A stretch of DNA of 64,000 bases from a virus: the IMG/VR virus record IMGVR_UViG_3300043409_001877, positions 62,001 to 126,000 of that record, one strand, 5' to 3'. Below are positions 1 to 64,000 of the stretch, piece by piece (within the stretch, counting starts at the first letter, position 1; every line of letters begins with the position of its first letter). The position numbers and the translations under genes were made by a program. The notes below the pieces were generated by a model. It was not told the DNA's origin and did no database searches. It saw only the letters and a program-made list of their open reading frames with translations.

Positions 1-20
1 ATATTTTATTTTTTTACAAT

Positions 21-3000
21 TTAAAGTTGTCTGCCTAAACCAGTAGGTTTCACCACACCACCACTATAAACATCCCCAAAACTAAAAGCAGATTCTTTAA
101 TAATATCATTTACTTTTTTAGACTCTTCTTCTTTTAATCTTTTTTCTAATAATATTCTAACCCTTTCTTGCTCTTGTTCAACTGGTCTTACATATCTTTC
201 AAATAAAACTGCGTGCTCAACCAAGGGATTGCCTGGTAAATATTCATCATTTAATACATCTAAATCAGCTAACACACGATAAACATAAGTTCTTATAAAT
301 TTATTTAAAAAATAATACATGCTAGGAGTGTATTTAATATTTAAAAATTCAAAAAATTTTATAACAATTGTCGCATATAAATCAGTTAAATTAACATCAA
401 TCACACCACGTTTAGTATTTGGGTCATACTTAGTAAATAATTTATTTACCATATATAAACCGTTTAAATAAATAATACCATCTTTTTCTGCTTTTGTAAC
501 TGACGTATACGGTGCAATATATGTATCACCAAATAAAGCTTTTCTTGAAAAATATCTTATAGTATCAGTATCGTCAACAGTTTTTCCTAGGTCGGTGGCT
601 ATTTCACTATAAGTCATTTTATTTGAAAATAATATTTCTGGTTGGGTTATTAAAGTATGTAATGATAAATCAGGTGTTGATTCATTATAATATATTGAAT
701 TACTTGGTGAGTAATTCGTATGAACAATCGTGTCAGAGCAAAATTCATCAATAACAGAATATGTTTTATCTTTTTGTGATAAAGTTAAAGCGACATTTAA
801 AAATTTAGATAAACCAATTTCAGCCATAAATTCGTAATTATACATTGAGTTACCAATTAAAGCCAAATTAATTTCTTCACCACTTAATTTTATACTTGTT
901 TTGGGGTCTGTAAATTCTTTAATTTCATCATACGTAACAACAGATGATGCTAACATTAAACTTTTTAAGTTAAAACCTTTTTTAATATATGTTTCACTAC
1001 CAAATTTACAAAAATCTAAAAATAAACTTTTAAAATGAGTTAGTTGTGTAAAATTTAAAGAATCTAATAAATTAGCTATTTTAAATTGTTCAAAATAACC
1101 AGTTTTATCATACTCTATATTATCACTCACTGAGCTGACGTATAAATGATTTGTTTTAAAATAATTCCAACCATAAATATTTGAAGTTAATTCATCGATA
1201 CCAGATTTATTTTCGTAAATACCACCACCAAGAACACTATCCATAGCTAAATTTGAACCAACTTTAGTATTATCAAACCATAAAAATCTAGTTGTGTTTT
1301 TTAAAATGGTGTGATTATCAAAAGATGATGGATCATTAAGGAGTACCCCTCTATTAAATTCCTTATTCATTAAATATAAAGATTTATTTGGGTTATTTAA
1401 ATTTAAATTACCGTTTTTTGAATTGTATATACCAGTTAAAACATCTACTTTACTAACATCAAAATATAGATTTGTAACAACTTCAGATGTGAGAAAAGCG
1501 TTTGGGTGTAAAAAATCCATAGCCCAAGATAGGGCAGCAAGAGCTGTAGATGCGCCTTTGGGATCGCATAGTGTTAAATTTTTATATTCATCATCTTTAA
1601 ATTTATTGGCTTGGGCTAGACCAACTGTAGCATTTTCTAGGTCTGGATTGTAGGTTACTTTGTCATTTGAATCTTTATATAATAGTTCGGATAACTTTGT
1701 GATATTAGTATCGTTAATACCTCTTTGTATAAAATTTATATTACCTAATTTTAATCCAGAACCAGGGACATCAGATAACCATGGGCTATGTAATAAATAA
1801 TTTGGTGATATACTACCACCACAAGATGGGTATAATAAATATGATGCTTTATTATCAACTTTATTAAATTTATCACGAAAATTAATTTTTTCTAGTGTCC
1901 AAAGGTAACTCAGGAAATCAGTTAAACTATCTATTTGTTGTGTTAATGTGTTAAAACTAGAGTTTAATGTCTTATCTAAGGCTTCTGGTAAAACTGTTTG
2001 ATATAATGTGTGTGATGGTTTATCTATGGTATTAGTAGTTGCTCGGTACCCATAACTTAGTCTACAATCAACACTAAAAATATTGGGTATATCTAATTTA
2101 GAACCAGCAGCCCCATAAACACTATCATCTCTAATTAAATAAGATTTTGGGTTTTCATTTTTAAATGATGTAAAAAATACGTGTGAAACTAAAAAATATA
2201 AATCAAATAAATCAGTGGCTATAAGTGGCGCTACGGTTAATCTTCTAAAATCAGCGTTAAATTGTGAGTCAATATTTTTAACAGAAGATAATACAGTAAT
2301 AGCTTCTTTTAACGCTTTTTTATCAGCAATACTACCACTTAAAAAATTGGCTTTTAATTTTGAAAAAGCTATGAATGCTTTTATTATTGATTTTTGAGAG
2401 TTTGGATAAAAATTTGGGTCTAATTTTTCTGGGTGTTTTTTTAACCCATTTGTTGCATTACTTAACTCTGTCTTAATATCATCTATTTTATAATTAAAAT
2501 TACCAATATAACCATTTCTATAAAAAGCTGTAAATTCAATATCATTTGAATCATATGTTTTTATTGGTTTAATTATACCAGAATGTCCACCAGCAATAAC
2601 GTGTGGTTTACCATCGTTTTTTAAATCAGTTGTACCACTTAAATAATCACCAAACATAACTTTATTATAGTGATTTAAGAATTTATTTTGTATACCGTAA
2701 CCAACTGGTGGCATGGCAGACTTGTGTGGTATTGAAATTTTTTCTACAATATCTACTTTACCACCGTTTGTAATGTCGTACCCAGTTTTGATATCAAAAT
2801 CAGTTTCAAGATCAGATGCGTTAGTTTGCATAAAATCACCATAAACACTTCTGTTTAAAATCCTAACGGATGGGTAATACAATCTTTCCAATACTGGCAT
2901 TACACCACCAGTTGATCCGTATAGTGTAGGTCTCCTATATAGATCAACATGATTGTAAATATCATTACCTGTTTGTGTTGGATCATATTTTACTTTATCT

Positions 3001-3533
3001 TGTGTATAGTTTAAAGGAACCCCGTTAATTCTAGAAAATAAAGTTTCACTATTTTGCGGTAATATTATATTATTTCCAGATTCACCAAGAGTAAAATAAA
3101 ATAACCCTCCCAAGTATAGTGCAATTGGATACGGTATTTCAATTAATTCTTGGTTTTTATTAAAAATTGTATGTAATTTTTCTGGGGGTAAGCACCGATC
3201 TTTACCAACTAGTTGAGACATATATGTTTTAATAAACATCATTCCAACTTCTGGAAAAAAATTACTTTGATTATTATTAACTCTATTTGTGAATACGTCT
3301 GGTAATATGGATGTATTTAAACTACAATACCCGCCATACACTGGGGCATTATTTTCGCCAATACCTACATTAATATTATTATATTTTATATCGTTAGCTA
3401 GTTCATTTGACTCCGCAATAAATTTATCAGTAAACGTGGTTACTGATTTAAACCAAGGTTCTAAACCATCTTTTTTATCTAAGGTAATACTAAAGTGATT
3501 ACAGTATTCTGTTATATTAGTTTCTAAACTCAT
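21..3533 (-). CDS. Large virion protein, probable baseplate or tail component, unrecognised
   Basis: I do not recognise this 1170-residue protein. It is the last gene of the minus-strand tail array, and only 2 bases separate its start from the stop of the 944-residue gene before it, so it is probably co-transcribed with the baseplate genes. It has no signal peptide, no clear membrane segment and no catalytic motif that I can see. It is rich in Asn, Asp, Tyr and Ser, as the neighbouring structural proteins are. A short charged helix rich in Glu, Lys and Arg lies at about residues 1115-1150, followed by a Gly-rich C-terminus that could be a flexible or docking tail. A structural role is inferred from size, composition and position only. 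Confidence 0.6.
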   Translation of the reverse strand: MSLETNITEYCNHFSITLDKKDGLEPWFKSVTTFTDKFIAESNELANDIKYNNINVGIGENNAPVYGGYCSLNTSILPDVFTNRVNNNQSNFFPEVGMMFIKTYMSQLVGKDRCLPPEKLHTIFNKNQELIEIPYPIALYLGGLFYFTLGESGNNIILPQNSETLFSRINGVPLNYTQDKVKYDPTQTGNDIYNHVDLYRRPTLYGSTGGVMPVLERLYYPSVRILNRSVYGDFMQTNASDLETDFDIKTGYDITNGGKVDIVEKISIPHKSAMPPVGYGIQNKFLNHYNKVMFGDYLSGTTDLKNDGKPHVIAGGHSGIIKPIKTYDSNDIEFTAFYRNGYIGNFNYKIDDIKTELSNATNGLKKHPEKLDPNFYPNSQKSIIKAFIAFSKLKANFLSGSIADKKALKEAITVLSSVKNIDSQFNADFRRLTVAPLIATDLFDLYFLVSHVFFTSFKNENPKSYLIRDDSVYGAAGSKLDIPNIFSVDCRLSYGYRATTNTIDKPSHTLYQTVLPEALDKTLNSSFNTLTQQIDSLTDFLSYLWTLEKINFRDKFNKVDNKASYLLYPSCGGSISPNYLLHSPWLSDVPGSGLKLGNINFIQRGINDTNITKLSELLYKDSNDKVTYNPDLENATVGLAQANKFKDDEYKNLTLCDPKGASTALAALSWAMDFLHPNAFLTSEVVTNLYFDVSKVDVLTGIYNSKNGNLNLNNPNKSLYLMNKEFNRGVLLNDPSSFDNHTILKNTTRFLWFDNTKVGSNLAMDSVLGGGIYENKSGIDELTSNIYGWNYFKTNHLYVSSVSDNIEYDKTGYFEQFKIANLLDSLNFTQLTHFKSLFLDFCKFGSETYIKKGFNLKSLMLASSVVTYDEIKEFTDPKTSIKLSGEEINLALIGNSMYNYEFMAEIGLSKFLNVALTLSQKDKTYSVIDEFCSDTIVHTNYSPSNSIYYNESTPDLSLHTLITQPEILFSNKMTYSEIATDLGKTVDDTDTIRYFSRKALFGDTYIAPYTSVTKAEKDGIIYLNGLYMVNKLFTKYDPNTKRGVIDVNLTDLYATIVIKFFEFLNIKYTPSMYYFLNKFIRTYVYRVLADLDVLNDEYLPGNPLVEHAVLFERYVRPVEQEQERVRILLEKRLKEEESKKVNDIIKESAFSFGDVYSGGVVKPTGLGRQL

Positions 3534-3535
3534 TA

Positions 3536-6370
3536 TTAAATATTGTTAAATTTTGCGCTATTTATTTTACCAGTATATGTTACAGGATTAAAAACCTCAA
3601 TAGCTTCAGATAGTTTTGAATTGAATGTTAATGCTGGAACTTCAGTATTACCGTATTTAACAGTTCTACCAAAATCAATTGGTAATGGTGTTGATTTTAA
3701 TTTAGCATTTAAATTCTTAATAAACCCTTGAAATGGATTTGAATCTTCTTGACCCACTTCAACAGTCTTTACGGTTTCGGCTATTGGTATTAATGTTTCA
3801 AATTTATCGCAATAATATCTTAAATTACTTGTTAGGTCTGGGTATTCATCTAAATAATTTATTTTCTGTTTACTAGACATAGAATAATATAACGGTCTAA
3901 CATCTTTAAATGATATTAACTCATACAAATAAGAGTTAATTATATTATCTGACACTAATTTATTTTTATTTTTAATTGAATTAGTAAAATCAGCTTGGGT
4001 ATATTCCGTTGCATATAAATTAATGTTTTTGGTCACCATATCAAAAAAAATAGCATCAGACGGTGCTTTTAATCTTAAGCCGTTAATTGCTAAATTACCT
4101 AGGTTGGTGTATGTGTTTGTTGCACCATTAATATCAGTAATATCACCTTTTTTGGTTATCTTATATAATTCGCTGGCTGTAACAAATTTAGCGTTGCTTG
4201 AATCCATTTTATCAAAAACTAATTCTTCAAGCAGCGCTAATTCAAAATCAGCTAATTTTTTTGAAAACCCATCCGCTAATCCATTAGTACCTAAACCACG
4301 ATAATACATACCAGAGTACGTAGCGTATAAATTATATTTGGTTATCATTTCACCCAATAATTTATCAGATTGTTTTTTATTTAAATAAGCGTCTAAATCA
4401 TTTTCACCTAACCCAAGAATTGTTGATAGTCCAGTTTTTTTTGTTGCTATATTTGTAATGGCTTTTGGGTTATTTAATACTGTAATTCTATTTAAAGCTA
4501 AATAAATTTCTTCAACAAAGGCAACCTCAAACCAATCTTTATTACCATCATCTATACCAGGATAAGTTAAAATATTCCTTTTAACTTCTTTTTTTTCCCC
4601 GTTATTGTTAAATGTTTCTACTTTGTTTTTAAAGTAATTAGGAAATGGTGTAAATATTTTTTGTTTTTTATCATTTTCAATATAATCAGTAAACTTAGCT
4701 TGTTTTTTAGTTCTAAGATTATCAACCTGTAATTGTTTTATAGCGTTATTAGCGGTTATTTCTAATAATATTAAAAATGTCTGCATGTTGTTAGCTACAA
4801 TTCTTAAAACATTATTCATGTTTGGTTGATAACCTAAATGCTCACCAAGATCACTAATTTGGTCATCAACAAAAGATTCTTCAATAGTTGATTGTAATTC
4901 ATTTAATCTAATTAAAACTAATGATATTACCCTATCATAATTATCAATAGTATATATTTTTTCATTTGCTGTATTTTTTATAGCAACATTTTTATCATTA
5001 TAATCTAAACCAAAAAATAATGTATGCTGTATTAAATCTTTATTACCCGTTGGTTTGTATTTATTATTATATAAAATATCAACATCTTTTACTACTTCAC
5101 TAAAAATTTCACTTGACGTGTTGTTTTTAGCACCACTAGGCAATTCAACAGTATCAATTGATTTTATTAATTCATTTAGTGTGCTATAGTTATTTATTAA
5201 TTCGATTGGTGTTGTATCTGTTAAAAATTCAACTCCAGGTTTTGGTTTATATTGGTTATTATCTTCTACTGTACAATTATTTTCAAACCAATTTCTAATA
5301 TTTCTATTATATTCCTCTACCTTATATTTTATTTCTGATACTTTATCATTTGATGCGCTAGAAGTTTTTGTTTGAATTGAAGCATCTTGCAAAACTGATG
5401 GTGCTATTTTTTCAACAGCACCAGCTAAATCAAACATTGTGGGGTTATTTAATATTTCGTAATGTTTATAAGCCTCTGGATCATTACCAACTAATTCTTT
5501 AATTTCTTTGTTTTGTTTTTCGTATAAACTATTTAATATTTTCTGACCAAGATATTCACCACTATCCAAAAGAAACATATATGGTGCAACATATGCGTAT
5601 ATCATTAAGAATGTGTTGAATATTGAAAACACTTCGCTTTGAAATTCAGCAGTTACATTATAATTACCAGTCTCTGGATCGAATCTAGTATTTGATTTTA
5701 ATAAAACTAAAGAGGTCTCCACCGCCTTACCATAATAACCTTTATAAGTTAATAAAAATCTTGGGTATGGGTACGTAAAAAATATGTTATATGGATTGTC
5801 GTTTTCATTACCTCTTTCAAATAACATTCTACCTTGAACATCAGTGAATTGAATTGTTACTATTGGTATGTGCCCAGCATTTATGGATATTCCAATATCT
5901 GTGATACCAAAAGTTTCTGGGTCTAATATATATTTAGAATTTTCTTTATCATTTGCATCATCACTAGTAAAAAAATCAGTCCATTCGGTTGTCATTTTAC
6001 CTTTTAAGTCAAACGTACCATCTTTTCTTCTATTCTTTAATGGATTTAAAAAATTAATAAAGATGGGTTGCGACTCAATTGTTTCAGACTTAACCCCGTC
6101 ACCACCAACAATAACTGATCTCTCACCTCTTTTAATAACTTTAAGAGATGAATAAATAACTAAATCTTCTTGTTTAACATATCTGTCAATAATCTGATTA
6201 TACTTATTAACAACTTTGTTTGGATCAATTACTAAAACACCTTGGGTATTTCTTTTTTCTGAACTAAATTTTTTAAGATAGGGATTAGTCGCTACAGTTG
6301 ATTTTGGTGGATTAGCTCTTTGAAATAATATTTTTTCTCCCGTTTCAAATATATTATTGTTACTCTCCAT
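3536..6370 (-). CDS. Large virion protein, probable baseplate protein
   Basis: This is a 944-residue protein whose start overlaps the end of the gp53-like wedge gene by 11 bases, a coupling typical of subunits of one complex. The region around residues 150-260 alternates beta-strand-like hydrophobic and aromatic stretches (for example IPIVTIQFTDVQGRMLF and FLLTYKGYYG), the pattern of beta-rich tail hub and wedge domains. The rest is Asn- and Lys-rich with long helical stretches. There is no enzymatic motif and no membrane segment. A hub or wedge component is likely from context, but I cannot assign a specific T4 gene number. Confidence 0.6.
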   Translation of the reverse strand: MESNNNIFETGEKILFQRANPPKSTVATNPYLKKFSSEKRNTQGVLVIDPNKVVNKYNQIIDRYVKQEDLVIYSSLKVIKRGERSVIVGGDGVKSETIESQPIFINFLNPLKNRRKDGTFDLKGKMTTEWTDFFTSDDANDKENSKYILDPETFGITDIGISINAGHIPIVTIQFTDVQGRMLFERGNENDNPYNIFFTYPYPRFLLTYKGYYGKAVETSLVLLKSNTRFDPETGNYNVTAEFQSEVFSIFNTFLMIYAYVAPYMFLLDSGEYLGQKILNSLYEKQNKEIKELVGNDPEAYKHYEILNNPTMFDLAGAVEKIAPSVLQDASIQTKTSSASNDKVSEIKYKVEEYNRNIRNWFENNCTVEDNNQYKPKPGVEFLTDTTPIELINNYSTLNELIKSIDTVELPSGAKNNTSSEIFSEVVKDVDILYNNKYKPTGNKDLIQHTLFFGLDYNDKNVAIKNTANEKIYTIDNYDRVISLVLIRLNELQSTIEESFVDDQISDLGEHLGYQPNMNNVLRIVANNMQTFLILLEITANNAIKQLQVDNLRTKKQAKFTDYIENDKKQKIFTPFPNYFKNKVETFNNNGEKKEVKRNILTYPGIDDGNKDWFEVAFVEEIYLALNRITVLNNPKAITNIATKKTGLSTILGLGENDLDAYLNKKQSDKLLGEMITKYNLYATYSGMYYRGLGTNGLADGFSKKLADFELALLEELVFDKMDSSNAKFVTASELYKITKKGDITDINGATNTYTNLGNLAINGLRLKAPSDAIFFDMVTKNINLYATEYTQADFTNSIKNKNKLVSDNIINSYLYELISFKDVRPLYYSMSSKQKINYLDEYPDLTSNLRYYCDKFETLIPIAETVKTVEVGQEDSNPFQGFIKNLNAKLKSTPLPIDFGRTVKYGNTEVPALTFNSKLSEAIEVFNPVTYTGKINSAKFNNI

Positions 6371-6680
6371 AATATTCTAATCTTTGTTTTAACTTTCTCT
6401 CATATTCCCTAATAGTTGTATCTAATGGTAATGGTATTCTTAAAACTTGACCATCTTTTATATTCCATTCTAACCCACCATATTCTGGGTTTGCCATTAA
6501 TATTAACCAACTATAATAAGGTGCGCCATAATATTCCTGACTAACTTTATCCAATCTGGTTTTATTAATATCATATCTAATAATTTGGTCGGAGCTTTTT
6601 TCGTCCAACTTAATAAATGGTGGTGAAATTGCACTCTCATCACTATTTAATCGTTTATATCTATTGTAGTAACCAGCCAT
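6360..6680 (-). CDS. gp53: Baseplate wedge protein, T4 gp53-like (LysM-like fold)
   Basis: This is a 106-residue protein. The core at about residues 35-90 reads like a LysM-type tail protein: DKVSQEYYGAPYYSWLILMA, then a Pro-Glu-Tyr-Gly stretch, then a strand ending LRIPLP. In T4, gp53 has a LysM-like fold and joins neighbouring wedges around the hub. A charged C-terminal helix follows (about residues 90-106). Its stop lies inside the start of the 944-residue gene, and its start abuts the stop of the 2550-residue baseplate gene, so the three are translationally linked. The family call rests on the motif pattern and context; the protein is shorter than T4 gp53 (about 196 residues). Confidence 0.65.
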   Translation of the reverse strand: MAGYYNRYKRLNSDESAISPPFIKLDEKSSDQIIRYDINKTRLDKVSQEYYGAPYYSWLILMANPEYGGLEWNIKDGQVLRIPLPLDTTIREYERKLKQRLEYYGE

Positions 6681-9600
6681 TATTCTCCTTTGTTATATTT
6701 ACTTAGCTCTGTTTCAGTTGCTTGTTCAACAACTTCAGGGACTTCGCTTTGGTTTATAATATTAAACACATTTCTATATTTTGTAAAGATCTTATAGTTA
6801 TCTAATACCGATTTTTTAACATCAACCGTATCTTTTAGTACAAGTGTATAATCAACCTCATTACCACGTGTTAAATTACTTTCAAAGAACATTGGGTTAT
6901 CAAGTATGGTTTCACCACTATTAGTCTCGGTTATTATTTTAACAACAGAATCGTTAACCTTTTTTATATTTTTAGTATAATCGGTATTAAGTGTAGTTGT
7001 TTTTTTGATAGCATCATCTCTATATTTGTATATAGCTTTAAATGTACTTGTTAATGTTTTTTCTATTTTTCTGTATCTAGAATTTATTTGTCTGGTGGAT
7101 CCGCTGGTAACCAATTTTTTTGGTTTATCTGCTGCTTTTATTAATTTTAAAATATTTTCTTTATCATTATCATCCAATGTGGCAAAGAATCCAACAAAAA
7201 ACATGTCAACTAAACCAGAAACTGGTATTGGTTTTGATTTTGTTGCTGCAACCAAACTATTTAACCCTGGGCTTAAATCTTTTACTAACTCCGAATTAAT
7301 TTCAACCCCATATTTAATAAATTTATTAATTTCAGTAAGGTATCGTTCTGTTGTTGTACCACCAACTGAAGAAGTATTTATTGTATAATAACTAATAGGT
7401 GTGTTTAGTAAAGTATTTTTATTTGCACCATAATAAAATAAATCTATTGCTTTAGGGTCTAATGCTAAAAGTTTCCGAGCAAACTCGGTAGTTTCATCAC
7501 CATACATTATATCTAAATCAAATTTCTTAGATAAAAAGTTGTCGTTAACCATAATATCCAACATTTTATTTGAAAAATCAAAAACTTCGTAGTTTATTTT
7601 CTCAAAAGTATATGTCATGTTATAATAATCCGAATATGTACCAGGTACTGGTATTGGTGACGCTCCAGGTGCTGGGGCTGGTGGTTGTATGCTTTTAACA
7701 GTTGTCTCACCAACACCACCAGCTTTATCATATACCGTATTTAAAGTAATTCCACTCACACCTAAAAGAAAATTTGGGCGCAAAGAAGATGTTTCTGTTG
7801 AACCTGTTATAACTCTATTCTCTTTAATTGCAGTTGATTCAACTAAATAGTTATCTTGAGTATAACCAGATGGTACTAGTTTTTTAAACTCAGCGTCTTT
7901 TGTAATTTGTTTAAAGAAGTAAGGGCCGTTACCCATTGACAATAAATTAATTTTATCAGCGTCACTATTTTCTCTATTATAAACAAAATCTCTAACTTTT
8001 TTTAACGTGATTGTTCTTGTTAACCCCGTTTTAAGCGTCTCAGCTGTTCCGAGTAACATTTTTTGATACTTTTGGTAAGGATCGTAGCCAAACACGGTTT
8101 CAGCTGAATACTCCCCTTTACCTATTTTAAAATCATTAGGTATAACTTCAAATCTCTCAATTTTTGTTTCATCCGTTCTTAAATCATATCCTTCTGTAAC
8201 AACAGACAAAGCAGATAATAATACACCAAATTTAGCTGTATTTTCTTCAGCTGAAGTTAAAATGGTATCAATATGATCTGTAATTGTTGCTGTGTAATCC
8301 ATTAATTTACCCACAAGATAATCAGAGAAAATTGCTTTATACGGAACTTCAAAATATTTTAAATACTCGTTATAGGCTTGTTTAGAGCTAGTATCGTAAT
8401 GCCAAAAATGGGCTATATCTAATTTTAACTTGGCAGACATTTCGTTAGATAAACCATTAATCATAAAATCAATATTTTTACGATGGTTACTAAAATCTTT
8501 TAAGAAAATACCAGCAACTTCTGGTTCTGCGTTTACACCATTAATTTTACCGCCATTTAAATTACCAGGATTAAAACGTGTTGCATCATTAAAAGTGCCA
8601 CTAGTGCTTACAACAGTTTTACCATCTCCAATTTTATATAAATTATTTTGAGGGTATAAATGTAGTTTTAATGGTGCAATAGACTCAGTACCTAACGTTT
8701 GATTGTTAACTGCTGCTAATTTACCAAATTCTGAAAATTCAACATAATTTCTTTCAGCCGCCTCATTTTTAAATACTTCATATAAATAATACTTACCACC
8801 AGATGATGTACCATCTGTTCCAGATGTACTAGATGTGCTAGATGTTCCTGAGCTACTTGCTGTACCAAACGTACCGAATTTATCATCTTGATACGCAAGT
8901 TTACTTAAATCATCAAAATACCCTGTATCAGAGTTAGATGAACTACCATCTGTTCCTCTTGCTGAAGATGTTCCGCTTGATCCGCTTGCTGAAGATGTTC
9001 CGCTTGACCCATCAGTTCCACCCGATCCATCAGTTCCAGATAACCCAAGTGGGGCTGAGTTTACTGTTACTAGCGTTTTGTTGTAATTTTTATTTAAAGC
9101 TAATTGTAATAGTAAAGTATTCTTATCGTAGGGTGTGTTAAATTTAAAATTATTGGTTACAATTTTACCGTAAGTTTTATACAAGTCTTGAAATAATTCA
9201 TAATACGATATCTCGTAAGAATTAAAATATGTTTTACTCATATATTTGTCGGAAGTTGTTGAGTTACCTGTGGTTGTTCCAGTTGTGGCATCACCATTCT
9301 CATTTATATTAGGTCTTGTTTTACTAAACTCTAATCTAAATGGTTGCTCACCATAGTTTCTCCAAATAACTTCATTCCAATGCGTTGTACTTGTAACTGG
9401 CGCACCCGATCCGTTTAAAGTATTTTTAGCACTAATATTAAGTTCATCGTCAGCTTTTCTAACATAAAATTTACCACCTTCAGATACAATATCGTATGGT
9501 TGGTAAACTGTACCTGAACTAAAAGTTTTAGCACTTAATATATCATTATTATAAGCTCCACCAGCTGTTGTTGGTTGTCTTCTCTTGGTTATTATACCGA

Positions 9601-12600
9601 TTGTACCGTAAGGTATATCGCTTTGGAAATCTTGAGGTACAATTCTTTCAGCAGCCGCAACAATTGGAATTAAATCTAATGTGTTGCTATCAAAATAACT
9701 TCTTTCTAAGTTAATTAAATTTCTTTCATCTTTATCGTTATTAGCAAATGTTCTTTCATCATATATGTCAGTATTCGCATAATAGTTAAACGATAGAGCG
9801 TTTTGTAATTCATCAACATGTTTTCTTAAACCAGATCCACCAATATATTTAAAACTTAATTGAATATCTGCAATCATTGGTTGAACTCCAATACCTTCTG
9901 GATTTAAATCCCAAACTAATGGTTCGTAAGAAATATTTAAATTACTAATAACAATTTTAGTGTTGTAAAAATCACCAATTCTTAATATACATATTGGTGG
10001 TTTACCAAATGCAGTATTATTAGCGTCACAACCATCACTATCATCTTTCTTTATTGTTTCACCTGGTCTTAAACATTGTTGTAAGAATGTTAACCTGGCA
10101 TTTAAACCTTCTGGTGTCATAGCGTGAAAAGCTGGACTGAAGTATTTTAGTTTTTGTTTTAAACTATCATAAACAATAGGTGCATCTTTCTTTAATAATT
10201 CAAAATAATCACACTCATTTATTAATTTATTTAATATTCTTTGTGCAATTTCTCTCTTGGTTACATTTCTATCATTAGTTGGTACATCACCTGGGGGTGT
10301 AGTATATTCATCTACTGGTTCTGGCACAACTTCTACCTTTGGTGGTGCTGGTTCTGGTGCGTCAACTATAACACTAATTTGAACACGTCTAGCATGTGAA
10401 GTAACAATTGATAAAGCACCACAAACAACATCTTCATAAGGTCTATTTAATTTTGCCTCTACTGAACCTATTTGTGTTTTTGGTATACTTGGTAATAAAT
10501 TACTAGCTTTAACTTTTTCAGCTATTTTATCACTCTCAAAACAACAGTACGTTAAATTCGTACCATTTATATCACCAACTGGTGGTGCGGACACTTCAAA
10601 ATATTTATTACTACCTGCTGTTGTCTTTTTATAGTTTTGGTAAACATTTTCTTTATTACCTTCTTCAAATATACTTGCAGCAAGTACAGCATTGGGGTTA
10701 CCATTAAATAATATTTTAGACCTTTTACCATTACCTTTATCACGGTATACGGTAAAATAGGTTGTTGTAGCAAAACCTTCTGCACTATACATATAAGCCT
10801 CTGTAATTTCATCTGTCCCGTCTTCACTAGCATATATCTTACCTACTTTAACTAACACATTAAGAATTAACCATACAGAAACTGATATAATTCTTCTTTT
10901 AGCTAAATCCTCATTATATGTTGATGTTGAGGAATCTGGCCCTAATGGTGAAGCGTATGCATCTAAGGTTATTGTTAAATCAAATTGTTTGTATTTGGCA
11001 TCACTTAAGTCTTTTTCAATGTCTTTGTATTGTTTATTAAAACCATACCAATTACCTTTATCAACACCAACATTATTTGGATCTTCACTAAAAAAATAAT
11101 TTTCTGCCGAACCACTACCAATTGTTTTGTTATATCTTATCCAAGCATCTGATACTGAACCTGGAAACACTTTAACTTTTTCAACACTATCAGATCCTGT
11201 TAATGTTCCATTACTTAATTTTTGATATTGATCAAAATAATCTGGGTATCTTTCAATTCTACCAGTGTCATATATCGTTGTTTTTTTGTTATATTTATCA
11301 ATCGGTAATGGCACATCATTTTCAAAAAATAAAGATCTACCATTTATTGACGGAACAGGTACTGCTTGGTCATTAGTGCTATCAACCTTGATTGTTTCTG
11401 GTTGTTTAGTTACTGTAATTTTTTCAATTTTCTTTTTAATTGCTTCGTTAGGTATTTTTACATTTAAACCAGCAATAACTTTTTTAAAGTAATCAATATC
11501 AGATTGTGAAAACTGATTCCAAATTCTAGCCAATTCAAATATATCAAACTCAACACAGCCAGCCCAAAATGCCGCTAATATTTCATCAATTTCACCATCA
11601 GTTAATTTGGCTAATTCTTTTTGTGTTAATAGATTTAAAATAGATGGATGATCTACAACAATTTTCCAACTAAGTGAACCACTTCTTTCTGAGTTATTAT
11701 ATGTATAAATTGGTTCTGGTCTACCTAAGAATTGATGTGTTGTCCAGTTTGCGGTTGTATCATCAGTAAATGTAATATCGTATGGTGGGAACCACATAAC
11801 TCTACCACCGTTAAAACCTTTTTCACAATTTGGTAAATCGGTAAATTGGGCAGTATCTCTCCATGCTAAATTCTCCAAAGAGAACATGTATTTTCTGGCT
11901 CTTTTTTCACTAAAAGCCTCAGTTTGTGCAGCGGCAAACCCCCCTTTTTCTCTTCCATAACCATCATTAACGTTTAATTCCGATGGGTGTATATTTAAAT
12001 TACCATATCTATCTAATACGGAGTTTCTTTCACGTCTAATTAATTCTTTGTATCTAACCAAATCTGTTATTTTAGAATATGGTCTAGCTTTAGTCCATAC
12101 TCTACAAAGCTCAGCTTGGTAATACATTGAGTCTTCATTTCTTTTACCGCTAACATCTAAACCAGGTATAAGATATCTATAGCCTATAACCTCACCCTGC
12201 TTATTAAATTTATCAATTTTAACAGGCGCTATAGTTGCATTTCCTCTTGATGTAAAATCATAACCATCATAAAATTTAGTCAGTGTTTGGTCAATTGGTG
12301 AACCAAAACCATTAATACCCTTTTCAAGTAATTGACTTGTTTTATAAAGAATAGAACATTCTCTAAAAGTATTTCTACGATTCTTAATATAACTTAGTTT
12401 ATTATCATCCGTAAATTTAACATTTATGTGTTTACCTAATTTAGTTTTATAATCATATACAACATCTATTGCGCTTGAAGACTTCCAAACAAAATCAGTT
12501 TCTAATGAACCATATTGTGAAACCTGATCATAACCAGGTTCTTCATATACTGATGTTGTATTTGTACCAGTATCAACTTGGTGAGTTATAACTCTAATTA

Positions 12601-14332
12601 ATTCTTCGTTACTTTTAACTTGATCACCATCAGCATCTTGTAATAAATAAAAAGGGTCTTCGTTTCTCGTTTTATTACCAATATAATAAAATCCAGTTGG
12701 GGCTTTTCCAGAACCAACACCTAGAAACCCTGTAATACCTTTAAAAAATTGAGCAATTTTAGATCCAACTTCAAATACACCACTTTGATAATCTATTAAA
12801 TAATCTGGTTGGTACTTATTCCTTTTAATGGTATTAAATAAGGCATATTTTTGACCGCTACCAGTGTGATTTAAATACCAAATATCTTTATCACTTCTGG
12901 CTGTTTTACCAATTAAATCGGCAACAAACCTACCTATTGCGGTTTTAGCTCCTGAATCGTATTCAGTTGTATTACCAAAACATTTTGGTGTATAATCAAC
13001 ATTGATATCTTTAATAAATGAAATTGGTGATGTAATACCAGCTAAACTAGCTAAAAATTCAGCACCTTTACCAATAATATTACTTGGTACTGTAATATCA
13101 TAATTAGCTTCAAATAATGGTTGTTTACCAGTTAATAAATTAAGAGCAGTTAAGGGATTTGTCATCGCCTCATCTAAATAAGTTCTACCAATAGTTTCTC
13201 TTTCAATAGCTCTTTTAATTCTACTCTCAAGATTAAATTTAAGTTCTAGAGCCGCTATATTCATTAATAACGTTTCATTTTCTAATATTGGTGTTGCACT
13301 ACTATTTAAAAAATAAGAAATAGGATCTGTATTATAACCACTTATGATTGATATAGGTGATGTTGTTGTTCTTAATGATAAAAAAGAACTTGGTGTGTAT
13401 TCTTCTGGATTAATAAATGTGTAAACACCAGAATTAAACGCATCAATATAAGGTTTTGTAAATGGGTCTGGTTGTAAACTTATTATTGTTGATTCGAATG
13501 TGTTATATTGAACAGGCATATACCTGTTTTGTTGTAAAGCTAAATCTAAGGTAACAAGAGCTGTTTGATTAGAATCAATACTAACACTAGTTGAATTTGG
13601 TACGGATAAATCATTAATAATCGTTAATTTATTAATCGTATCTAATAAAGATGTGTAAGTATACGCCCCATCACTTAAATCAAAGTAGATTGAATTATTT
13701 TCCGAAGGATCATTACTATCATATGGTTTATTTTTCTTAAGTAATTTAGCTCTTTCAATATTTGCTGCCGTATCAACCGTACCTGGATCAAAAACAGATT
13801 TATCACCTATAACAGTATCTAAACCTCTACCAGCTAAATATTGCTGTGTTAATCCAGCATTACTTGTTAAATTACCAATACCAGTTGTGATATCATTAGG
13901 TGTTTTAATATTTTTATTTAAAATGGTTTGTCTTGGTGTTACAGAATCAGCTACAACGTCACCAGGGTTAATAACATTAAAATCGTTTATAACGGTATCT
14001 AGACCTCTACCAGCTAAATATTGTTGTGTTATTGCTGAACTACCAGTCAAATCACCAATACCTGTTTTGATATCATTAGGTGTCTTTAAATTTTTATTTA
14101 AATCTTTTATCCTTGGTGCAACAGAATCTGTGACAACATTACCAGGATCTTTTAATGTAACTGAAGCTTTATCTGTTTTAATTATAGCATCTTTACCTAA
14201 AGCGTCTAAATATGCGGCATACATAGCCGCACCACTTAAATCAACTAAACCTAATACAATATCTGGTGGAGTTTTTAAGTTAAGCTTTAAAACTTCTTTT
14301 CTATAATCTTCTGATAATATTTTAAGACCCAT
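6680..14332 (-). CDS. Giant baseplate protein with OmpA-like domain, N-terminal repeats and Ser/Gly/Thr linker
   Basis: This is a 2550-residue protein, the largest in the window, encoded between the tape measure and gp53-like genes. Order of visible parts: three imperfect repeats of about 60 residues (roughly 14-205) built on LKTPNDI...GxxDLTG...QQYLAGRGLDTVI; a long beta-rich region; a tube-like stretch near residue 840-890 (MWFPPYDITF ... RPEPIYTYNNSERSGSLSW); an OmpA-like domain around residues 1090-1170 with LDAYASPLG and YNEDLAKRRIISV; a Pro-rich linker near 1315; a low-complexity Ser/Gly/Thr linker near 1765-1850; and a helical C-terminal half. OmpA-like domains bind peptidoglycan, so this baseplate protein may anchor to the cell wall during injection (inference). 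It has no signal peptide. Confidence 0.65.
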   Translation of the reverse strand: MGLKILSEDYRKEVLKLNLKTPPDIVLGLVDLSGAAMYAAYLDALGKDAIIKTDKASVTLKDPGNVVTDSVAPRIKDLNKNLKTPNDIKTGIGDLTGSSAITQQYLAGRGLDTVINDFNVINPGDVVADSVTPRQTILNKNIKTPNDITTGIGNLTSNAGLTQQYLAGRGLDTVIGDKSVFDPGTVDTAANIERAKLLKKNKPYDSNDPSENNSIYFDLSDGAYTYTSLLDTINKLTIINDLSVPNSTSVSIDSNQTALVTLDLALQQNRYMPVQYNTFESTIISLQPDPFTKPYIDAFNSGVYTFINPEEYTPSSFLSLRTTTSPISIISGYNTDPISYFLNSSATPILENETLLMNIAALELKFNLESRIKRAIERETIGRTYLDEAMTNPLTALNLLTGKQPLFEANYDITVPSNIIGKGAEFLASLAGITSPISFIKDINVDYTPKCFGNTTEYDSGAKTAIGRFVADLIGKTARSDKDIWYLNHTGSGQKYALFNTIKRNKYQPDYLIDYQSGVFEVGSKIAQFFKGITGFLGVGSGKAPTGFYYIGNKTRNEDPFYLLQDADGDQVKSNEELIRVITHQVDTGTNTTSVYEEPGYDQVSQYGSLETDFVWKSSSAIDVVYDYKTKLGKHINVKFTDDNKLSYIKNRRNTFRECSILYKTSQLLEKGINGFGSPIDQTLTKFYDGYDFTSRGNATIAPVKIDKFNKQGEVIGYRYLIPGLDVSGKRNEDSMYYQAELCRVWTKARPYSKITDLVRYKELIRRERNSVLDRYGNLNIHPSELNVNDGYGREKGGFAAAQTEAFSEKRARKYMFSLENLAWRDTAQFTDLPNCEKGFNGGRVMWFPPYDITFTDDTTANWTTHQFLGRPEPIYTYNNSERSGSLSWKIVVDHPSILNLLTQKELAKLTDGEIDEILAAFWAGCVEFDIFELARIWNQFSQSDIDYFKKVIAGLNVKIPNEAIKKKIEKITVTKQPETIKVDSTNDQAVPVPSINGRSLFFENDVPLPIDKYNKKTTIYDTGRIERYPDYFDQYQKLSNGTLTGSDSVEKVKVFPGSVSDAWIRYNKTIGSGSAENYFFSEDPNNVGVDKGNWYGFNKQYKDIEKDLSDAKYKQFDLTITLDAYASPLGPDSSTSTYNEDLAKRRIISVSVWLILNVLVKVGKIYASEDGTDEITEAYMYSAEGFATTTYFTVYRDKGNGKRSKILFNGNPNAVLAASIFEEGNKENVYQNYKKTTAGSNKYFEVSAPPVGDINGTNLTYCCFESDKIAEKVKASNLLPSIPKTQIGSVEAKLNRPYEDVVCGALSIVTSHARRVQISVIVDAPEPAPPKVEVVPEPVDEYTTPPGDVPTNDRNVTKREIAQRILNKLINECDYFELLKKDAPIVYDSLKQKLKYFSPAFHAMTPEGLNARLTFLQQCLRPGETIKKDDSDGCDANNTAFGKPPICILRIGDFYNTKIVISNLNISYEPLVWDLNPEGIGVQPMIADIQLSFKYIGGSGLRKHVDELQNALSFNYYANTDIYDERTFANNDKDERNLINLERSYFDSNTLDLIPIVAAAERIVPQDFQSDIPYGTIGIITKRRQPTTAGGAYNNDILSAKTFSSGTVYQPYDIVSEGGKFYVRKADDELNISAKNTLNGSGAPVTSTTHWNEVIWRNYGEQPFRLEFSKTRPNINENGDATTGTTTGNSTTSDKYMSKTYFNSYEISYYELFQDLYKTYGKIVTNNFKFNTPYDKNTLLLQLALNKNYNKTLVTVNSAPLGLSGTDGSGGTDGSSGTSSASGSSGTSSARGTDGSSSNSDTGYFDDLSKLAYQDDKFGTFGTASSSGTSSTSSTSGTDGTSSGGKYYLYEVFKNEAAERNYVEFSEFGKLAAVNNQTLGTESIAPLKLHLYPQNNLYKIGDGKTVVSTSGTFNDATRFNPGNLNGGKINGVNAEPEVAGIFLKDFSNHRKNIDFMINGLSNEMSAKLKLDIAHFWHYDTSSKQAYNEYLKYFEVPYKAIFSDYLVGKLMDYTATITDHIDTILTSAEENTAKFGVLLSALSVVTEGYDLRTDETKIERFEVIPNDFKIGKGEYSAETVFGYDPYQKYQKMLLGTAETLKTGLTRTITLKKVRDFVYNRENSDADKINLLSMGNGPYFFKQITKDAEFKKLVPSGYTQDNYLVESTAIKENRVITGSTETSSLRPNFLLGVSGITLNTVYDKAGGVGETTVKSIQPPAPAPGASPIPVPGTYSDYYNMTYTFEKINYEVFDFSNKMLDIMVNDNFLSKKFDLDIMYGDETTEFARKLLALDPKAIDLFYYGANKNTLLNTPISYYTINTSSVGGTTTERYLTEINKFIKYGVEINSELVKDLSPGLNSLVAATKSKPIPVSGLVDMFFVGFFATLDDNDKENILKLIKAADKPKKLVTSGSTRQINSRYRKIEKTLTSTFKAIYKYRDDAIKKTTTLNTDYTKNIKKVNDSVVKIITETNSGETILDNPMFFESNLTRGNEVDYTLVLKDTVDVKKSVLDNYKIFTKYRNVFNIINQSEVPEVVEQATETELSKYNKGE

Positions 14333-14365
14333 TTTTTTATTTAAATTCTATTTTTATATTAATTA

Positions 14366-17300
14366 TTAAGCGTATATTGGTGTTATAGGATCGTGAGTTC
14401 CACTCCTGTAATTACCAAAACCACCGCCATCAGCTTGGGATATACCTTTTAATCTAGCACCAAACATATCTGAAGCTCCATTAAATTGATCATGTGTTAT
14501 AAATCTACCATCTGGTGTTTGTAATGTTATACTACCTTCATGTCTAACAACACTAGAACTACCAGAGCCACCACCAGAACCACTACCGCCACCCATACTA
14601 GACATGGCTTCTTGAAAAGCTTTTTGTTGAATAAATTGATCCATGTTATTTTTAAATGAAGTGGTATTTAAGTTACCACTTTTATCATAATCACCAATAT
14701 TAGACATAGCGTCTTTAGCGGCTTTTTCGTGAATGAATTGAACCATATCACCTTTACCAAAATTACCAGTATATAAGTTACCATTTGAGTTTATAGCAAT
14801 CTGACCATCATCAAAAGCCCCCATTTCTCTAGCAGCATCAGCAGCATCAATAGCAAGTGAGGTTGCGGTTCCAACTCCAGGTGCAACCAAATCTAATAAA
14901 CCAGCGGCACCAGAAGCAACTTGTAATCCAGCACCAGCCCAATCGCCTTCCATAGCATCTTTGACAGCAAAACCAAGACTAACTAATGTACCAATTATTG
15001 GTATATGTTTTAATATCGTTTTACCAGCAACACCCATGGCGGCTTTTTCGCCAGCCATACCAATTTTTAAACCAACTTTACCCATAGTAGCCCCACCATG
15101 TGTAATCATGGAACCGCCTAACTTAGATAAACCTTGACCCACAACTTTACCACCAACTTTTGTAGCTAAACCAGGAGCCATTTTAGCTAAATTAATAGCG
15201 CCTTTACCAGCCTTACCATATTTTAATAAACCTTCACCAGCTGTTTTTGTGCCATCATCTGGTGGTAACATTTGTTCTTGTATACCAGAACCCTTGTACA
15301 TTGCAGCTAAAGCACCTGTCTTGTCAGAGTCAATTGCCTCTTGTTTCATTCTCATAGCCGAAGCTCTCATTTTCTTACCACCAAGAGCATCTGGCAATGC
15401 ATGACTAATACCCTCCATTATGGTAGCTATACCAATTTTTAAAAATGGCATTATACCTTTTAATACCGCAACTAATACATCAGTAAATAACACTTTAAGT
15501 GTTTGCCCAACATTCTTTAAAAAACCATCTTTATCAGCCCAAATAGCTGATATTTTTTCAAATATACCTTTAGCCCAATCAATTACTTTTTTGAAACCCT
15601 GAGTTAAGCCTTCGCTACCCATGATATCTTCGCTTATGAATTTAGCTAAACTAGTACCAGCTTTTTCGACCATTGCTAAGAAACTATCAAAATCTTGACT
15701 ACCAAATAATTTTGTGAATATACTTGAAAACCCCATGATAAATCTATCGTAAATCATTTCCAATCTTTCCATCATATTTTTACGACCAATTGCCGCCTCT
15801 TCATTTTTCTTTCTTGAATCTAGTATGGCTTTTAAACCATTCTTATCAGTCATGTTTGCTAATAAAGTTTCAACACCAGCGGAGTTTCTGATTACATATT
15901 GACCTTTCTCATTTAAACTCACTAAATTAGCTAACGCTGGTCTATCATCTTCAGATATCTGCATAAGATTAAATCCAGATTTTTGTAGCATAGCCATTTT
16001 ATCAGCAATCTTTCTTTGTTCAATAGCTGTTTGTACTGCTTCTTCATAGTTTTGACCTAAAGTTTCAGACGCTATTTTTAATGATTTTCTTTCTTCTGGT
16101 GGAATAAAATAATTTCCTTTGGAGTCTTTTTTAACAATTTCTGAAACAGTCGCTGCAAATTTTTCAGCCAAAGCTGTTGGGTCATTCATTGATTCAAAAG
16201 CTAACTGCATAGGGTCGCCAAAACTAGCAGCAAATTTACCACCTAATGTTTGCATTCTAGCGGCAGCTTCAACAGCTTTTTCTGGGTCAAAAAACGCATC
16301 AGCAAATGCTTTAGTTGATGCTACGATATCAAATCTAATAGCTGTCGCTTTTGCGGCTAACTTTGTTAAATTTTCTAAACCTTTACCAAAACCAATACCC
16401 GTTAAACTTTTAACTAACCCATCGTATGTTTTTAATACTTTAGTTGTATTAACATTATATCTAGCAGCTAAACCTCTTGCTTTATCGGTTAGGTTAATTG
16501 TTTTTTCAAGTGAAATACCTATGTTTTCAAAACTAGCCGCCATTTCGGAAGCCGCATCAACACCAAGACCTGTGCCCAAACCTAATTCAACTATTTTTCC
16601 AATTTGGGCTTCATTGAACATCATGTTTTTACCAGTTATTTCACTAAATTGTTGCATAACAGTAACAACATCTTTCATGCTACCACCAAACTTCATGGCT
16701 GATAAAGTTAACCCAACCATGTTATTCATTAAAACTTTTGATTCAATAGCTGTTAACCCTATATCGGCAGATAAATTACCAACAGCGCTTTGCATTTCTA
16801 AGAATACATTGAAAGCTGCTTTAAGTGGAGCTAAAAATAATCCAATTATTGTTTTACCAATTGTAAGTAATCCACTAATTATTGAACCAATAACGGGAAC
16901 TGCGCCAACAATACTACCAATACCATCTATAATACCATCAGCCGCTGCACCAATTTGACCACCCTTGGCGCTAAGTTTACCAAGAACTGGTATTGTTTGG
17001 CGCATCTGTTTTAAACCAATTAAGTTTTTTTGATTTTTAATTTGGATTGCATTGTATTGTTTTTTTAATGATTTTGCTTCGGAATCTTTGCCGAGTTTTT
17101 GCGCTTCATGTATCTTTTTTTGTATTCTGATTAAATCTTTTTCAGTTGAGGCTATATCTTTTTTTGCTTTCCTAACTTTATCAGTTTGAGACATTATCTT
17201 AGCACCAGAACTAACCATCCTTTTCATTACGTTAGCACCCTTATAATCGGATTTTAACATATCTCTTTTGGTTCCAAAGATATCCATTTGTTGTTCAGCA

Positions 17301-17413
17301 ATTTCTTCCTGAATTTCTTTAAGACGTTCCATGGATATAACGTTGTTCCTAAGTGCCTCTTCCCAAACACCAGCACCAGTCATTAAGTTATTAAATAAAT
17401 CTCCTTGAGCCAT
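14366..17413 (-). CDS. Tail tape measure protein
   Basis: This is a 1015-residue protein that sets tail length and leaves the tail during DNA ejection. The first 135 residues are highly charged and helical, suited to coiled coils. Hydrophobic Gly/Ala/Ile-rich segments follow at about residues 160-208 (GSIVGAVPVIGSIISGLLTI), 640-665 and 800-850, the usual pattern of tape measure proteins, whose segments can enter the host membrane. The end is a Gly/Ser-rich stretch. Using the usual 0.15 nm per residue, the tail would be about 150 nm long. It lies downstream of the assembly gene with the putative recoding site, as in most long-tailed phages, and 1 base overlaps the gene before it. Confidence 0.85.
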   Translation of the reverse strand: MAQGDLFNNLMTGAGVWEEALRNNVISMERLKEIQEEIAEQQMDIFGTKRDMLKSDYKGANVMKRMVSSGAKIMSQTDKVRKAKKDIASTEKDLIRIQKKIHEAQKLGKDSEAKSLKKQYNAIQIKNQKNLIGLKQMRQTIPVLGKLSAKGGQIGAAADGIIDGIGSIVGAVPVIGSIISGLLTIGKTIIGLFLAPLKAAFNVFLEMQSAVGNLSADIGLTAIESKVLMNNMVGLTLSAMKFGGSMKDVVTVMQQFSEITGKNMMFNEAQIGKIVELGLGTGLGVDAASEMAASFENIGISLEKTINLTDKARGLAARYNVNTTKVLKTYDGLVKSLTGIGFGKGLENLTKLAAKATAIRFDIVASTKAFADAFFDPEKAVEAAARMQTLGGKFAASFGDPMQLAFESMNDPTALAEKFAATVSEIVKKDSKGNYFIPPEERKSLKIASETLGQNYEEAVQTAIEQRKIADKMAMLQKSGFNLMQISEDDRPALANLVSLNEKGQYVIRNSAGVETLLANMTDKNGLKAILDSRKKNEEAAIGRKNMMERLEMIYDRFIMGFSSIFTKLFGSQDFDSFLAMVEKAGTSLAKFISEDIMGSEGLTQGFKKVIDWAKGIFEKISAIWADKDGFLKNVGQTLKVLFTDVLVAVLKGIMPFLKIGIATIMEGISHALPDALGGKKMRASAMRMKQEAIDSDKTGALAAMYKGSGIQEQMLPPDDGTKTAGEGLLKYGKAGKGAINLAKMAPGLATKVGGKVVGQGLSKLGGSMITHGGATMGKVGLKIGMAGEKAAMGVAGKTILKHIPIIGTLVSLGFAVKDAMEGDWAGAGLQVASGAAGLLDLVAPGVGTATSLAIDAADAAREMGAFDDGQIAINSNGNLYTGNFGKGDMVQFIHEKAAKDAMSNIGDYDKSGNLNTTSFKNNMDQFIQQKAFQEAMSSMGGGSGSGGGSGSSSVVRHEGSITLQTPDGRFITHDQFNGASDMFGARLKGISQADGGGFGNYRSGTHDPITPIYA

Positions 17414-18051
17414 TAATTAAATTTGATTAAATATTTTGCGCCACTTATATTAGTTATGTCAGATATCTTATATGAAGTTTTATTAGCTGTTAATTCATTT
17501 ATGGAATTAGTAATACCAGCAGCATTTTTAGATGTAAAAAAAGATAGGTTAATACTCATTTCTAATAATTTATTACTTGACATAACTGAATTAATAGATA
17601 TTTCATCGGAAAATAAAAATTCAATTTCTCTACTAGATTGTAAAGATAATTTATTATTAATTTTAAAATTTCTACCATGTTCTGGTTTATAACCAGAAAT
17701 AGCGGTAAATGTTGTATCATCTAAATCATCAGTTAAAACATTATATCTTTTTAATAATCTATATATTGGAAAAACATATGACTCATAGTCACTTGGTAAT
17801 TGAATTAAATCACCAACAATAACTCTATCAGAACTACCAGAAAAAGCAGATTTAATGTTCTTTTCAGCACTTTTTGCATACGCACCAGCTGAACCTAATC
17901 TTGTTAAAGTAGTAGCAGCATTGCCACTTTTAGCTATTGCATCAAAATCCTGTTTAGTGTATTGTCCAGGTTTTTCGTCTATTTCATTGATTGTACTAAA
18001 ATCATTATCCTCGATCATTTTAATACGCTGTTTTATTTTTTCTATTGACAT
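17413..18051 (-). CDS. Tail-module protein of unknown function
   Basis: This is a 212-residue protein between the tail assembly gene and the tape measure, overlapping the latter by one base. I do not recognise it. The N-terminal half is helical and polar, and the C-terminal half (about residues 125-212) looks beta-rich. It carries its own upstream TATTTAT box (18 bases before the start) and lies just after a terminator, so it appears to begin a separate late transcription unit that includes the tape measure and baseplate genes. A tube-initiation or tape-measure-binding role would fit the position, but this is only an inference. Confidence 0.7.
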   Translation of the reverse strand: MSIEKIKQRIKMIEDNDFSTINEIDEKPGQYTKQDFDAIAKSGNAATTLTRLGSAGAYAKSAEKNIKSAFSGSSDRVIVGDLIQLPSDYESYVFPIYRLLKRYNVLTDDLDDTTFTAISGYKPEHGRNFKINNKLSLQSSREIEFLFSDEISINSVMSSNKLLEMSINLSFFTSKNAAGITNSINELTANKTSYKISDITNISGAKYLIKFN

Positions 18052-18069
18052 GAGCTTTTATTGTTTATT

Positions 18070-18078
18070 ATAAATAGT
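18070..18078 (-). promoter_or_regulatory. Candidate late promoter box (TATTTAT)
   Basis: On the minus strand the sequence reads AACTATTTATAATAAA, with TATTTAT ending 18 bases before the ATG of the 212-residue tail gene. The same 16 bases recur upstream of the tube gene (20227-20242). The fixed spacing shared with other late genes supports promoter function. Confidence 0.5.
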
Positions 18079-18086
18079 TTTAAATT

Positions 18087-18112
18087 AAAAAAACCCACGA
18101 AATTGTGGGTTT
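18087..18112 (-). terminator. Rho-independent terminator
   Basis: Read on the minus strand, AAACCCAC and GTGGGTTT form an 8 bp stem around a 6-base loop, followed by a run of seven T. It lies 5 bases after the stop of the recoded tail-assembly extension and before the next late gene, so it separates two transcription units. Confidence 0.8.
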
Positions 18113-18116
18113 AGTT

Positions 18117-18365
18117 TTATTTTCTTTTAGAGTTAGCTTTTGCTTGTTCTCTTTCTCTATGGTCTTTAACTTTTTTGTTTTCATCCATTAGAATATCAAT
18201 AAAAGCCCTTCTTTCGTATACTGGCATATGTAGTATGTCAGCGTAACTAAAATTACCGTGTTTTATAAGAACATAGAATTCGTAAAGAACGTCTTTCTTA
18301 TAAGTCGAGGTAGGGCCAAAGAAACTTTGAGGTAATTGGAAGTTCACCAAAAAAAAATTCACCAC
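18117..18365 (-). CDS. Probable recoded C-terminal extension of the tail assembly protein (frameshift product)
   Basis: This 82-codon frame overlaps the end of the gp26-like gene by 68 bases in another frame. Its only available start is a GTG with no recognisable initiation context, and its first codons lie across the same T9 run (18349-18357) that encodes Phe-Phe-Phe in the upstream gene. A +1 or -2 slip on that run would join about 234 residues of the upstream protein to about 77 residues from this frame, giving a product of about 310 residues. The extension is helical and ends in a very basic tail (REREQAKANSKRK). This matches the G/GT arrangement of tail assembly chaperones just before the tape measure gene. 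It could also be an independent small gene, which I consider less likely. Confidence 0.6.
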   Translation of the reverse strand: MVNFFLVNFQLPQSFFGPTSTYKKDVLYEFYVLIKHGNFSYADILHMPVYERRAFIDILMDENKKVKDHREREQAKANSKRK

Positions 18366-19050
18366 TAGGTGCTTGTATGTTAATGTCCAAATCTAAACCA
18401 GGTTCATTGTCGTTAATGTACTTTCGTAATTGACCTGAGTCGCTAACTGGCATTTGATCAATGAATCCTTGAATCTGTGCTCTGTCCCTTGTCCCTTCAA
18501 TTTCAGTGATCTGTGCAGCTAATCTCATTGTTAATAACTGTGAAATAGCATTGGTACCTAATTTTCTACGTCTAGCTTCATCTTCTTTAACTAATTTATC
18601 ATCTTCATCAGCTGTTAAGTATCTGAATTTAATTTTCTTCTTAGTTTTAGGTAAAAAGAAATCACATTCCCCATTTTCGTCAGGTTCAAGTGTAATCTCT
18701 TTTGAAATGAATTGACTTAAATCAATCTCTGTTTCAAATTTACTACCAGTCTTAGGGTCTGTAAGTTCAACTGGGTACATTTCACCGTAACCCGTAGCTC
18801 TTAAAAAGAATAAGATTGCATTTTTATCCCCAGAAAGCATTTGACCTGGTTTAATATCCTGATCGATAACTTTTCTATCCAATAAAACATCAATAACTTT
18901 ACCATTCTGTAAAAGGTTTGGTGAGGTTAAGATATTTTCATCAGCAGCGGTCAAATAAGCCACTTTAACGGTTGATTTTTTATTTTTGTAGAATCTACCT
19001 TGGGAAGGTAAACTAATCACGTCATGCGCTGGTTCCATCATTGTATCCAT
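18298..19050 (-). CDS. T4 gp26-like baseplate hub / tail assembly protein
   Basis: This is a 250-residue protein. Residues 12-35 contain the motif LPSQGRFYKNKKSTVKVAYL, and near 140-160 there is FFLPKTKKKIKFRYLTADED, both of which I associate with the T4 gp26 family (baseplate hub assembly; a chaperone-like gene in other myophages). No catalytic motif is seen. The C-terminus (SGEFFFGEL) is encoded by a T9 run where the ribosome may switch into the overlapping downstream frame. A TATAAATAC box, the classical T4 late promoter sequence, lies 8 bases before the first ATG, which may mean that the ATG three codons later (Met4) is the true start. A terminator follows the overlapping frame. Confidence 0.65.
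   Translation of the reverse strand: MDTMMEPAHDVISLPSQGRFYKNKKSTVKVAYLTAADENILTSPNLLQNGKVIDVLLDRKVIDQDIKPGQMLSGDKNAILFFLRATGYGEMYPVELTDPKTGSKFETEIDLSQFISKEITLEPDENGECDFFLPKTKKKIKFRYLTADEDDKLVKEDEARRRKLGTNAISQLLTMRLAAQITEIEGTRDRAQIQGFIDQMPVSDSGQLRKYINDNEPGLDLDINIQAPSGEFFFGELPITSKFLWPYLDL
18349..18357 (-). other. Candidate programmed frameshift site (T9)
   Basis: On the minus strand this is GAA TTT TTT TTT GGT in the frame of the gp26-like gene. The overlapping frame reads AAT TTT TTT TTG across the same bases, so the required shift is +1 or -2, not -1. A run of nine T allows the Phe tRNA to re-pair after either slip. Phage Mu uses a -2 shift and Listeria phage PSA uses +1 at the equivalent tail genes. 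Confidence 0.55.
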
Positions 19051-19058
19051 AATATTTG

Positions 19059-19067
19059 TATTTATAT
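19059..19067 (-). promoter_or_regulatory. Candidate late promoter, TATAAATAC
   Basis: The minus strand carries TATAAATAC, an exact match to the T4 late promoter core, in the intergenic space before the gp26-like gene. The distance to the annotated ATG is only 8 bases, so either the leader is almost absent or translation begins at a later Met. Confidence 0.4.
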
Positions 19068-19181
19068 TTTAATTATAATCTTTTATTAAATAGTGTAAAC
19101 TATATTTTTTATTTTTTTACCGTTTATTTGGATTTTGACGTTACACCCAAATATAAGTACTTATAATAATAATAATTAATT

Positions 19182-19580
19182 ATGGCTAAAAAGAAAGGTA
19201 AAATAGGTAAATTATTTAAAAAAATGAAAGGTACGTCAAATCTTGAAGTATCTTTTGCTGATTTGCTTGATAAATTGGGAGTTAAATATGAGCAACACTT
19301 TGTATTTAAAAAAAGAGAATATGATTTTTTATTGAATGATCATAATATATTAATTGAAACACATGGTTGTTTTTTTCATTGTTGTAAGGAACATAACCCA
19401 GAAGCTAAATACGCATTCCAAAGAAAAAATTTAAAGAATGATCAATACAAAGTAAAATTGGTTAAATTTGATAAAACCTATACTTTATTGGTAATTTGGG
19501 AACATGAGATAGAAAAGAAAAAATTACTAACCGAAAAAATAAATACCTTTATTGAAAAGTATACGGTACTTAATGGATAA
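19182..19580 (+). CDS. Vsr-like nuclease, probable free-standing homing endonuclease (EDxHD type)
   Basis: This is a 132-residue protein on the opposite strand from all surrounding tail genes. It shows a PD-(D/E)XK / Vsr-like core: Glu22 in NLEVSFADLL, Asp48 in EYDFLL, the strand NILIETHGCFFHC with Glu59, His61 and His66, and the C-terminal VIWEHEI typical of Vsr-like nucleases. The first 20 residues are strongly basic, suited to DNA binding. Vsr-like EDxHD proteins are known as phage homing endonucleases. Its lone position between gp26-like and tube genes, in reverse orientation, is typical of an inserted mobile gene. It might instead act in repair or DNA processing. Confidence 0.65.
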   Translation: MAKKKGKIGKLFKKMKGTSNLEVSFADLLDKLGVKYEQHFVFKKREYDFLLNDHNILIETHGCFFHCCKEHNPEAKYAFQRKNLKNDQYKVKLVKFDKTYTLLVIWEHEIEKKKLLTEKINTFIEKYTVLNG

Positions 19581-19621
19581 AAAAAGACCCGCTTGCTGAT
19601 CTTACGGTAAGCAAAACGGGT
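19581..19621 (-). terminator. Rho-independent terminator after the tail tube gene
   Basis: Read on the minus strand, ACCC-GCTTAC pairs imperfectly with GCAAGC-GGGT (a GC-rich stem with one wobble and a side bulge) and is followed by seven T. It lies just after the tube gene stop and also abuts the 3' end of the plus-strand nuclease gene. Confidence 0.7.
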
Positions 19622-19648
19622 ACTGTTATATAAAATTTTAAAAAAGTA

Positions 19649-20137
19649 TTAGTAAACTAAGATACATCTATCAGGTCTTAGAGTTACCGTGATTTCAGCG
19701 ATATCTTCAGAGCTATAATCTAATGAGCCAAAGTCAGCGTTTGTGATAAACGTTCCTTGTAGAATCCATTTTTCAACAACAACACCTGTCGGATCTAACA
19801 TCTCCAATTCAATATCTTTCTTATAACCTGCTGCATAACCCATACGTCCTGTAACAGACTCGGCATGTAAACGCACCCACTCCATTAAAGCTTGAGCGGC
19901 TGAAGGGCCTATAGGATCTTTAAAAGTTACATCGATTGATTCCCAGTTAAATCTACCTGCAACATATGTTGAAGTATTTAAGAATGGTATCTCAACTTCA
20001 CCAATAGTAATCTTTGGTCTTGAAGATGAAATTACAAACCACTCGTTAATACCTAGTGAACTCGGAAATCTTAAAATAAACCTGTTCTGCTTTTTTGGTT
20101 CGTAAGGAACAGGCATTTTCATTAATAAATTAGCCAT
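19649..20137 (-). CDS. gp19: Tail tube protein, T4 gp19-like
   Basis: This is a 162-residue protein, close to the 163 residues of T4 gp19. It begins with MKMPVPYEPKKQNRFILRFP, and has the typical tube pattern: an N-terminal strand, PKITIGEVEIPFLNTSTYVAGRF at about 40-65, a WESIDVTFKDPIG strand, a helix (AQALMEWVRLH), and a C-terminal sheet ending in ITVTLRPDRCIL. It polymerises into the inner tube on which the sheath assembles. It is encoded between the sheath gene (upstream) and the gp26-like gene. It has its own terminator and two or more TATTTAT boxes in the long region before it, which suggests high, separate expression. Confidence 0.9.
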   Translation of the reverse strand: MANLLMKMPVPYEPKKQNRFILRFPSSLGINEWFVISSSRPKITIGEVEIPFLNTSTYVAGRFNWESIDVTFKDPIGPSAAQALMEWVRLHAESVTGRMGYAAGYKKDIELEMLDPTGVVVEKWILQGTFITNADFGSLDYSSEDIAEITVTLRPDRCILVY

Positions 20138-20170
20138 AATTTTGTATTTTTTTAATTTGTGTTATTTCTT

Positions 20171-20182
20171 TATATAAATATC
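20171..20182 (-). promoter_or_regulatory. Candidate late promoter box for the tube gene
   Basis: The minus strand reads GATATTTATATA, ending about 34 bases before the tube ATG. A second copy of the motif, AACTATTTATAATAAA, lies at 20227-20242 and is identical over 16 bases to the box before the 212-residue tail gene at 18063-18078. Confidence 0.45.
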
Positions 20183-20293
20183 TAGCAATATTGCTTTGTT
20201 CTGATACTTTTTTATTTATTTTTGCTTTTATTATAAATAGTTCAATATTTTTTTTAAAACGCTTGACTTTACAATTTATTTTTCCTAATATTG

Positions 20294-20388
20294 TATAGGG
20301 CCTTTAGTTATGGTTCTGTTTAATGGTTCTTTATATAATAACAATATTAATAATAAATACTTTAATAAACATATAAATAGGCCCTATA
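20294..20388. repeat. Inverted repeat with 10 bp perfect arms
   Basis: TATAGGGCCT (20294-20303) and AGGCCCTATA (20379-20388) are perfect complements separated by 75 bases. The outer flanks extend the match with one gap. The right arm overlaps the palindrome CCTATATTATATAGG (20383-20397). These are the most GC-rich bases in an otherwise very AT-rich gap, so they may form an RNA stem or a protein-binding site. Confidence 0.55.
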
Positions 20389-20430
20389 TTATATAGGAAT
20401 TTTTTATTGATTTTTCAAATTTTAATTTAT

Positions 20431-20457
20431 AAAAAAACCCAGTTTTTACGCTGGGTT
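20431..20457 (-). terminator. Rho-independent terminator after the sheath gene
   Basis: Read on the minus strand, AACCCAG and CTGGGTT form a 7 bp stem with an 8-base loop, followed by seven T. It lies about 37 bases after the sheath stop codon. The plus-strand side is T-rich too, so it may work in both directions. Confidence 0.75.
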
Positions 20458-20494
20458 CTTTATTTTTATCTTTTTTTTAAATTAAACTACTCAA

Positions 20495-23400
20495 TTATAA
20501 GTTATCGAAAGATACACTTGTAGGTGTTACTACGAATTCTAATTCAATAAATTCTAATGTAGGTGTTGGTTTAATATAAATTTTACCTCTTAAAGTATTT
20601 CTATCAGTATCTTCAACATCATTTACCAAAGAAACTCTAAAGTCAGTTAAACCTCTTTCTTTTCTGATATTATCCAAGATAGGATTTACCAATGATAAGA
20701 ATTGACTTCTAACTTGTGCATCATTTGGATCAAATAATAATCTATTAGCTACAGCTACAATTAATTTTCTTGCTTGTAACAATAATCTTCTGATATTTAA
20801 TCTATTCATTGCACTATCTTTAACTTGTAAGTTTCTATTACCCCAAATTACAGTTCCAACGTCAGAGAATGTAGCGATAGGGTTAATTCTACCTGGATAT
20901 AATATATCTCTAGACTCTTGATCTAATTGAATACGAGCTCTAATACAACTTACTAAACCTCTATTGTAACCTGCTGTTGCAAACCAAGGGTGAGCCACAT
21001 TATCAGTGAAAGCTAAATTCTTAACAACTTCAGCTGTTGGTGGAATAAACACGTTAGCGTTATTCTCAACATCAGAAATCTGAATCCAAGGATAGTATAT
21101 TGCTGTGTAATTCGAATCAATTTCAGTTGCTGTTAATTCGTCAATAATATCAGCTGGATAAAGCCAATCTTCACTATTAGAAGGATTAGAGTTACCAATT
21201 AATTTCATATCTGGTAATGTTGGTAAGTAAATTGAGTCCATTCTCTTCTCTTCAACAATCTCAATAGTATCTCTAACTAAATCAGTGTTATTGATTATGT
21301 CAATACCTGGAGTTGCTAAGATATTAATTGTAGTTTGTTCAGGATTTTCAAATGTCTTAACACCATAAATTGTAGCATAATAATCTGAAGTACCAAACGT
21401 ATCATTATATTCTACACTTGTAAATGTATCAAATCCGCTTTGAACAAATCCAGTTCTACCAATTTTATATTCGTCAGTATTTGTTCTTTGATCTCTATAA
21501 ACATCAAAACCATCAAAACCACCAGAGAATAAAGCTGTGAACTTTCTAGTCTTCATATCGTAATATGGGTGTGTTGGTGTTGAAGCGATTAATACAGGGT
21601 CAGTAAATGAACCATAACCAGTTGCAAATACAACATCACCACTAGCATCTACAATTGCACTAGCGTTAATGTCCATATGGAAACCTTTTGTTTTTGTATC
21701 CCAATCTAAACCATCATTATATGTGTTATCACCAGGAGTTGCTGATCTCTTACCCTTAAAATTTAATAAATCTTTATCAAAACCATATTCAGTATCTGTA
21801 AAACCTAAGAATACTTTTCTAATTTTATCACCAGTTGAATAAATTGGTAATGCAAATGGCGGGTTAACAATTAATTCACCAGGTGCGTAATATTTTGTTT
21901 TGTAAGGTAACTCTGGAACACCAATATAACTAGAATCAGTTGAACCAGTACCAGTAGCTCTAAAATCATAACCTTCAAAACCAGAAGCAACTCCATCAAT
22001 TGGAGCGTTTTCAGCCATTTCAGCAACAATATAAGAACTCTTTAAAGGATATTTGTTATCAATTGTACCAATTTTTCTACCAATGTAGCTATCAGATGTC
22101 TCATCCATAGAAACACCTAAGAATCTTTCTAAGTAAACTGGTGTTTTATCAGAATCACCAAATGATCTTAAATAAACATCAAATGTTTTTTTATCTAAAT
22201 CAACATTACCTATTGAAACTTTAATTTCTGTATTAGCGTTACTACCATCAGATATAGAAATAAATCTAAATAATCTTTGTGGTAAACCACCTCTTAATTC
22301 AGAAACAAAGAAAGGTGTTGCTGGTGATTGGAATTGGAATTTATAATGATCCCAATCGTTTACAGTTAATAATTCATAATGTAAACCTTTAATTTCACCA
22401 AAAGTCCAACCTTTTCTCAATATTGAATCGTAAACATCCTCAACAAATAAGTAAGTATCTTTATCAGAAGCTGTAGAACCTAATACGTTTTTAATGTAAT
22501 TCTTTTTATTCTTATCTAATGAAACAGAATAAACAAAATCAGTTCCACCAGTTGTTGTTCCTGTAATATCAAATGTAGCAAAAGGATTCGATCCCGCTGC
22601 TGTAAATTGATCGTAACCAACTGTTGTTGAATCAACGTGGTAACCTAATTGATTAACAATGTAAGTACCTCTACTTTTTAATGTAGAAACTAATTTTTTG
22701 TGATATTTTTCATTAGGTGTTGCTGTAAACTCATAAGTTCTTAAGGTAGTTGTACCTGTAATAGTGCTAACACCAGACGTACCAATGTCGTAGTTATATA
22801 AAGCAAAACCGTAACCAGTATAAGTGTCAGTTGTCTCATCATAACTAAATTCATTAATTAAAATGTTATCAGTTCTATCACTAGTCGGAATACCAAGTGG
22901 TAATTCATAACCATCAACAAATACAGGATTTGCAGGCCCAGAACCAGTTAAAGTTTGAGCGTTTCTATCAGTAGTTAAATCAGTAACCTCAGTTGAATCT
23001 AAAATACCCCAATAGAATGCGTTATTTTTATACCAATCCTTAGTAGTATAACTAAGTGTTGAAAAGAATCTGTAGTAAGCTGTGTCGAATTTAGTTGAAT
23101 CAATACCGCTTAAAGTAGCAATATGATCAATTAATTCAGTAGAAGTGCCCGCAAGTTGGAATGGATTTTGAACTCCAGCTGTAATCGTGGTATCAATTTC
23201 AAAATCAAATGTAACATCACTTGATGTAAACTCCAATGTAGTTTTGTCAACAGTACCGATTGTTCTGATAGCATAAGACATACCGCCTTCATAACCAGAA
23301 AGACCTAATACACGTGTCACGTATAATTGGTTAGATTGACCCAAGTAAGATTTTGCTATGTATGGTAATTCATACTTAACAATTTGAGTATTTTTAAATT

Positions 23401-23590
23401 TTTCTGGGCTTGTACCTCCAAAAGATAATTTAAATTCATCATAATTTCTGATGAACATTGGTTGGAATGCAGGCCCTTTCTTAGTTTCACCAACTAATCC
23501 TAGGGTTGTAACACCGATTGTTTCAGTTGTGAATGTTAAATCTTTTTCCGATGTATAAACACCTGGTGATGCATAAACTTTGTTTGCCAT
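20495..23590 (-). CDS. gp18: Tail sheath protein, T4 gp18-like, enlarged
   Basis: This is a 1031-residue contractile sheath protein. It starts VYASPGVYTSEKDLTF, the classical sheath N-terminus, and ends in the conserved C-terminal domain: ILYPGRINPIATF, VIWGNRNL, then the helix LNIRRLLLQARKLIVAVANR and a final beta segment (RGKIYIKPTPTLEFIELEFV). T4 gp18 has 659 residues, so this one has several hundred extra residues in the middle (about 150-750), presumably surface domains on the outside of the tail. It is preceded by a GATATTTATTG box at 23633-23643 and followed by a terminator. Confidence 0.93.
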   Translation of the reverse strand: MANKVYASPGVYTSEKDLTFTTETIGVTTLGLVGETKKGPAFQPMFIRNYDEFKLSFGGTSPEKFKNTQIVKYELPYIAKSYLGQSNQLYVTRVLGLSGYEGGMSYAIRTIGTVDKTTLEFTSSDVTFDFEIDTTITAGVQNPFQLAGTSTELIDHIATLSGIDSTKFDTAYYRFFSTLSYTTKDWYKNNAFYWGILDSTEVTDLTTDRNAQTLTGSGPANPVFVDGYELPLGIPTSDRTDNILINEFSYDETTDTYTGYGFALYNYDIGTSGVSTITGTTTLRTYEFTATPNEKYHKKLVSTLKSRGTYIVNQLGYHVDSTTVGYDQFTAAGSNPFATFDITGTTTGGTDFVYSVSLDKNKKNYIKNVLGSTASDKDTYLFVEDVYDSILRKGWTFGEIKGLHYELLTVNDWDHYKFQFQSPATPFFVSELRGGLPQRLFRFISISDGSNANTEIKVSIGNVDLDKKTFDVYLRSFGDSDKTPVYLERFLGVSMDETSDSYIGRKIGTIDNKYPLKSSYIVAEMAENAPIDGVASGFEGYDFRATGTGSTDSSYIGVPELPYKTKYYAPGELIVNPPFALPIYSTGDKIRKVFLGFTDTEYGFDKDLLNFKGKRSATPGDNTYNDGLDWDTKTKGFHMDINASAIVDASGDVVFATGYGSFTDPVLIASTPTHPYYDMKTRKFTALFSGGFDGFDVYRDQRTNTDEYKIGRTGFVQSGFDTFTSVEYNDTFGTSDYYATIYGVKTFENPEQTTINILATPGIDIINNTDLVRDTIEIVEEKRMDSIYLPTLPDMKLIGNSNPSNSEDWLYPADIIDELTATEIDSNYTAIYYPWIQISDVENNANVFIPPTAEVVKNLAFTDNVAHPWFATAGYNRGLVSCIRARIQLDQESRDILYPGRINPIATFSDVGTVIWGNRNLQVKDSAMNRLNIRRLLLQARKLIVAVANRLLFDPNDAQVRSQFLSLVNPILDNIRKERGLTDFRVSLVNDVEDTDRNTLRGKIYIKPTPTLEFIELEFVVTPTSVSFDNL

Positions 23591-23632
23591 ATTTGTTAAT
23601 TTTTAATTTTTTTTTATTTACCTTGTTACTAA

Positions 23633-23643
23633 CAATAAATATC
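23633..23643 (-). promoter_or_regulatory. Candidate late promoter box for the sheath gene
   Basis: The minus strand reads GATATTTATTG in the intergenic space, with TATTTAT ending 44 bases before the sheath ATG. It shares GATATTTAT with the boxes at 20171-20182, 28818-28828, 37150-37160 and 56679-56690. Confidence 0.45.
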
Positions 23644-23698
23644 TGTGTTTTTTTCAAAAAACAACAAATACACTTTACTTTCTAAAATAATTTATTTA

Positions 23699-24760
23699 TC
23701 ACCTCTTTAATTTGATAGTTATTGGATGATTAGCAGAACCAACCGCTTTAGATTGCCCTGTGATTTCATAAGTACCAGTCTCAAAACCACTAACACCTAA
23801 CCCCGCTAATTTTGATATTTTTGTCCCAGAATCAATAGTTAGAGCTTTACCCTTATCATCATAAGCGATCCCACTTAAAGACATTCCTTTTAAAATAGGC
23901 CCGCCAGAAATAAATGAAATAACCACCAATTCTAATGTTGGTGAAATATAACCCAAAATAGTAGAAGTTTTTGCTTTAGTAACATTTCCACCACCCTCAA
24001 CCATAGTAAATGTCCTATTTATTCCAGGAGTTACCTCAAAATCCTCAGGATCCAATATAAAACCTTGTAACATAAAAGAATATACTTGAACATAAAATCT
24101 TTTATTGTCTAAATCCGTGATTTTACTCTCATCTGAGGTGTCTTCTAAAACTATTGGTATATAATGACCATTTACTATTGTGTAAGCTTGTCTGCTTTGG
24201 AAATTCTTTAATATGATTGTATTAAATTTATTAAGGTCTTGTTGTCTATAAGCAAATATTCTTACATCATATGAAATATCAATTGGTACTGGTTGTGGTA
24301 TTGTGTAAACATCAACACCTTTTCTATTACCATCCCAAGTAGGAACTTCAGCGTAGGTATAATTCCTACCTTGAGGTACATTATATATTAGGGCTGGGTT
24401 TGATCCTGGTTTAGTATCTGGTTGTCTTACTATATTTACAAATGGTATTTTAACATTCTTATATTCGTCAGAAAATTTCCATGTTTTTGAAAACTCATTC
24501 CATTTTTGAATACCCATCATAAATACAGGCACTCTTTCACCATTTAATGTTAAAGCCATTGTATCAGTTACAAACTCCTTAAAACCAGCATCTAAATCAA
24601 TATGCATAACACCTCTTGGTAAATAAGCATCTTTATCGATTATCATATCCTTCATGTTTTCAGCGGCAGCACTTTCCATTCTGAAATTTTCAGTATATTC
24701 GGTACTTTGCCTATCCCTAGTTAGGTTTATCTTTTTTTTATATTTTCCTGGTAAAGCCAT
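23699..24760 (-). CDS. gp15: Tail sheath terminator / completion protein, T4 gp15-like
   Basis: This is a 353-residue protein. The central part aligns by eye with T4 gp15: a segment PVPIDISYDVRIFAYRQQDL followed by a helix and FQSRQAY, then KRFYVQVYSFMLQGFILDPE, matching gp15's SPIKMIYELSIFTRY and RRRIEWSLTFEVNGWMYPP segments. gp15 caps the tail end and connects it to the neck. The last 80 residues, Gly-rich, go beyond the T4 pattern. It is encoded two bases after the gp14-like gene and just before the sheath, a T4-like gene neighbourhood. The match is remote. Confidence 0.65.
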   Translation of the reverse strand: MALPGKYKKKINLTRDRQSTEYTENFRMESAAAENMKDMIIDKDAYLPRGVMHIDLDAGFKEFVTDTMALTLNGERVPVFMMGIQKWNEFSKTWKFSDEYKNVKIPFVNIVRQPDTKPGSNPALIYNVPQGRNYTYAEVPTWDGNRKGVDVYTIPQPVPIDISYDVRIFAYRQQDLNKFNTIILKNFQSRQAYTIVNGHYIPIVLEDTSDESKITDLDNKRFYVQVYSFMLQGFILDPEDFEVTPGINRTFTMVEGGGNVTKAKTSTILGYISPTLELVVISFISGGPILKGMSLSGIAYDDKGKALTIDSGTKISKLAGLGVSGFETGTYEITGQSKAVGSANHPITIKLKR

Positions 24761-24762
24761 TT

Positions 24763-25284
24763 TTATAAACCGTTAAATTGATTTGGGTCAACTGTTACAC
24801 ATTGTACGGTGGTAAAATAACTTCTAAAACCATACATAGTACTTGCATTATCCACATTTATTTCACCATCATCAAACACTTCAAAATATTTCATATCTTT
24901 TTCACTGGTTGAATAACCAATAATATCACCATACGATATTTTAACATTTTTATCACTTAATTCTTTATTTAAAACAGTAAAAACTAAATTACCATGTTCT
25001 TGATATCTTAACGAACCATTATCACCATATGTTTTATTTTCAGCATCATCTAATTTAGGTAATACGTTCAACTCAACGGGAGATAAAAATCTAATTTCAC
25101 GTGATTCACTCTCCCCATAAACATCATCACTGTTACTATTAACTCTATCTATTCTATATAAAACAACCCTAAAATTAGCATCTTCATTAATTACCTCCAT
25201 AGCCATATCCAGATCAGTTTGATAATCAATGTCATCATAATACCTAGAAAGTCGTGTGATTGGTATGCGATTCTTACGTTCCAT
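24763..25284 (-). CDS. gp14: Neck protein, T4 gp14-like
   Basis: This is a 173-residue protein. It has the expected gp14 features: an early DVYGESESREI segment, a central beta region, and SYGDIIGYSTSEKDMKYFEV, which resembles the T4 gp14 stretch in which a GDLIYFPMD strand is followed by FEI. gp14 forms the neck with gp13 and connects head to tail. It is shorter than T4 gp14 (256 residues). It starts the minus-strand tail array, followed after two bases by the gp15-like gene, and has its own TATTTAT box. The gp13-like partner is encoded on the plus strand at 28835. Confidence 0.6.
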   Translation of the reverse strand: MERKNRIPITRLSRYYDDIDYQTDLDMAMEVINEDANFRVVLYRIDRVNSNSDDVYGESESREIRFLSPVELNVLPKLDDAENKTYGDNGSLRYQEHGNLVFTVLNKELSDKNVKISYGDIIGYSTSEKDMKYFEVFDDGEINVDNASTMYGFRSYFTTVQCVTVDPNQFNGL

Positions 25285-25296
25285 TTAGTTTTTTTA

Positions 25297-25305
25297 TATA
25301 AATAG
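25297..25305 (-). promoter_or_regulatory. Candidate late promoter box for the neck-tail array
   Basis: The minus strand reads GACTATTTATATAA, with TATTTAT ending 13 bases before the gp14-like ATG. It heads the gp14-gp15 pair. Confidence 0.45.
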
Positions 25306-25321
25306 TCTAATAAGAACCTAT

Positions 25322-25353
25322 ATTGACTTTTAAATAAATATTTCGTATTATTG
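25322..25353 (+). promoter_or_regulatory. Candidate Bacteroidota-type promoter
   Basis: ATTG (25322-25325), a 20-base spacer, then TATTATTG (25346-25353), 9 bases before the ATG of the next gene. The layout matches the TTTG / TAnnTTTG host promoter with one mismatch in each box, and the -7 box is identical to that at 40049-40056. Confidence 0.4.
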
Positions 25354-25362
25354 TAATAAAAA

Positions 25363-25869
25363 ATGAGAGATCAGATATTAGAATATTGTGAATTTGAAAA
25401 TAACGTTAAAGAATTATTTATACCTAAACAATTTGATGATTGTTTATTGGGTATTTGTCATAGAATGGATGAGTCATTTACAACAGCATATGATTTAAAC
25501 AAAATCATAGTTAAAATTATGAAAAAGAATAGTTTAACGTATGATGAGGCTATTAGAAACTTTAATTTAAACATCTTGGATAAAAATCCAACAATATCAT
25601 TTATTTTAATAACAGATCAAAATCAGGATTTACTTTCTGAGTATAATAATAAAATGTTATTCTTAGATGGTTTTGATGACAATTCTATAATTGGAGTTAG
25701 AATTAAATCTGGGTGTAATATTGTGGCTGCGTATGACGATAGTATGTGTATTCAGTCATTAATAGATGGTGAGGACATGGATGAAACGGATGCTATTGAG
25801 TTTTTTGAATACAATACTCGTGGTTCATTTGTCGGGAATGACACACCAGCCATTGTAACATTATTTTAA
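25363..25869 (+). CDS. Protein of unknown function, upstream of SNF2 helicase
   Basis: This is a 168-residue acidic protein that I do not recognise. It has no membrane segment or catalytic motif that I can name. It begins the rightward transcription unit, only 9 bases after a host-like promoter, and is followed after one base by the SNF2 helicase gene, so the two are probably co-expressed and may act together early in infection. The sequence mixes helices with a few beta segments, and the acidic composition could suit a DNA-mimic or an inhibitor, but nothing in the sequence proves that. Confidence 0.6.
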   Translation: MRDQILEYCEFENNVKELFIPKQFDDCLLGICHRMDESFTTAYDLNKIIVKIMKKNSLTYDEAIRNFNLNILDKNPTISFILITDQNQDLLSEYNNKMLFLDGFDDNSIIGVRIKSGCNIVAAYDDSMCIQSLIDGEDMDETDAIEFFEYNTRGSFVGNDTPAIVTLF

Positions 25870-25870
25870 T

Positions 25871-27652
25871 ATGAACATACCAATAGAAAAAAAAGCATTA
25901 GATATATTAAAAGAATACAAAGGTAATAATGATTATATTTTAGGCATACAAAATGATTATTTTAAAGCCAAATCATTCATACCAACAAAAAAACAATCAG
26001 AATATATTGTAAGATTTGGTAATATCGATTCAGTTGTTGTTAACAAATATGTTGAAGTACAAAGGTCTTGCAGAGAATTTGTTCAAATTCAATTATGTTT
26101 ACTATCACAACCAGAAAAGATTTTTATAAATAAGTTACTTTCTAGAAGAGGCGATTTACTTCATATTTGGGGATGTTTTGGTGATGATTGCAAAAATTAC
26201 CAAGGGATATTCATCGCAAAAGAATGTATTAAAAAAAATAAAGAAATCCCTAATATTGATTTTAGTAAGTATGAGCGTGATCCTAAACCTCACCAAATTA
26301 CAGCGATTAATAAATTATTAATTAACGATAAGTACATACTAGCTGACGACATGGGTTTAGGTAAAACTACGTCTTCTATTATCGCAGCAATGGAAGGTAA
26401 TTTTAAAAAGATATTAGTTGTTTGTCCAGCCTCATTAAAACTTAATTGGAAAAAAGAAATTATGAATTACGATAGGGTTGAAAACATATCTATCGTGGAC
26501 TCTGGTGATTTTAGAGTTAATAAATGGACTATTGTTAATTATGATATTCTTAAAAACTTTCACCACCTACCACAAAGAGGTGTTAAGATGTCTGACTTAC
26601 CAGTGTCCCCAATTGACTTTCATAAATTTGATTTAGTTATTGCGGATGAAGCGCATTACCTAAAAAACTCAACATCTAATAGAACCAAGATATTTAACGA
26701 TTTTGCTTCTAGAATTGAAAATCGTTGGCTTTTAACTGGTACCCCCATTACAAATAAACCTATTGATTTTTATAATTTATTATTTTTATGCGACTCACCA
26801 ATTGCAGCCAATTGGGTTCATTATGTTAGACGTTATTGCGCTGGTAGGCAATTCAACAGAAAAGGTACAAAGCAAAAATATTGGATGACATCTGGGGCTT
26901 CTAATTTAGATGAGCTTAGAGATTATGCTACTGACGTTATGTTAAGGAGAACTAAAAAAGACTCAATTGATTTACCACAAAAAACAATCAAGCCAGTTTA
27001 TTTACCAATGGAATATTCAATCAGCTATAACACATATTTAAAGGAATACCAAGACTGGGTTGATAGTACCGAAGGACAGGAAGAGAAACCAAAGATTAGT
27101 GATCACTTAACTAAATTAATAAAAATACGTCAGTTACTATCAAACGATAAAATTGAACACACTATCAAATTAGCTGAAGATTTAATTGAAAACGACAAAA
27201 AGGTTATTATATTTAGTTGCTTTACCCAAACAATAAACGCAATACACGAACACTTTGGTAAGAGTTCTGTTATTATTGACGGTTCTGTTTCATCAAAAAA
27301 TCGTGATCTTGCCGTTGAAAAATTTCAAAACGATGATAAGATTAAAGTATTTTGTGGTAACATAGTTGCCGCTGGGGTTGGTTTGACATTAACAGAAGGT
27401 AGTATTGTTATCTTTAATGATTTAGATTGGGTTCCAGCTAATCACGCACAAGCTGAAGATAGAGCGCACAGAATGGGTCAAGATAAACCAGTTCATATTA
27501 TATATCCACTGTTTGATGAAACTTTAGACGTTTTAATGTTCCAATCGTTACAAAGAAAAATGAAAATTATTACTCAGGTTATGGGCGATAGTACAGAAGT
27601 TGATGATACTTCTGTTGGGCGTGAAGTTATTGGTAATTTAATGAAACATTAA
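25871..27652 (+). CDS. SNF2-family DNA helicase / translocase
   Basis: This is a 593-residue SF2 helicase of the SNF2 class. Motifs seen: Walker A DDMGLGKT (159-166), motif Ia VVCPASLKLNWK, Walker B DEAH (259-262), motif III LLTGTPI, and in the second RecA domain VIIFSCFTQ, GSVSSKNR, and motif VI AEDRAHRMGQ (528-537), which marks SNF2 enzymes. It translocates on double-stranded DNA using ATP and may remodel forks or remove bound proteins during phage replication, as SMARCAL1-like proteins do. The first 130 residues may hold a substrate-binding domain. Its 3' end overlaps that of the convergent GP88-family gene by 15 bases. Confidence 0.93.
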   Translation: MNIPIEKKALDILKEYKGNNDYILGIQNDYFKAKSFIPTKKQSEYIVRFGNIDSVVVNKYVEVQRSCREFVQIQLCLLSQPEKIFINKLLSRRGDLLHIWGCFGDDCKNYQGIFIAKECIKKNKEIPNIDFSKYERDPKPHQITAINKLLINDKYILADDMGLGKTTSSIIAAMEGNFKKILVVCPASLKLNWKKEIMNYDRVENISIVDSGDFRVNKWTIVNYDILKNFHHLPQRGVKMSDLPVSPIDFHKFDLVIADEAHYLKNSTSNRTKIFNDFASRIENRWLLTGTPITNKPIDFYNLLFLCDSPIAANWVHYVRRYCAGRQFNRKGTKQKYWMTSGASNLDELRDYATDVMLRRTKKDSIDLPQKTIKPVYLPMEYSISYNTYLKEYQDWVDSTEGQEEKPKISDHLTKLIKIRQLLSNDKIEHTIKLAEDLIENDKKVIIFSCFTQTINAIHEHFGKSSVIIDGSVSSKNRDLAVEKFQNDDKIKVFCGNIVAAGVGLTLTEGSIVIFNDLDWVPANHAQAEDRAHRMGQDKPVHIIYPLFDETLDVLMFQSLQRKMKIITQVMGDSTEVDDTSVGREVIGNLMKH

Positions 27653-28801
27653 GAATGAATATTGGACATCCCCTCTTTGAGCACCAATATCACCTTCACC
27701 TTTAGGTGCTACCATTATATTATACTCTAATGGATTACCTTTTGGTTTTGCTAAAAACTCATCATACGTTAAAATAGAATTAACATCAACACCATATTCA
27801 TCAGACAACCTTTGTTTAAGAGTTTGAGCACCATTTTCATCTTTATAAATTAACTTACCTTTATCATCCACTTGATAACTAGGGTTTTTGCCTGATGTTG
27901 TTTTAAGGAATAAATCATCAAACATACTTTTTGGTACAGTAACAGCTTGTTTTTTACCTTTAATATCTTTTATTTTGTTAAGCTCTCTTTTATTAGCGTC
28001 TGTTGAAAAGTTTACAATCATATCATCATCATTGAAATTAATGATATCACCCATTTTAGTATAAGCATATGATTTTATGTTATAACCTTCAGCTTTTAAA
28101 TTTTTTGTAATATTAAGGGCGATTTGATGATATTTCTTAGTAAAAAAATCACCCGCATCATTCCATCTAAATTGTATTTCTTTAGTTGGGTTTTTTAATG
28201 CGATTATTTCAAGCTCATGCTTTAATAATTTTTCAAATCTTTCAGGATAATTTAATAATAAATTTAATATTCTTGTTTGTTTAACAAACACATCTGGAAA
28301 CATAACATAACTACCTTTTCTAGCATAACAAATCATAGCACACGTACCAGCACCAGGACAAGTGTTTACAATATAAAACTTTTGGTCATCAATATCATAA
28401 ACTAAACCACGTAAAGCTGGAATACCAATATTTACAGAAAATGAGTTATCTGTTTTAGATTTCTCCATCTTCATATTAATACTCAATAAATCATTTGGCA
28501 TTGCTGTTATCTTTTTAATGAACCCATCAACATCAATACCACCCTCTTCATCAAACGGGATAGTTTTTGCGTGAATGTATGGTTTATCTAAAGCTAATTT
28601 TTCACGATCAGACGGTTTTTCTTCACTATTCTTAACAATACCGTTTAAATATTCTTTTAGACCATTTGGGTCGATACATTTTTTAGATACATCACTAAAT
28701 TCATTCCAGTCAATTTCGCTTAAAGTAAATGGATTATCTAAAATACCAGCATTTCTTCTAATTTTATTTAAAGTTTCGTTTAAAGTTATTTTTTTATTCA
28801 T
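27638..28801 (-). CDS. GP88-family phage protein
   Basis: This is a 387-residue protein. The central motif TCPGAGTCAMICYARKGSY (about residues 148-166), with a Cys cluster, then a region with FRWNDAGDFF and a downstream YAYTK, match the GP88 family known from mycobacteriophages and other phages. Its biochemical function is not established, to my knowledge; the Cys arrangement suggests metal or Fe-S binding. The N-terminal 100 residues and a Lys-rich insertion near 290-350 are extra. It is a lone minus-strand gene in a rightward region, with a late-type box shared back to back with the gp13-like gene. Confidence 0.7.
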   Translation of the reverse strand: MNKKITLNETLNKIRRNAGILDNPFTLSEIDWNEFSDVSKKCIDPNGLKEYLNGIVKNSEEKPSDREKLALDKPYIHAKTIPFDEEGGIDVDGFIKKITAMPNDLLSINMKMEKSKTDNSFSVNIGIPALRGLVYDIDDQKFYIVNTCPGAGTCAMICYARKGSYVMFPDVFVKQTRILNLLLNYPERFEKLLKHELEIIALKNPTKEIQFRWNDAGDFFTKKYHQIALNITKNLKAEGYNIKSYAYTKMGDIINFNDDDMIVNFSTDANKRELNKIKDIKGKKQAVTVPKSMFDDLFLKTTSGKNPSYQVDDKGKLIYKDENGAQTLKQRLSDEYGVDVNSILTYDEFLAKPKGNPLEYNIMVAPKGEGDIGAQRGDVQYSFLMFH

Positions 28802-28808
28802 TGATGCA

Positions 28809-28819
28809 ACTATTTATCT
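28809..28819 (+). promoter_or_regulatory. Candidate late promoter box for the gp13-like gene
   Basis: The plus strand reads ACTATTTATCT, with TATTTAT (28811-28817) ending 17 bases before the gp13-like ATG. It overlaps the minus-strand box at 28818-28828, forming a compact divergent promoter pair. Confidence 0.5.
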
Positions 28820-28828
28820 ATAAATATC
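28818..28828 (-). promoter_or_regulatory. Candidate late promoter box for the GP88-family gene
   Basis: The minus strand reads GATATTTATAG, with TATTTAT ending 18 bases before the GP88-family ATG. The 11 bases are identical to the boxes at 37150-37160 and 56679-56689. Confidence 0.5.
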
Positions 28829-28834
28829 TATCTT

Positions 28835-29923
28835 ATGAGAATAAATCCAGAAGAAAAGCAAAAAATATACAAACAAGCCAAACACAGGCTTGGCGCTCCA
28901 ATTAGAAAAATTCAATTGGAAGAGGAGCAAATGGATAGTTTGTTAGAAATTGCTACTGAAGACTATGTTGAGTACATTCAAAATTATATTACTGAACACC
29001 AATGGCCCGCTTTAATTAGTTTGGATATTACTGAAGCTGATTTAACAAGAGCTTTTATCACTAGAGGGCAAGACTTTGTAACTCAATACACTTATTCTTA
29101 TTCTAAAATTGTTGGTTTGGGTGCTGGTGAAGGTGGTTTTGTTCTCAAAAAGGATTATGTTGAACTTAAAAGAAATGTTCAGATATATGAAATACCAGCT
29201 AATCGTGAAATTAATGAGGTATTATGGTTTACACCATCAACAATAGACCAATCAATTATCGATCCATTTATTGGTGTTTGGAGTAATAACTTTGGTGGTG
29301 AGTATATTGGTTTAGGTAGTTATTATATTATGCCAGCTTTTGATATATTAATGAGAGCAGCTGATAGAAATTTAAAAAATAGATTAATTAAATCAGAGTT
29401 AATTTATAAAGTAACCAATGCTCCAGATGGTAAGAAGTTCTTACATTTAATGAACACCCCAGGTAGTAATTTTGATTTCAGAGGTTCATTATTTGCACAA
29501 GGTAAAGTATGGTATTGGTATTATGATATTAATGGTAATAAAGATGAGTGTTTACAAAAAAATAAAGATATTATTAAATCACCAGCTGACGTTCCATTTG
29601 ATAATATGTCATTTGATGATTTAAATGAACCATCTAAAGTGTGGGTTAGACGTTATTTTATCGCTTTAGCTAAGGAAACATTAGGTAGAGTTAGGGGTAC
29701 TTTTGGTGGTAAAATACCAGTCCCTGACGCAAATATGGAAATAGAATATCAATCACTATTATCAGAAGGTAAAGATGAAATGGTTACATTAAAAAAAGAA
29801 TTGGAAGAAAGATTGGCTAGATTAAGCCCTCTTGAAATTCTTAAACGTGTATCAGAAGAGGCTACTTATGTTAATACATCATTAAAATTTAGAGCATTCC
29901 AAAAACCAATTAAAATTATTTAA
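28835..29923 (+). CDS. gp13: Neck protein, T4 gp13-like
   Basis: This is a 362-residue protein (T4 gp13 has 309). The C-terminal third carries the family's best-conserved stretch: VRRYFIALAKETLGRVRGTF at about 269-288, then GGKIPVPDANMEIEY and a helix EEGKDEM-like region; the N-terminal part is helical (residues 1-60), with beta-rich material between. gp13 forms the neck ring between portal and tail. It is encoded on the plus strand, 3.5 kb from its presumed partner, the gp14-like gene, with the SNF2 and GP88 genes in between. A TATTTAT box precedes it and small fibre-like genes follow. Confidence 0.75.
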   Translation: MRINPEEKQKIYKQAKHRLGAPIRKIQLEEEQMDSLLEIATEDYVEYIQNYITEHQWPALISLDITEADLTRAFITRGQDFVTQYTYSYSKIVGLGAGEGGFVLKKDYVELKRNVQIYEIPANREINEVLWFTPSTIDQSIIDPFIGVWSNNFGGEYIGLGSYYIMPAFDILMRAADRNLKNRLIKSELIYKVTNAPDGKKFLHLMNTPGSNFDFRGSLFAQGKVWYWYYDINGNKDECLQKNKDIIKSPADVPFDNMSFDDLNEPSKVWVRRYFIALAKETLGRVRGTFGGKIPVPDANMEIEYQSLLSEGKDEMVTLKKELEERLARLSPLEILKRVSEEATYVNTSLKFRAFQKPIKII

Positions 29924-29926
29924 TAT

Positions 29927-30256
29927 ATGGCAAATTATAGAACAAGAATTGATTTAAGTAGACAGGCTGAAGTAAAAGAATTAACTTACGCTGAATTGTC
30001 TGATAATATTGAAGAGGGTAAAACTATCCTATATAAAAAAGAAGATGGTGCTCTTGGTGTCGCCTCAAAGTATAGTGGCGTAATCTACACTGGTTACACT
30101 GGTGGTGATGTTATGCGTGGTTTAACAATACCAGAATTACCAGCATCATTTCCTGGTGCGAATAAAGCTCACGTGTTATCCATGGTACAATTTGGTGTCG
30201 TTCCTATTATAAGGTGGGCTCTGGTTGATACTGATGGCGATTTTAACGAATTATAA
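29927..30256 (+). CDS. Small probable virion protein, paralogue of the next gene's N-terminus
   Basis: This is a 109-residue protein. Nearly its whole length resembles residues 1-118 of the next gene: a start with LSRQAE and LT, then GK(T/S)ILYKKE, ASK.G, GL(T/V)(I/P)P, SFPGANKA, and a shared end WALVDTDGDFNEL against WVLVDTDGNFNRV. The two genes are therefore a tandem duplication in which this copy lacks the C-terminal fibre-like part. The domain is probably an attachment or assembly module for a fibre or decoration protein. It lies 3 bases after the gp13-like gene. Confidence 0.6.
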   Translation: MANYRTRIDLSRQAEVKELTYAELSDNIEEGKTILYKKEDGALGVASKYSGVIYTGYTGGDVMRGLTIPELPASFPGANKAHVLSMVQFGVVPIIRWALVDTDGDFNEL

Positions 30257-30261
30257 AAAAT

Positions 30262-31929
30262 ATGTCAATTACAGGTTCAACATTAGATTTAAGTAAACAA
30301 GCGGAATTAACAACATTAACAGACGGTCAGTTAGATGATATTGCTGATGGTAGTGCTATTATATACAGAAAAGAAAGCGAAAATGCTGATAATTTAATAT
30401 TTGGTTTACTTGAATCATACCCAGCCCTTGGTTTTGCTAGTAAAAACGGTACTATTACGGATTTACCATACCCTGGCACAGAAATTAAAGGCTTAATAGT
30501 TCCACCAATACCAAACACTTTTCCTGGTGATGACAAAGCCTATGCATTAGGTCTTGTGGAGGTTTTTGGTGAATTTAAATTAAAATGGGTTCTGGTTGAT
30601 ACTGATGGTAATTTTAATAGAGTTCCACCTTCATATTATTATACAACACGCAGTGCGGCTGTATGTTATAATTATGTTGCCACTTTAAACGATTTATTTC
30701 TTAATGGATCATTACTAGTACAAATTTACGGATGGGATGTTAACACACCCAAAAAGTATAGTATAGATGGTGGTAGTACATTTAGTGGTATTGTCACAGA
30801 ACAGTACGATGGTGGTAATTTATCTTATTTTACCATATCAAATTTAGGAACAACAAACCCAACAGGTCAAACAATTGATTTAGTTATTACCGATTCTGAT
30901 GATAATATATTATACCCAAACGAGTATTCGGCAACAGGAACAACTATTATCGCCTCACCCGTATATGAAGTTTTAAGTTCATTTGAAGGTTTAGATAATA
31001 ATGGTTCATTTGATGTTAATTTAATTAAACTCCAAGATAATTCATTAACAAGCGATGGTGTAATGGAAGTAGTAGTTACCGATATTCAGATTGGATGTCA
31101 ATATTATTATGAAATTTGGGATTACAACACTTCTACGCTTTTGTTTTATCGAGATTATTCAACCTCAAAAACCTATCAATTTGGTGTCTATACTGGGTCT
31201 ACAGAATTATTTGCCATTGTTTCTAAAAAAACACCAGGTATAATTACCATAGAAGGTATTGATAGTAATGGTGATACGTTTAAAGATATTGAACACTACT
31301 CATTACTGTATTCAAAAGGAGATCCAAATCCAGCTAATTTTGTTAATGTAACACCTGAAATGGGTTACACCGATATAAATTACACGCCAAGTGAAGCCAA
31401 TGGTGTACAAGAATTGTACATGCAAAGATATGGATATGATTGTATTTATAAAAAAGTAACAAACTTTACACAAGTTGATAATTCAGTTACAACAACTCAG
31501 ATGTTAATGTTAGATTATACTGGTGATTCCATCAATAGCTTTATATTTGATTCTCCAGTTATTGGAAATATAACTGTTAACACACCATTAAACCCAAATA
31601 CTTATTTTAACCCAGTTCAGATAAAAGCGGCTGCTTTTGGCGGTGGGTCTTCTATAATACTTTCGTACACTTTCTTAGGTTCCCCATCAACAGGTGATAC
31701 TAATGAAATATTATTTTATGATGCGGTTAGTGGTCAACCAATATTAACCGCTGGAGTCCAAACAGCAACTACAACACCTGGAGGTTATGTTACAATTGAT
31801 CTTAAATACCTAACTTATTGGACTAATAACTCAGGGCAGTCAATTATGATTAGATTCAAGTATACAAATGTTACCACATCTGGTGGTAGAACTTATTATT
31901 CCGATTTAATACACATAAAAAATGATTAA
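30262..31929 (+). CDS. Probable tail fibre or decoration protein
   Basis: This is a 555-residue protein. Residues 1-118 are a second copy of the module in the preceding gene, and the rest (about 130-555) is Thr/Ser/Asn/Gly/Tyr-rich with regularly spaced beta strands, as in immunoglobulin-like or fibre domains. No enzymatic motif was seen. It follows the neck gene and overlaps the next gene by 8 bases. A role on the virion surface, perhaps host attachment, is inferred from composition, the repeat of the N-terminal module and context. Confidence 0.55.
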   Translation: MSITGSTLDLSKQAELTTLTDGQLDDIADGSAIIYRKESENADNLIFGLLESYPALGFASKNGTITDLPYPGTEIKGLIVPPIPNTFPGDDKAYALGLVEVFGEFKLKWVLVDTDGNFNRVPPSYYYTTRSAAVCYNYVATLNDLFLNGSLLVQIYGWDVNTPKKYSIDGGSTFSGIVTEQYDGGNLSYFTISNLGTTNPTGQTIDLVITDSDDNILYPNEYSATGTTIIASPVYEVLSSFEGLDNNGSFDVNLIKLQDNSLTSDGVMEVVVTDIQIGCQYYYEIWDYNTSTLLFYRDYSTSKTYQFGVYTGSTELFAIVSKKTPGIITIEGIDSNGDTFKDIEHYSLLYSKGDPNPANFVNVTPEMGYTDINYTPSEANGVQELYMQRYGYDCIYKKVTNFTQVDNSVTTTQMLMLDYTGDSINSFIFDSPVIGNITVNTPLNPNTYFNPVQIKAAAFGGGSSIILSYTFLGSPSTGDTNEILFYDAVSGQPILTAGVQTATTTPGGYVTIDLKYLTYWTNNSGQSIMIRFKYTNVTTSGGRTYYSDLIHIKND

Positions 31930-33508
31930 GACCGAACTAGAATATGGCACATATTATGATTTTATCGTAACAAAAGACGATAGAGTATCAACTAGAGATT
32001 ATAATTCTTTAAAGTTATTTTATATTGATGTAACTGAAGATCTTTGTACTACAATTGGTCTTAAACAAAGTGAAGATGTTATATTAAAAAACATATCATT
32101 AAATGGTTATGATAATTATTTCATACATTTTGGTAATGGTACAATCGATCCAGAAATTGAATATGTTGTATCAAAAGACGATACGTTTTGTTTACATGAA
32201 GTATCTGGCTATACTAAAAATTTAAATTACGATATTATACCAAAACTAGGGTATAATCAACTTTCTGGTGGTTTTTATCAAGGGTTTTTTAAATTACATG
32301 AATACCCAGTTGAGTTTATGCCAAATAGAATGAGAAAAGGGTGGACAACAAATATGATGTTACATTTACCAACTCTAGGTTATGGCGTTAACGCTACTAG
32401 TGGTACAACATTAAATGATGTGTTTAATAATCCAGGCTTTATTTATTATTTGGGTACTAGGGCTGAAAACAAATATTCAGATTTAACACCTATTGAGGTT
32501 AATATATTAAAAAATGATTACTTATTTACGTTTGTTGATATTGATAATCAGTACACTAGAATTGGCACGTACCAATTAGATGGTATACCATATGAAGGTT
32601 ATTTTTACATTAAAGATGGTATACCTCACGCTGGTAGAAATGAATTAGATTTAACCATAACAGGTGATACTCAATTAACTTATTTCAATAAGTATAAAGA
32701 TGTTATCGATAATTCTTTTGGTGTTAGGATAACCCCAGATGGTAGAATTGGTTATAGAAAAATATACGCTACAGACCCTTGTTATACTGGCGCAACACAA
32801 GAAGTTAGCGGTATTACTACCAATTCATTTGTTGATTTTACTCAGGACTGCGATAACTTTACCATGGGTAAAATTATAACAAAATATTTTACAATTGAAG
32901 ATTCATATACTAAATGTTCGGTAATTTCAGACCAAGAACAAATATTAGTAAACGAAGGTAGTGACGTACCAGATGATTCAACTTACATATTATTTCAAGA
33001 TGGGAATATTTGGTCAGCTCAAGATGATAGTTTAATAATTTACTCTAGCAAACCAAAGGACAAGTATGTTTATGTTACAGTAACATTTGAAAGGGATTTT
33101 AGTTATGATACAAAGTGTGATTTAACTTATGGTGATTATAAAAACGGAACATTAACAATTAGTTTAAATGGTTTTACGGTTTATAGGAATCGTAATTTTA
33201 AAGAGGTAATACCGCATGAATTAGATACCGAAGCAAAATACCAAGAAGGTGTACCATTTAATATATCATTTGGTGGTGGCTCCCAAGGTTTATACGAGGC
33301 AATTTATTTAGACCCGAATAAAACAGTAGATGGTATTATTGATAAATTCTTCGCTGGTACATTTAATGGTGGTGTTAAATTTATTGAAATGTATTCTGTA
33401 CCTTTGTATATTACAGAAGTTAGAGATATTATACAAAATAACTTACAAAATTACAATTTGTACCGACCAAAAGGTGGTAGAAGAGTATTTATAAAAAACC
33501 AAATATAA
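31922..33508 (+). CDS. Probable virion surface protein, unrecognised
   Basis: This is a 528-residue protein, beta-rich and Tyr/Asp/Gly-rich, with no recognised domain. It contains several stretches resembling laminin G/concanavalin-like or fibre strands (for example GYRKIYATDPCYTG and DGNIWSAQDDSLIIYSSK). It overlaps both neighbours (8 bases with the 555-residue gene and 1 base with the 134-residue gene), so it belongs to the same expressed set. A fibre or carbohydrate-binding role would fit, but it is an inference. Confidence 0.5.
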   Translation: MIKTELEYGTYYDFIVTKDDRVSTRDYNSLKLFYIDVTEDLCTTIGLKQSEDVILKNISLNGYDNYFIHFGNGTIDPEIEYVVSKDDTFCLHEVSGYTKNLNYDIIPKLGYNQLSGGFYQGFFKLHEYPVEFMPNRMRKGWTTNMMLHLPTLGYGVNATSGTTLNDVFNNPGFIYYLGTRAENKYSDLTPIEVNILKNDYLFTFVDIDNQYTRIGTYQLDGIPYEGYFYIKDGIPHAGRNELDLTITGDTQLTYFNKYKDVIDNSFGVRITPDGRIGYRKIYATDPCYTGATQEVSGITTNSFVDFTQDCDNFTMGKIITKYFTIEDSYTKCSVISDQEQILVNEGSDVPDDSTYILFQDGNIWSAQDDSLIIYSSKPKDKYVYVTVTFERDFSYDTKCDLTYGDYKNGTLTISLNGFTVYRNRNFKEVIPHELDTEAKYQEGVPFNISFGGGSQGLYEAIYLDPNKTVDGIIDKFFAGTFNGGVKFIEMYSVPLYITEVRDIIQNNLQNYNLYRPKGGRRVFIKNQI

Positions 33509-33912
33509 TGATTTTTACAATTAGACAAAATTCAAAATTACCATCATTACGAATGAAATTATATCGTGATGGTAGAAATGATTATAATCGTTTCGAGGAT
33601 TTATTAGAAAACTCAGTTATAACCTTTGCGATGAAAGATGAAAAAACTGGCATTTATAAGGTTGCTAATAAAGAAGCTAAAATTATTTTAAAAGATCCTT
33701 GTGATATTAATAGTAAAAAAGAGTATTATATTGTATATGATTTTACAATTGACGATACCAATAAACCTGGTATATATTTAGGTCAATTCAAGGTAACTTT
33801 TTTAAATGATTGTATGCAAACAAACGGAGATTTAATAGTCCCTATTTCTGAGGAATTGTACATCCATGTTATTGATAGTTTTATCAAAAGCGACATAAAA
33901 TACATCAATTAA
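33508..33912 (+). CDS. Small beta-rich protein, possible fibre partner
   Basis: This is a 134-residue protein that I do not recognise. It has alternating hydrophobic residues (ITFAMKDEKTGIYKVANKEA, YYIVYDFTIDD, GIYLGQFKVTF) suggesting a single beta-sandwich domain of the kind found in phage BppU-like or fibre-associated proteins. Its start overlaps the stop of the preceding gene by one base. It is the last gene of the unit; a host-like promoter for the DNA polymerase follows. Confidence 0.5.
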   Translation: MIFTIRQNSKLPSLRMKLYRDGRNDYNRFEDLLENSVITFAMKDEKTGIYKVANKEAKIILKDPCDINSKKEYYIVYDFTIDDTNKPGIYLGQFKVTFLNDCMQTNGDLIVPISEELYIHVIDSFIKSDIKYIN

Positions 33913-33954
33913 AAAAATCACAAACCAGTAAATTTATTTTTATTGTTAATAAAT

Positions 33955-33986
33955 TTTGTTTTTATCTTGTTTTTTTACTATCTTTG
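33955..33986 (+). promoter_or_regulatory. Bacteroidota-type promoter for DNA polymerase
   Basis: TTTG (33955-33958), a 20-base spacer, then TATCTTTG (33979-33986), an exact match to the Bacteroidota consensus TTTG / TAnnTTTG. The polymerase ATG follows 22 bases later. Host RNA polymerase should recognise it, which fits early expression. Confidence 0.75.
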
Positions 33987-34008
33987 TCCTAAAGTATACT
34001 AAAATAAT

Positions 34009-37000
34009 ATGAGTGAATATAAAATCCCTATTGAAGAAGTTGAGAAGTTTTTATTAGGTCATGATGATGAAAAGTATATCGTAAATATAGAATACGATAA
34101 CAAGACCAACTTAATTTATAAATTTAAACAGTTACCTGATGGTACAAAAACCACAGAAAAGGAACCACTTAAGGCGTTTCTATGGATGAAGAATTTAAAC
34201 ACTCTTAAAGAAAGGTTTAATTTCTATGACAACAATACCTTAAAAATTAAGTTAGCTAGAGAACAATATGGTATTGAAATCAAATCATTGGATCATGGTG
34301 ACCATGAAAGATTGGTAGATGGTTACAAATATTTACTAACTTGCGACCAGGGATATGATAGAATGTTAGAATTCTTTAGAAAGGGTGGTTTTTACAGGGG
34401 GATATACGATAAAACAAACGATATTAATACAAATTTTATAATTTTACCACCCGTTGAACAGTACTTGGTATCAACTGGTAAGAGATTATATAAAGGTTAC
34501 GAAGATTATAACGATATTGAAAAGTTTGTATTTGACTTAGAGACAACTGGTTTAGACCCTGAAACATCAAGGATATTCTTAATTGGTTGTAAGACAAATA
34601 AAGATTTTGAGGTATTATTTGACTGCGAAACTGAGGGTGAAAATGCTGATGCCACTGAAGTTGCAGCTATTGCTAAATTCTTCGCTGCAATAGATTATAT
34701 AAAACCCGCTATCATTGGTGGTTATAACAGCGCTAACTTTGACTGGAATTTTATTTTTAAACGTTGTGAAAAGTTAGGTGTGGATATTGAATCTCTGGCT
34801 AAAACATTAAAAGAAGATTCTAAAATTACAAACAAAGACCAGATAATTAAATTAGGTGGGGATGTTGAAAAGTTCACTCAAACAAATATGTTTGGTTACT
34901 CTGTTATTGATATTATACATGCAACACGTAAAGCCCAAGCCATTGATTCTAGTATGAAATCAGCGGCTTTAAAATATGTTTGTAAATATAATAAAATTGC
35001 AAAAAAGAATCGTGTTTATATTAAAGGAGATAAGATTGGTTCATATTGGAAAACCAATAAAGATTATTATTTTAATAATATAACTGGGTTATATTGCGAA
35101 AAAAAACCAAGTATTATTACTATGGATGTTATTACTAGGGATTATGTTAAAAACAATCCCGATATGGTCTTTATTTTTGGTGATAATGATGAAAGAGAGG
35201 GTATGGGTGGTCAAGCTAATGAAATGCGTGGTGAGCGCAATTCTATTGGAATACCAACCAAGAAAAAACCAAGTACAACAGATGATTCGTATTATACTGA
35301 TTCCGAATTTGAATTAAATAAAAAGAAAATTAATTATTCAGTTAATTTAATTTTAACTCAAATTAATAATGGTAAAACAATTGTATTACCAAGTAATGGT
35401 ATTGGCACTGGGTTAGCACAATTAAAAGAAAAGGCACCCAAAACATTTTCTTTCTTAGAGGCTACCATAAAAGCTATGTATGATTATGTTAATAAATTTG
35501 AAGTTGTTAATGGTGAGTACATTGTTAAACGGTATTTAATGGATGATTTATGGGAAACCGCTGAAATTGATAATGTATACAACCAATCATCTTTCATGTT
35601 AGCCAAGATGATTCCAACAACATACCAAAGGGTATCAACTATGGGTACGGCTGGTTTATGGAAAATGATTATGATTACATGGTCATATGAAAATAATTTA
35701 GCACTACCAACGCAAGACGATAAACGTGACTTTGTTGGTGGTTTATCTAGATTATTAAAAGTTGGGTTTTCAAAGAATCTAAGGAAGATGGACTTTAATT
35801 CACTATACCCAGCTATTCAATTAGCTCATGATATATTCCCAAGTGTTGATATTACTGGTGTAATGAAGTCATTATTAAAATACTTTCACTCCGAACGTTT
35901 TAAAGCTAAAGATTTAGCTAAACAATATAAAAAACAAGGTAATCATCAACTTGAATCACTATATAAACGTAAACAATTACCTTTAAAGATATTCATTAAC
36001 TCAATGTTTGGTGCATTGGGTGCCCCAAATGCTTTCCCTTGGGCTGAAATAAACATTAGTGAACAGATTACATGTACCGCAAGACAATATCTTAGGTTGA
36101 TGGTTAAATTCTTTATTAAGAAAGGGTATCAACCAACTGTATTAGATACGGATGGGGTTAACTTTATGGCACCTGATAACGGTGAGAGTGAATTTGTTTA
36201 CATAGGTAAGGGTAATAATGATGAGGTTGAAGCTGGTAAAGAATATCGTGGTGTCTATGCGGTTGTAGCAGAATTCAACGATCTTTATATGAAAGGTGAA
36301 ATGGGATTGGGTTTAGATGGTATGTGGCCCGCAACTATTAATTTAGCCAGAAAAAATTATGCGTTATTGGAAGATGATGGTAGCATTAGTTTAACTGGTA
36401 ATACTATTAAATCTAAAAAAATGCCAGTTTACATTGAAGAATTTTTAGATAAAGGTTTGGTTCTTTTATTAAATGATAAAGGTTACGAGTTTGTTCAATA
36501 TTATTATAAGTACGTTGATTTAATTCATAACAAAAAAATACCATTGGCTAAAATAGCCACAAAGGCTAGGGTTAAAAAAACAATATCTCAATATACTAAT
36601 AGAGGTATGAATAAGAACAACAAACCATTACCAAAACAAGCCCATATGGAATTGGCTATTAAACACAACTTACAAGTCAATCTAGGTGATACATTGTATT
36701 ATGTTAATGTTGGCACTAAAAAGTCTCATGGTGACGTTAAAGAAGATAAAAACGGTAAGATATATGGTGAATTAATTGAAGCTTCTATTATTGAATCAGC
36801 ACCAGATACATTAGGGGAGTACAATATTGAAAAATATTTATCAATGTTTAACTCAAGGATTAAAGGTTTACTGGTTCTTTTTGACCTTGAGGTTAGAAAT
36901 AAAATATTAATAAACAAACCCGAAGATAAAAAAAGTTGGATGATGTCAGAACTAGAATTAGTTAATAATCAACCAAGTAAAGAGGGTGATCAAGATACTT

Positions 37001-37131
37001 TAGATGAATTATTTACACCATCTGACATGGAAATTGAATTTTGGGATAAATTAGAGTACCAACCAGATTTTTGGTTCCAAGAAAACATACTATTTACATT
37101 ACCTGGATTAGGAAAAGAAGAGTTAGTTTAA
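34009..37131 (+). CDS. gp43: Family B DNA polymerase (T4 gp43-like) with inserted macro-like domain
   Basis: This is a 1040-residue replicative polymerase with 3'-5' exonuclease. Exo I is FDLETTG (Asp176, Glu178); Exo II is NSANFD (Asn240-Asp245); Exo III is YLMDD (Tyr509, Asp513). Motif A is DFNSLYP (Asp595), motif B is K653 to NSMFG (664-668), and motif C is LDTDG (Asp713, Asp715; Gly replaces the usual Ser). Between Exo II and Exo III, residues about 366-492 form an extra domain with ITRDYV, VFIFGDNDE, GMGGQA, MRGERNSIGIPTKKKP and SNGIGTGLAQL, which occurs elsewhere as a separate small phage protein. The enzyme copies the phage genome; the insertion's role is unknown. Confidence 0.93.
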   Translation: MSEYKIPIEEVEKFLLGHDDEKYIVNIEYDNKTNLIYKFKQLPDGTKTTEKEPLKAFLWMKNLNTLKERFNFYDNNTLKIKLAREQYGIEIKSLDHGDHERLVDGYKYLLTCDQGYDRMLEFFRKGGFYRGIYDKTNDINTNFIILPPVEQYLVSTGKRLYKGYEDYNDIEKFVFDLETTGLDPETSRIFLIGCKTNKDFEVLFDCETEGENADATEVAAIAKFFAAIDYIKPAIIGGYNSANFDWNFIFKRCEKLGVDIESLAKTLKEDSKITNKDQIIKLGGDVEKFTQTNMFGYSVIDIIHATRKAQAIDSSMKSAALKYVCKYNKIAKKNRVYIKGDKIGSYWKTNKDYYFNNITGLYCEKKPSIITMDVITRDYVKNNPDMVFIFGDNDEREGMGGQANEMRGERNSIGIPTKKKPSTTDDSYYTDSEFELNKKKINYSVNLILTQINNGKTIVLPSNGIGTGLAQLKEKAPKTFSFLEATIKAMYDYVNKFEVVNGEYIVKRYLMDDLWETAEIDNVYNQSSFMLAKMIPTTYQRVSTMGTAGLWKMIMITWSYENNLALPTQDDKRDFVGGLSRLLKVGFSKNLRKMDFNSLYPAIQLAHDIFPSVDITGVMKSLLKYFHSERFKAKDLAKQYKKQGNHQLESLYKRKQLPLKIFINSMFGALGAPNAFPWAEINISEQITCTARQYLRLMVKFFIKKGYQPTVLDTDGVNFMAPDNGESEFVYIGKGNNDEVEAGKEYRGVYAVVAEFNDLYMKGEMGLGLDGMWPATINLARKNYALLEDDGSISLTGNTIKSKKMPVYIEEFLDKGLVLLLNDKGYEFVQYYYKYVDLIHNKKIPLAKIATKARVKKTISQYTNRGMNKNNKPLPKQAHMELAIKHNLQVNLGDTLYYVNVGTKKSHGDVKEDKNGKIYGELIEASIIESAPDTLGEYNIEKYLSMFNSRIKGLLVLFDLEVRNKILINKPEDKKSWMMSELELVNNQPSKEGDQDTLDELFTPSDMEIEFWDKLEYQPDFWFQENILFTLPGLGKEELV

Positions 37132-37149
37132 AACAAATAACATTTGCTA

Positions 37150-37160
37150 GATATTTATAG
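37150..37160 (+). promoter_or_regulatory. Candidate late promoter box
   Basis: GATATTTATAG, with TATTTAT (37152-37158) ending 17 bases before the ATG of the 176-residue gene. It is identical to the boxes at 56679-56689 and, on the minus strand, 28818-28828. Confidence 0.5.
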
Positions 37161-37175
37161 TAAATAAATTACAAC

Positions 37176-37706
37176 ATGGATAAGGATATTAATGAATTTG
37201 TAAGCGCTGATGGTGGTCTAATTAGTAGTAAAGTACCAAATGTTGACCCAAAAACAACAGCTGCTACAACTACCGATAAGAGTATGCGAATGAGGGCTCA
37301 ACCCTTTATGTACACAGTTTATAGACGTTTTTTTAGTGAAGGTGAATTACCTCACACCAAAAAAGCTGATGAAATGAAGAATGACCCAAAAGGGTTCCAT
37401 GATTATTTGAAATCAATTAAAGAAGGTGATGCGTTTGAGAGTTATTTCCAAAAAGATGATTCACCTGAGGCTAAATTAAAAGAAATTAGTAGATCTAAGG
37501 CTTATGATATGATGGAAACATTATTATCTAACAGAACTAACACTATTGATGTTATAAGAAAAACCCCAGTAACTATTGATGAGATTAAAAATAAAGAAAT
37601 TTTATTGGTTGATAAATTAACTAAAATAGCTGAAACCATCAAAGAATTAATGTCTGAAGATGAAAAGAAAGTTATTTTATCATACTTTGGTGAAAAAATA
37701 AGATAA
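37176..37706 (+). CDS. Protein of unknown function
   Basis: This is a 176-residue, mostly helical, charged protein that I do not recognise. There is a polar, possibly disordered N-terminus (residues 1-40) and helices after. A late-type box lies upstream, so it may be a virion or assembly protein (for example a prohead core or head-associated component). Its stop overlaps the next start by one base, and five more small genes follow in the same direction, suggesting one unit. Confidence 0.6.
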   Translation: MDKDINEFVSADGGLISSKVPNVDPKTTAATTTDKSMRMRAQPFMYTVYRRFFSEGELPHTKKADEMKNDPKGFHDYLKSIKEGDAFESYFQKDDSPEAKLKEISRSKAYDMMETLLSNRTNTIDVIRKTPVTIDEIKNKEILLVDKLTKIAETIKELMSEDEKKVILSYFGEKIR

Positions 37707-38173
37707 TGTCAAACTCTAAATTAATAGGTAAACAATTCCCCGTACCAGATAAGGTATTAAAGGAACTTGGTATAAATCTAAAGAAATTTTCTGATAAAAG
37801 AAATTCTAAAGGTTTTAACCGAGCTATCTTTATTTTAGAAAGACGTGCATGTACTTATGAACAATTAAAAAGAATTAAAAATTATTTTGATTGTGTTAAT
37901 GATGAAAATTACAATGATATTGAATATTTATTAAATGGTGGTGAAGTTATGAAAAAATGGGTTGATTTTACGTTAGACCAAGCTAGAAAAAGTGTTCACG
38001 GAACTAAAAGTGCTAGAAAAAACGCTGGAATGGAAAATCAATTTAGATCTGACTCTGAAGAAACTGTAAATGCGGTTACACCAGAATTAAAAAGTACTCC
38101 ATCATTTATGTCAACATCAGACTTAATGGAAGAATTAAATATAATAAAAGAAATAACAAAAAAATTAAACTAA
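37706..38173 (+). CDS. Protein of unknown function
   Basis: This is a 155-residue protein, basic and helical in the first 80 residues, followed by a Ser/Thr/Glu-rich linker and a short C-terminal helix (SDLMEELNIIKEITKKL). Neither part is known to me. It is translationally coupled to the gene before it and separated by one base from the gene after it. The C-terminal helix resembles the short helices at the ends of the neighbouring proteins, and this might be a docking element in a shared complex. Confidence 0.55.
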   Translation: MSNSKLIGKQFPVPDKVLKELGINLKKFSDKRNSKGFNRAIFILERRACTYEQLKRIKNYFDCVNDENYNDIEYLLNGGEVMKKWVDFTLDQARKSVHGTKSARKNAGMENQFRSDSEETVNAVTPELKSTPSFMSTSDLMEELNIIKEITKKLN

Positions 38174-38174
38174 A

Positions 38175-38441
38175 ATGGCAGACGCAGTTAGAATCCCAGC
38201 ATCAGAACAACTAAGAACAGTTGCAGTTGCGGAAAGAGAAGGTAAACTAATACCTATTAACGAATATAAACCAACATCTTTTGAATATGGGGCTTCAAAT
38301 CCAAACGCATTAAGTGATGGTGATGAAAAAGGTAAAGGTGAATTAGCTACTATTGGTAGTAGAACCGATATTATAACAAGAAACAGTTTATTTGGTGTGA
38401 ATCAGTATACTCAAACAGCACAATATACAACACCAGAATAA
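38175..38441 (+). CDS. Small protein of unknown function
   Basis: This is an 88-residue protein, polar, low in hydrophobic residues and rich in Ala, Glu, Gly, Asn and Thr, so probably extended or partly disordered. It has no signal or membrane segment. It lies one base after the 155-residue gene and 18 bases before the WYL-like gene. The composition fits a small structural or scaffold-associated protein. The function is unknown. Confidence 0.5.
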   Translation: MADAVRIPASEQLRTVAVAEREGKLIPINEYKPTSFEYGASNPNALSDGDEKGKGELATIGSRTDIITRNSLFGVNQYTQTAQYTTPE

Positions 38442-38459
38442 CTTTACATTCATTTTTAT

Positions 38460-39017
38460 ATGACTATTATTGAAAATGCAGGTGATGATAAACTGGAAAT
38501 GCTAAGATATGCAATCAAAAACAAATATGCGATTACATTCTGGTATAAAGGTGTTAAAGTCAGCGATCCAAATAACAAAAAATACACGAAACAAAATTTT
38601 AGACGTGTAGAACCTTTTGCGTTAGGTAAAAGTGCCGCAACTGATAAATGGATGCTAAGAGCTTACCAATTTCAAGGTGTTACCAACACCAAGAACGATG
38701 CTTGGAAAACTTTTCTTGTAGATGAAATAAAAGACGGTAGTGTTCAAATAGTTTATGATAACACTGGGACTCAATTAAAAACAATTGATAGTCCAAGATC
38801 AAACTATAGAACGGATGGTTCAGATAAAAAAATGGCTGTAGGTAGTATTAAAGATTTTTTAAAGACCAGCGAACCAGCTGGTAATAAAGATCCTAAATAC
38901 GCTAACATAAAGTATAAGGGTGATAAACCTGAAATTGAAAATAAACCAGAAGAAGAGATTCAGTTAACTGAATCTTCTGGGTTTTTAAAATGGGTATTAA
39001 AATTAAATAATGGATAA
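38460..39017 (+). CDS. WYL-like small protein
   Basis: This is a 185-residue protein. Residues about 8-95 resemble a WYL domain: AIKNKYAITFWYKGV, then FRRVEPFALGK, MLRAYQFQGVT, and WKTFLVDEI, which follow the usual order of WYL strands (Arg-Val-x-Pro near the middle and a final FxLDxI-like strand). WYL domains bind nucleic acid or nucleotide ligands and regulate transcription or defence systems in bacteria. No helix-turn-helix domain is attached. The C-terminal third is acidic and flexible, ending in a short hydrophobic helix. It overlaps the next gene by 8 bases. Confidence 0.55.
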   Translation: MTIIENAGDDKLEMLRYAIKNKYAITFWYKGVKVSDPNNKKYTKQNFRRVEPFALGKSAATDKWMLRAYQFQGVTNTKNDAWKTFLVDEIKDGSVQIVYDNTGTQLKTIDSPRSNYRTDGSDKKMAVGSIKDFLKTSEPAGNKDPKYANIKYKGDKPEIENKPEEEIQLTESSGFLKWVLKLNNG

Positions 39018-39573
39018 TAAAGATAAAGCTAGTATAATAGCGCAAGGTATTGCAAATGCTAGAAAAGTAATGGAAAAAGTTGAGGGTGGTTTAGTTAAAT
39101 CGTCTAATAACACAGTTAGAGGTTTAAGTGAATCAGATGTTGATCGTATGTTAGACAATGACGCTGTAAATTATATGACAGAAAGAAAAGTCCAACAACC
39201 AACTGCGGCTTCAAACATGAGAAATTTACATAAATCAAAAATGCCTGCGGATATCTTGAAATCGTTTCAAGAAAACCCAATCATTGATCCAACAGCCCCA
39301 GTGGGTATGGAGAGTATAATGCAAGAAATAACAAAAAAAGCAGCTCCTATGGAAGAAGTTGTTAAAAAAGTTATAACAGAAACCCAACAAGCACCTCAAT
39401 TAGATGCTAAATTAATTGAATTTATAATTAAAAAAACAGTAGAGGAAACCTTGGAACAAGTTAGTAAAAGAACAGCTATCGATGAAACGATTCAAATAAA
39501 AATTGGTGATAAAACATTTGGTGGTAAATTAACTGTGTTAAAAGAAAATAAAATAAACGAAAATAAAAAGTAA
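39010..39573 (+). CDS. Protein of unknown function
   Basis: This is a 187-residue protein with helical N-terminus, polar centre and a Lys/Glu-rich C-terminal half that may form a coiled coil (about 110-165). I do not recognise it. It shares the short IMQEITKKAA-type helix with the 155-residue protein's end (both have EITKK), so the two may be related in part or bind the same partner. It is followed after 4 bases by the holin-like gene. Confidence 0.5.
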   Translation: MDNKDKASIIAQGIANARKVMEKVEGGLVKSSNNTVRGLSESDVDRMLDNDAVNYMTERKVQQPTAASNMRNLHKSKMPADILKSFQENPIIDPTAPVGMESIMQEITKKAAPMEEVVKKVITETQQAPQLDAKLIEFIIKKTVEETLEQVSKRTAIDETIQIKIGDKTFGGKLTVLKENKINENKK

Positions 39574-39577
39574 AATT

Positions 39578-39742
39578 ATGACAAAAGAAAAAGTATTAGG
39601 AATTGTAAGACACGTATTAACATTTGTTGGTGGTGTGTTAGTGGCAAAAGGTTTAGCTACAGACGTTATGTCTAATGAATTAATTGGTGCAGCCATGACA
39701 TTAGTTGGTGGCGTGTGGTCAATCATATCAAAAAATAAATAA
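39578..39742 (+). CDS. Small holin-like membrane protein
   Basis: This is a 54-residue protein with two hydrophobic segments, about residues 10-26 (VLTFVGGVLVAKGLA) and 33-50 (LIGAAMTLVGGVWSII), joined by a short turn, and a basic C-terminus (SKNK). The pattern RHVLTFVGG ... AMTLVGGVWSI is what I recall of the Pam3-gp28 type of putative phage holins, which permeabilise the inner membrane at the end of infection. No lysin gene is recognised beside it, so the assignment rests on topology and sequence pattern only. It starts at the ATG just after the preceding stop. Confidence 0.6.
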   Translation: MTKEKVLGIVRHVLTFVGGVLVAKGLATDVMSNELIGAAMTLVGGVWSIISKNK

Positions 39743-39759
39743 TTAAAAAAATTAAACAA

Positions 39760-39948
39760 ATGAGTAATAACATAATTACATTTTGCAAACAAAAATGTTG
39801 CCCAGTAATTGAGATTCAAGGTAACGATATCATTTTAGGCGACAAAGAAGGGCCTGAAGGAATTACCACATGGAGTAAAAATCAATTTGCTGACTTTGTT
39901 GAGGCAGCTAAAGAAGGTAAATTTGATCAAATTATCAAACAAAATTAA
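39760..39948 (+). CDS. Small protein of unknown function
   Basis: This is a 62-residue protein. It starts with ITFCKQKCCPVIEIQGNDII, with three Cys close together, then DKEGPEGITTWSKNQFADFV and a C-terminal helix. The shape is that of the short 'GDNDIxLxD... xWSxxQLxxFV' proteins common in bacteria and phages, with no known function. It is the last gene before the terminator at 39969. Confidence 0.55.
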   Translation: MSNNIITFCKQKCCPVIEIQGNDIILGDKEGPEGITTWSKNQFADFVEAAKEGKFDQIIKQN

Positions 39949-39968
39949 AAATAATAAATTAACTAATT

Positions 39969-40000
39969 AACGGTAATTATAACTAATTGCCGTTTTTTTT
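39969..40000 (+). terminator. Rho-independent terminator
   Basis: AACGGTAATTA and TAATTGCCGTT form an 11 bp stem (one G-T wobble) around a TAAC loop, followed by eight T. It ends the polymerase-to-62-residue gene region and insulates the sugar operon. Confidence 0.88.
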
Positions 40001-40024
40001 GTTCCTATTTTTTTAGGATTTGCA

Positions 40025-40056
40025 CTTGTTTTTTTGATATAATTTTACTATTATTG
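40025..40056 (+). promoter_or_regulatory. Candidate Bacteroidota-type promoter for the sugar operon
   Basis: CTTG (40025-40028), a 20-base spacer, then TATTATTG (40049-40056), 19 bases before the first ATG of the glycosyltransferase operon and just after a terminator. One mismatch in each box relative to TTTG / TAnnTTTG. The -7 box equals that at 25346-25353. Confidence 0.5.
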
Positions 40057-40075
40057 GGTAAAACATATACATATA

Positions 40076-41302
40076 ATGTCAAAAATTAAAATATTAGTAG
40101 CACCAGGTGATAGAGCTGGTTCAGGTAAATTTAGATGTGTAGATCCCCATGTCAATTTACAAAATAACTTTTCTAGCGATTATTTCGTTGATATTAATCA
40201 CAATATTGATTTCAGTGACGTTAATTACCTTAAAAATTATGACGTTGTGTTTATTCATAGAATACCACAACATAGAAATAAAGAAGCCGTTGATATTATT
40301 AACAGAATTAAAAAGTTAGGTATTAAGGTTATTGTTGATACAGATGATCATTGGAATTTAGACCCATCTCATGGCTTGTATGCTATGGCTAAAAGAGATA
40401 ATATACCTGGAACTATATTAGATTGTATTAAATTAGCTGATTTGGTTACCGTACCAACAGAAATTATTGCAAAAGAAGTTTCAAAATTCAATAAAAATGT
40501 TGTAGTTTTGCCAAACGCTATTGATCCAAATGAAGAACAATTTAAACCAAAACCGATTAAGTCAGATTTGATTAGATTTGGGTGGTTAGGTGGTTCATCA
40601 CATGTTAAAGATATTGAATTACTACGTGGAATTGGCTCTACTCAAAAATCTATCAGTGAAAAATCTCAGATAGTTTTATGTGGGTTTGATACTAGAGGAA
40701 CCGTACAATCGATCAATCCAAATACTAATCAGGTAGAACAAAGACCAATGAATCCACAAGAAACAACTTGGTTTATGTATGAATTATTTTTAACAAATAA
40801 CTATAAAAATTTGGAGCATGATAAAGATTATTTAACTTATTTGGTTAGCTTTGCCGATGACCCATCTTATGATTCAACAAATAAACCATATAGAAGAATT
40901 TGGACTAAAGCTATTAATCAATACGCTAATGGTTATAATAGTTTTGATGTGGCTTTGGCACCATTAAATGATAGTGATTTTAATAAGTACAAATCTCAAT
41001 TAAAAGTAATTGAGGCTGGGTTTCATAAGAAGGCTTTAATTGCTCAAAACTATGGCCCTTACACCATTGATTTGATTAACGCTATTAATAAAGGTGGTGA
41101 ATCTAACCCAGATGGTAATTGTTTATTAGTTGATACAGCTAAGAACCATAAACAATGGACTAAGTACGCTAAAAAATTAGCTGATAGCCCACAAATGGTT
41201 ATTGATTTAGGTGAAAAATTATATGAAACCGTTAAAGATAAATATGATTTAAATAATGTAACAAAATTAAGAAGTGAAATTTATAAAAATTTAGTAAAAT
41301 GA
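40076..41302 (+). CDS. Glycosyltransferase, GT4-like (GT-B fold)
   Basis: This is a 408-residue protein with a GT-B layout: N-terminal Rossmann-like strand KIKILVAPGDRAGSGKFRCV, DVVFIHRIPQ, KVIVDTDDHWNL, TVPTEIIAKEV and VVLPNAIDP at the domain junction, then a second domain with RFGWLGGSSHVKDIELL and, near the end, ALAPLNDSDFNKYKSQLKVI, which is the usual acidic donor-binding region (the E of the family EX7E motif is seen as E...E only loosely). It transfers a sugar from an activated donor, acceptor unknown. It opens the sugar operon and its stop overlaps the next gene's start. Confidence 0.8.
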   Translation: MSKIKILVAPGDRAGSGKFRCVDPHVNLQNNFSSDYFVDINHNIDFSDVNYLKNYDVVFIHRIPQHRNKEAVDIINRIKKLGIKVIVDTDDHWNLDPSHGLYAMAKRDNIPGTILDCIKLADLVTVPTEIIAKEVSKFNKNVVVLPNAIDPNEEQFKPKPIKSDLIRFGWLGGSSHVKDIELLRGIGSTQKSISEKSQIVLCGFDTRGTVQSINPNTNQVEQRPMNPQETTWFMYELFLTNNYKNLEHDKDYLTYLVSFADDPSYDSTNKPYRRIWTKAINQYANGYNSFDVALAPLNDSDFNKYKSQLKVIEAGFHKKALIAQNYGPYTIDLINAINKGGESNPDGNCLLVDTAKNHKQWTKYAKKLADSPQMVIDLGEKLYETVKDKYDLNNVTKLRSEIYKNLVK

Positions 41303-41883
41303 TAACAATAGAAACAATCCAAGAAAACAAAAAAAAGTTTTTAACCACGGTAAAAGGTTATAACATTTGTACCAATGAGTTAATTGATAAATTATCTGAT
41401 ATGGGTCTTTTTGACGCACCAGCATCTACAATGCTTAGTTTACACAATGCATTCCCAGGTGGTTTAATTGATCACTCACTTCGTGTTACTGGTTACGCTC
41501 TTAAATTAAATGAGTTGTTACCAGACCATCTTAAACAAACTAAAGAGAGCGTTATTCGTGTTAGTTTATTGCACTCAATTGGTAAAGTTGGTTTATACAC
41601 ACCATGTAAAAGTGATTGGCATATTAAGAACCAAGGTAAGATGTATGAATTTAACGAATCGTTAACATCTATGTCTATTGGTGAGAGGAGTTTATTTTAC
41701 ATTATGTCAAATAACAACGGTAATATGATTACGGATATTGAATATCAAGCCATTACTAATTACGACAAAACAGCTTCAGATAAAATGTCTGAATGGCACA
41801 CATCTTCATTAGGTGAAATTTTAAAAATGGCTATTAAATTAGCTATAATGGAAGAAAAAACAAAATATACGACAAATGGATAA
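41299..41883 (+). CDS. HD-domain-like protein with altered metal motif
   Basis: This is a 194-residue protein. It follows the HD phosphohydrolase layout: FPGGLIDHSLRVTGYALKL (first His pair), then RVSLLHSIGKVGLY where the usual HD is replaced by His-Ser, and a later helix. In typical HD enzymes the Asp of HD coordinates the metal, so loss of it suggests an inactive or substrate-altered enzyme, or a nucleotide-binding role. It overlaps the glycosyltransferase by 4 bases and the dUTPase by 8 bases. With dUTPase next door, nucleotide metabolism is the most likely theme. Confidence 0.65.
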   Translation: MITIETIQENKKKFLTTVKGYNICTNELIDKLSDMGLFDAPASTMLSLHNAFPGGLIDHSLRVTGYALKLNELLPDHLKQTKESVIRVSLLHSIGKVGLYTPCKSDWHIKNQGKMYEFNESLTSMSIGERSLFYIMSNNNGNMITDIEYQAITNYDKTASDKMSEWHTSSLGEILKMAIKLAIMEEKTKYTTNG

Positions 41884-42463
41884 TTTAGATAAACTAAACA
41901 ATTTAAATGTTTACGATTACTTAACCGATGAAGAAAAAATTCAAATGGCTGAAGTATTAGATCAAATTGGTGGTATGAATGATTGGGTTTTTGACTCCAC
42001 AGATAATTCAATGAAACTTAAAATATCTATGGTTAATAATTCAAATAACCCTGATCCAATGTATCAAAAAATTGGTGATAGTGGTTTTGATTTTATGGCT
42101 AGTCTACCAGAAGGTGCTATTATTATAGCAGAACCTCTTAAAAGAGTGTTGATTCCAACTGGGCTACATTTTCAAATACCTATTGGGTTCGAATTACAAG
42201 TTAGACCTAGAAGTGGTTTAGCGTTAAAAAATGGTATCACAGTTTTAAATACACCTGGTACTGTTGATTCTGGGTATCGTGGTGAAATTAAAGTTATATT
42301 ATATAATACAGGTGATGAATCTTTTACAATAAAAAATGGTGATAGAATTGCGCAAGGGGTTATAGCACCAGTTCAAAACAAAAAAACAACCATATTTACA
42401 CGTGTTGAATCATTAGATGATTCTGATAGAGGTGTTGATGGGTTTGGATCAACTGGAGTATGA
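41876..42463 (+). CDS. dut: dUTP diphosphatase (dUTPase)
   Basis: This is a 195-residue trimeric-type dUTPase that converts dUTP to dUMP and pyrophosphate and keeps uracil out of phage DNA. All five motifs are visible: I GDSGFDF (67-73), II RPRSGLA (110-116), III TPGTVDSGYRGE with Asp131 and Tyr134, IV GDRIAQGV, V RGVDGFGSTG at the C-terminus. The first 50 residues are an extra helical extension not found in the compact bacterial enzyme. It overlaps the HD-like gene by 8 bases and the next gene by 4. Confidence 0.95.
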   Translation: MDNLDKLNNLNVYDYLTDEEKIQMAEVLDQIGGMNDWVFDSTDNSMKLKISMVNNSNNPDPMYQKIGDSGFDFMASLPEGAIIIAEPLKRVLIPTGLHFQIPIGFELQVRPRSGLALKNGITVLNTPGTVDSGYRGEIKVILYNTGDESFTIKNGDRIAQGVIAPVQNKKTTIFTRVESLDDSDRGVDGFGSTGV

Positions 42464-42744
42464 TAAAAGATTATTTCAAAATACAAATTGAGTCCTATCC
42501 TAGATTAACGGATGAGGTATTGGATCGTGTTGATTTTAAAACAGTATGGTCTGGTAAAAGAATGGTGTCAGGTGATAGGGTTTTATACGCTTTAGTATAT
42601 GTACCAAACACTGATGATTTGAAAGCAATTACCTTCTTAGAACGTGAATTAGATGAAATCAGTTCTAGATTTAATTTTGTAAGTTTTGAAAATGAAGGCT
42701 TACCTATATTATCATTTATAGAAGACGTTAAAAAAAGAAATTAA
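42460..42744 (+). CDS. Small protein of unknown function
   Basis: This is a 94-residue protein with alternating strands and helices, an acidic middle and a basic C-terminal tail (VKKRN). I do not recognise it. It is translationally coupled to the dUTPase (4-base overlap) and to the GT25-like gene (1-base overlap), so it is expressed with them. No metal or nucleotide motif is visible. It could be a small nucleotide-metabolism accessory protein or belong to the sugar operon. Confidence 0.55.
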   Translation: MIKDYFKIQIESYPRLTDEVLDRVDFKTVWSGKRMVSGDRVLYALVYVPNTDDLKAITFLERELDEISSRFNFVSFENEGLPILSFIEDVKKRN

Positions 42745-43490
42745 TGGGATCTGAATTAAATAAAATATTTGAAGAAATTTATTATATTAATTTAAAAAGT
42801 CGACCAGATAAATTAAAATTTATAGAAGACCAATTAAATAAAAATAATATTATTGCAACTAAGTTTGAGGCTGTTAATGCAAATGACGTTAAAAGATTTC
42901 ATGGTAAAAAGTATGAGTTAAATAAATCTAATTACGGTAAAGTGGGTTGTATGGAATCGCATAGAACAATATGGCTTGATTGTTTAAAACGTAACGTTAG
43001 CTCTGTTCTTATACTTGAAGATGATGTGCAATTTGTTGACAATTTCAATCAATTAATGAAAGAAAAATTAAAAACACTACCAAAAAATTGGAACTTCTTG
43101 GCTCTAGGTTATAATAGAAATAAATCATTTTTATATAAAAAAAATTTAATTAAATATAGAATGATAAACAATGATTGGGAAACTTTTGATGGTATAAGTG
43201 GTTCTGGGGCTTGGGGTTTAAAAAACAACATGATATCAAAATTATTAAGCGCAACTGATGATAATATTAAAGGTGAAAATTTTGATTTATTTTTAACCCA
43301 AAGTAAATTTTTTGAAGAAATAGATTTAATATTATACTCAACAATAGATCAACTTATAATACAAAAAACAATTGGGTTTAGTGATGTAAATAAATCAAAT
43401 AAAGTAAATGATGATGAAGTGAATGAAGTAAATCATAATAATGTAAAGTCACTTAATAATATGCTTTTAAAAGATTTTCAAACAGAATAA
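42744..43490 (+). CDS. Glycosyltransferase family 25 (LPS type)
   Basis: This is a 248-residue protein. Features of GT25 (LgtF/LpsA-like): YYINLKSRPDKLKFIEDQL near the start, EAVNANDV, GKVGCMESHRTIWLDCLKR, and the metal-binding VLILEDDVQFVDNF (about residues 88-101). These enzymes add galactose or similar sugars in lipooligosaccharide. The C-terminal 40 residues are Asn/Lys/Asp/Val-rich and may be flexible. It sits inside the sugar operon, overlapping the upstream gene by one base. Confidence 0.85.
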   Translation: MGSELNKIFEEIYYINLKSRPDKLKFIEDQLNKNNIIATKFEAVNANDVKRFHGKKYELNKSNYGKVGCMESHRTIWLDCLKRNVSSVLILEDDVQFVDNFNQLMKEKLKTLPKNWNFLALGYNRNKSFLYKKNLIKYRMINNDWETFDGISGSGAWGLKNNMISKLLSATDDNIKGENFDLFLTQSKFFEEIDLILYSTIDQLIIQKTIGFSDVNKSNKVNDDEVNEVNHNNVKSLNNMLLKDFQTE

Positions 43491-43495
43491 AAAAT

Positions 43496-44176
43496 ATGGA
43501 TAGTAACGATATAAATATAACAGTTGTATATTCAACAAGAAAAATAGACTCTGATTATTTTGAACATGTTAAATCAACATGTGCGTCACCTAGTATGGAA
43601 ATATTAGCATATGAAAATAATGGTGAAAAATCTTTAACGGAAATATATAATGACGCTCTATCTGTTGCTAAACATGATATTATTGTTTTTTGTCATGATG
43701 ATTTAATTTTTGAAACAAAATATTGGGGTAAGAAAATATTTAAACATTTTAAAAGAAACCCAGAATATGGTATTATAGGTTTGGCTGGGACTAACAACTT
43801 AATTAGCGGTCAATGGTGGGCTATTAGAGAATCAATGCATGGTATAGTTAATCATAGCGATGGTATAAAAAAATGGACTAGCATGTTTTCAAAACCACAA
43901 GGTAATTTAATTAAAGAAATGATTGTGTTAGATGGGGTGTTTTTTGCTGTTGATCGAACAAAAATAAAACATTCTTTTGATGAAGATTTTAAAGGATTTC
44001 ACTTTTATGATCTATCATTTTGTTTCCCAAATCATTTAGATGGTGTTAAAATTGGTGTGATTACCGATCTTCTAATAACCCACATGTCTGTTGGTCACAC
44101 AAATCAATATTGGGAGGAAAATAAAAAATTATTTGAAGATAAATACAAAAACAATTTACCAATTAAATTAAAGTGA
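43496..44176 (+). CDS. Glycosyltransferase, GT2-like (GT-A fold)
   Basis: This is a 226-residue protein: ITVVYSTRKIDSDYF at the start, then LTEIYNDALSVAKHDIIVFC followed by HDDLIF (about 50-75), the donor-metal region, and GIIGLAGTNNLISGQWWAI, VLDGVFFAVDRTKI and FDEDFKGFHFYDLSF (about 150-180). The pattern is that of PF13712-type GT2 glycosyltransferases of cell-surface polysaccharides. It lies between the GT25 and the DUF115-like genes, with a GTGA overlap into the next start. Confidence 0.8.
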   Translation: MDSNDINITVVYSTRKIDSDYFEHVKSTCASPSMEILAYENNGEKSLTEIYNDALSVAKHDIIVFCHDDLIFETKYWGKKIFKHFKRNPEYGIIGLAGTNNLISGQWWAIRESMHGIVNHSDGIKKWTSMFSKPQGNLIKEMIVLDGVFFAVDRTKIKHSFDEDFKGFHFYDLSFCFPNHLDGVKIGVITDLLITHMSVGHTNQYWEENKKLFEDKYKNNLPIKLK

Positions 44177-44835
44177 AACTTATAACAGAATTAAAAGATA
44201 AACATAAAGGTGAGGATATATATGTAATCGCATCTGGGAAATCAATTGACTTTATTGATGATAGCTTTTTTGATGGTAAAATATTAATTGGTGTTAATCA
44301 AGCGTATAAAAAAATTTGGTGTGATTATTTAGTTAGAAAAGAAACAAAGTTTTTAAAACAAAGTATAGAAGAGGATTCAATCATTATTGTATCAGAATAT
44401 GATAGCGGAAATTTAAATTCAGGTAGTGGTAAACTAAACACTAATAAAATTGAACATGATAATTTATATTATTTTGAACATCTAGATAATGGTCACACTC
44501 AAATAGACACATCTGTATTTGGTACGGATAAAATAGTGGTTAGCTTCTCAACTATAACATCAGCTATTCATATCGCAGCTTACATGGGAGCTAAGAACAT
44601 TATCTTAGTTGGTCATGATTGTGGTACTATAAATAGTGAAATGACATTTAAAGGGTATTACAATAGCATAAAAGACACTCCATGGCAAGAGTGGAAACAA
44701 TATAAAGCTTGGTTAAAAGCTATTGAATCACAAACTGTCATAGTAAAAAATCAAATTAAAAAACATTACAATGCTAATGTAATTTCAATAAATCCTTTTG
44801 TATCATTAAATCTTGAAAATAATATCTATCAATGA
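44173..44835 (+). CDS. DUF115 / MptE-like protein in sugar operon
   Basis: This is a 220-residue protein starting from GTG, overlapping the previous gene's stop (GTGA). It reads GEDIYVIASGKSIDFIDDSF, then ILIGVNQAYKKIWCDYLVRK, and SAIHIAAYMGAKNIILVGHD, the layout of the DUF115 (MptE-like) family, which includes glycosyltransferase-associated and flagellin-glycosylation proteins (for example Maf-type proteins) and is structurally related to sialyltransferase-like folds. In this context it probably binds a nucleotide sugar or transfers a nonulosonic acid. The reaction itself is not known. Confidence 0.65.
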   Translation: MKLITELKDKHKGEDIYVIASGKSIDFIDDSFFDGKILIGVNQAYKKIWCDYLVRKETKFLKQSIEEDSIIIVSEYDSGNLNSGSGKLNTNKIEHDNLYYFEHLDNGHTQIDTSVFGTDKIVVSFSTITSAIHIAAYMGAKNIILVGHDCGTINSEMTFKGYYNSIKDTPWQEWKQYKAWLKAIESQTVIVKNQIKKHYNANVISINPFVSLNLENNIYQ

Positions 44836-45464
44836 TAAAATATGTTATACCAGCCAGACGTAATTCAAAAGGATTACCATTTAAGAATAGAAAATTATTT
44901 GACTATACAATTAAAAGTATACCATACGAATTTTTAAATTCAGTCATTGTAACTACTGATGATGAGGTTATTATTGATAAATGTAAGTCGCTTGGTATAA
45001 ATTACGTTTCCAGAGATCCGTTATTAGCTTTAGATGAGACATCAACAAAAGATGTTATTATTGATTTAATAAATAGAGGTTTATTAATTAATGACGATAT
45101 ATGTGTTATGTTATATTTAACATACCCAGAAAGGACTTGGGATGATATCTCAAAAGCTATATTATTTATGGAGGATAAAGAGGGTAAAAGTTTATTATGT
45201 AAAAAAACCATAAAAAGTACACACCCATATTTATATATGTTTGAAGGTAAAAATTATACTGGTACTCAGTTAATTGAACATAATCTTTACAGAAGACAAG
45301 ATTACCCAAGAGTTTTTGAAATATCACATTTTATTAGTATATTTGAAATCCCTGAAGTATTTAATTTAAATGGTAATTTATATAATAAAAAAACCATCTA
45401 TTATCCTATAGGGGATGTTACAGATGTTGATACTAACGAAGATTTGAAAACTATAATATTTTAA
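44832..45464 (+). CDS. neuA: CMP-nonulosonate (sialic-acid type) cytidylyltransferase, NeuA-like
   Basis: This is a 210-residue cytidylyltransferase. It begins IKYVIPARRNSKGLPFKNRK (residues 2-21), the CTP-binding loop of NeuA-like enzymes (IPAR.GSKG), then VIVTTDDEVIIDKCKSLG, DEISxx-like ETSTKDVI, and later IYYPIGDVTDVDTNEDL, the metal-binding Asp region (DVDTNEDL, about residues 197-204). It joins CMP to a nonulosonic acid before transfer. It is shorter than typical NeuA (about 228 or more residues). The NeuB-like synthase lies two genes downstream and a KdsC-like phosphatase further on. KDO cytidylyltransferase or Pse-type enzymes are alternatives. Confidence 0.8.
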   Translation: MIKYVIPARRNSKGLPFKNRKLFDYTIKSIPYEFLNSVIVTTDDEVIIDKCKSLGINYVSRDPLLALDETSTKDVIIDLINRGLLINDDICVMLYLTYPERTWDDISKAILFMEDKEGKSLLCKKTIKSTHPYLYMFEGKNYTGTQLIEHNLYRRQDYPRVFEISHFISIFEIPEVFNLNGNLYNKKTIYYPIGDVTDVDTNEDLKTIIF

Positions 45465-47359
45465 TGGGAGTTTTTATAAGAAATAAAAGTAAAAGAGTTA
45501 TTGGTGTTGATAAACCTAAGAAAATGGTTATTGATAATGAGGTAAGGGTTGAGGGTGCTATTGAAACTGTACTACCTGGTAAAAAGAGTTTAAAAAGTAA
45601 AATTGGTGAATCATCAAAACCAGCACCTATTTTACTTAGTTCTTTGGTTAAAAATGTTGAACCAACACCACCTCCAATTGTTAAAAAAACAGTAACTAAT
45701 TCTTTTGATAAAGGTGTTAAACCAGATGTAAGGGTGTTTACAAATAAAAATAATGATAGACCTAAAGAAGAAAAAAATATTATACCGCAAATTAACCCTA
45801 GTTTTGAGTTAAAAAGCGATTCATTACCAAATAAATACGCTTTAACAACAATATTAAATGATTCTTTTGCTGAATATTTTTATGTGTTTGTCACATCATT
45901 TTTAGAAAATAATAGATGGTTTAAAGGTGATATTATTATTATGTATAATGATGATTTTTCTTTTTTATCTGATAGTAGTATTAATAAAATATCAAAATTA
46001 TACCATAATATTGTATTTAGAAAAATAGAAACCACTAAAGATTATTTGTATGTTATAGATGAATTTAAAAAACGTGTAAACCCAGCATTTCATAGATTTA
46101 CAGCATCAATTCTAACTATAGAAACTTTTAATATTACAGGGTATGATAAAATATTATATTTAGATGCTGATACGCTAGTTATTAATAATATTAAAGAACT
46201 TTTTTTAGCTAAATCAGATATTGTTGTAACTAATGACACTTCCGATTATATAACCACCAATCAAATAAAATTAGCCAATGATTCAAATAGCCAATTAAAA
46301 TTAAACGGTGGATTTCTTTTAGTTGATAAAAAATTTATTGAAAAAAGTGACCATGTTATGAACATTTTTTCAGAATTTAATAAAATACCTGATATTACAT
46401 TTTTAGATCAAAGTATACTTAATTATTATCTTAAAAGATACGATGTTTTGTTTATAAACGCTAATTATAATTTATTAAAAAGATGTTTTAATGATTCTAA
46501 TAAAGAATTATTAAAAAAATACGCTACAGATATAAAGATAATACATTATGTTGGTGAAAAGCCGTGGCAAGTAAAACAAAAAGATTTTGAAAAAAACTAC
46601 ACTGAAATTGAAAAATTCTGGTTAAATTGTTATAATAAATGTAATGGGGTTATAGGTGTTTCACATCAAGAGTTAAATGTTATATCGTCTGGAATTAAAT
46701 TAGACGAACTTAGAGAGATTCTACCAGAAGTTAAAACTGGTAAAAATATGTCAGCTAATTGGGGTTATAAATTTAGTAATGTTTGTGATATAGATTTTTA
46801 CTTATGCTCCACAAATGAAGCTAAATTATTTGAAGAAATTAACAATGATTTATTTAAACCAAAAGTTAATTGGTTATTAACCACAAACGTATACAACAAT
46901 TTTAAAAAAATAAGAGGGTCTATTCCAAATAACATAGATCCGTTTTATTTTATAATGGATAGATCTGAGATTTTTAAACAAATGTTATATAATCGGTTAA
47001 ATAATAAAAATTTAAACATGCCAACATCAGGTGTTGTTATGTTATTTTTATCATCATTCATGGATGTTAAAAAAATTAATATTATTGGTTACAATTTATT
47101 TAACGTTAAAAACAATGACGGATCATTTAAACAATTTGGTAATAGTAAATTTATTAACCCATATGTTGATGATAAAAAACCACACTCAATTGAATGTGAT
47201 ATAACTTATATTATTTTATCTTTAAATAACCTAATAAAAAATAACGCAGAAATTAAATTTTATCAATCCGAAATTGTTAATGATGTTTATAACATGATTT
47301 TAGATGAGCTTGGTACTAACCAAATAATTAACGAAATAAAAAATAAATACAAGTATTAA
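45464..47359 (+). CDS. Fused GT8-like glycosyltransferase and GT42-like sialyltransferase domain
   Basis: This is a 631-residue protein. Residues 1-120 form a Lys/Pro-rich linker. About 125-390 is a GT8-like GT-A domain: YALTTILNDSFAEYFYVF, YDKILYLDADTLVINNI (DAD metal motif), LNGGFLLVD, and IIHYVGEKPWQ. About 395-620 resembles GT42 sialyltransferases: NMPTSGVVMLFLSSFMDV, INIIGYNLF and HSIECDITYIILSL match the family's TSGVYMCAVAIALGYKEIYLSG and HSxxxDIxALxFL patterns. The gene sits directly between the NeuA-like and NeuB-like genes, supporting transfer of a CMP-nonulosonate. The GT42-like part is a remote similarity judged by eye. Confidence 0.7.
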   Translation: MGVFIRNKSKRVIGVDKPKKMVIDNEVRVEGAIETVLPGKKSLKSKIGESSKPAPILLSSLVKNVEPTPPPIVKKTVTNSFDKGVKPDVRVFTNKNNDRPKEEKNIIPQINPSFELKSDSLPNKYALTTILNDSFAEYFYVFVTSFLENNRWFKGDIIIMYNDDFSFLSDSSINKISKLYHNIVFRKIETTKDYLYVIDEFKKRVNPAFHRFTASILTIETFNITGYDKILYLDADTLVINNIKELFLAKSDIVVTNDTSDYITTNQIKLANDSNSQLKLNGGFLLVDKKFIEKSDHVMNIFSEFNKIPDITFLDQSILNYYLKRYDVLFINANYNLLKRCFNDSNKELLKKYATDIKIIHYVGEKPWQVKQKDFEKNYTEIEKFWLNCYNKCNGVIGVSHQELNVISSGIKLDELREILPEVKTGKNMSANWGYKFSNVCDIDFYLCSTNEAKLFEEINNDLFKPKVNWLLTTNVYNNFKKIRGSIPNNIDPFYFIMDRSEIFKQMLYNRLNNKNLNMPTSGVVMLFLSSFMDVKKINIIGYNLFNVKNNDGSFKQFGNSKFINPYVDDKKPHSIECDITYIILSLNNLIKNNAEIKFYQSEIVNDVYNMILDELGTNQIINEIKNKYKY

Positions 47360-47361
47360 AA

Positions 47362-48207
47362 ATGGGTAAAGTAAAAATTATTGCCGAAATAGGTATAAAT
47401 CACAATGGTGATATTAACATCGCAAAAGAATTAATAATGGTTGCAAAAGCCGCTGGTTGTGATTACGTTAAATTCCAAAAAAGAAATCCAGATGTGTGTG
47501 TACCAGAAGACCAAAAATTAAAAATTAGACAGACACCTTGGGGTGAAATGACTTACATTGATTATAAATGGAAGACCGAGTTTTCTAAAGAGCAATATTT
47601 AGAAATCGACAGATTCTGTTATGAATTAGGGATTAATTGGTTTGTATCAGTTTGGGATATAGATTCAGTTGATTTTATGAGAGAGATATCAAAAGAAACT
47701 AAAATGTATGATGGTACAATGAAAATACCATCAGCGTTAATTACTGATTTAAAGTTATGTGAATACGCTATGGTAAATTCTAATACATTTATCATATCAA
47801 CTGGTATGAGTACCGAAGAAGAGATTAGACAATGTGTTACCGCATGTACTCCAGATGTTATTATGCACACAAACTCAACTTATCCATGTCCTGTTGATGA
47901 ATTAAATTTAAACTATATTAATTGGCTTAAAGGATGGTACCCAGATAAAGAAATTGGTTATAGTGGTCATGAGTACGGTCTTGTAACAACTTTTGCTACA
48001 ATTCCTATGGGTGTCACTTGGATTGAACGACACATTACATTAGACAGAGGTATGTGGGGGTCTGATCAAGCATCATCAATTGAACCATCTGGTTTATTTA
48101 AATTAGTTAAAGGTATTCGTGATATAGAAAAAGCCCTATCACTACCAGTGGCACCAAGAGTGGTATTTGGTAAAGAATTAGAAAAACAAAAATCATTAAG
48201 AAAATAA
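47362..48207 (+). CDS. neuB: Nonulosonate synthase, NeuB-like, without SAF domain
   Basis: This is a 281-residue TIM barrel enzyme. It condenses phosphoenolpyruvate with a mannose-type sugar to form a nonulosonic acid. Motifs: IIAEIGINHNGDINIA (residues 5-20), DYVKFQKRNPD, STGMSTEEEI, HTNSTYPCP (about 172-180), GYSGHEYGLVTT and IERHITLDR ... GSDQASSIEP (about 217-240). The protein stops right after the linker (KELEKQKSLRK) at the point where the C-terminal SAF (antifreeze-like) domain of NeuB (about 340 residues in all) would begin. It may act without that lid, or be altered in specificity. It is 2 bases after the GT8/GT42 gene. Confidence 0.85.
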   Translation: MGKVKIIAEIGINHNGDINIAKELIMVAKAAGCDYVKFQKRNPDVCVPEDQKLKIRQTPWGEMTYIDYKWKTEFSKEQYLEIDRFCYELGINWFVSVWDIDSVDFMREISKETKMYDGTMKIPSALITDLKLCEYAMVNSNTFIISTGMSTEEEIRQCVTACTPDVIMHTNSTYPCPVDELNLNYINWLKGWYPDKEIGYSGHEYGLVTTFATIPMGVTWIERHITLDRGMWGSDQASSIEPSGLFKLVKGIRDIEKALSLPVAPRVVFGKELEKQKSLRK

Positions 48208-48208
48208 G

Positions 48209-48901
48209 ATGAACATATTTAAAACAAATTATAAAGGGGTTTTAGTAGAATTACCAAAATCAATTCACGAACAAAGAACAGTGTCTAAGGTTGAAACCAT
48301 TAAAGACAGAATATTGATGGGTGACTACGAAAGAGTTGAAAGCGATTTTGCTATTAAGTATTACGATAATAATGACGTTGTTTTAGAGTTAGGTGGTTGT
48401 TTAGGTATTGTGTCATGTATAATGGCTAAAATTGTTAAAAATTTAGTAACTGTCGAACCAAACACTAATTTAAATGATATTATTAACAATCATAAAAAAA
48501 TAAACAACGTTGATTTTATATTAGAAAACACAATTGTTAGTAATAACAACACTGATATTGTAGAATTTCATGTGAACCCTTTTGTTTTAGGTTCTGGTTT
48601 ATATTCTAAAAGTAGTAATATTATTAAAACAAAAACAACAACTATTAGCGATCTTGAGAAAAAACATAATTTAAAATTCAATACACTCCATTGCGATATT
48701 GAGGGTTTTGAGTTTGATTTCTTAAAGAATAATATAAATGAAATAAAAACAAAATTTAATAAGATTATAATTGAAACTCATTACTGGATGAACCTTGCTA
48801 ATGGGTATGATGTTTTAGCGTTTTTAAACGGTAATGGTTATGAATTAATTAATCAACATCAAGGAATATTTTTTTTAAAACTAAAACATAATAATGGATA
48901 A
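48209..48901 (+). CDS. FkbM-type SAM-dependent methyltransferase
   Basis: This is a 230-residue protein: VVLELGGCLGIVSCIMAKIV (about 55-75) is the SAM-binding glycine loop, LVTVEPNTNL the acidic strand end, and FNTLHCDIEGFEFDFLKNNI (about 155-175) the FkbM-type motif with DIEGFE. FkbM proteins O-methylate sugars, among other targets. In this operon it probably methylates a sugar of the glycan. It starts 1 base after the NeuB gene and overlaps the next gene by 8 bases. Confidence 0.85.
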   Translation: MNIFKTNYKGVLVELPKSIHEQRTVSKVETIKDRILMGDYERVESDFAIKYYDNNDVVLELGGCLGIVSCIMAKIVKNLVTVEPNTNLNDIINNHKKINNVDFILENTIVSNNNTDIVEFHVNPFVLGSGLYSKSSNIIKTKTTTISDLEKKHNLKFNTLHCDIEGFEFDFLKNNINEIKTKFNKIIIETHYWMNLANGYDVLAFLNGNGYELINQHQGIFFLKLKHNNG

Positions 48902-50810
48902 ACATAAAGACTTTTGGGAAAAATGTGATGAAACGTTTTCACATATTGATATATCTGGTCACTTAGGGGATATTAAACAATTACAACAATCATGGGAAAA
49001 TAATTTTGCTAATAAATATGATTTTACCAATAAAACTGTAATTGATTATGGTATTGGCGGTGGGTTATTTGGTAAATACCTTTTTGATAAAAAGAAAATA
49101 AAAAAGTATATTGGATTTGATATAGCACAAAGACAACTTAAACATGCCGCTATAAATTTAAAAGGTTATAAAAAAGAACTTTTTGATTCTAATGTAAAAT
49201 TAAATTTTAACGATTTAAATGCTGATATTTTTATTTGCCAAGCTGTTATACAACACTTCCCTAATGAAAAGTATATGATTAATTTTTTAAATGAACTTAA
49301 CGATTCTAATATTAACGAAATAATGTTACAAATACGTTATAGCAATAAAACAACGTTTAGTAATGATTATGATACAAGAGAAGGCGTTAGATTATCCTGT
49401 CAAACCAATTCAGATTATATATTAAAACATTTAAAAAACTATAAACTAGTAACTAATAAAAAATTAACCAACAAATCAAATTACGAATTTTTATTCTTTG
49501 AAAAAAAAAATAAAAAAATTTACGTAGACATTGATAACACGATTGCTGAAACCAATGGTATGGATTATGAAAATTCAAAACCAATAATGGATAGGATTAA
49601 TAAAATTAACAACCTTCATGATGATGGTAATACCATTGTTTACTGGACGGCAAGAGGTTCTGTATCTGGTATTGATTATTCAGAATTAACTAAAAAACAA
49701 TTTGAAGAATGGGGTGTTAAATATCACGATTTAAAATTTGGTAAACCAGCTTATGATTTATTTATTGATGATAAAAATATACATAGTGATACATTTTTTA
49801 AATCGGTTGATACAATTAATCACGATTCTAATTTATTTATAACATGCCCTTCGGTTAAAGTACCACATGGTGGTATTAGAGTCATATTAGAATGGGCTAA
49901 TAGATTAAGTAAATGGCATAACGTAACTTTATATATTGCAGATGGTGAAACTAACTGTAAATGGTTTGAAATAGATCCTATTGTAAAAATAGAGATTAAT
50001 AAAAATAACATTGTTGATTATAATTGCGTAATTATTACAAGCCCACATTCAATACACCTGCAAGATCTAATAACATCAAATCAAAAGTGTTTTATTTTTA
50101 TGCAAATGGCTGAACATTTATTCAACCCTAATGATACTGAATGGCTTAAAAAATGCACAGATTTTTACACATCAAAACACCCTTTGTTTTCAATATCTCA
50201 ATGGAATATTGATATGTTGAAAAATGAATTTAAACGTAGTGGTGAAATTTATTATATTGGGAATGGTGTTAATTTAGATGATTTTACTATAAGTGAAACT
50301 CCTAAAAAAGATAATATTATATTAATTGAAGGTTGGGAGCCAACTAACCCAAGTAAAGATATAGATAATTTAGCTCCAAGAGTAGCAGCTAAACTTAAAA
50401 AAATGAAATATAAAATTTTAGCATATTCTAATAGACCATTAAAAACTTTTGCTGAAATACCTGATGAATACTATCATAACCCTGATTTAAAAACAATGAA
50501 TGATTTATATGATAGAGCCACAATATTAGTTAAGGCTACTAAATACGATGCCAGAAGTTGTGCACCAATGGAGGCTATGACTAAAGGTACACCAACTGTT
50601 AGAGCTATAAATTATGGTGACGATGATTTAATTAATGATTTTAATTGCGTTAAAGTACTTTATAATGAACGACAATTATATGAGGGTATTATTAATTTAT
50701 TAAAAGATAAAGATAAATATGAATACATGTCTTCACATTGTTTAAATTATGTTAAAACGATTACTTGGGATTTTTGGATGGGTGAAGTTAATAAAATAAT
50801 AAGCAATTAA
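48894..50810 (+). CDS. Three-domain enzyme: methyltransferase, HAD phosphatase, GT4-like glycosyltransferase
   Basis: This is a 638-residue protein. Part 1 (about 1-190): SAM methyltransferase with TVIDYGIGGGLFGKYLF and YIGFDIAQRQL. Part 2 (about 203-305): HAD-like phosphatase with IYVDIDNTIAET (DxDxT), IVYWTARGS, and KPAYDLFIDDKN, as in capsule biosynthesis HAD proteins. Part 3 (about 310-638): GT-B type glycosyltransferase with HGGIRVILEWANRL, YYIGNGVNLDDF, IILIEGWEPTNPSK and ARSCAPMEAMTKGTPTVRA (EX7E-like acceptor region). The fusion would couple modification and transfer of one sugar. It overlaps the FkbM gene by 8 bases. A small AT-rich gap of 29 bases follows. Confidence 0.8.
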   Translation: MDKHKDFWEKCDETFSHIDISGHLGDIKQLQQSWENNFANKYDFTNKTVIDYGIGGGLFGKYLFDKKKIKKYIGFDIAQRQLKHAAINLKGYKKELFDSNVKLNFNDLNADIFICQAVIQHFPNEKYMINFLNELNDSNINEIMLQIRYSNKTTFSNDYDTREGVRLSCQTNSDYILKHLKNYKLVTNKKLTNKSNYEFLFFEKKNKKIYVDIDNTIAETNGMDYENSKPIMDRINKINNLHDDGNTIVYWTARGSVSGIDYSELTKKQFEEWGVKYHDLKFGKPAYDLFIDDKNIHSDTFFKSVDTINHDSNLFITCPSVKVPHGGIRVILEWANRLSKWHNVTLYIADGETNCKWFEIDPIVKIEINKNNIVDYNCVIITSPHSIHLQDLITSNQKCFIFMQMAEHLFNPNDTEWLKKCTDFYTSKHPLFSISQWNIDMLKNEFKRSGEIYYIGNGVNLDDFTISETPKKDNIILIEGWEPTNPSKDIDNLAPRVAAKLKKMKYKILAYSNRPLKTFAEIPDEYYHNPDLKTMNDLYDRATILVKATKYDARSCAPMEAMTKGTPTVRAINYGDDDLINDFNCVKVLYNERQLYEGIINLLKDKDKYEYMSSHCLNYVKTITWDFWMGEVNKIISN

Positions 50811-50839
50811 TAATAAATTTAAAAAAAAATAATAAGCAA

Positions 50840-51508
50840 ATGTTAAATAGCAAAGAAATTAATAAAATAAAAGAAGATGTTTGTATTATTGCGTTAAAAT
50901 ATCTTGAACCATATTGGGAGCTAACCCAATTAGATATAATAAATTCTGGTTTATCAGTTATTTACGTTGATAGAGAAGGTGTTGGTTCTATGAGTAAAGC
51001 CTTCAACACATGTATACCGCAATTAATAGAAAAATACGGTGATAATTTACCCAAGTATTTATTTTTTGTTACAAATGTTGGCTTTAATATAAATACAGTT
51101 AATAGATTAGTTGAATCTATGGATAAAACAGGTTTTGGCGCTATTCACCCATCCCATGAAAGTGATCATGCGTCTCACAGAAATAATGGTACAAATGAAA
51201 TTGTAGAAACAAAATATATAGAATGGACAGCTCCAATTGTAAAGACTGAGCTTTTTTTAAAGCAAAAATTAGATGAAAATTATAGATATTGGTATTTTGA
51301 TTTAGTATGGAGTTATGACGTTAAACAAATGGGCTATAAAATAGGTGTTGATCATGGAACTTCGGTTAATCACACATATTTATTAAAGGAGAACAAAAAA
51401 CATATAATAACAAAATTAAGAAGTGAATTAAGATGGTATTGGAATCCAATTGAGGAAAAAACATTAATCTCAAAATACGGATTAAATTGGAAAAAACTAC
51501 TTTGGTAG
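50840..51508 (+). CDS. Probable GT2-like glycosyltransferase
   Basis: This is a 222-residue protein. It lacks a textbook DxD in the expected place, but the layout (VCIIALKYLEPYWELTQLDI, SMSKAFNTCIPQLIEKYG, YLFFVTNVGFNINTVNRLVE, GFGAIHPSHESD, and IGVDHGTSVNHTYL) suggests a GT-A fold of the GT2 type, as in polysaccharide gene clusters. Asn/His residues near the C-terminus could bind the acceptor. It stops with TAG, unlike most genes here. The distance to the next gene (31 bases) is long for this operon. Confidence 0.6.
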   Translation: MLNSKEINKIKEDVCIIALKYLEPYWELTQLDIINSGLSVIYVDREGVGSMSKAFNTCIPQLIEKYGDNLPKYLFFVTNVGFNINTVNRLVESMDKTGFGAIHPSHESDHASHRNNGTNEIVETKYIEWTAPIVKTELFLKQKLDENYRYWYFDLVWSYDVKQMGYKIGVDHGTSVNHTYLLKENKKHIITKLRSELRWYWNPIEEKTLISKYGLNWKKLLW

Positions 51509-51539
51509 AAAAATAAGAATAAAAAATAAGAATAAAAAA

Positions 51540-52181
51540 ATGACAACATTAGAATTACATGGAGTGGCATACGAATTAGCTTTTTGGAAAGAATTCGTTA
51601 AAACAGATCGTTTTATCACTGGGTGGGTTGGTAAAGAAAAAACCCCAGAATTAAATAATAAAGTAGCTGAATTTATATTAGCAAATAAAAACGATAATAT
51701 ACTAGATGTTGGTAGCGGTGCTGTATCATTATTAAACGGATTATCAAATAAATCAAATTTAATTGCAGCTGATCCGTTGGGTGAGCTATATCAGATAGTT
51801 TTTGATTATAAAAAATATAACATACCAGCTCCATTAACATATCCAGCGGAAGAACTTCCGTATGATAATGAATTTGATATTGTCCACATATCAAACGCAC
51901 TAGACCACAGCCAAGACCCAAAATTAGCTGTTGAAAAATTATTAAAATCAACTAAAAGTGGTGGATATTTAATCATTCAAGGGTTTGAATGCGAAGGTAC
52001 GTTTGAAAACTGGATTGGATTTCATCAATGGGATTTACAATATAAACCACATGGTTTAACATTAACTAATAAACATGGTGAAGAAACTATATTATTAGAT
52101 AGTACCGATATTACTATTGGAAGTAGTGATGATATTGGTGGTGGCAAAAGATGGTTAATATGCGTAGTAAAGAAGAAGTAA
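51540..52181 (+). CDS. Class I SAM-dependent methyltransferase
   Basis: This is a 213-residue protein with a SAM-binding loop NILDVGSGAVSLLNGLSNKS (about 52-71), an acidic strand end (LIAADPLGELY), and the motif PYDNEFDIVHISNALDHSQD (about 105-125), typical of UbiE/TylF-like small-molecule methyltransferases. A final YLIIQGFECEG strand completes the Rossmann-like fold. Sugar or lipid methylation is the probable role here. The next gene starts inside it (31-base overlap in another frame). Confidence 0.8.
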   Translation: MTTLELHGVAYELAFWKEFVKTDRFITGWVGKEKTPELNNKVAEFILANKNDNILDVGSGAVSLLNGLSNKSNLIAADPLGELYQIVFDYKKYNIPAPLTYPAEELPYDNEFDIVHISNALDHSQDPKLAVEKLLKSTKSGGYLIIQGFECEGTFENWIGFHQWDLQYKPHGLTLTNKHGEETILLDSTDITIGSSDDIGGGKRWLICVVKKK

Positions 52182-52612
52182 CTAAAATTATAATAGACTT
52201 TGACGGTGTACTAACCGATGGTAAAATTTTTTACACACACGATGGTAAACAATTTAAAGGTACAAATACTCGTGATGTTAGGGCTATAAGAGAATTAATT
52301 AGCCATGGTTACGATGTTACGATTTTAACAGCAAGTAATTGGTCTGGCTCTAAAGATTTTGCAAAAAAAACTGGGGCTGATGTAGTTATTTTAAAAGAAA
52401 AGATAAAATTTTTAGAAACATTTAATGGTGGTTATATAGCAATAGGTGATGATGTTTGGGATCACCCATTAATTGAATCTGCCAGTAGATTTTTTGCACC
52501 AAGAGATTGTGATAAGTTAATAAAAAACAATCCTAAAGTTGAAATATTAGATTGTGATGGTGGTAGTGGCGTAATAGCTGAGCTAGTTTGGTTATTATGT
52601 AATAATAAATAA
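52151..52612 (+). CDS. KdsC-like HAD phosphatase (nonulosonate 8- or 9-phosphate phosphatase)
   Basis: This is a 153-residue HAD protein of the cap-less C0 type. Nucleophile loop IIIDFDGVLTDGK with Asp16 and Asp18, motif II TILTAS, motif III Lys in VILKEKIKF, motif IV IAIGDDVWDHPLI with Asp100 and Asp101. KdsC and its relatives (including the KDN-9-phosphate and Neu5Ac-9-phosphate phosphatases) have this form. It would remove the phosphate from the NeuB product before CMP activation. The start overlaps the methyltransferase by 31 bases; a second ATG (52160) is also possible. Confidence 0.8.
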   Translation: MVNMRSKEEVTKIIIDFDGVLTDGKIFYTHDGKQFKGTNTRDVRAIRELISHGYDVTILTASNWSGSKDFAKKTGADVVILKEKIKFLETFNGGYIAIGDDVWDHPLIESASRFFAPRDCDKLIKNNPKVEILDCDGGSGVIAELVWLLCNNK

Positions 52613-52627
52613 ATGTAAATATATACT

Positions 52628-53374
52628 ATGGGTAACCAAAGAAGAAAGAAAAGACTAACCTCTGAAGAAGAATTTGAGGTTTTAAATGAAATTAACCACT
52701 CACATAGTGGTAACATTTTAGATAGAATAAAAGTTGATATCAAGTATAAAACACAGAACCAAAAAATTTTAGTAAACGAGATTAAGGATAAAGAGATTGT
52801 AATATGCTCTGGTTTACCTGGAACTGGTAAAACATTCTTATCATGCGCTGTGGCATTAGAGTTGCTTAAAAAAGACCCTAGGTACCGTAAAATCGTAATA
52901 GTTAAATCTGTTACAACATTAAGGGATGAAGAAATTGGATTCTTAAAAGGAACCATGAAAGAAAAGATGGAACCATTTATGTATTCTTTCTTACATAACT
53001 TTGAAAAAATAATTGGTAAAAGTAATGTTGAAGCTTTAAGAGCCGCTGGTATGATCGAAGAAATGCCAATAGCCTATATGAGGGGTATTAACATAGATAA
53101 CTCAATTACAATCATAGATGAGGCTCAAAATATCTCAATTGATAATATCAGGACAATTATGACTCGTTTAGGCGAAAACTCTAAAATGATATTCTTAGGG
53201 GATGAAAATCAGATTGACATGAAAAAGAAAGGCGAAAGCTCTCTTAATTTTATTATTAATAAATTCAAGAATTTTGATGAAGTTGGGACTATTAGTTTGG
53301 GTGAAGATGATGTCGTAAGAAACCCTTTAATAAAGAAAATTGAGCAAATTTTTAGAGAAAATTCAAATCAATAA
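52628..53374 (+). CDS. PhoH-like P-loop ATPase
   Basis: This is a 248-residue protein. Walker A is GLPGTGKT (62-69), Walker B with DEAQ (164-167), then a sensor stretch SKMIFLGDENQIDMKKKGES; these match PhoH-like ATPases, a family common in phages, related to RecD-type helicases, and thought to act on RNA. The N-terminal 50 residues are basic and partly disordered. It is the last gene before a 46-base gap containing a hairpin. It may help phage RNA metabolism; the exact role is not established. Confidence 0.9.
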   Translation: MGNQRRKKRLTSEEEFEVLNEINHSHSGNILDRIKVDIKYKTQNQKILVNEIKDKEIVICSGLPGTGKTFLSCAVALELLKKDPRYRKIVIVKSVTTLRDEEIGFLKGTMKEKMEPFMYSFLHNFEKIIGKSNVEALRAAGMIEEMPIAYMRGINIDNSITIIDEAQNISIDNIRTIMTRLGENSKMIFLGDENQIDMKKKGESSLNFIINKFKNFDEVGTISLGEDDVVRNPLIKKIEQIFRENSNQ

Positions 53375-53390
53375 TTTACTTTTTCTATTT

Positions 53391-53427
53391 TAACCATATT
53401 ATTGTTTAAAAGACAGTAATATGGTTA
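53391..53427 (+). promoter_or_regulatory. Hairpin covering the start codon of the next gene
   Basis: TAACCATATTA (53391-53401) and TAATATGGTTA (53417-53427) are perfect 11-base complements around a 15-base loop. The ATG at 53421 lies inside the right arm, so translation of the 215-residue gene would be blocked in the folded RNA unless the stem opens. There is no T run, so it is not a normal terminator. Confidence 0.55.
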
Positions 53428-54068
53428 TTGGAATTACAATTAATAATATCCTTAGGGATCACATCACACAATTAAAAAAGGTTTATTATACCGTCACAGA
53501 TGAGACGGCTATAGAACCTATAAACCCTTTTGATTTAGAGACTTCATTTCCAAACAAACAGTCAACTGAAATTGTTCAAGAATTTAAAGTTACTGATGAT
53601 ACTTTTTCAGAAGAATTAACATTAAACGAATTAGATGAAACTTTTAATGTATATGAATTTATATATAAAGAAGCTTCGTTTGAAATATTTGGTCGTTCAG
53701 AAGAATCTATTGACGGTTTAATCCGCATGTTAAAAGAGTGGGAGAAAAAATGGAAAGTTAAATTTGTTTTATTAAATAAAGAATCCCCAAGATCAAAATG
53801 TGCCACTCTATTTTTCTTATCTAAAAATGGATTTGATTTAGATACCATTTATTTCCCAACAAAAGATAAAGATTTTTGGAATAATGTTGAGGTTTTAATT
53901 ACAGATAACCCTAAAATATTAAAGTGCAAACCAAAAGATAAAACATCAATCAAGATAATTAATGATTTTAATCTTGATATAAAATCAGATTTTAGTATTA
54001 TTAGATTAGATAATAACACAAAAGAAATTAAGAATATAATAAAAACCATAAAAGAAAAAATTAAATAA
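53421..54068 (+). CDS. Degenerate HAD-fold-like protein, function unknown
   Basis: This is a 215-residue protein. Its start VIGITINNILRD matches the shape of HAD nucleotidases (VIGIDIDGVLRD) but both catalytic Asp are replaced (Thr and Asn). The later region (RMLKEWEKKWKVKFVLLNKE, and FFLSKNGFD...FPTKDKDFWNNVEVLITDNPKIL) has the order of the HAD core with the last motif reduced to VEVLITDNPK. I infer an inactive HAD-like protein or one that binds a phosphorylated ligand. It is preceded by a stem-loop that covers its start. Confidence 0.5.
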   Translation: MVIGITINNILRDHITQLKKVYYTVTDETAIEPINPFDLETSFPNKQSTEIVQEFKVTDDTFSEELTLNELDETFNVYEFIYKEASFEIFGRSEESIDGLIRMLKEWEKKWKVKFVLLNKESPRSKCATLFFLSKNGFDLDTIYFPTKDKDFWNNVEVLITDNPKILKCKPKDKTSIKIINDFNLDIKSDFSIIRLDNNTKEIKNIIKTIKEKIK

Positions 54069-54073
54069 AAAAA

Positions 54074-55150
54074 ATGGAAAAATTAGATGAAACGTTAAAA
54101 AACATTGATTTAGCGATTGAAAAAATTAAAAACAAAGAAAGCAAAATTGTTTTCTTATCACCAGACACAAAAGGAACTGCTAGAGCTAGTGTTGCTTACA
54201 TTTACAGACAAGCGTTAACTTTGAAAAATAATGGCTACCACGTTAGTATTTTACATGAGAAAAATGACTACATGAAACCAGGTTCTTGGTTAGGTGAAGA
54301 GTATGATGCTTTAGAGCATAGCTCAATTGAAGATAATAATTTAACTGTTGGGCCTCAGGACTACATTGTTGTCCCTGAAATTTTTGGTAATGTTTTTGAA
54401 CAAATCCAACAATTACCAATTGATAAAATTATTTTAGTACAATGTCACGATTATCTTTTAGATAGCTTCTCACCAGGTAAGTCTTGGTTAGATTTTGATG
54501 TTAACGAATGTGTTACAACATCAAAAACTTTAAGTGATATGATTGGAGAATTAGTTGGTATTGAAGGTGTTAAATTTGTTAATCCAGGTGTTCCTGAGTT
54601 CTTTAATAAATCAGACAAACCTCAAATGCCGATTGTGTCTATTCATTGTAGAGACCAAAGAAAAGCTGCTAAGATTATTAAAACCTTCTATTTGAAATAT
54701 CCGTTATATCGTTTTATTTCATTTAAAGATATGCATAGTATGGGCGAAAAAGACTTTGCTAAAAATTTAAAAGAATGTGCATTATCTGTTTGGATTGACG
54801 ATGATAGTTCATTTGGTACATTCCCGATTGAGTCTATTAAATCTAATGTCCCAGTAATTGGTAAAGTGCCTAATATCATCCCTGAATGGATGAATGACGA
54901 TAATGGTATTTGGGTTTATGATGAGAATCAAATCCCTGATTTAGTTTTTAATTACATTAAAAATTGGATGGAAGATTCTTTACCTGATAACTTGTTAAAA
55001 GTTGCTGACACATTAAAAGATAAGTATACTATCGAAATTTTTGAAAAAGCAACGGTTGAAATGTATAATGATTTATTTGAAAAGAAATTAACCAAATTAA
55101 ATACAATAAAAGAAAACTTAGAAAAAACTTTAGAAAAAAATGAAAACTAA
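54074..55150 (+). CDS. Probable glycosyltransferase (GT-B like)
   Basis: This is a 358-residue protein. It starts with IVFLSPDTKGTARASVAYIY, then DYIVVPEIFGNVFEQIQQL, ILVQCHDYL, TTSKTLSDMIGEL and FVNPGVPEFF, then LSVWIDDDSSFGTFPIESIK near 235-258, matching the acceptor-side motif of GT-B enzymes (FGTFPIE, with the acidic end residue). The C-terminal helix is charged. It joins the GT2-like gene downstream (11-base overlap), so both probably act on one glycan. Confidence 0.75.
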   Translation: MEKLDETLKNIDLAIEKIKNKESKIVFLSPDTKGTARASVAYIYRQALTLKNNGYHVSILHEKNDYMKPGSWLGEEYDALEHSSIEDNNLTVGPQDYIVVPEIFGNVFEQIQQLPIDKIILVQCHDYLLDSFSPGKSWLDFDVNECVTTSKTLSDMIGELVGIEGVKFVNPGVPEFFNKSDKPQMPIVSIHCRDQRKAAKIIKTFYLKYPLYRFISFKDMHSMGEKDFAKNLKECALSVWIDDDSSFGTFPIESIKSNVPVIGKVPNIIPEWMNDDNGIWVYDENQIPDLVFNYIKNWMEDSLPDNLLKVADTLKDKYTIEIFEKATVEMYNDLFEKKLTKLNTIKENLEKTLEKNEN

Positions 55151-55964
55151 TATAGACTTAACAGTAGTAATCCCTGTACATGCTGTTTCAGACCCAAATT
55201 TTAACCAATTATTAGATGCGGCTTTAATGAGCATTGAAAATAATGAAGTTCACCCAGAAAAAGTAATGATCGTAAGATGTGGTTGTGGTGATGTGAAAGA
55301 AATTGTTGATAATTTAGATAAATCTAAATACACATACAGCCTTGAAATTATTGAAAACACAACAGGTAAATCTTTTCAAAATCAAATGAATTATGCTGCC
55401 ACACAAGTGACAACAAAATACTTTAGTTTATTAGAATTTGATGACGAATTCTCAATCAATTGGTTTAAGAACGTAAAAATTTATAGTGAGGTTTACCCTG
55501 AAACTGAAATGTTTTTACCAATCATCACAGATGTTACAGCTGAAAACAAATTTGTTGGTTTAACCAACGAAGCTGCTTGGGCTTTTAATTTCTCAGACAC
55601 TTTAGGTCAGATTGACCATGAAGTTTTACTTGAATTCCCAAACATCAATCCCGATGGTATGGTTATCAATACAGAAACATTTAAAGCTATTGGTGGTTAT
55701 AAACCATCTATGAGATTAACTTTTAATTACGAATTTTTATTACGCTTCACAAACAACGGTAGAAATATCATGGTAATTCCTAAAATGGGTTACAAACACA
55801 TGAATATGCGTCCAACGTCATTATTTTGGGAATACAAAAACAGTTCGGATGAATCGGTTAAAGTGGAGCCAGATGAGGCTAGATTTTGGATGGAAACAGC
55901 AAAGAGCGAATTTTTTTACAAAGAGGATAGAAACATAAACTATGAGAAAAATGCTACAGCTTAA
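55140..55964 (+). CDS. Glycosyltransferase, GT2-like
   Basis: This is a 274-residue protein: DLTVVIPVHAVSDPNFNQLL at the start is the GT2 nucleotide-binding strand, MIVRCGCGDVKEIVDNLD follows, and SLLEFDDEFSINW (about 98-112) contains the acidic DDE metal-binding site. The C-terminal part (NPDGMVINTETFKAIGGYKP and MRLTFNYEFLLRF) is the acceptor side. It starts inside the previous gene (11-base overlap) and is followed after two bases by the sigma factor, which links the sugar operon physically to the late switch. Confidence 0.85.
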   Translation: MKTNIDLTVVIPVHAVSDPNFNQLLDAALMSIENNEVHPEKVMIVRCGCGDVKEIVDNLDKSKYTYSLEIIENTTGKSFQNQMNYAATQVTTKYFSLLEFDDEFSINWFKNVKIYSEVYPETEMFLPIITDVTAENKFVGLTNEAAWAFNFSDTLGQIDHEVLLEFPNINPDGMVINTETFKAIGGYKPSMRLTFNYEFLLRFTNNGRNIMVIPKMGYKHMNMRPTSLFWEYKNSSDESVKVEPDEARFWMETAKSEFFYKEDRNINYEKNATA

Positions 55965-55966
55965 AG

Positions 55967-56680
55967 ATGTCAAGACCAAAGAAAGACCGCAATTATTATG
56001 GTGTAGATCAAGAAGCTGCGGTTGTTATTTTCTTAAACGCTAAAACAGTAGCGGAAAAAGAAAAGATTTATAGAGAATTCTTACAAGAACCAATCAATAA
56101 AATGATTGAAAGTATTATTAGAACTTATAAATTATATAGACAATCCTATGAATTTAGAGATCTACATGCAGATACTTTATCATTTTTAATGACTAAATTT
56201 GATAAATTCAAACCAGAAAAGGGAAATAAATCTTTTTCATATTTTGGCACAGTATGTAAAAATTACTTATACAATGAGATGATGAAGGAGTATAAAAAAA
56301 ATACGTCCTTCATTAGCATTGATGAAACCGAACAAGATTTTTTAAAAAGAGACGATTTATTATATCGAATTGATGACGGAGAATTAGATTTAACAAATTT
56401 TATTGATAAATTAACATTTTCGATAAAAGAAGAATTAAATGAAGAGGGGTTAAATGACAACGAATTTAAAGTTGGTCACTCATTAGTTAAAATTTTAGAG
56501 GGATGGAAGGAATTGTTCACTCAAAATGAAACAAATAAAAATTCAACTAAATTCAACAAAAACCTTATTTTATTGTATATTAGGAACATGACGGGCTTAA
56601 ATACTAAAGAAATTAGAAATAGCATGAAAAGATTTAAATCTTTATATGTCATTTTTAAGGGTAAATATTTAGAAGAATGA
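55967..56680 (+). CDS. gp55: Late sigma factor, T4 gp55-like
   Basis: This is a 237-residue protein. The region at about 66-113, DLHADTLSFLMTKFDKFKPE and SFSYFGTVCKNYLYNEMM, is a sigma-70 region 2-like core (binding RNA polymerase and the -10 DNA), as found in T4 gp55 (185 residues). The C-terminal part has a helical segment (about 200-235) with LNTKEIRNSMKRF that could be a DNA-recognition helix. It should direct RNA polymerase to late promoters. The TATTTAT boxes in this window are the likely targets. It is two bases after the last glycosyltransferase. Confidence 0.8.
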   Translation: MSRPKKDRNYYGVDQEAAVVIFLNAKTVAEKEKIYREFLQEPINKMIESIIRTYKLYRQSYEFRDLHADTLSFLMTKFDKFKPEKGNKSFSYFGTVCKNYLYNEMMKEYKKNTSFISIDETEQDFLKRDDLLYRIDDGELDLTNFIDKLTFSIKEELNEEGLNDNEFKVGHSLVKILEGWKELFTQNETNKNSTKFNKNLILLYIRNMTGLNTKEIRNSMKRFKSLYVIFKGKYLEE

Positions 56681-56690
56681 TATTTATAGT
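56679..56690 (+). promoter_or_regulatory. Candidate late promoter box for the second virion cluster
   Basis: GATATTTATAGT, with TATTTAT (56681-56687) ending 17 bases before the ATG of the next gene and overlapping the stop codon region of the sigma gene. The first 11 bases equal the boxes at 37150 and, on the minus strand, 28818. Confidence 0.5.
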
Positions 56691-56704
56691 TAAACAATAT
56701 CATT

Positions 56705-57082
56705 ATGATACAGAATCAAAAGAAAAAAAAGGTTGACGTAACCGAAGAAAGCATGAAAGAACTCATGCAAGAAACATACAACGAGATTGTTGACGAGCGA
56801 AATAAAGCTCTCACAGCTTATAAAAAATTTAGTAAAGACATCAACGAAAACTCTGACATCGCACTAGTAGGTAAGATTACTAACGATTTACTTAAAATTA
56901 TTGATGGTACAATAGAAAAAAAACTAAGATTAATTAAAATACAAAGCGATGTTCTCTATAAAAACGGTAAAACAACAGGTGAAGCTGCACCGTCAATGAC
57001 TATAACTGAGGATGATCGTAAATGGGCTGAAGAGTTCATGAAAAGACAACCAGAAACTAATAACGAAAAAGAATACGAATAA
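56705..57082 (+). CDS. Small helical protein of unknown function
   Basis: This is a 125-residue, highly charged, helical protein. I do not recognise it. Residues 1-95 look like two or three long helices, with a polar C-terminal tail. It opens the plus-strand virion cluster with its own late box and lies two bases before the 656-residue gene. Small helical proteins of this kind can be terminase small subunits, scaffold fragments or sigma-associated co-activators; nothing in the sequence decides between them. Confidence 0.55.
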   Translation: MIQNQKKKKVDVTEESMKELMQETYNEIVDERNKALTAYKKFSKDINENSDIALVGKITNDLLKIIDGTIEKKLRLIKIQSDVLYKNGKTTGEAAPSMTITEDDRKWAEEFMKRQPETNNEKEYE

Positions 57083-57084
57083 TA

Positions 57085-59055
57085 ATGGGTCAACAAAGCG
57101 AAATTTTTACTAAATACAGGTCATTATTTAACAGTAATAGTGTTAAAAAGGGTGAAAGTGAGACCAGTAGAAAGTTAGACAATATGGATTTTGTTGACTT
57201 TTTATTTGAGATGGTTCGTGCAACCAAAGGTCAAAAACAATTTAAGAATATAATATTAAAAGGTAGTTTATCTAAATTAAAGAAAGCTGACGAATTAAAT
57301 GATATTATAATAAAACAACTATTGGCTGATTTTGGTTGTGATGAAACCTTATTAATACCCACAAAATACACAACGAAGGCTACTATTGGCGTTGAATTAG
57401 ATAAAGCTGAAGTTGACGCTTTTGGTTTATTGGGTGTTGATCCAGATAAAAAACCAGGTAATTATATTTACGAGGGTAATGACCCTAAGAAACATATGAA
57501 TTATGTTTTTTATAGGGCTCAAGGGGCTACAAGCAAAAACCCTTTAACTGTTAATTATAAAGATAGGGTTTTATATACGATATATTCCGTATCACCAAAT
57601 ACATTTATGTTTAAATTTGGTGAATTTTATGAAAATAGATTATTTGGAGAATGGCTTAAAGATTACGTTACTTTAATAAATCCGATATTTAATATGGTTA
57701 ATTTTACGGCTATTTTAATTGATTTATTGACTGGTGCAATATCTTTAAAAGCTAAAAAAAATAAAGACGAAATAAAAAAAGAAAGTGGTATCATTAAAGC
57801 TCTTCAAAAATTATTTGGTTTTTGTTCAGAAACGCCAACAAATAATGGTGATGCTTCTAAATCAGCTAATGATTTATTAAAAAATCAATTAGCCAATAAT
57901 CCAAAATCTAATGGTGATGGTCAGACTGGCACCCAGGTTGGTTTTGGTGACCTAAACAACAATAATAATACTGGTGGTCAAGAGGAAACGGATCCGTTTA
58001 ATTTTGATGCAACTGATTTGGATGAAATTGAAAGGGATGCTACTTTAAGATCTTCTGGTAAAATAAGATTCTCAACATGTGGTGATTTAGATATTGATAT
58101 TAACCCAGATGATATTATAGCTGGTTTAGATGAGTTATTTGCTAACTCTAATGCTAGTGAAATATATAGTTATGGTGACTCAAGTGTTGATAATCAATTA
58201 CCAAATACAAGTGATTTGCAAAACGCTAACATTGATGGTGCCCCTTATGACAATTCAAAAATAGACGCAAATGTAGATAAGGCTGCTGATTTTTTTGATA
58301 ACGCCTTAAACCAAGGGGCTCAAAAAGCCTTAGATGGTGGTGAGGATAGTATTAAAATTAACTTACCAAGCATGAATGCTGAATTACAGTTAAACATATT
58401 AAAAGCTATACCATACGCTTTAATGCGTTTAATTTTAACACCTAAATTATTACTAGTACCCAAATTACATTCTGTGTTAAGTGGTAACACAAGTAAACAA
58501 CCAGTAGAAGATTTCATTAAAAAAATGAAAATTACAATTTCTAAAATTGGGGAAAAAATAACTAATTTATTAATACAAAACATATTTGATTCTATTAAAG
58601 CCGATTTAATAAAATTAGGTAAAGATTTGATTAAAGAATATCTTAAACAACGAGGTCTTGATTTTACTGCGACTTATCAATCACTATTAATGTTATTAAA
58701 TTTATTTAAAGGTGGTGGTGGTGGTTGTGGTGGTGTGTTAGCTAAATTATTAAAATTACTTAACTTTGTACCACCAATACCTCAACCCCCAGTTCCACCA
58801 CCATTAATTTTAGTCGGTGGGGCTATGAAGCCTGGTATGAATAAAGTAGCCTTAGTTAACGGTATCAAATCAAAATTAACTGAAAAAGGTATTGAAACAG
58901 CACCAACATTACCAGATGGTACACCAAACAATATGATGATAGCAATTGAAGTAACTGTGGGTGAAATGTTAACACATATAAAGACAAGCTCAACAGTACA
59001 AACATTCGGTATAGGGCCTACAGGCCCTGTTGCTGGTTACGGACAAATACAATAA
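57085..59055 (+). CDS. Probable virion protein, unrecognised
   Basis: This is a 656-residue protein. Residues 1-220 mix helices and strands, with a hydrophobic stretch (about 205-230, NPIFNMVNFTAILIDLLTGAIS). The middle (about 245-310) is a Gly/Asn/Asp/Thr-rich low-complexity linker, and the C-terminal third has a Gly/Cys run (KGGGGGCGG) near 545 followed by a Pro-rich segment (PPIPQPPVPPP). It lies upstream of a small helical gene and the gp5-like hub candidate, so a baseplate or tail-tip role is possible. I cannot name the family. Confidence 0.55.
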   Translation: MGQQSEIFTKYRSLFNSNSVKKGESETSRKLDNMDFVDFLFEMVRATKGQKQFKNIILKGSLSKLKKADELNDIIIKQLLADFGCDETLLIPTKYTTKATIGVELDKAEVDAFGLLGVDPDKKPGNYIYEGNDPKKHMNYVFYRAQGATSKNPLTVNYKDRVLYTIYSVSPNTFMFKFGEFYENRLFGEWLKDYVTLINPIFNMVNFTAILIDLLTGAISLKAKKNKDEIKKESGIIKALQKLFGFCSETPTNNGDASKSANDLLKNQLANNPKSNGDGQTGTQVGFGDLNNNNNTGGQEETDPFNFDATDLDEIERDATLRSSGKIRFSTCGDLDIDINPDDIIAGLDELFANSNASEIYSYGDSSVDNQLPNTSDLQNANIDGAPYDNSKIDANVDKAADFFDNALNQGAQKALDGGEDSIKINLPSMNAELQLNILKAIPYALMRLILTPKLLLVPKLHSVLSGNTSKQPVEDFIKKMKITISKIGEKITNLLIQNIFDSIKADLIKLGKDLIKEYLKQRGLDFTATYQSLLMLLNLFKGGGGGCGGVLAKLLKLLNFVPPIPQPPVPPPLILVGGAMKPGMNKVALVNGIKSKLTEKGIETAPTLPDGTPNNMMIAIEVTVGEMLTHIKTSSTVQTFGIGPTGPVAGYGQIQ

Positions 59056-59065
59056 TATTATATTT

Positions 59066-59284
59066 ATGAAAAACGAAAAATTACAAGAGCTTATAGATAC
59101 ACATGGTAGCAAATCAAATAAAGATTTAGCTAATATTTTATTAACTTTAAAAGCTGATTTTGAAAATATAAAAAAAACAATTATTGAATTAACTGAAACT
59201 CTTGAAGAAGTTGAAGTAACTTACGATCACGTTTATAATGAACTGCAAAAAAGGTTAAAATTTAAAGATACGGATGAAAGCTGA
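59066..59284 (+). CDS. Small helical protein
   Basis: This is a 72-residue protein, almost all helix, with a heptad-like pattern (LQELIDTHG, LADNILLTLKADFENIKKTI-like). I set the start at the ATG (59066), because the upstream in-frame TTG would overlap the previous gene. The stop overlaps the start of the gp5-like gene by 11 bases. It may form a coiled coil and act as an assembly partner of the hub protein. Confidence 0.6.
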   Translation: MKNEKLQELIDTHGSKSNKDLANILLTLKADFENIKKTIIELTETLEEVEVTYDHVYNELQKRLKFKDTDES

Positions 59285-60941
59285 TTACGTTATAGGTATT
59301 TGTGTTAGTAATGACGATCCTAAAAATTTAGGGCGAATAAGAGCTATCCCTTTAACTGATTTGGGTACAAACGCTTCGTCAAACCAAGTTAAAAATTATG
59401 TAGTACAACAAGACACTATGGCTGAGGCTTCTAAATTATACAAACCTTGGGTTATGACATACTCAACATCTGTTAATGGAGACGCTTACAGAGAAAAAGA
59501 TAAATTTTTATGTGAACCGTACTTACCTAAAAATATTGGTTTAATACCAAATTTTGGTCAACTAGTTAAAATACTAAAGTATGATGAAAACACACAACCC
59601 AATGAATTTATAGGGCCTTACACCATTGATCAAATCACATTAACAGAACAATTTTATGCTATTGTTAGTAACTTACAAAAAAATAATGATTTAGCAAGTG
59701 TAATACCTAATAAATCAAAAACATGGTTATCTGGTTATAAAAATGAACAAGTAATTGTTGGTGGTGATGAATTTATTGCACGTTTAGATTATATTGGTTC
59801 GGATAAAACTAAAAAAACAACATACCCATTCATACAATTATCACAATTTAGTAATAGTTCTAAAATGGTTTTATTAACAAAATCTGTGGACGTAACACCA
59901 GACCCTAGAATAGATTTTATATGTCAATTATATATTAATTACACACCAAAAACAACAGCAACTGATAAAAATATTATAGGTACAATTTTATTATTTGATG
60001 CTAAAGTGTTAAAAAATTCACAAGGTACTATTGGCTTAACTAAAAAAACAATTTTACCTAAAAATGAATATATAACAAGGGGTTCCGATAATTATTTAGT
60101 TAAACATTTAATAAATAGTAATGATTTTTCAAATTTTAAAGCTATAGTTGATAACATATTAAGATCCTACGAAAATAAAACTGAAGTAGCTTATTTTAAT
60201 ATGAATGTAACATCAAATACTCAAAAAATAGAAGATGCTAAACACACAATTATTGTAACCAATAAAATACCAGATAGCCCAAATAGTGGTGGGGCTACAT
60301 CACCCAGGAATATTGTCAGCGGATTAAAGAATTGGATATTTAGATTAAAACCAGATACTAATATTAATAATTACGTTGGTACTTTTACACAACCAAATTT
60401 ACCAAATAATAATATTGAAACAATTAAATATAATGATTTTGTTGCGTTAGATTCTTTTATAACAAAGTATAAAAATTTTATTCCGTATGGAGCTGAATTA
60501 AAAAATAACACCCCAAAATTTGAAAACCAGACTACCTTCTACCCTGAACCAACAAATGAAAAACAATCAACGTATATAACATATAGTGATAAATTTATAT
60601 TTCTAAGTAGCAAAAAAAATCCAGATAAAATAAGCACTACCAACAATACTGATGGATTATCATCTGAAGATGTGGCTAAGCTTTTAAATAGGATTGAGGA
60701 TCCTAATAAAGTAAACCCCGATAAAACATATGGGGTTATTCGTGGTGAAAGGTTAATAGATTTACTTAAAAATTTACTTGTGGCGTTTAAAAATCATGGG
60801 CATACGGCTGGAGTTCCAGTGGTTGGTTCTCTAGCTCAAACATCAATAATAGAAATTGATGCGATTTTAGAGAGTATAAACAAAGAATTAGATGTTAATT
60901 CAGATGGTATTATAATTAATCATAACTTTAGACATAATTAA
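59274..60941 (+). CDS. Baseplate hub protein candidate, gp5-like OB-fold domain
   Basis: This is a 555-residue protein. The N-terminus ADYVIGICVSNDDPKNLGRI (3-22) followed by AIPL, and KFLCEPYLPKNIGLIPNFGQ with LVKIL (about 82-106), has the layout of the OB-fold domain of T4 gp5 and VgrG-type hubs, which reads GxVxxxxDPxxxGRVRV and then a P..G..V.V strand. No lysozyme motif was found. A C-terminal section near 480-550 includes a His-rich HGHTAG and ends in the short basic/Asn stretch INHNFRHN, which could bind the needle. Assignment is moderate. Confidence 0.5.
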   Translation: MKADYVIGICVSNDDPKNLGRIRAIPLTDLGTNASSNQVKNYVVQQDTMAEASKLYKPWVMTYSTSVNGDAYREKDKFLCEPYLPKNIGLIPNFGQLVKILKYDENTQPNEFIGPYTIDQITLTEQFYAIVSNLQKNNDLASVIPNKSKTWLSGYKNEQVIVGGDEFIARLDYIGSDKTKKTTYPFIQLSQFSNSSKMVLLTKSVDVTPDPRIDFICQLYINYTPKTTATDKNIIGTILLFDAKVLKNSQGTIGLTKKTILPKNEYITRGSDNYLVKHLINSNDFSNFKAIVDNILRSYENKTEVAYFNMNVTSNTQKIEDAKHTIIVTNKIPDSPNSGGATSPRNIVSGLKNWIFRLKPDTNINNYVGTFTQPNLPNNNIETIKYNDFVALDSFITKYKNFIPYGAELKNNTPKFENQTTFYPEPTNEKQSTYITYSDKFIFLSSKKNPDKISTTNNTDGLSSEDVAKLLNRIEDPNKVNPDKTYGVIRGERLIDLLKNLLVAFKNHGHTAGVPVVGSLAQTSIIEIDAILESINKELDVNSDGIIINHNFRHN

Positions 60942-60954
60942 AATATTTATTAAC

Positions 60955-62463
60955 ATGGGAATATACCGCACATACTTTGACAAGAATAACACTATAATTA
61001 AAGATTCTGATGTTAACACTGGTAGAAACCAGGTTTCTGAGTTATATTTTGGTGAAAATATCAGCAGACTTTTGTTTTATTGTTCATTTGATGAGCTTAA
61101 AAATAAGGTAGATGGTAAAGAAATTATATTGGAAAATAATGTTAAACATTATTTAAAAATAAAAAATACATCCAATTTTGATATAACAGCTTATTTATCA
61201 GATAGTAATGATTTGGTATTTAGTGATAAATACAGATCATCATCTTTTGATTTGGAGTTAAGATCAATGAAAGAATTTTGGGATGAAGGTATGGGGTATG
61301 ATTTTCAGTTAAGCCCAATAGCAAGACCCCAAGATAGAGATTTTAGCAAAGAACCGTCTAATTGGTTTAACGGTACTTTAGCCAAAACATTTTTAAACCC
61401 AGGTGGTACGTTATCAGACAACATAATAGGTACACAACATTTTGATAAAGGGAATGAAGATGTTCTAATTGATATTACTAGTTTTGTTAATGACGTTCTA
61501 ATCAATGGTATAACCACAGGAATAACCACAGGAATAACCACAGGAATAACCACAGGAATTACAACTGGTATAACTACTGGTATAACTACTGGGTCTACAA
61601 TTACAACGGGCATAACCACAGGAATAACTACTGGTTATACAACTGGAATAACTTATAATTACCAAGGATTCTGTTTAAAATATACCGATACTTATGAAAC
61701 GTTAATTTTTGACGATTTAAGGTCTTATGTTTTAGGTTTATTCACAAAATACACACAAACGTTTTTTGAACCGTTTATAGAGACTGTTTATGACGATCAT
61801 ATTAACGACAATAGAGTTGATTTTTATTTAAATAAAGTGAATAACTTATATCTGTATGTTAATGTGGATGGTGGCATGAGCAATCTCGATCAATTGCCTG
61901 TGTGTAAAATAAATAATATCCCCTATACAGTTAAACAAAAAACAAAAGGTGTTTATTATGCTGAAATATTTGCATCTGGCGACACCTTTGATTCGTATGT
62001 TGAATATAACGATATCTGGTCTAACATTAAAATTAACGGTGTTAATAGACCAGATATTAGAATGAAATTTATACCTAAAGAAGATACCGATTATTATCAA
62101 ATAGGTTCTGATGTCATGGAACCAACAAGATACGGTATATCTTTAAGTGGTATTAAACGTGAAGAAAAAATAGGTCAGGGTGAGAAGAGAAAAGTCTACG
62201 TTCATTTAAGAAAACCATATACTGTCGAACAAAATGATGTTTTATCTAAAGTTTATTATAGATTATATATTAAACAAGGTGCTAATCAAGTTGAAATAGT
62301 TAATTGGCAAAATATTGATAAAACTTATAACTCAAATAGCTTTACTATTGATACAACATGGTTAGTTCCACAAGTTTATTATATCGACATCAAAGTTGAA
62401 AGAAATGGTGAACTCAACCAATATAATGAAGAGTTGAAATTCACAATAGTAAGTAAATTCTAA
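60955..62463 (+). CDS. Probable virion protein with GITT tandem repeats
   Basis: This is a 502-residue protein. Residues 185-234 consist of a near-perfect tetrapeptide repeat GITT (seven in a row, then four variant or spaced units). This stretch is probably a beta-rich spacer between an N-terminal domain (1-180) and a C-terminal domain (235-502) rich in Asp, Tyr and beta strands. Two features, ARPQDRDFSKEPSNWFNG and a later Asp-rich loop, may be surface loops. The role is unknown; cell attachment or baseplate spacer is plausible. It starts 13 bases after the gp5-like gene. Confidence 0.6.
   Translation: MGIYRTYFDKNNTIIKDSDVNTGRNQVSELYFGENISRLLFYCSFDELKNKVDGKEIILENNVKHYLKIKNTSNFDITAYLSDSNDLVFSDKYRSSSFDLELRSMKEFWDEGMGYDFQLSPIARPQDRDFSKEPSNWFNGTLAKTFLNPGGTLSDNIIGTQHFDKGNEDVLIDITSFVNDVLINGITTGITTGITTGITTGITTGITTGITTGSTITTGITTGITTGYTTGITYNYQGFCLKYTDTYETLIFDDLRSYVLGLFTKYTQTFFEPFIETVYDDHINDNRVDFYLNKVNNLYLYVNVDGGMSNLDQLPVCKINNIPYTVKQKTKGVYYAEIFASGDTFDSYVEYNDIWSNIKINGVNRPDIRMKFIPKEDTDYYQIGSDVMEPTRYGISLSGIKREEKIGQGEKRKVYVHLRKPYTVEQNDVLSKVYYRLYIKQGANQVEIVNWQNIDKTYNSNSFTIDTTWLVPQVYYIDIKVERNGELNQYNEELKFTIVSKF
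61507..61656 (+). repeat. 12-base tandem repeat encoding GITT
   Basis: The units are 12 bases long (three consecutive copies of GGAATAACCACA), each encoding Gly-Ile-Thr-Thr. About ten copies occur between 61507 and 61656, with decay at the right end (GSTITT, GYTT, GITY). Because the unit is a multiple of three, changes in copy number keep the frame. Confidence 0.85.
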
Positions 62464-62858
62464 TGGTATTAACGTATATAAACCCACTAAATAAAAATTA
62501 CTTAGGTGAATACACTTACGAGTTTCTTTTTTCAAAGAATGTGGAGATAAACTTTGGTGACGACTGGGATGTTAATCCTTCTGCTAGTGGTAGTTTAACA
62601 CCACCGCCAATTGATGACATTGAAATTGTCGCTTTGTTAAAAACAACTGAAATTGAATTAGATTTAGCTATAACATCAGATTATTTTTCAATGTACGATT
62701 GTGTTGAAAATGTTGTTGCTATGGGTTGGGAAAAAGAATCCCCTGAGAATGATATTAGATTAGTGTTTCACTTTGGTGAATCATTAGAAAGTGTTAAAAA
62801 TAAAATTTATAGTAGAGATAAAATAATGGAAATAGTAAAACAACCAGAAAATGAATAA
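62463..62858 (+). CDS. Protein of unknown function
   Basis: This is a 131-residue protein, acidic, with an aromatic N-terminal third, a Pro/Ser-rich loop (SGSLTPPPIDD, about 43-53) and a C-terminal helix with a polar end. I do not recognise it. Its start overlaps the stop of the 502-residue gene by one base (TAATG), and its end overlaps the next gene by 8 bases. Its expression with the repeat protein and hub candidate suggests a virion or assembly partner. Confidence 0.55.
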   Translation: MVLTYINPLNKNYLGEYTYEFLFSKNVEINFGDDWDVNPSASGSLTPPPIDDIEIVALLKTTEIELDLAITSDYFSMYDCVENVVAMGWEKESPENDIRLVFHFGESLESVKNKIYSRDKIMEIVKQPENE

Positions 62859-63525
62859 AAATCAATTTATAAACAAATTAAAAGAAGCGGTAACTAAAGG
62901 TGTTATGGATGTTGTGGCAGATCCACGTAAATTAGATCTAATAAATAAAAATTTAGATGCTTTAAAAGTAAAATTAACAGACATGGGCTTAGTTCAAGAA
63001 GAAATTGATGAAGCCTTGGATATGGGTAAAGATTACGATAACTCAACTGATTTTTACAAAGATATTATCGATCACTTGATGTATAAAAAATTTCGTCTCA
63101 GTTATTTTAACCCAGTTGAACATGAAAAACCTCGCTCATTGGAACCAGAAGATACCGATCCTCAATTAAAATTGGATTTTCAATCAGATAAAAAAGACGT
63201 TGAAGTGAAAAAAAACGAAACAAAACCAATATCTCAAATGTCGCAACAAGAATTCAGTGAATTTGAACTTAATATAACTGGTTATGGTTCTAGTGATTTA
63301 TTATATGTGATCAGCCGAATCAAAAATGCACTTGGAAAAGAATATACTGAAAATAATGGTATAGGAAATCCATTAAAAGAACCTTATATTTTATTACAAA
63401 ACTTAAATAAATCAAAAATAAATGAAGAAAAGTTTGTAGATTCAGAAATTTTTCGTATCATTGCAGAGTCGGAAACACCGAAAATCTCAAAACAAGAGAT
63501 TATTGATTATTTAAAAATTAAATAA
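62851..63525 (+). CDS. Protein of unknown function
   Basis: This is a 224-residue protein with three visible parts: a helical N-terminal domain (1-85), a polar linker (about 95-140, Lys/Glu/Asp/Pro-rich), and a helical C-terminal domain (145-224). It has no motif that I know. It overlaps the 131-residue gene by 8 bases and is followed after one base by a 38-residue ORF. A scaffold-like or adaptor role would fit the linker layout, but this is speculative. Confidence 0.5.
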   Translation: MNKNQFINKLKEAVTKGVMDVVADPRKLDLINKNLDALKVKLTDMGLVQEEIDEALDMGKDYDNSTDFYKDIIDHLMYKKFRLSYFNPVEHEKPRSLEPEDTDPQLKLDFQSDKKDVEVKKNETKPISQMSQQEFSEFELNITGYGSSDLLYVISRIKNALGKEYTENNGIGNPLKEPYILLQNLNKSKINEEKFVDSEIFRIIAESETPKISKQEIIDYLKIK

Positions 63526-63526
63526 A

Positions 63527-63643
63527 ATGAATACAACTAAAGAAACTGAAACACCAGTTATTACCCCAACGATCAATCCTACGCAGGATCCATCTAAGAT
63601 TAAATTTCCAAAGCCAGCTATAAAACCAAAACCTCAGGCTTAA
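63527..63643 (+). CDS. Small Pro/Thr/Lys-rich peptide gene
   Basis: This is a 38-residue open frame from an ATG one base after the previous stop. The product is Pro-, Thr- and Lys-rich and ends with KPAIKPKPQA, so it is probably extended and unstructured. Being so short, it could also be non-coding, but the tight spacing to the gene before it and the promoter immediately after it fit a real last gene of the operon. Confidence 0.45.
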   Translation: MNTTKETETPVITPTINPTQDPSKIKFPKPAIKPKPQA

Positions 63644-63646
63644 AAA

Positions 63647-63678
63647 TTTGCGTATTAAATAAATTATTCTTATCTTTG
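63647..63678 (+). promoter_or_regulatory. Bacteroidota-type promoter
   Basis: TTTG (63647-63650), a 20-base spacer, then TATCTTTG (63671-63678): an exact match to the Bacteroidota consensus and the same boxes as before the DNA polymerase. The ATG is 29 bases downstream. Confidence 0.75.
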
Positions 63679-63700
63679 CCCTATAAATAAAATTATAGGG
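63679..63700 (+). promoter_or_regulatory. Perfect palindrome at the transcription start
   Basis: CCCTATAA and TTATAGGG form a perfect 8 bp inverted repeat around a 6-base centre, directly after the -7 box and 7 bases before the ATG. It overlaps the expected transcription start, the usual position of a repressor operator; as RNA it would form only a partial hairpin. It contains TATAAATA. The half site CCCTATA also occurs in the inverted repeat at 20383. Confidence 0.5.
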
Positions 63701-63707
63701 CATTTTT

Positions 63708-64000
63708 ATGAGAAAAATAAACATAAACCTTGAGGGGTATTCGAATATCATCAATCCTGATATTCTTAAAAGAGTAGCAAACAGAAATCATACTATGGCT
63801 AAAATGCCATATTACGATAAAAAAACAGAACCGACCCAATTACATGAGGAACTTATAACTGAAAGTAGATTCAAGGAGTTATCAGATTCCTATTCTAATA
63901 CTTTCAATTCACCAAAGGATAGTATAAATCCAATGATGGTTATGATGCAAGCTGGTGGTAATGGTATGCAAATTATGGATATTGAAAAACCTAAAAGAAA
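63708..64000 (+). CDS. Partial gene of unknown function (runs off the window)
   Basis: This open frame starts at an ATG after a host-like promoter and palindrome and has no stop up to the window end (97 codons seen). It begins RKININLEGYSNIINPDILK, followed by a basic helix, and continues with a polar Ser/Asn/Thr-rich region and a Met/Gly-rich stretch (PMMVMMQAGGNGMQIM). I do not recognise it. Its host-like promoter suggests early expression. Confidence 0.6.
   Translation, partial: MRKININLEGYSNIINPDILKRVANRNHTMAKMPYYDKKTEPTQLHEELITESRFKELSDSYSNTFNSPKDSINPMMVMMQAGGNGMQIMDIEKPKR

What the first reader, a model, noticed from the sequence alone, without database searches (positions are those of the whole stretch)
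34009..37131. Macro-like domain inserted between Exo II and Exo III of a family B DNA polymerase
Seen: polymerase and exonuclease motifs are all in place, but about 127 residues (366-492) with ITRDYV, FGDNDE, GMGGQA, IPTKKKP and SNGIGTG lie between Exo II (Asp245) and Exo III (Tyr509/Asp513). Known: the same kind of domain exists as a free-standing phage/bacterial protein of unknown function (I recall a DUF7831-like, macro-domain-related family, from memory). Inference: the insertion is in a surface loop of the exonuclease domain and might bind ADP-ribose or NAD, linking replication to NAD-based host defence.
Basis: partly seen in the sequence, partly recalled or inferred. Interest (0 to 1): 0.82.

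Follow-up and report, generated by a model that had tools for sequence, protein, structure and literature searches.

The report
Phage DNA polymerase with DUF7831 insert
A group of large phages carries a replicative DNA polymerase into which a compact, uncharacterised domain called DUF7831 was inserted once during evolution; elsewhere that domain keeps company with enzymes of NAD and ADP-ribose chemistry, so it may help replication survive NAD-based bacterial defences, though this is untested.

Summary
The 1040-aa ORF at 34009-37131 is a family B DNA polymerase with all exonuclease and polymerase motifs. Residues 371-485 match Pfam DUF7831 (E=1.3e-43). It is a true insertion: 38 of 52 aligned related phage polymerases have 22-30 residues where 14 have about 140. 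On a tree built without the insert the 14 form one group (SH-aLRT 100). The domain alone is predicted as a compact fold (pLDDT 96.5). It is no intein and not part of the exonuclease fold. No such fusion appeared in 50,697 phage records.

"Macro-like" is not supported by profile or fold comparison, though the motif order is reminiscent. The NAD link is supported by family context: DUF7831 lies inside or beside NADAR domains, next to SLOG domains and AlkB, beside NMNAT-Nudix plus NAMPT genes, and before PIF1/Dda-like helicases. The window's own record has no NADAR, Macro or NAPRTase.

Most likely a module reading or removing NAD-derived adducts at the fork (mechanism about 0.35). Against it: the insert mostly evolves faster than the polymerase and its motif residues are lost in some lineages, leaving a structural or recognition-escape role open.

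The parts
34009..37131 (+). family B DNA polymerase with inserted DUF7831 domain, 1040 aa
   Evidence: ORF; Pfam DNA_pol_B and DNA_pol_B_exo1; phrog_262; AF2 model matches archaeal PolB structures, E down to 7e-30
34531..34545 (+). Exo I, D176/E178
   Evidence: invariant in 52 relatives
34723..34746 (+). Exo II, YNSANFDW with D245
   Evidence: invariant F244 D245 W246
35104..35484 (+). inserted DUF7831 module, residues 366-492
   Evidence: PF25176 at 371-485, E=1.3e-43; absent in 38 related polymerases; AF2 of the module alone pLDDT 96.5
35176..35187 (+). FGDN motif (390-393)
   Evidence: each residue in 103-108 of 111 family members
35200..35217 (+). GxGGQA motif (398-403)
   Evidence: each conserved residue in 102-109 of 111
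35248..35262 (+). GIPTK motif (414-418)
   Evidence: T417 in 110, G414 in 109, K418 in 102 of 111
35398..35412 (+). GIGTG motif (464-468)
   Evidence: G466 in 111 of 111, T467 in 101, G468 in 106
35533..35547 (+). Exo III, YLMDD with Y509/D513
   Evidence: Y509, L510 and D513 invariant in 52 relatives
35791..35811 (+). polymerase motif A, DFNSLYP (D595)
35971..36012 (+). polymerase motif B, KQLPLKIFINSMFG
36145..36153 (+). polymerase motif C, DTD (713-715)
   Evidence: invariant

Best explanation
A single in-frame domain insertion in the ancestor of one clade of large phages placed a DUF7831 module in the loop before the Exo III helix of a working PolB. The module is a compact domain that most likely binds, and probably hydrolyses, an NAD-derived or ADP-ribose-like group. 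Tethered to the replicase it would clear or sense ADP-ribosyl-type adducts (such as those made by DarT-type defences) on DNA or nucleotides at the fork. Shown: the insertion, conserved motifs, purifying selection, family context. Predicted or inferred from a tree: the fold, the single gain. Inferred only: ligand, catalysis, target.
For: Insertion and single origin (module tree). All polymerase and exonuclease residues kept. The module folds on its own and keeps the same elements inside the polymerase model. Motif residues are kept in most inserted copies, and dN/dS is 0.03-0.29. Family context: NADAR interrupted by DUF7831 (L070; halves rejoined match NADAR, E=1.5e-5); AlkB-DUF7831-NADAR (L063); cpYpsA SLOG-DUF7831 (L049); DUF7831 then PIF1/AAA_30 helicase (L394, L412); genes beside NMNAT-Nudix and NAMPT (L036, L044, L057, L083); SLOG genes near it in 16 of 116 free-standing phage or bacterial loci. 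[quoted passage not shown] PolB mutations let T-even phages escape DarTG, which ADP-ribosylates phage DNA (PMC11348598; also PMC11481870).
Against: No ligand or activity is known for any DUF7831 protein that I could find (no held paper names it). In lineages L112-L115 and L122-L125 the GDN, GGQA and GTG residues are changed while the domain is kept. The insert mostly evolves faster than the polymerase (L112 against L118: 47% and 84% identity). The NAMPT neighbourhood did not widen in a second scan: it recovered the same four contigs, and only one of 80 NAMPT loci, one of those same contigs, has DUF7831. The window's record lacks NADAR, Macro and NAPRTase.
Confidence: 0.35

Rival explanations
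1. Structural or recognition-escape insertion: the module was recruited as a stable surface domain that changes partner binding, processivity, or recognition of the polymerase by host defences that sense phage polymerases; the conserved pocket is dispensable.
For: Motif residues degenerate in some lineages while the domain stays; fast evolution of the insert; host systems such as Borvo and AbiQ are linked to phage DNA polymerases (PMC11348598).
Against: Most inserted copies keep the family motifs; R407, E409, N411 and G466 are kept in all 111 family members. A mere spacer would not need them, though they may be structural.
Confidence: 0.3
2. Allosteric sensor: the module binds free NAD or ADP-ribose derivatives and switches polymerase or proofreading activity according to infection or defence state, without hydrolysis.
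For: Insertion in the loop that leads into the Exo III helix; family context with SLOG domains, proposed to sense or process NAD/ADPr derivatives (PMC9503650).
Against: No evidence of coupling; the exonuclease and polymerase motifs do not differ between forms with and without the insert.
Confidence: 0.17
3. Nucleotide-pool sanitising or NAD-salvage enzyme: the domain acts on free nucleotides (for example ADP-ribose, its phosphates, or damaged dNTPs) and is tethered to the polymerase only for supply.
For: Neighbouring NMNAT-Nudix, NAMPT, QPRTase and nucleotidyltransferase genes of free-standing copies.
Against: No NAPRTase-family salvage gene in the window's record; presence with helicase and AlkB domains in other proteins points to DNA.
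Confidence: 0.13
4. Intein, homing element or integral exonuclease subdomain.
For: Inteins and introns do occur in phage genes, including PolB introns in crAss-like phages (PMC7886860).
Against: No intein or endonuclease domain in Pfam, no splice-junction residues, a precise match to a stand-alone family, absence from 38 relatives.
Confidence: 0.01

Closest known systems
DUF7831 (PF25176; phrog_2072)
   Same: Full-length match, all family motifs
   Different: Normally free-standing (about 130 aa) or part of giant polyvalent proteins; here it sits inside a replicative polymerase
Family B DNA polymerases of large phages without the insert (IMG/VR relatives L004-L008, L133-L187)
   Same: Same polymerase and exonuclease motifs, about 50% identity
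   Different: They lack the insertion
NADAR-DUF7831 and AlkB-DUF7831-NADAR polyvalent proteins (L070, L063)
   Same: DUF7831 inserted into or beside another enzymatic domain
   Different: No polymerase; long multidomain proteins
Macro domains (PF01661), DarG antitoxin
   Same: Loose motif order (strand-N, GG-rich loop, TK/TV strand, P-x-GxGTG loop), judged by eye
   Different: No profile or fold match; fewer strands
Phage polymerase mutations that escape DarTG
   Same: Polymerase as the site of adaptation to DNA ADP-ribosylation (PMC11348598, PMC11481870)
   Different: Point mutations, not an added domain
PolEpsilonN P-domain insertion in the palm (PMC7544198)
   Same: Function-adding domain inserted in a PolB
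   Different: Different domain, different site, processivity role

Membership tests
DUF7831 (PF25176) | Pfam gathering score over the whole domain | tested here: met
   148 bits against 27, profile positions 3-117 of 118
DUF7831 (PF25176) | Near-invariant residues FGDN, GxGGQA, RxExN, TK, GxGTG, AP | tested here: met
   Window copy matches the family majority at nearly all listed positions; P410 and A412 are R and S here
Family B DNA polymerase with 3'-5' exonuclease | Exo I-III and Pol A, B, C motifs | tested here: met
   fold match to archaeal PolBs
Macro domain (PF01661) | Profile match | tested here: not met
   No Pfam Macro match; hhalign probability 1.7 and 3.2%
Macro domain (PF01661) | Six-stranded alpha/beta core with ADPr-binding loops (PMC9503650) | tested here: not met
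   Four strands of 3 or more residues predicted; no PDB fold match at E<=0.001; Tk.4 of phage 133 only TM 0.52 at E=1.7
Macro domain (PF01661) | ADP-ribose binding or hydrolysis | not testable with these tools
   Needs biochemistry
Intein | Hint domain, splice-junction residues | tested here: not met
   No such Pfam match; the C-terminal boundary reads YDYVNKFEVV, with no His-Asn followed by Cys/Ser/Thr
Phage NAD+ reconstitution (NAMPT/NMNAT type) | NAMPT/NAPRTase gene in the same phage | tested here: not met
   No NAPRTase match in the 141 kb record; the record may be incomplete

The most novel reading that the evidence does not exclude
A replicative DNA polymerase with a built-in eraser (or reader) of ADP-ribosylated DNA: a replisome-integrated counter-defence against DarT-type or other NAD-based immunity, with DUF7831 as a new ADP-ribose-processing fold.
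Probability: 0.2. Interest if true: 0.87.

Novelty: new variant of a known kind. Interest (0 to 1): 0.6.

Why it matters
It gives an uncharacterised, widespread domain a physical address inside the replisome. If DUF7831 processes ADP-ribosyl adducts, phages have hard-wired repair of host-inflicted DNA damage into the polymerase itself, and known links between phage polymerase mutations and escape from DarTG become mechanistically testable. Even if the role is structural, natural pairs with and without the insert, and with intact or degenerate motif residues, make a ready-made experiment.

Tried and rejected
Macrodomain membership: profile comparison and fold searches did not support it; the best sequence-profile PDB matches were chance-level stretches of triosephosphate isomerase (E=0.011). 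A megaphage hit that seemed to run on into Exo III (LR745206.1) was a separate 405-aa protein, not a polymerase. A second DUF7831 scan and a reciprocal NAMPT scan, meant to strengthen the NAD-salvage neighbourhood, recovered the same four contigs. NADAR, Macro and NAPRTase searches of the window's record were negative. Among 40 related phage contigs DUF7831 was found once in each of the 14 with the insert and in none of the 26 without, so no free-standing donor gene was seen there. PADLOC gave nothing for the domain. Intein and integral-exonuclease readings rejected.

Full report
Observation. The ORF 34009-37131 encodes 1040 aa. Pfam finds DUF7831 at 371-485 (E=1.3e-43), DNA_pol_B at 616-916 and DNA_pol_B_exo1; PHROGs give DNA polymerase and phrog_2072 for the insert.

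Insertion test. From IMG/VR I fetched related polymerases. In an alignment of 52, 14 hold 140-141 residues and 38 hold 22-30 (all but one 22-25) between the positions of window residues 362 and 501. A tree built without that stretch puts the 14 on one side of a branch with SH-aLRT 100, one change in all. The deep outlier L134 lacks it, as do the archaeal PolBs, whose best match resumes after the insert, so gain is the simpler reading. A second DUF7831 scan gave six further contigs with the same arrangement. The DUF7831 copies from polymerases also fall on one side of a branch in the module tree (support 86, few columns). In 40 contigs searched whole, each of 14 with the insert has exactly one DUF7831 and none of 26 without it has any, so no free-standing copy was seen in these relatives. 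No record among 50,697 phages covers 80% of the protein; DUF7831 and PolB matches are separate there.

Structure. The module alone is predicted with mean pLDDT 96.5 and pTM 0.89: four strands and helices in the order strand-helix-strand-helix-strand-helix-strand-helices. The full model matches archaeal PolBs. Exo and Pol active-site residues are invariant in forms with and without the insert.

Is it a macrodomain? The order FGDN, GxGGQA, GIPTK, GIGTG recalls macro loops (NAAN, GGGV, HTVGP, STGIYG, visible in the macro sequences), but profile-profile comparison gave probability 1.7% and 3.2% (the macro alignments were small), PDB fold search found nothing at E<=0.001 and no macrodomain in the 50 best shown, and the viral library gave DUF7831 proteins (including giant viruses of eukaryotes) but macro proteins only at E above 1. 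I do not file it as a macrodomain; a very remote kinship is not excluded.

Family context. DUF7831 occurs (a) in these polymerases, (b) free-standing in phages and bacteria, (c) in proteins of 700-3,800 aa. In L070 it interrupts a NADAR domain: the flanks rejoined match NADAR at E=1.5e-5 (below Pfam's curated cut-off). L063 reads AlkB-like 2OG-Fe(II) oxygenase, DUF7831, NADAR (NADAR just below its cut-off). L049 has cpYpsA SLOG before it. L394 and L412 have PIF1/AAA_30 helicase domains after it. Free-standing genes lie beside an NMNAT-Nudix and a NAMPT in L036, L044, L057 and L083, and beside a QPRTase, a nucleotidyltransferase and a SLOG/DprA-like gene in L050. SLOG-like genes are near it in 7 of 58 phage and 9 of 58 bacterial loci and in none of 80 polymerase loci; the bacterial set includes many related acidobacterial elements. 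These counts are small and partly non-independent. The NAMPT link rests on four contigs. The nearest non-polymerase copy in the module tree is L057, one of the four, though at a long distance.

Selection. dN/dS of the insert is 0.03-0.29, so it is under purifying selection, but in most pairs it changes faster than the rest (window against L003: 68% and 79% identity; L112 against L118: 47% and 84%). In L112-L115 and L122-L125 the GDN, GGQA and GTG residues are altered; R407, E409, N411 and G466 are kept throughout. The two groups are separate in the tree but the fork is poorly resolved.

Mechanism. Literature: DarT ADP-ribosylates DNA and blocks phage replication; NADARs reverse guanine ADP-ribosylation; PolB mutations of T-even phages escape DarTG (PMC11481870, PMC11125620, PMC11348598). 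Putting this with the context, I think the module most likely reads or removes NAD-derived adducts at the fork (0.35). The alternatives, a structural or recognition-escape domain, a sensor, or a nucleotide-pool enzyme, are not excluded, and loss of motif residues in some lineages argues for caution. The window's own record lacks NADAR, Macro and NAPRTase.

Novelty. I found no held paper naming DUF7831, and the passages found in papers on phage PolB diversity and phage biology (PMC7544198, PMC11348598, PMC7824862) did not describe this fusion; subscription papers were not searched. [quoted passage not shown]

Noticed in passing
L036, L044, L057, L083 (DUF7831 near locus base 6000): Free-standing DUF7831 genes lie beside an NMNAT-Nudix fusion and a NAMPT gene, resembling a phage NAD-salvage cassette.
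   Followed up: yes
L070:5986-6345 and flanks: DUF7831 splits a NADAR domain in a giant polyvalent protein; rejoined halves match NADAR at 1.5e-5.
   Followed up: yes
L394 and L412: DUF7831 precedes a PIF1/AAA_30-type helicase in one long ORF.
   Followed up: partly
L112-L115, L122-L125: Inserted copies have lost the GDN, GGQA and GTG residues while the domain is retained.
   Followed up: partly
L009:5001-8275 (same contig as L130): The polymerase ORF is broken by a frameshift into 773 and 334 aa, perhaps an assembly error; the contig also encodes a NADAR (L264).
   Followed up: partly
L416:4837-7740: Protein with a NADAR-like segment, a DUF4326-like segment, DUF7831 and a SLOG-like segment in tandem, by eye and by similarity to the L063 NADAR; Pfam confirmed only DUF7831.
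   Followed up: partly
window 48894-50810: Protein of 638 aa with a segment matching the phage phosphoheptose isomerase family (phrog_1238).
   Followed up: no
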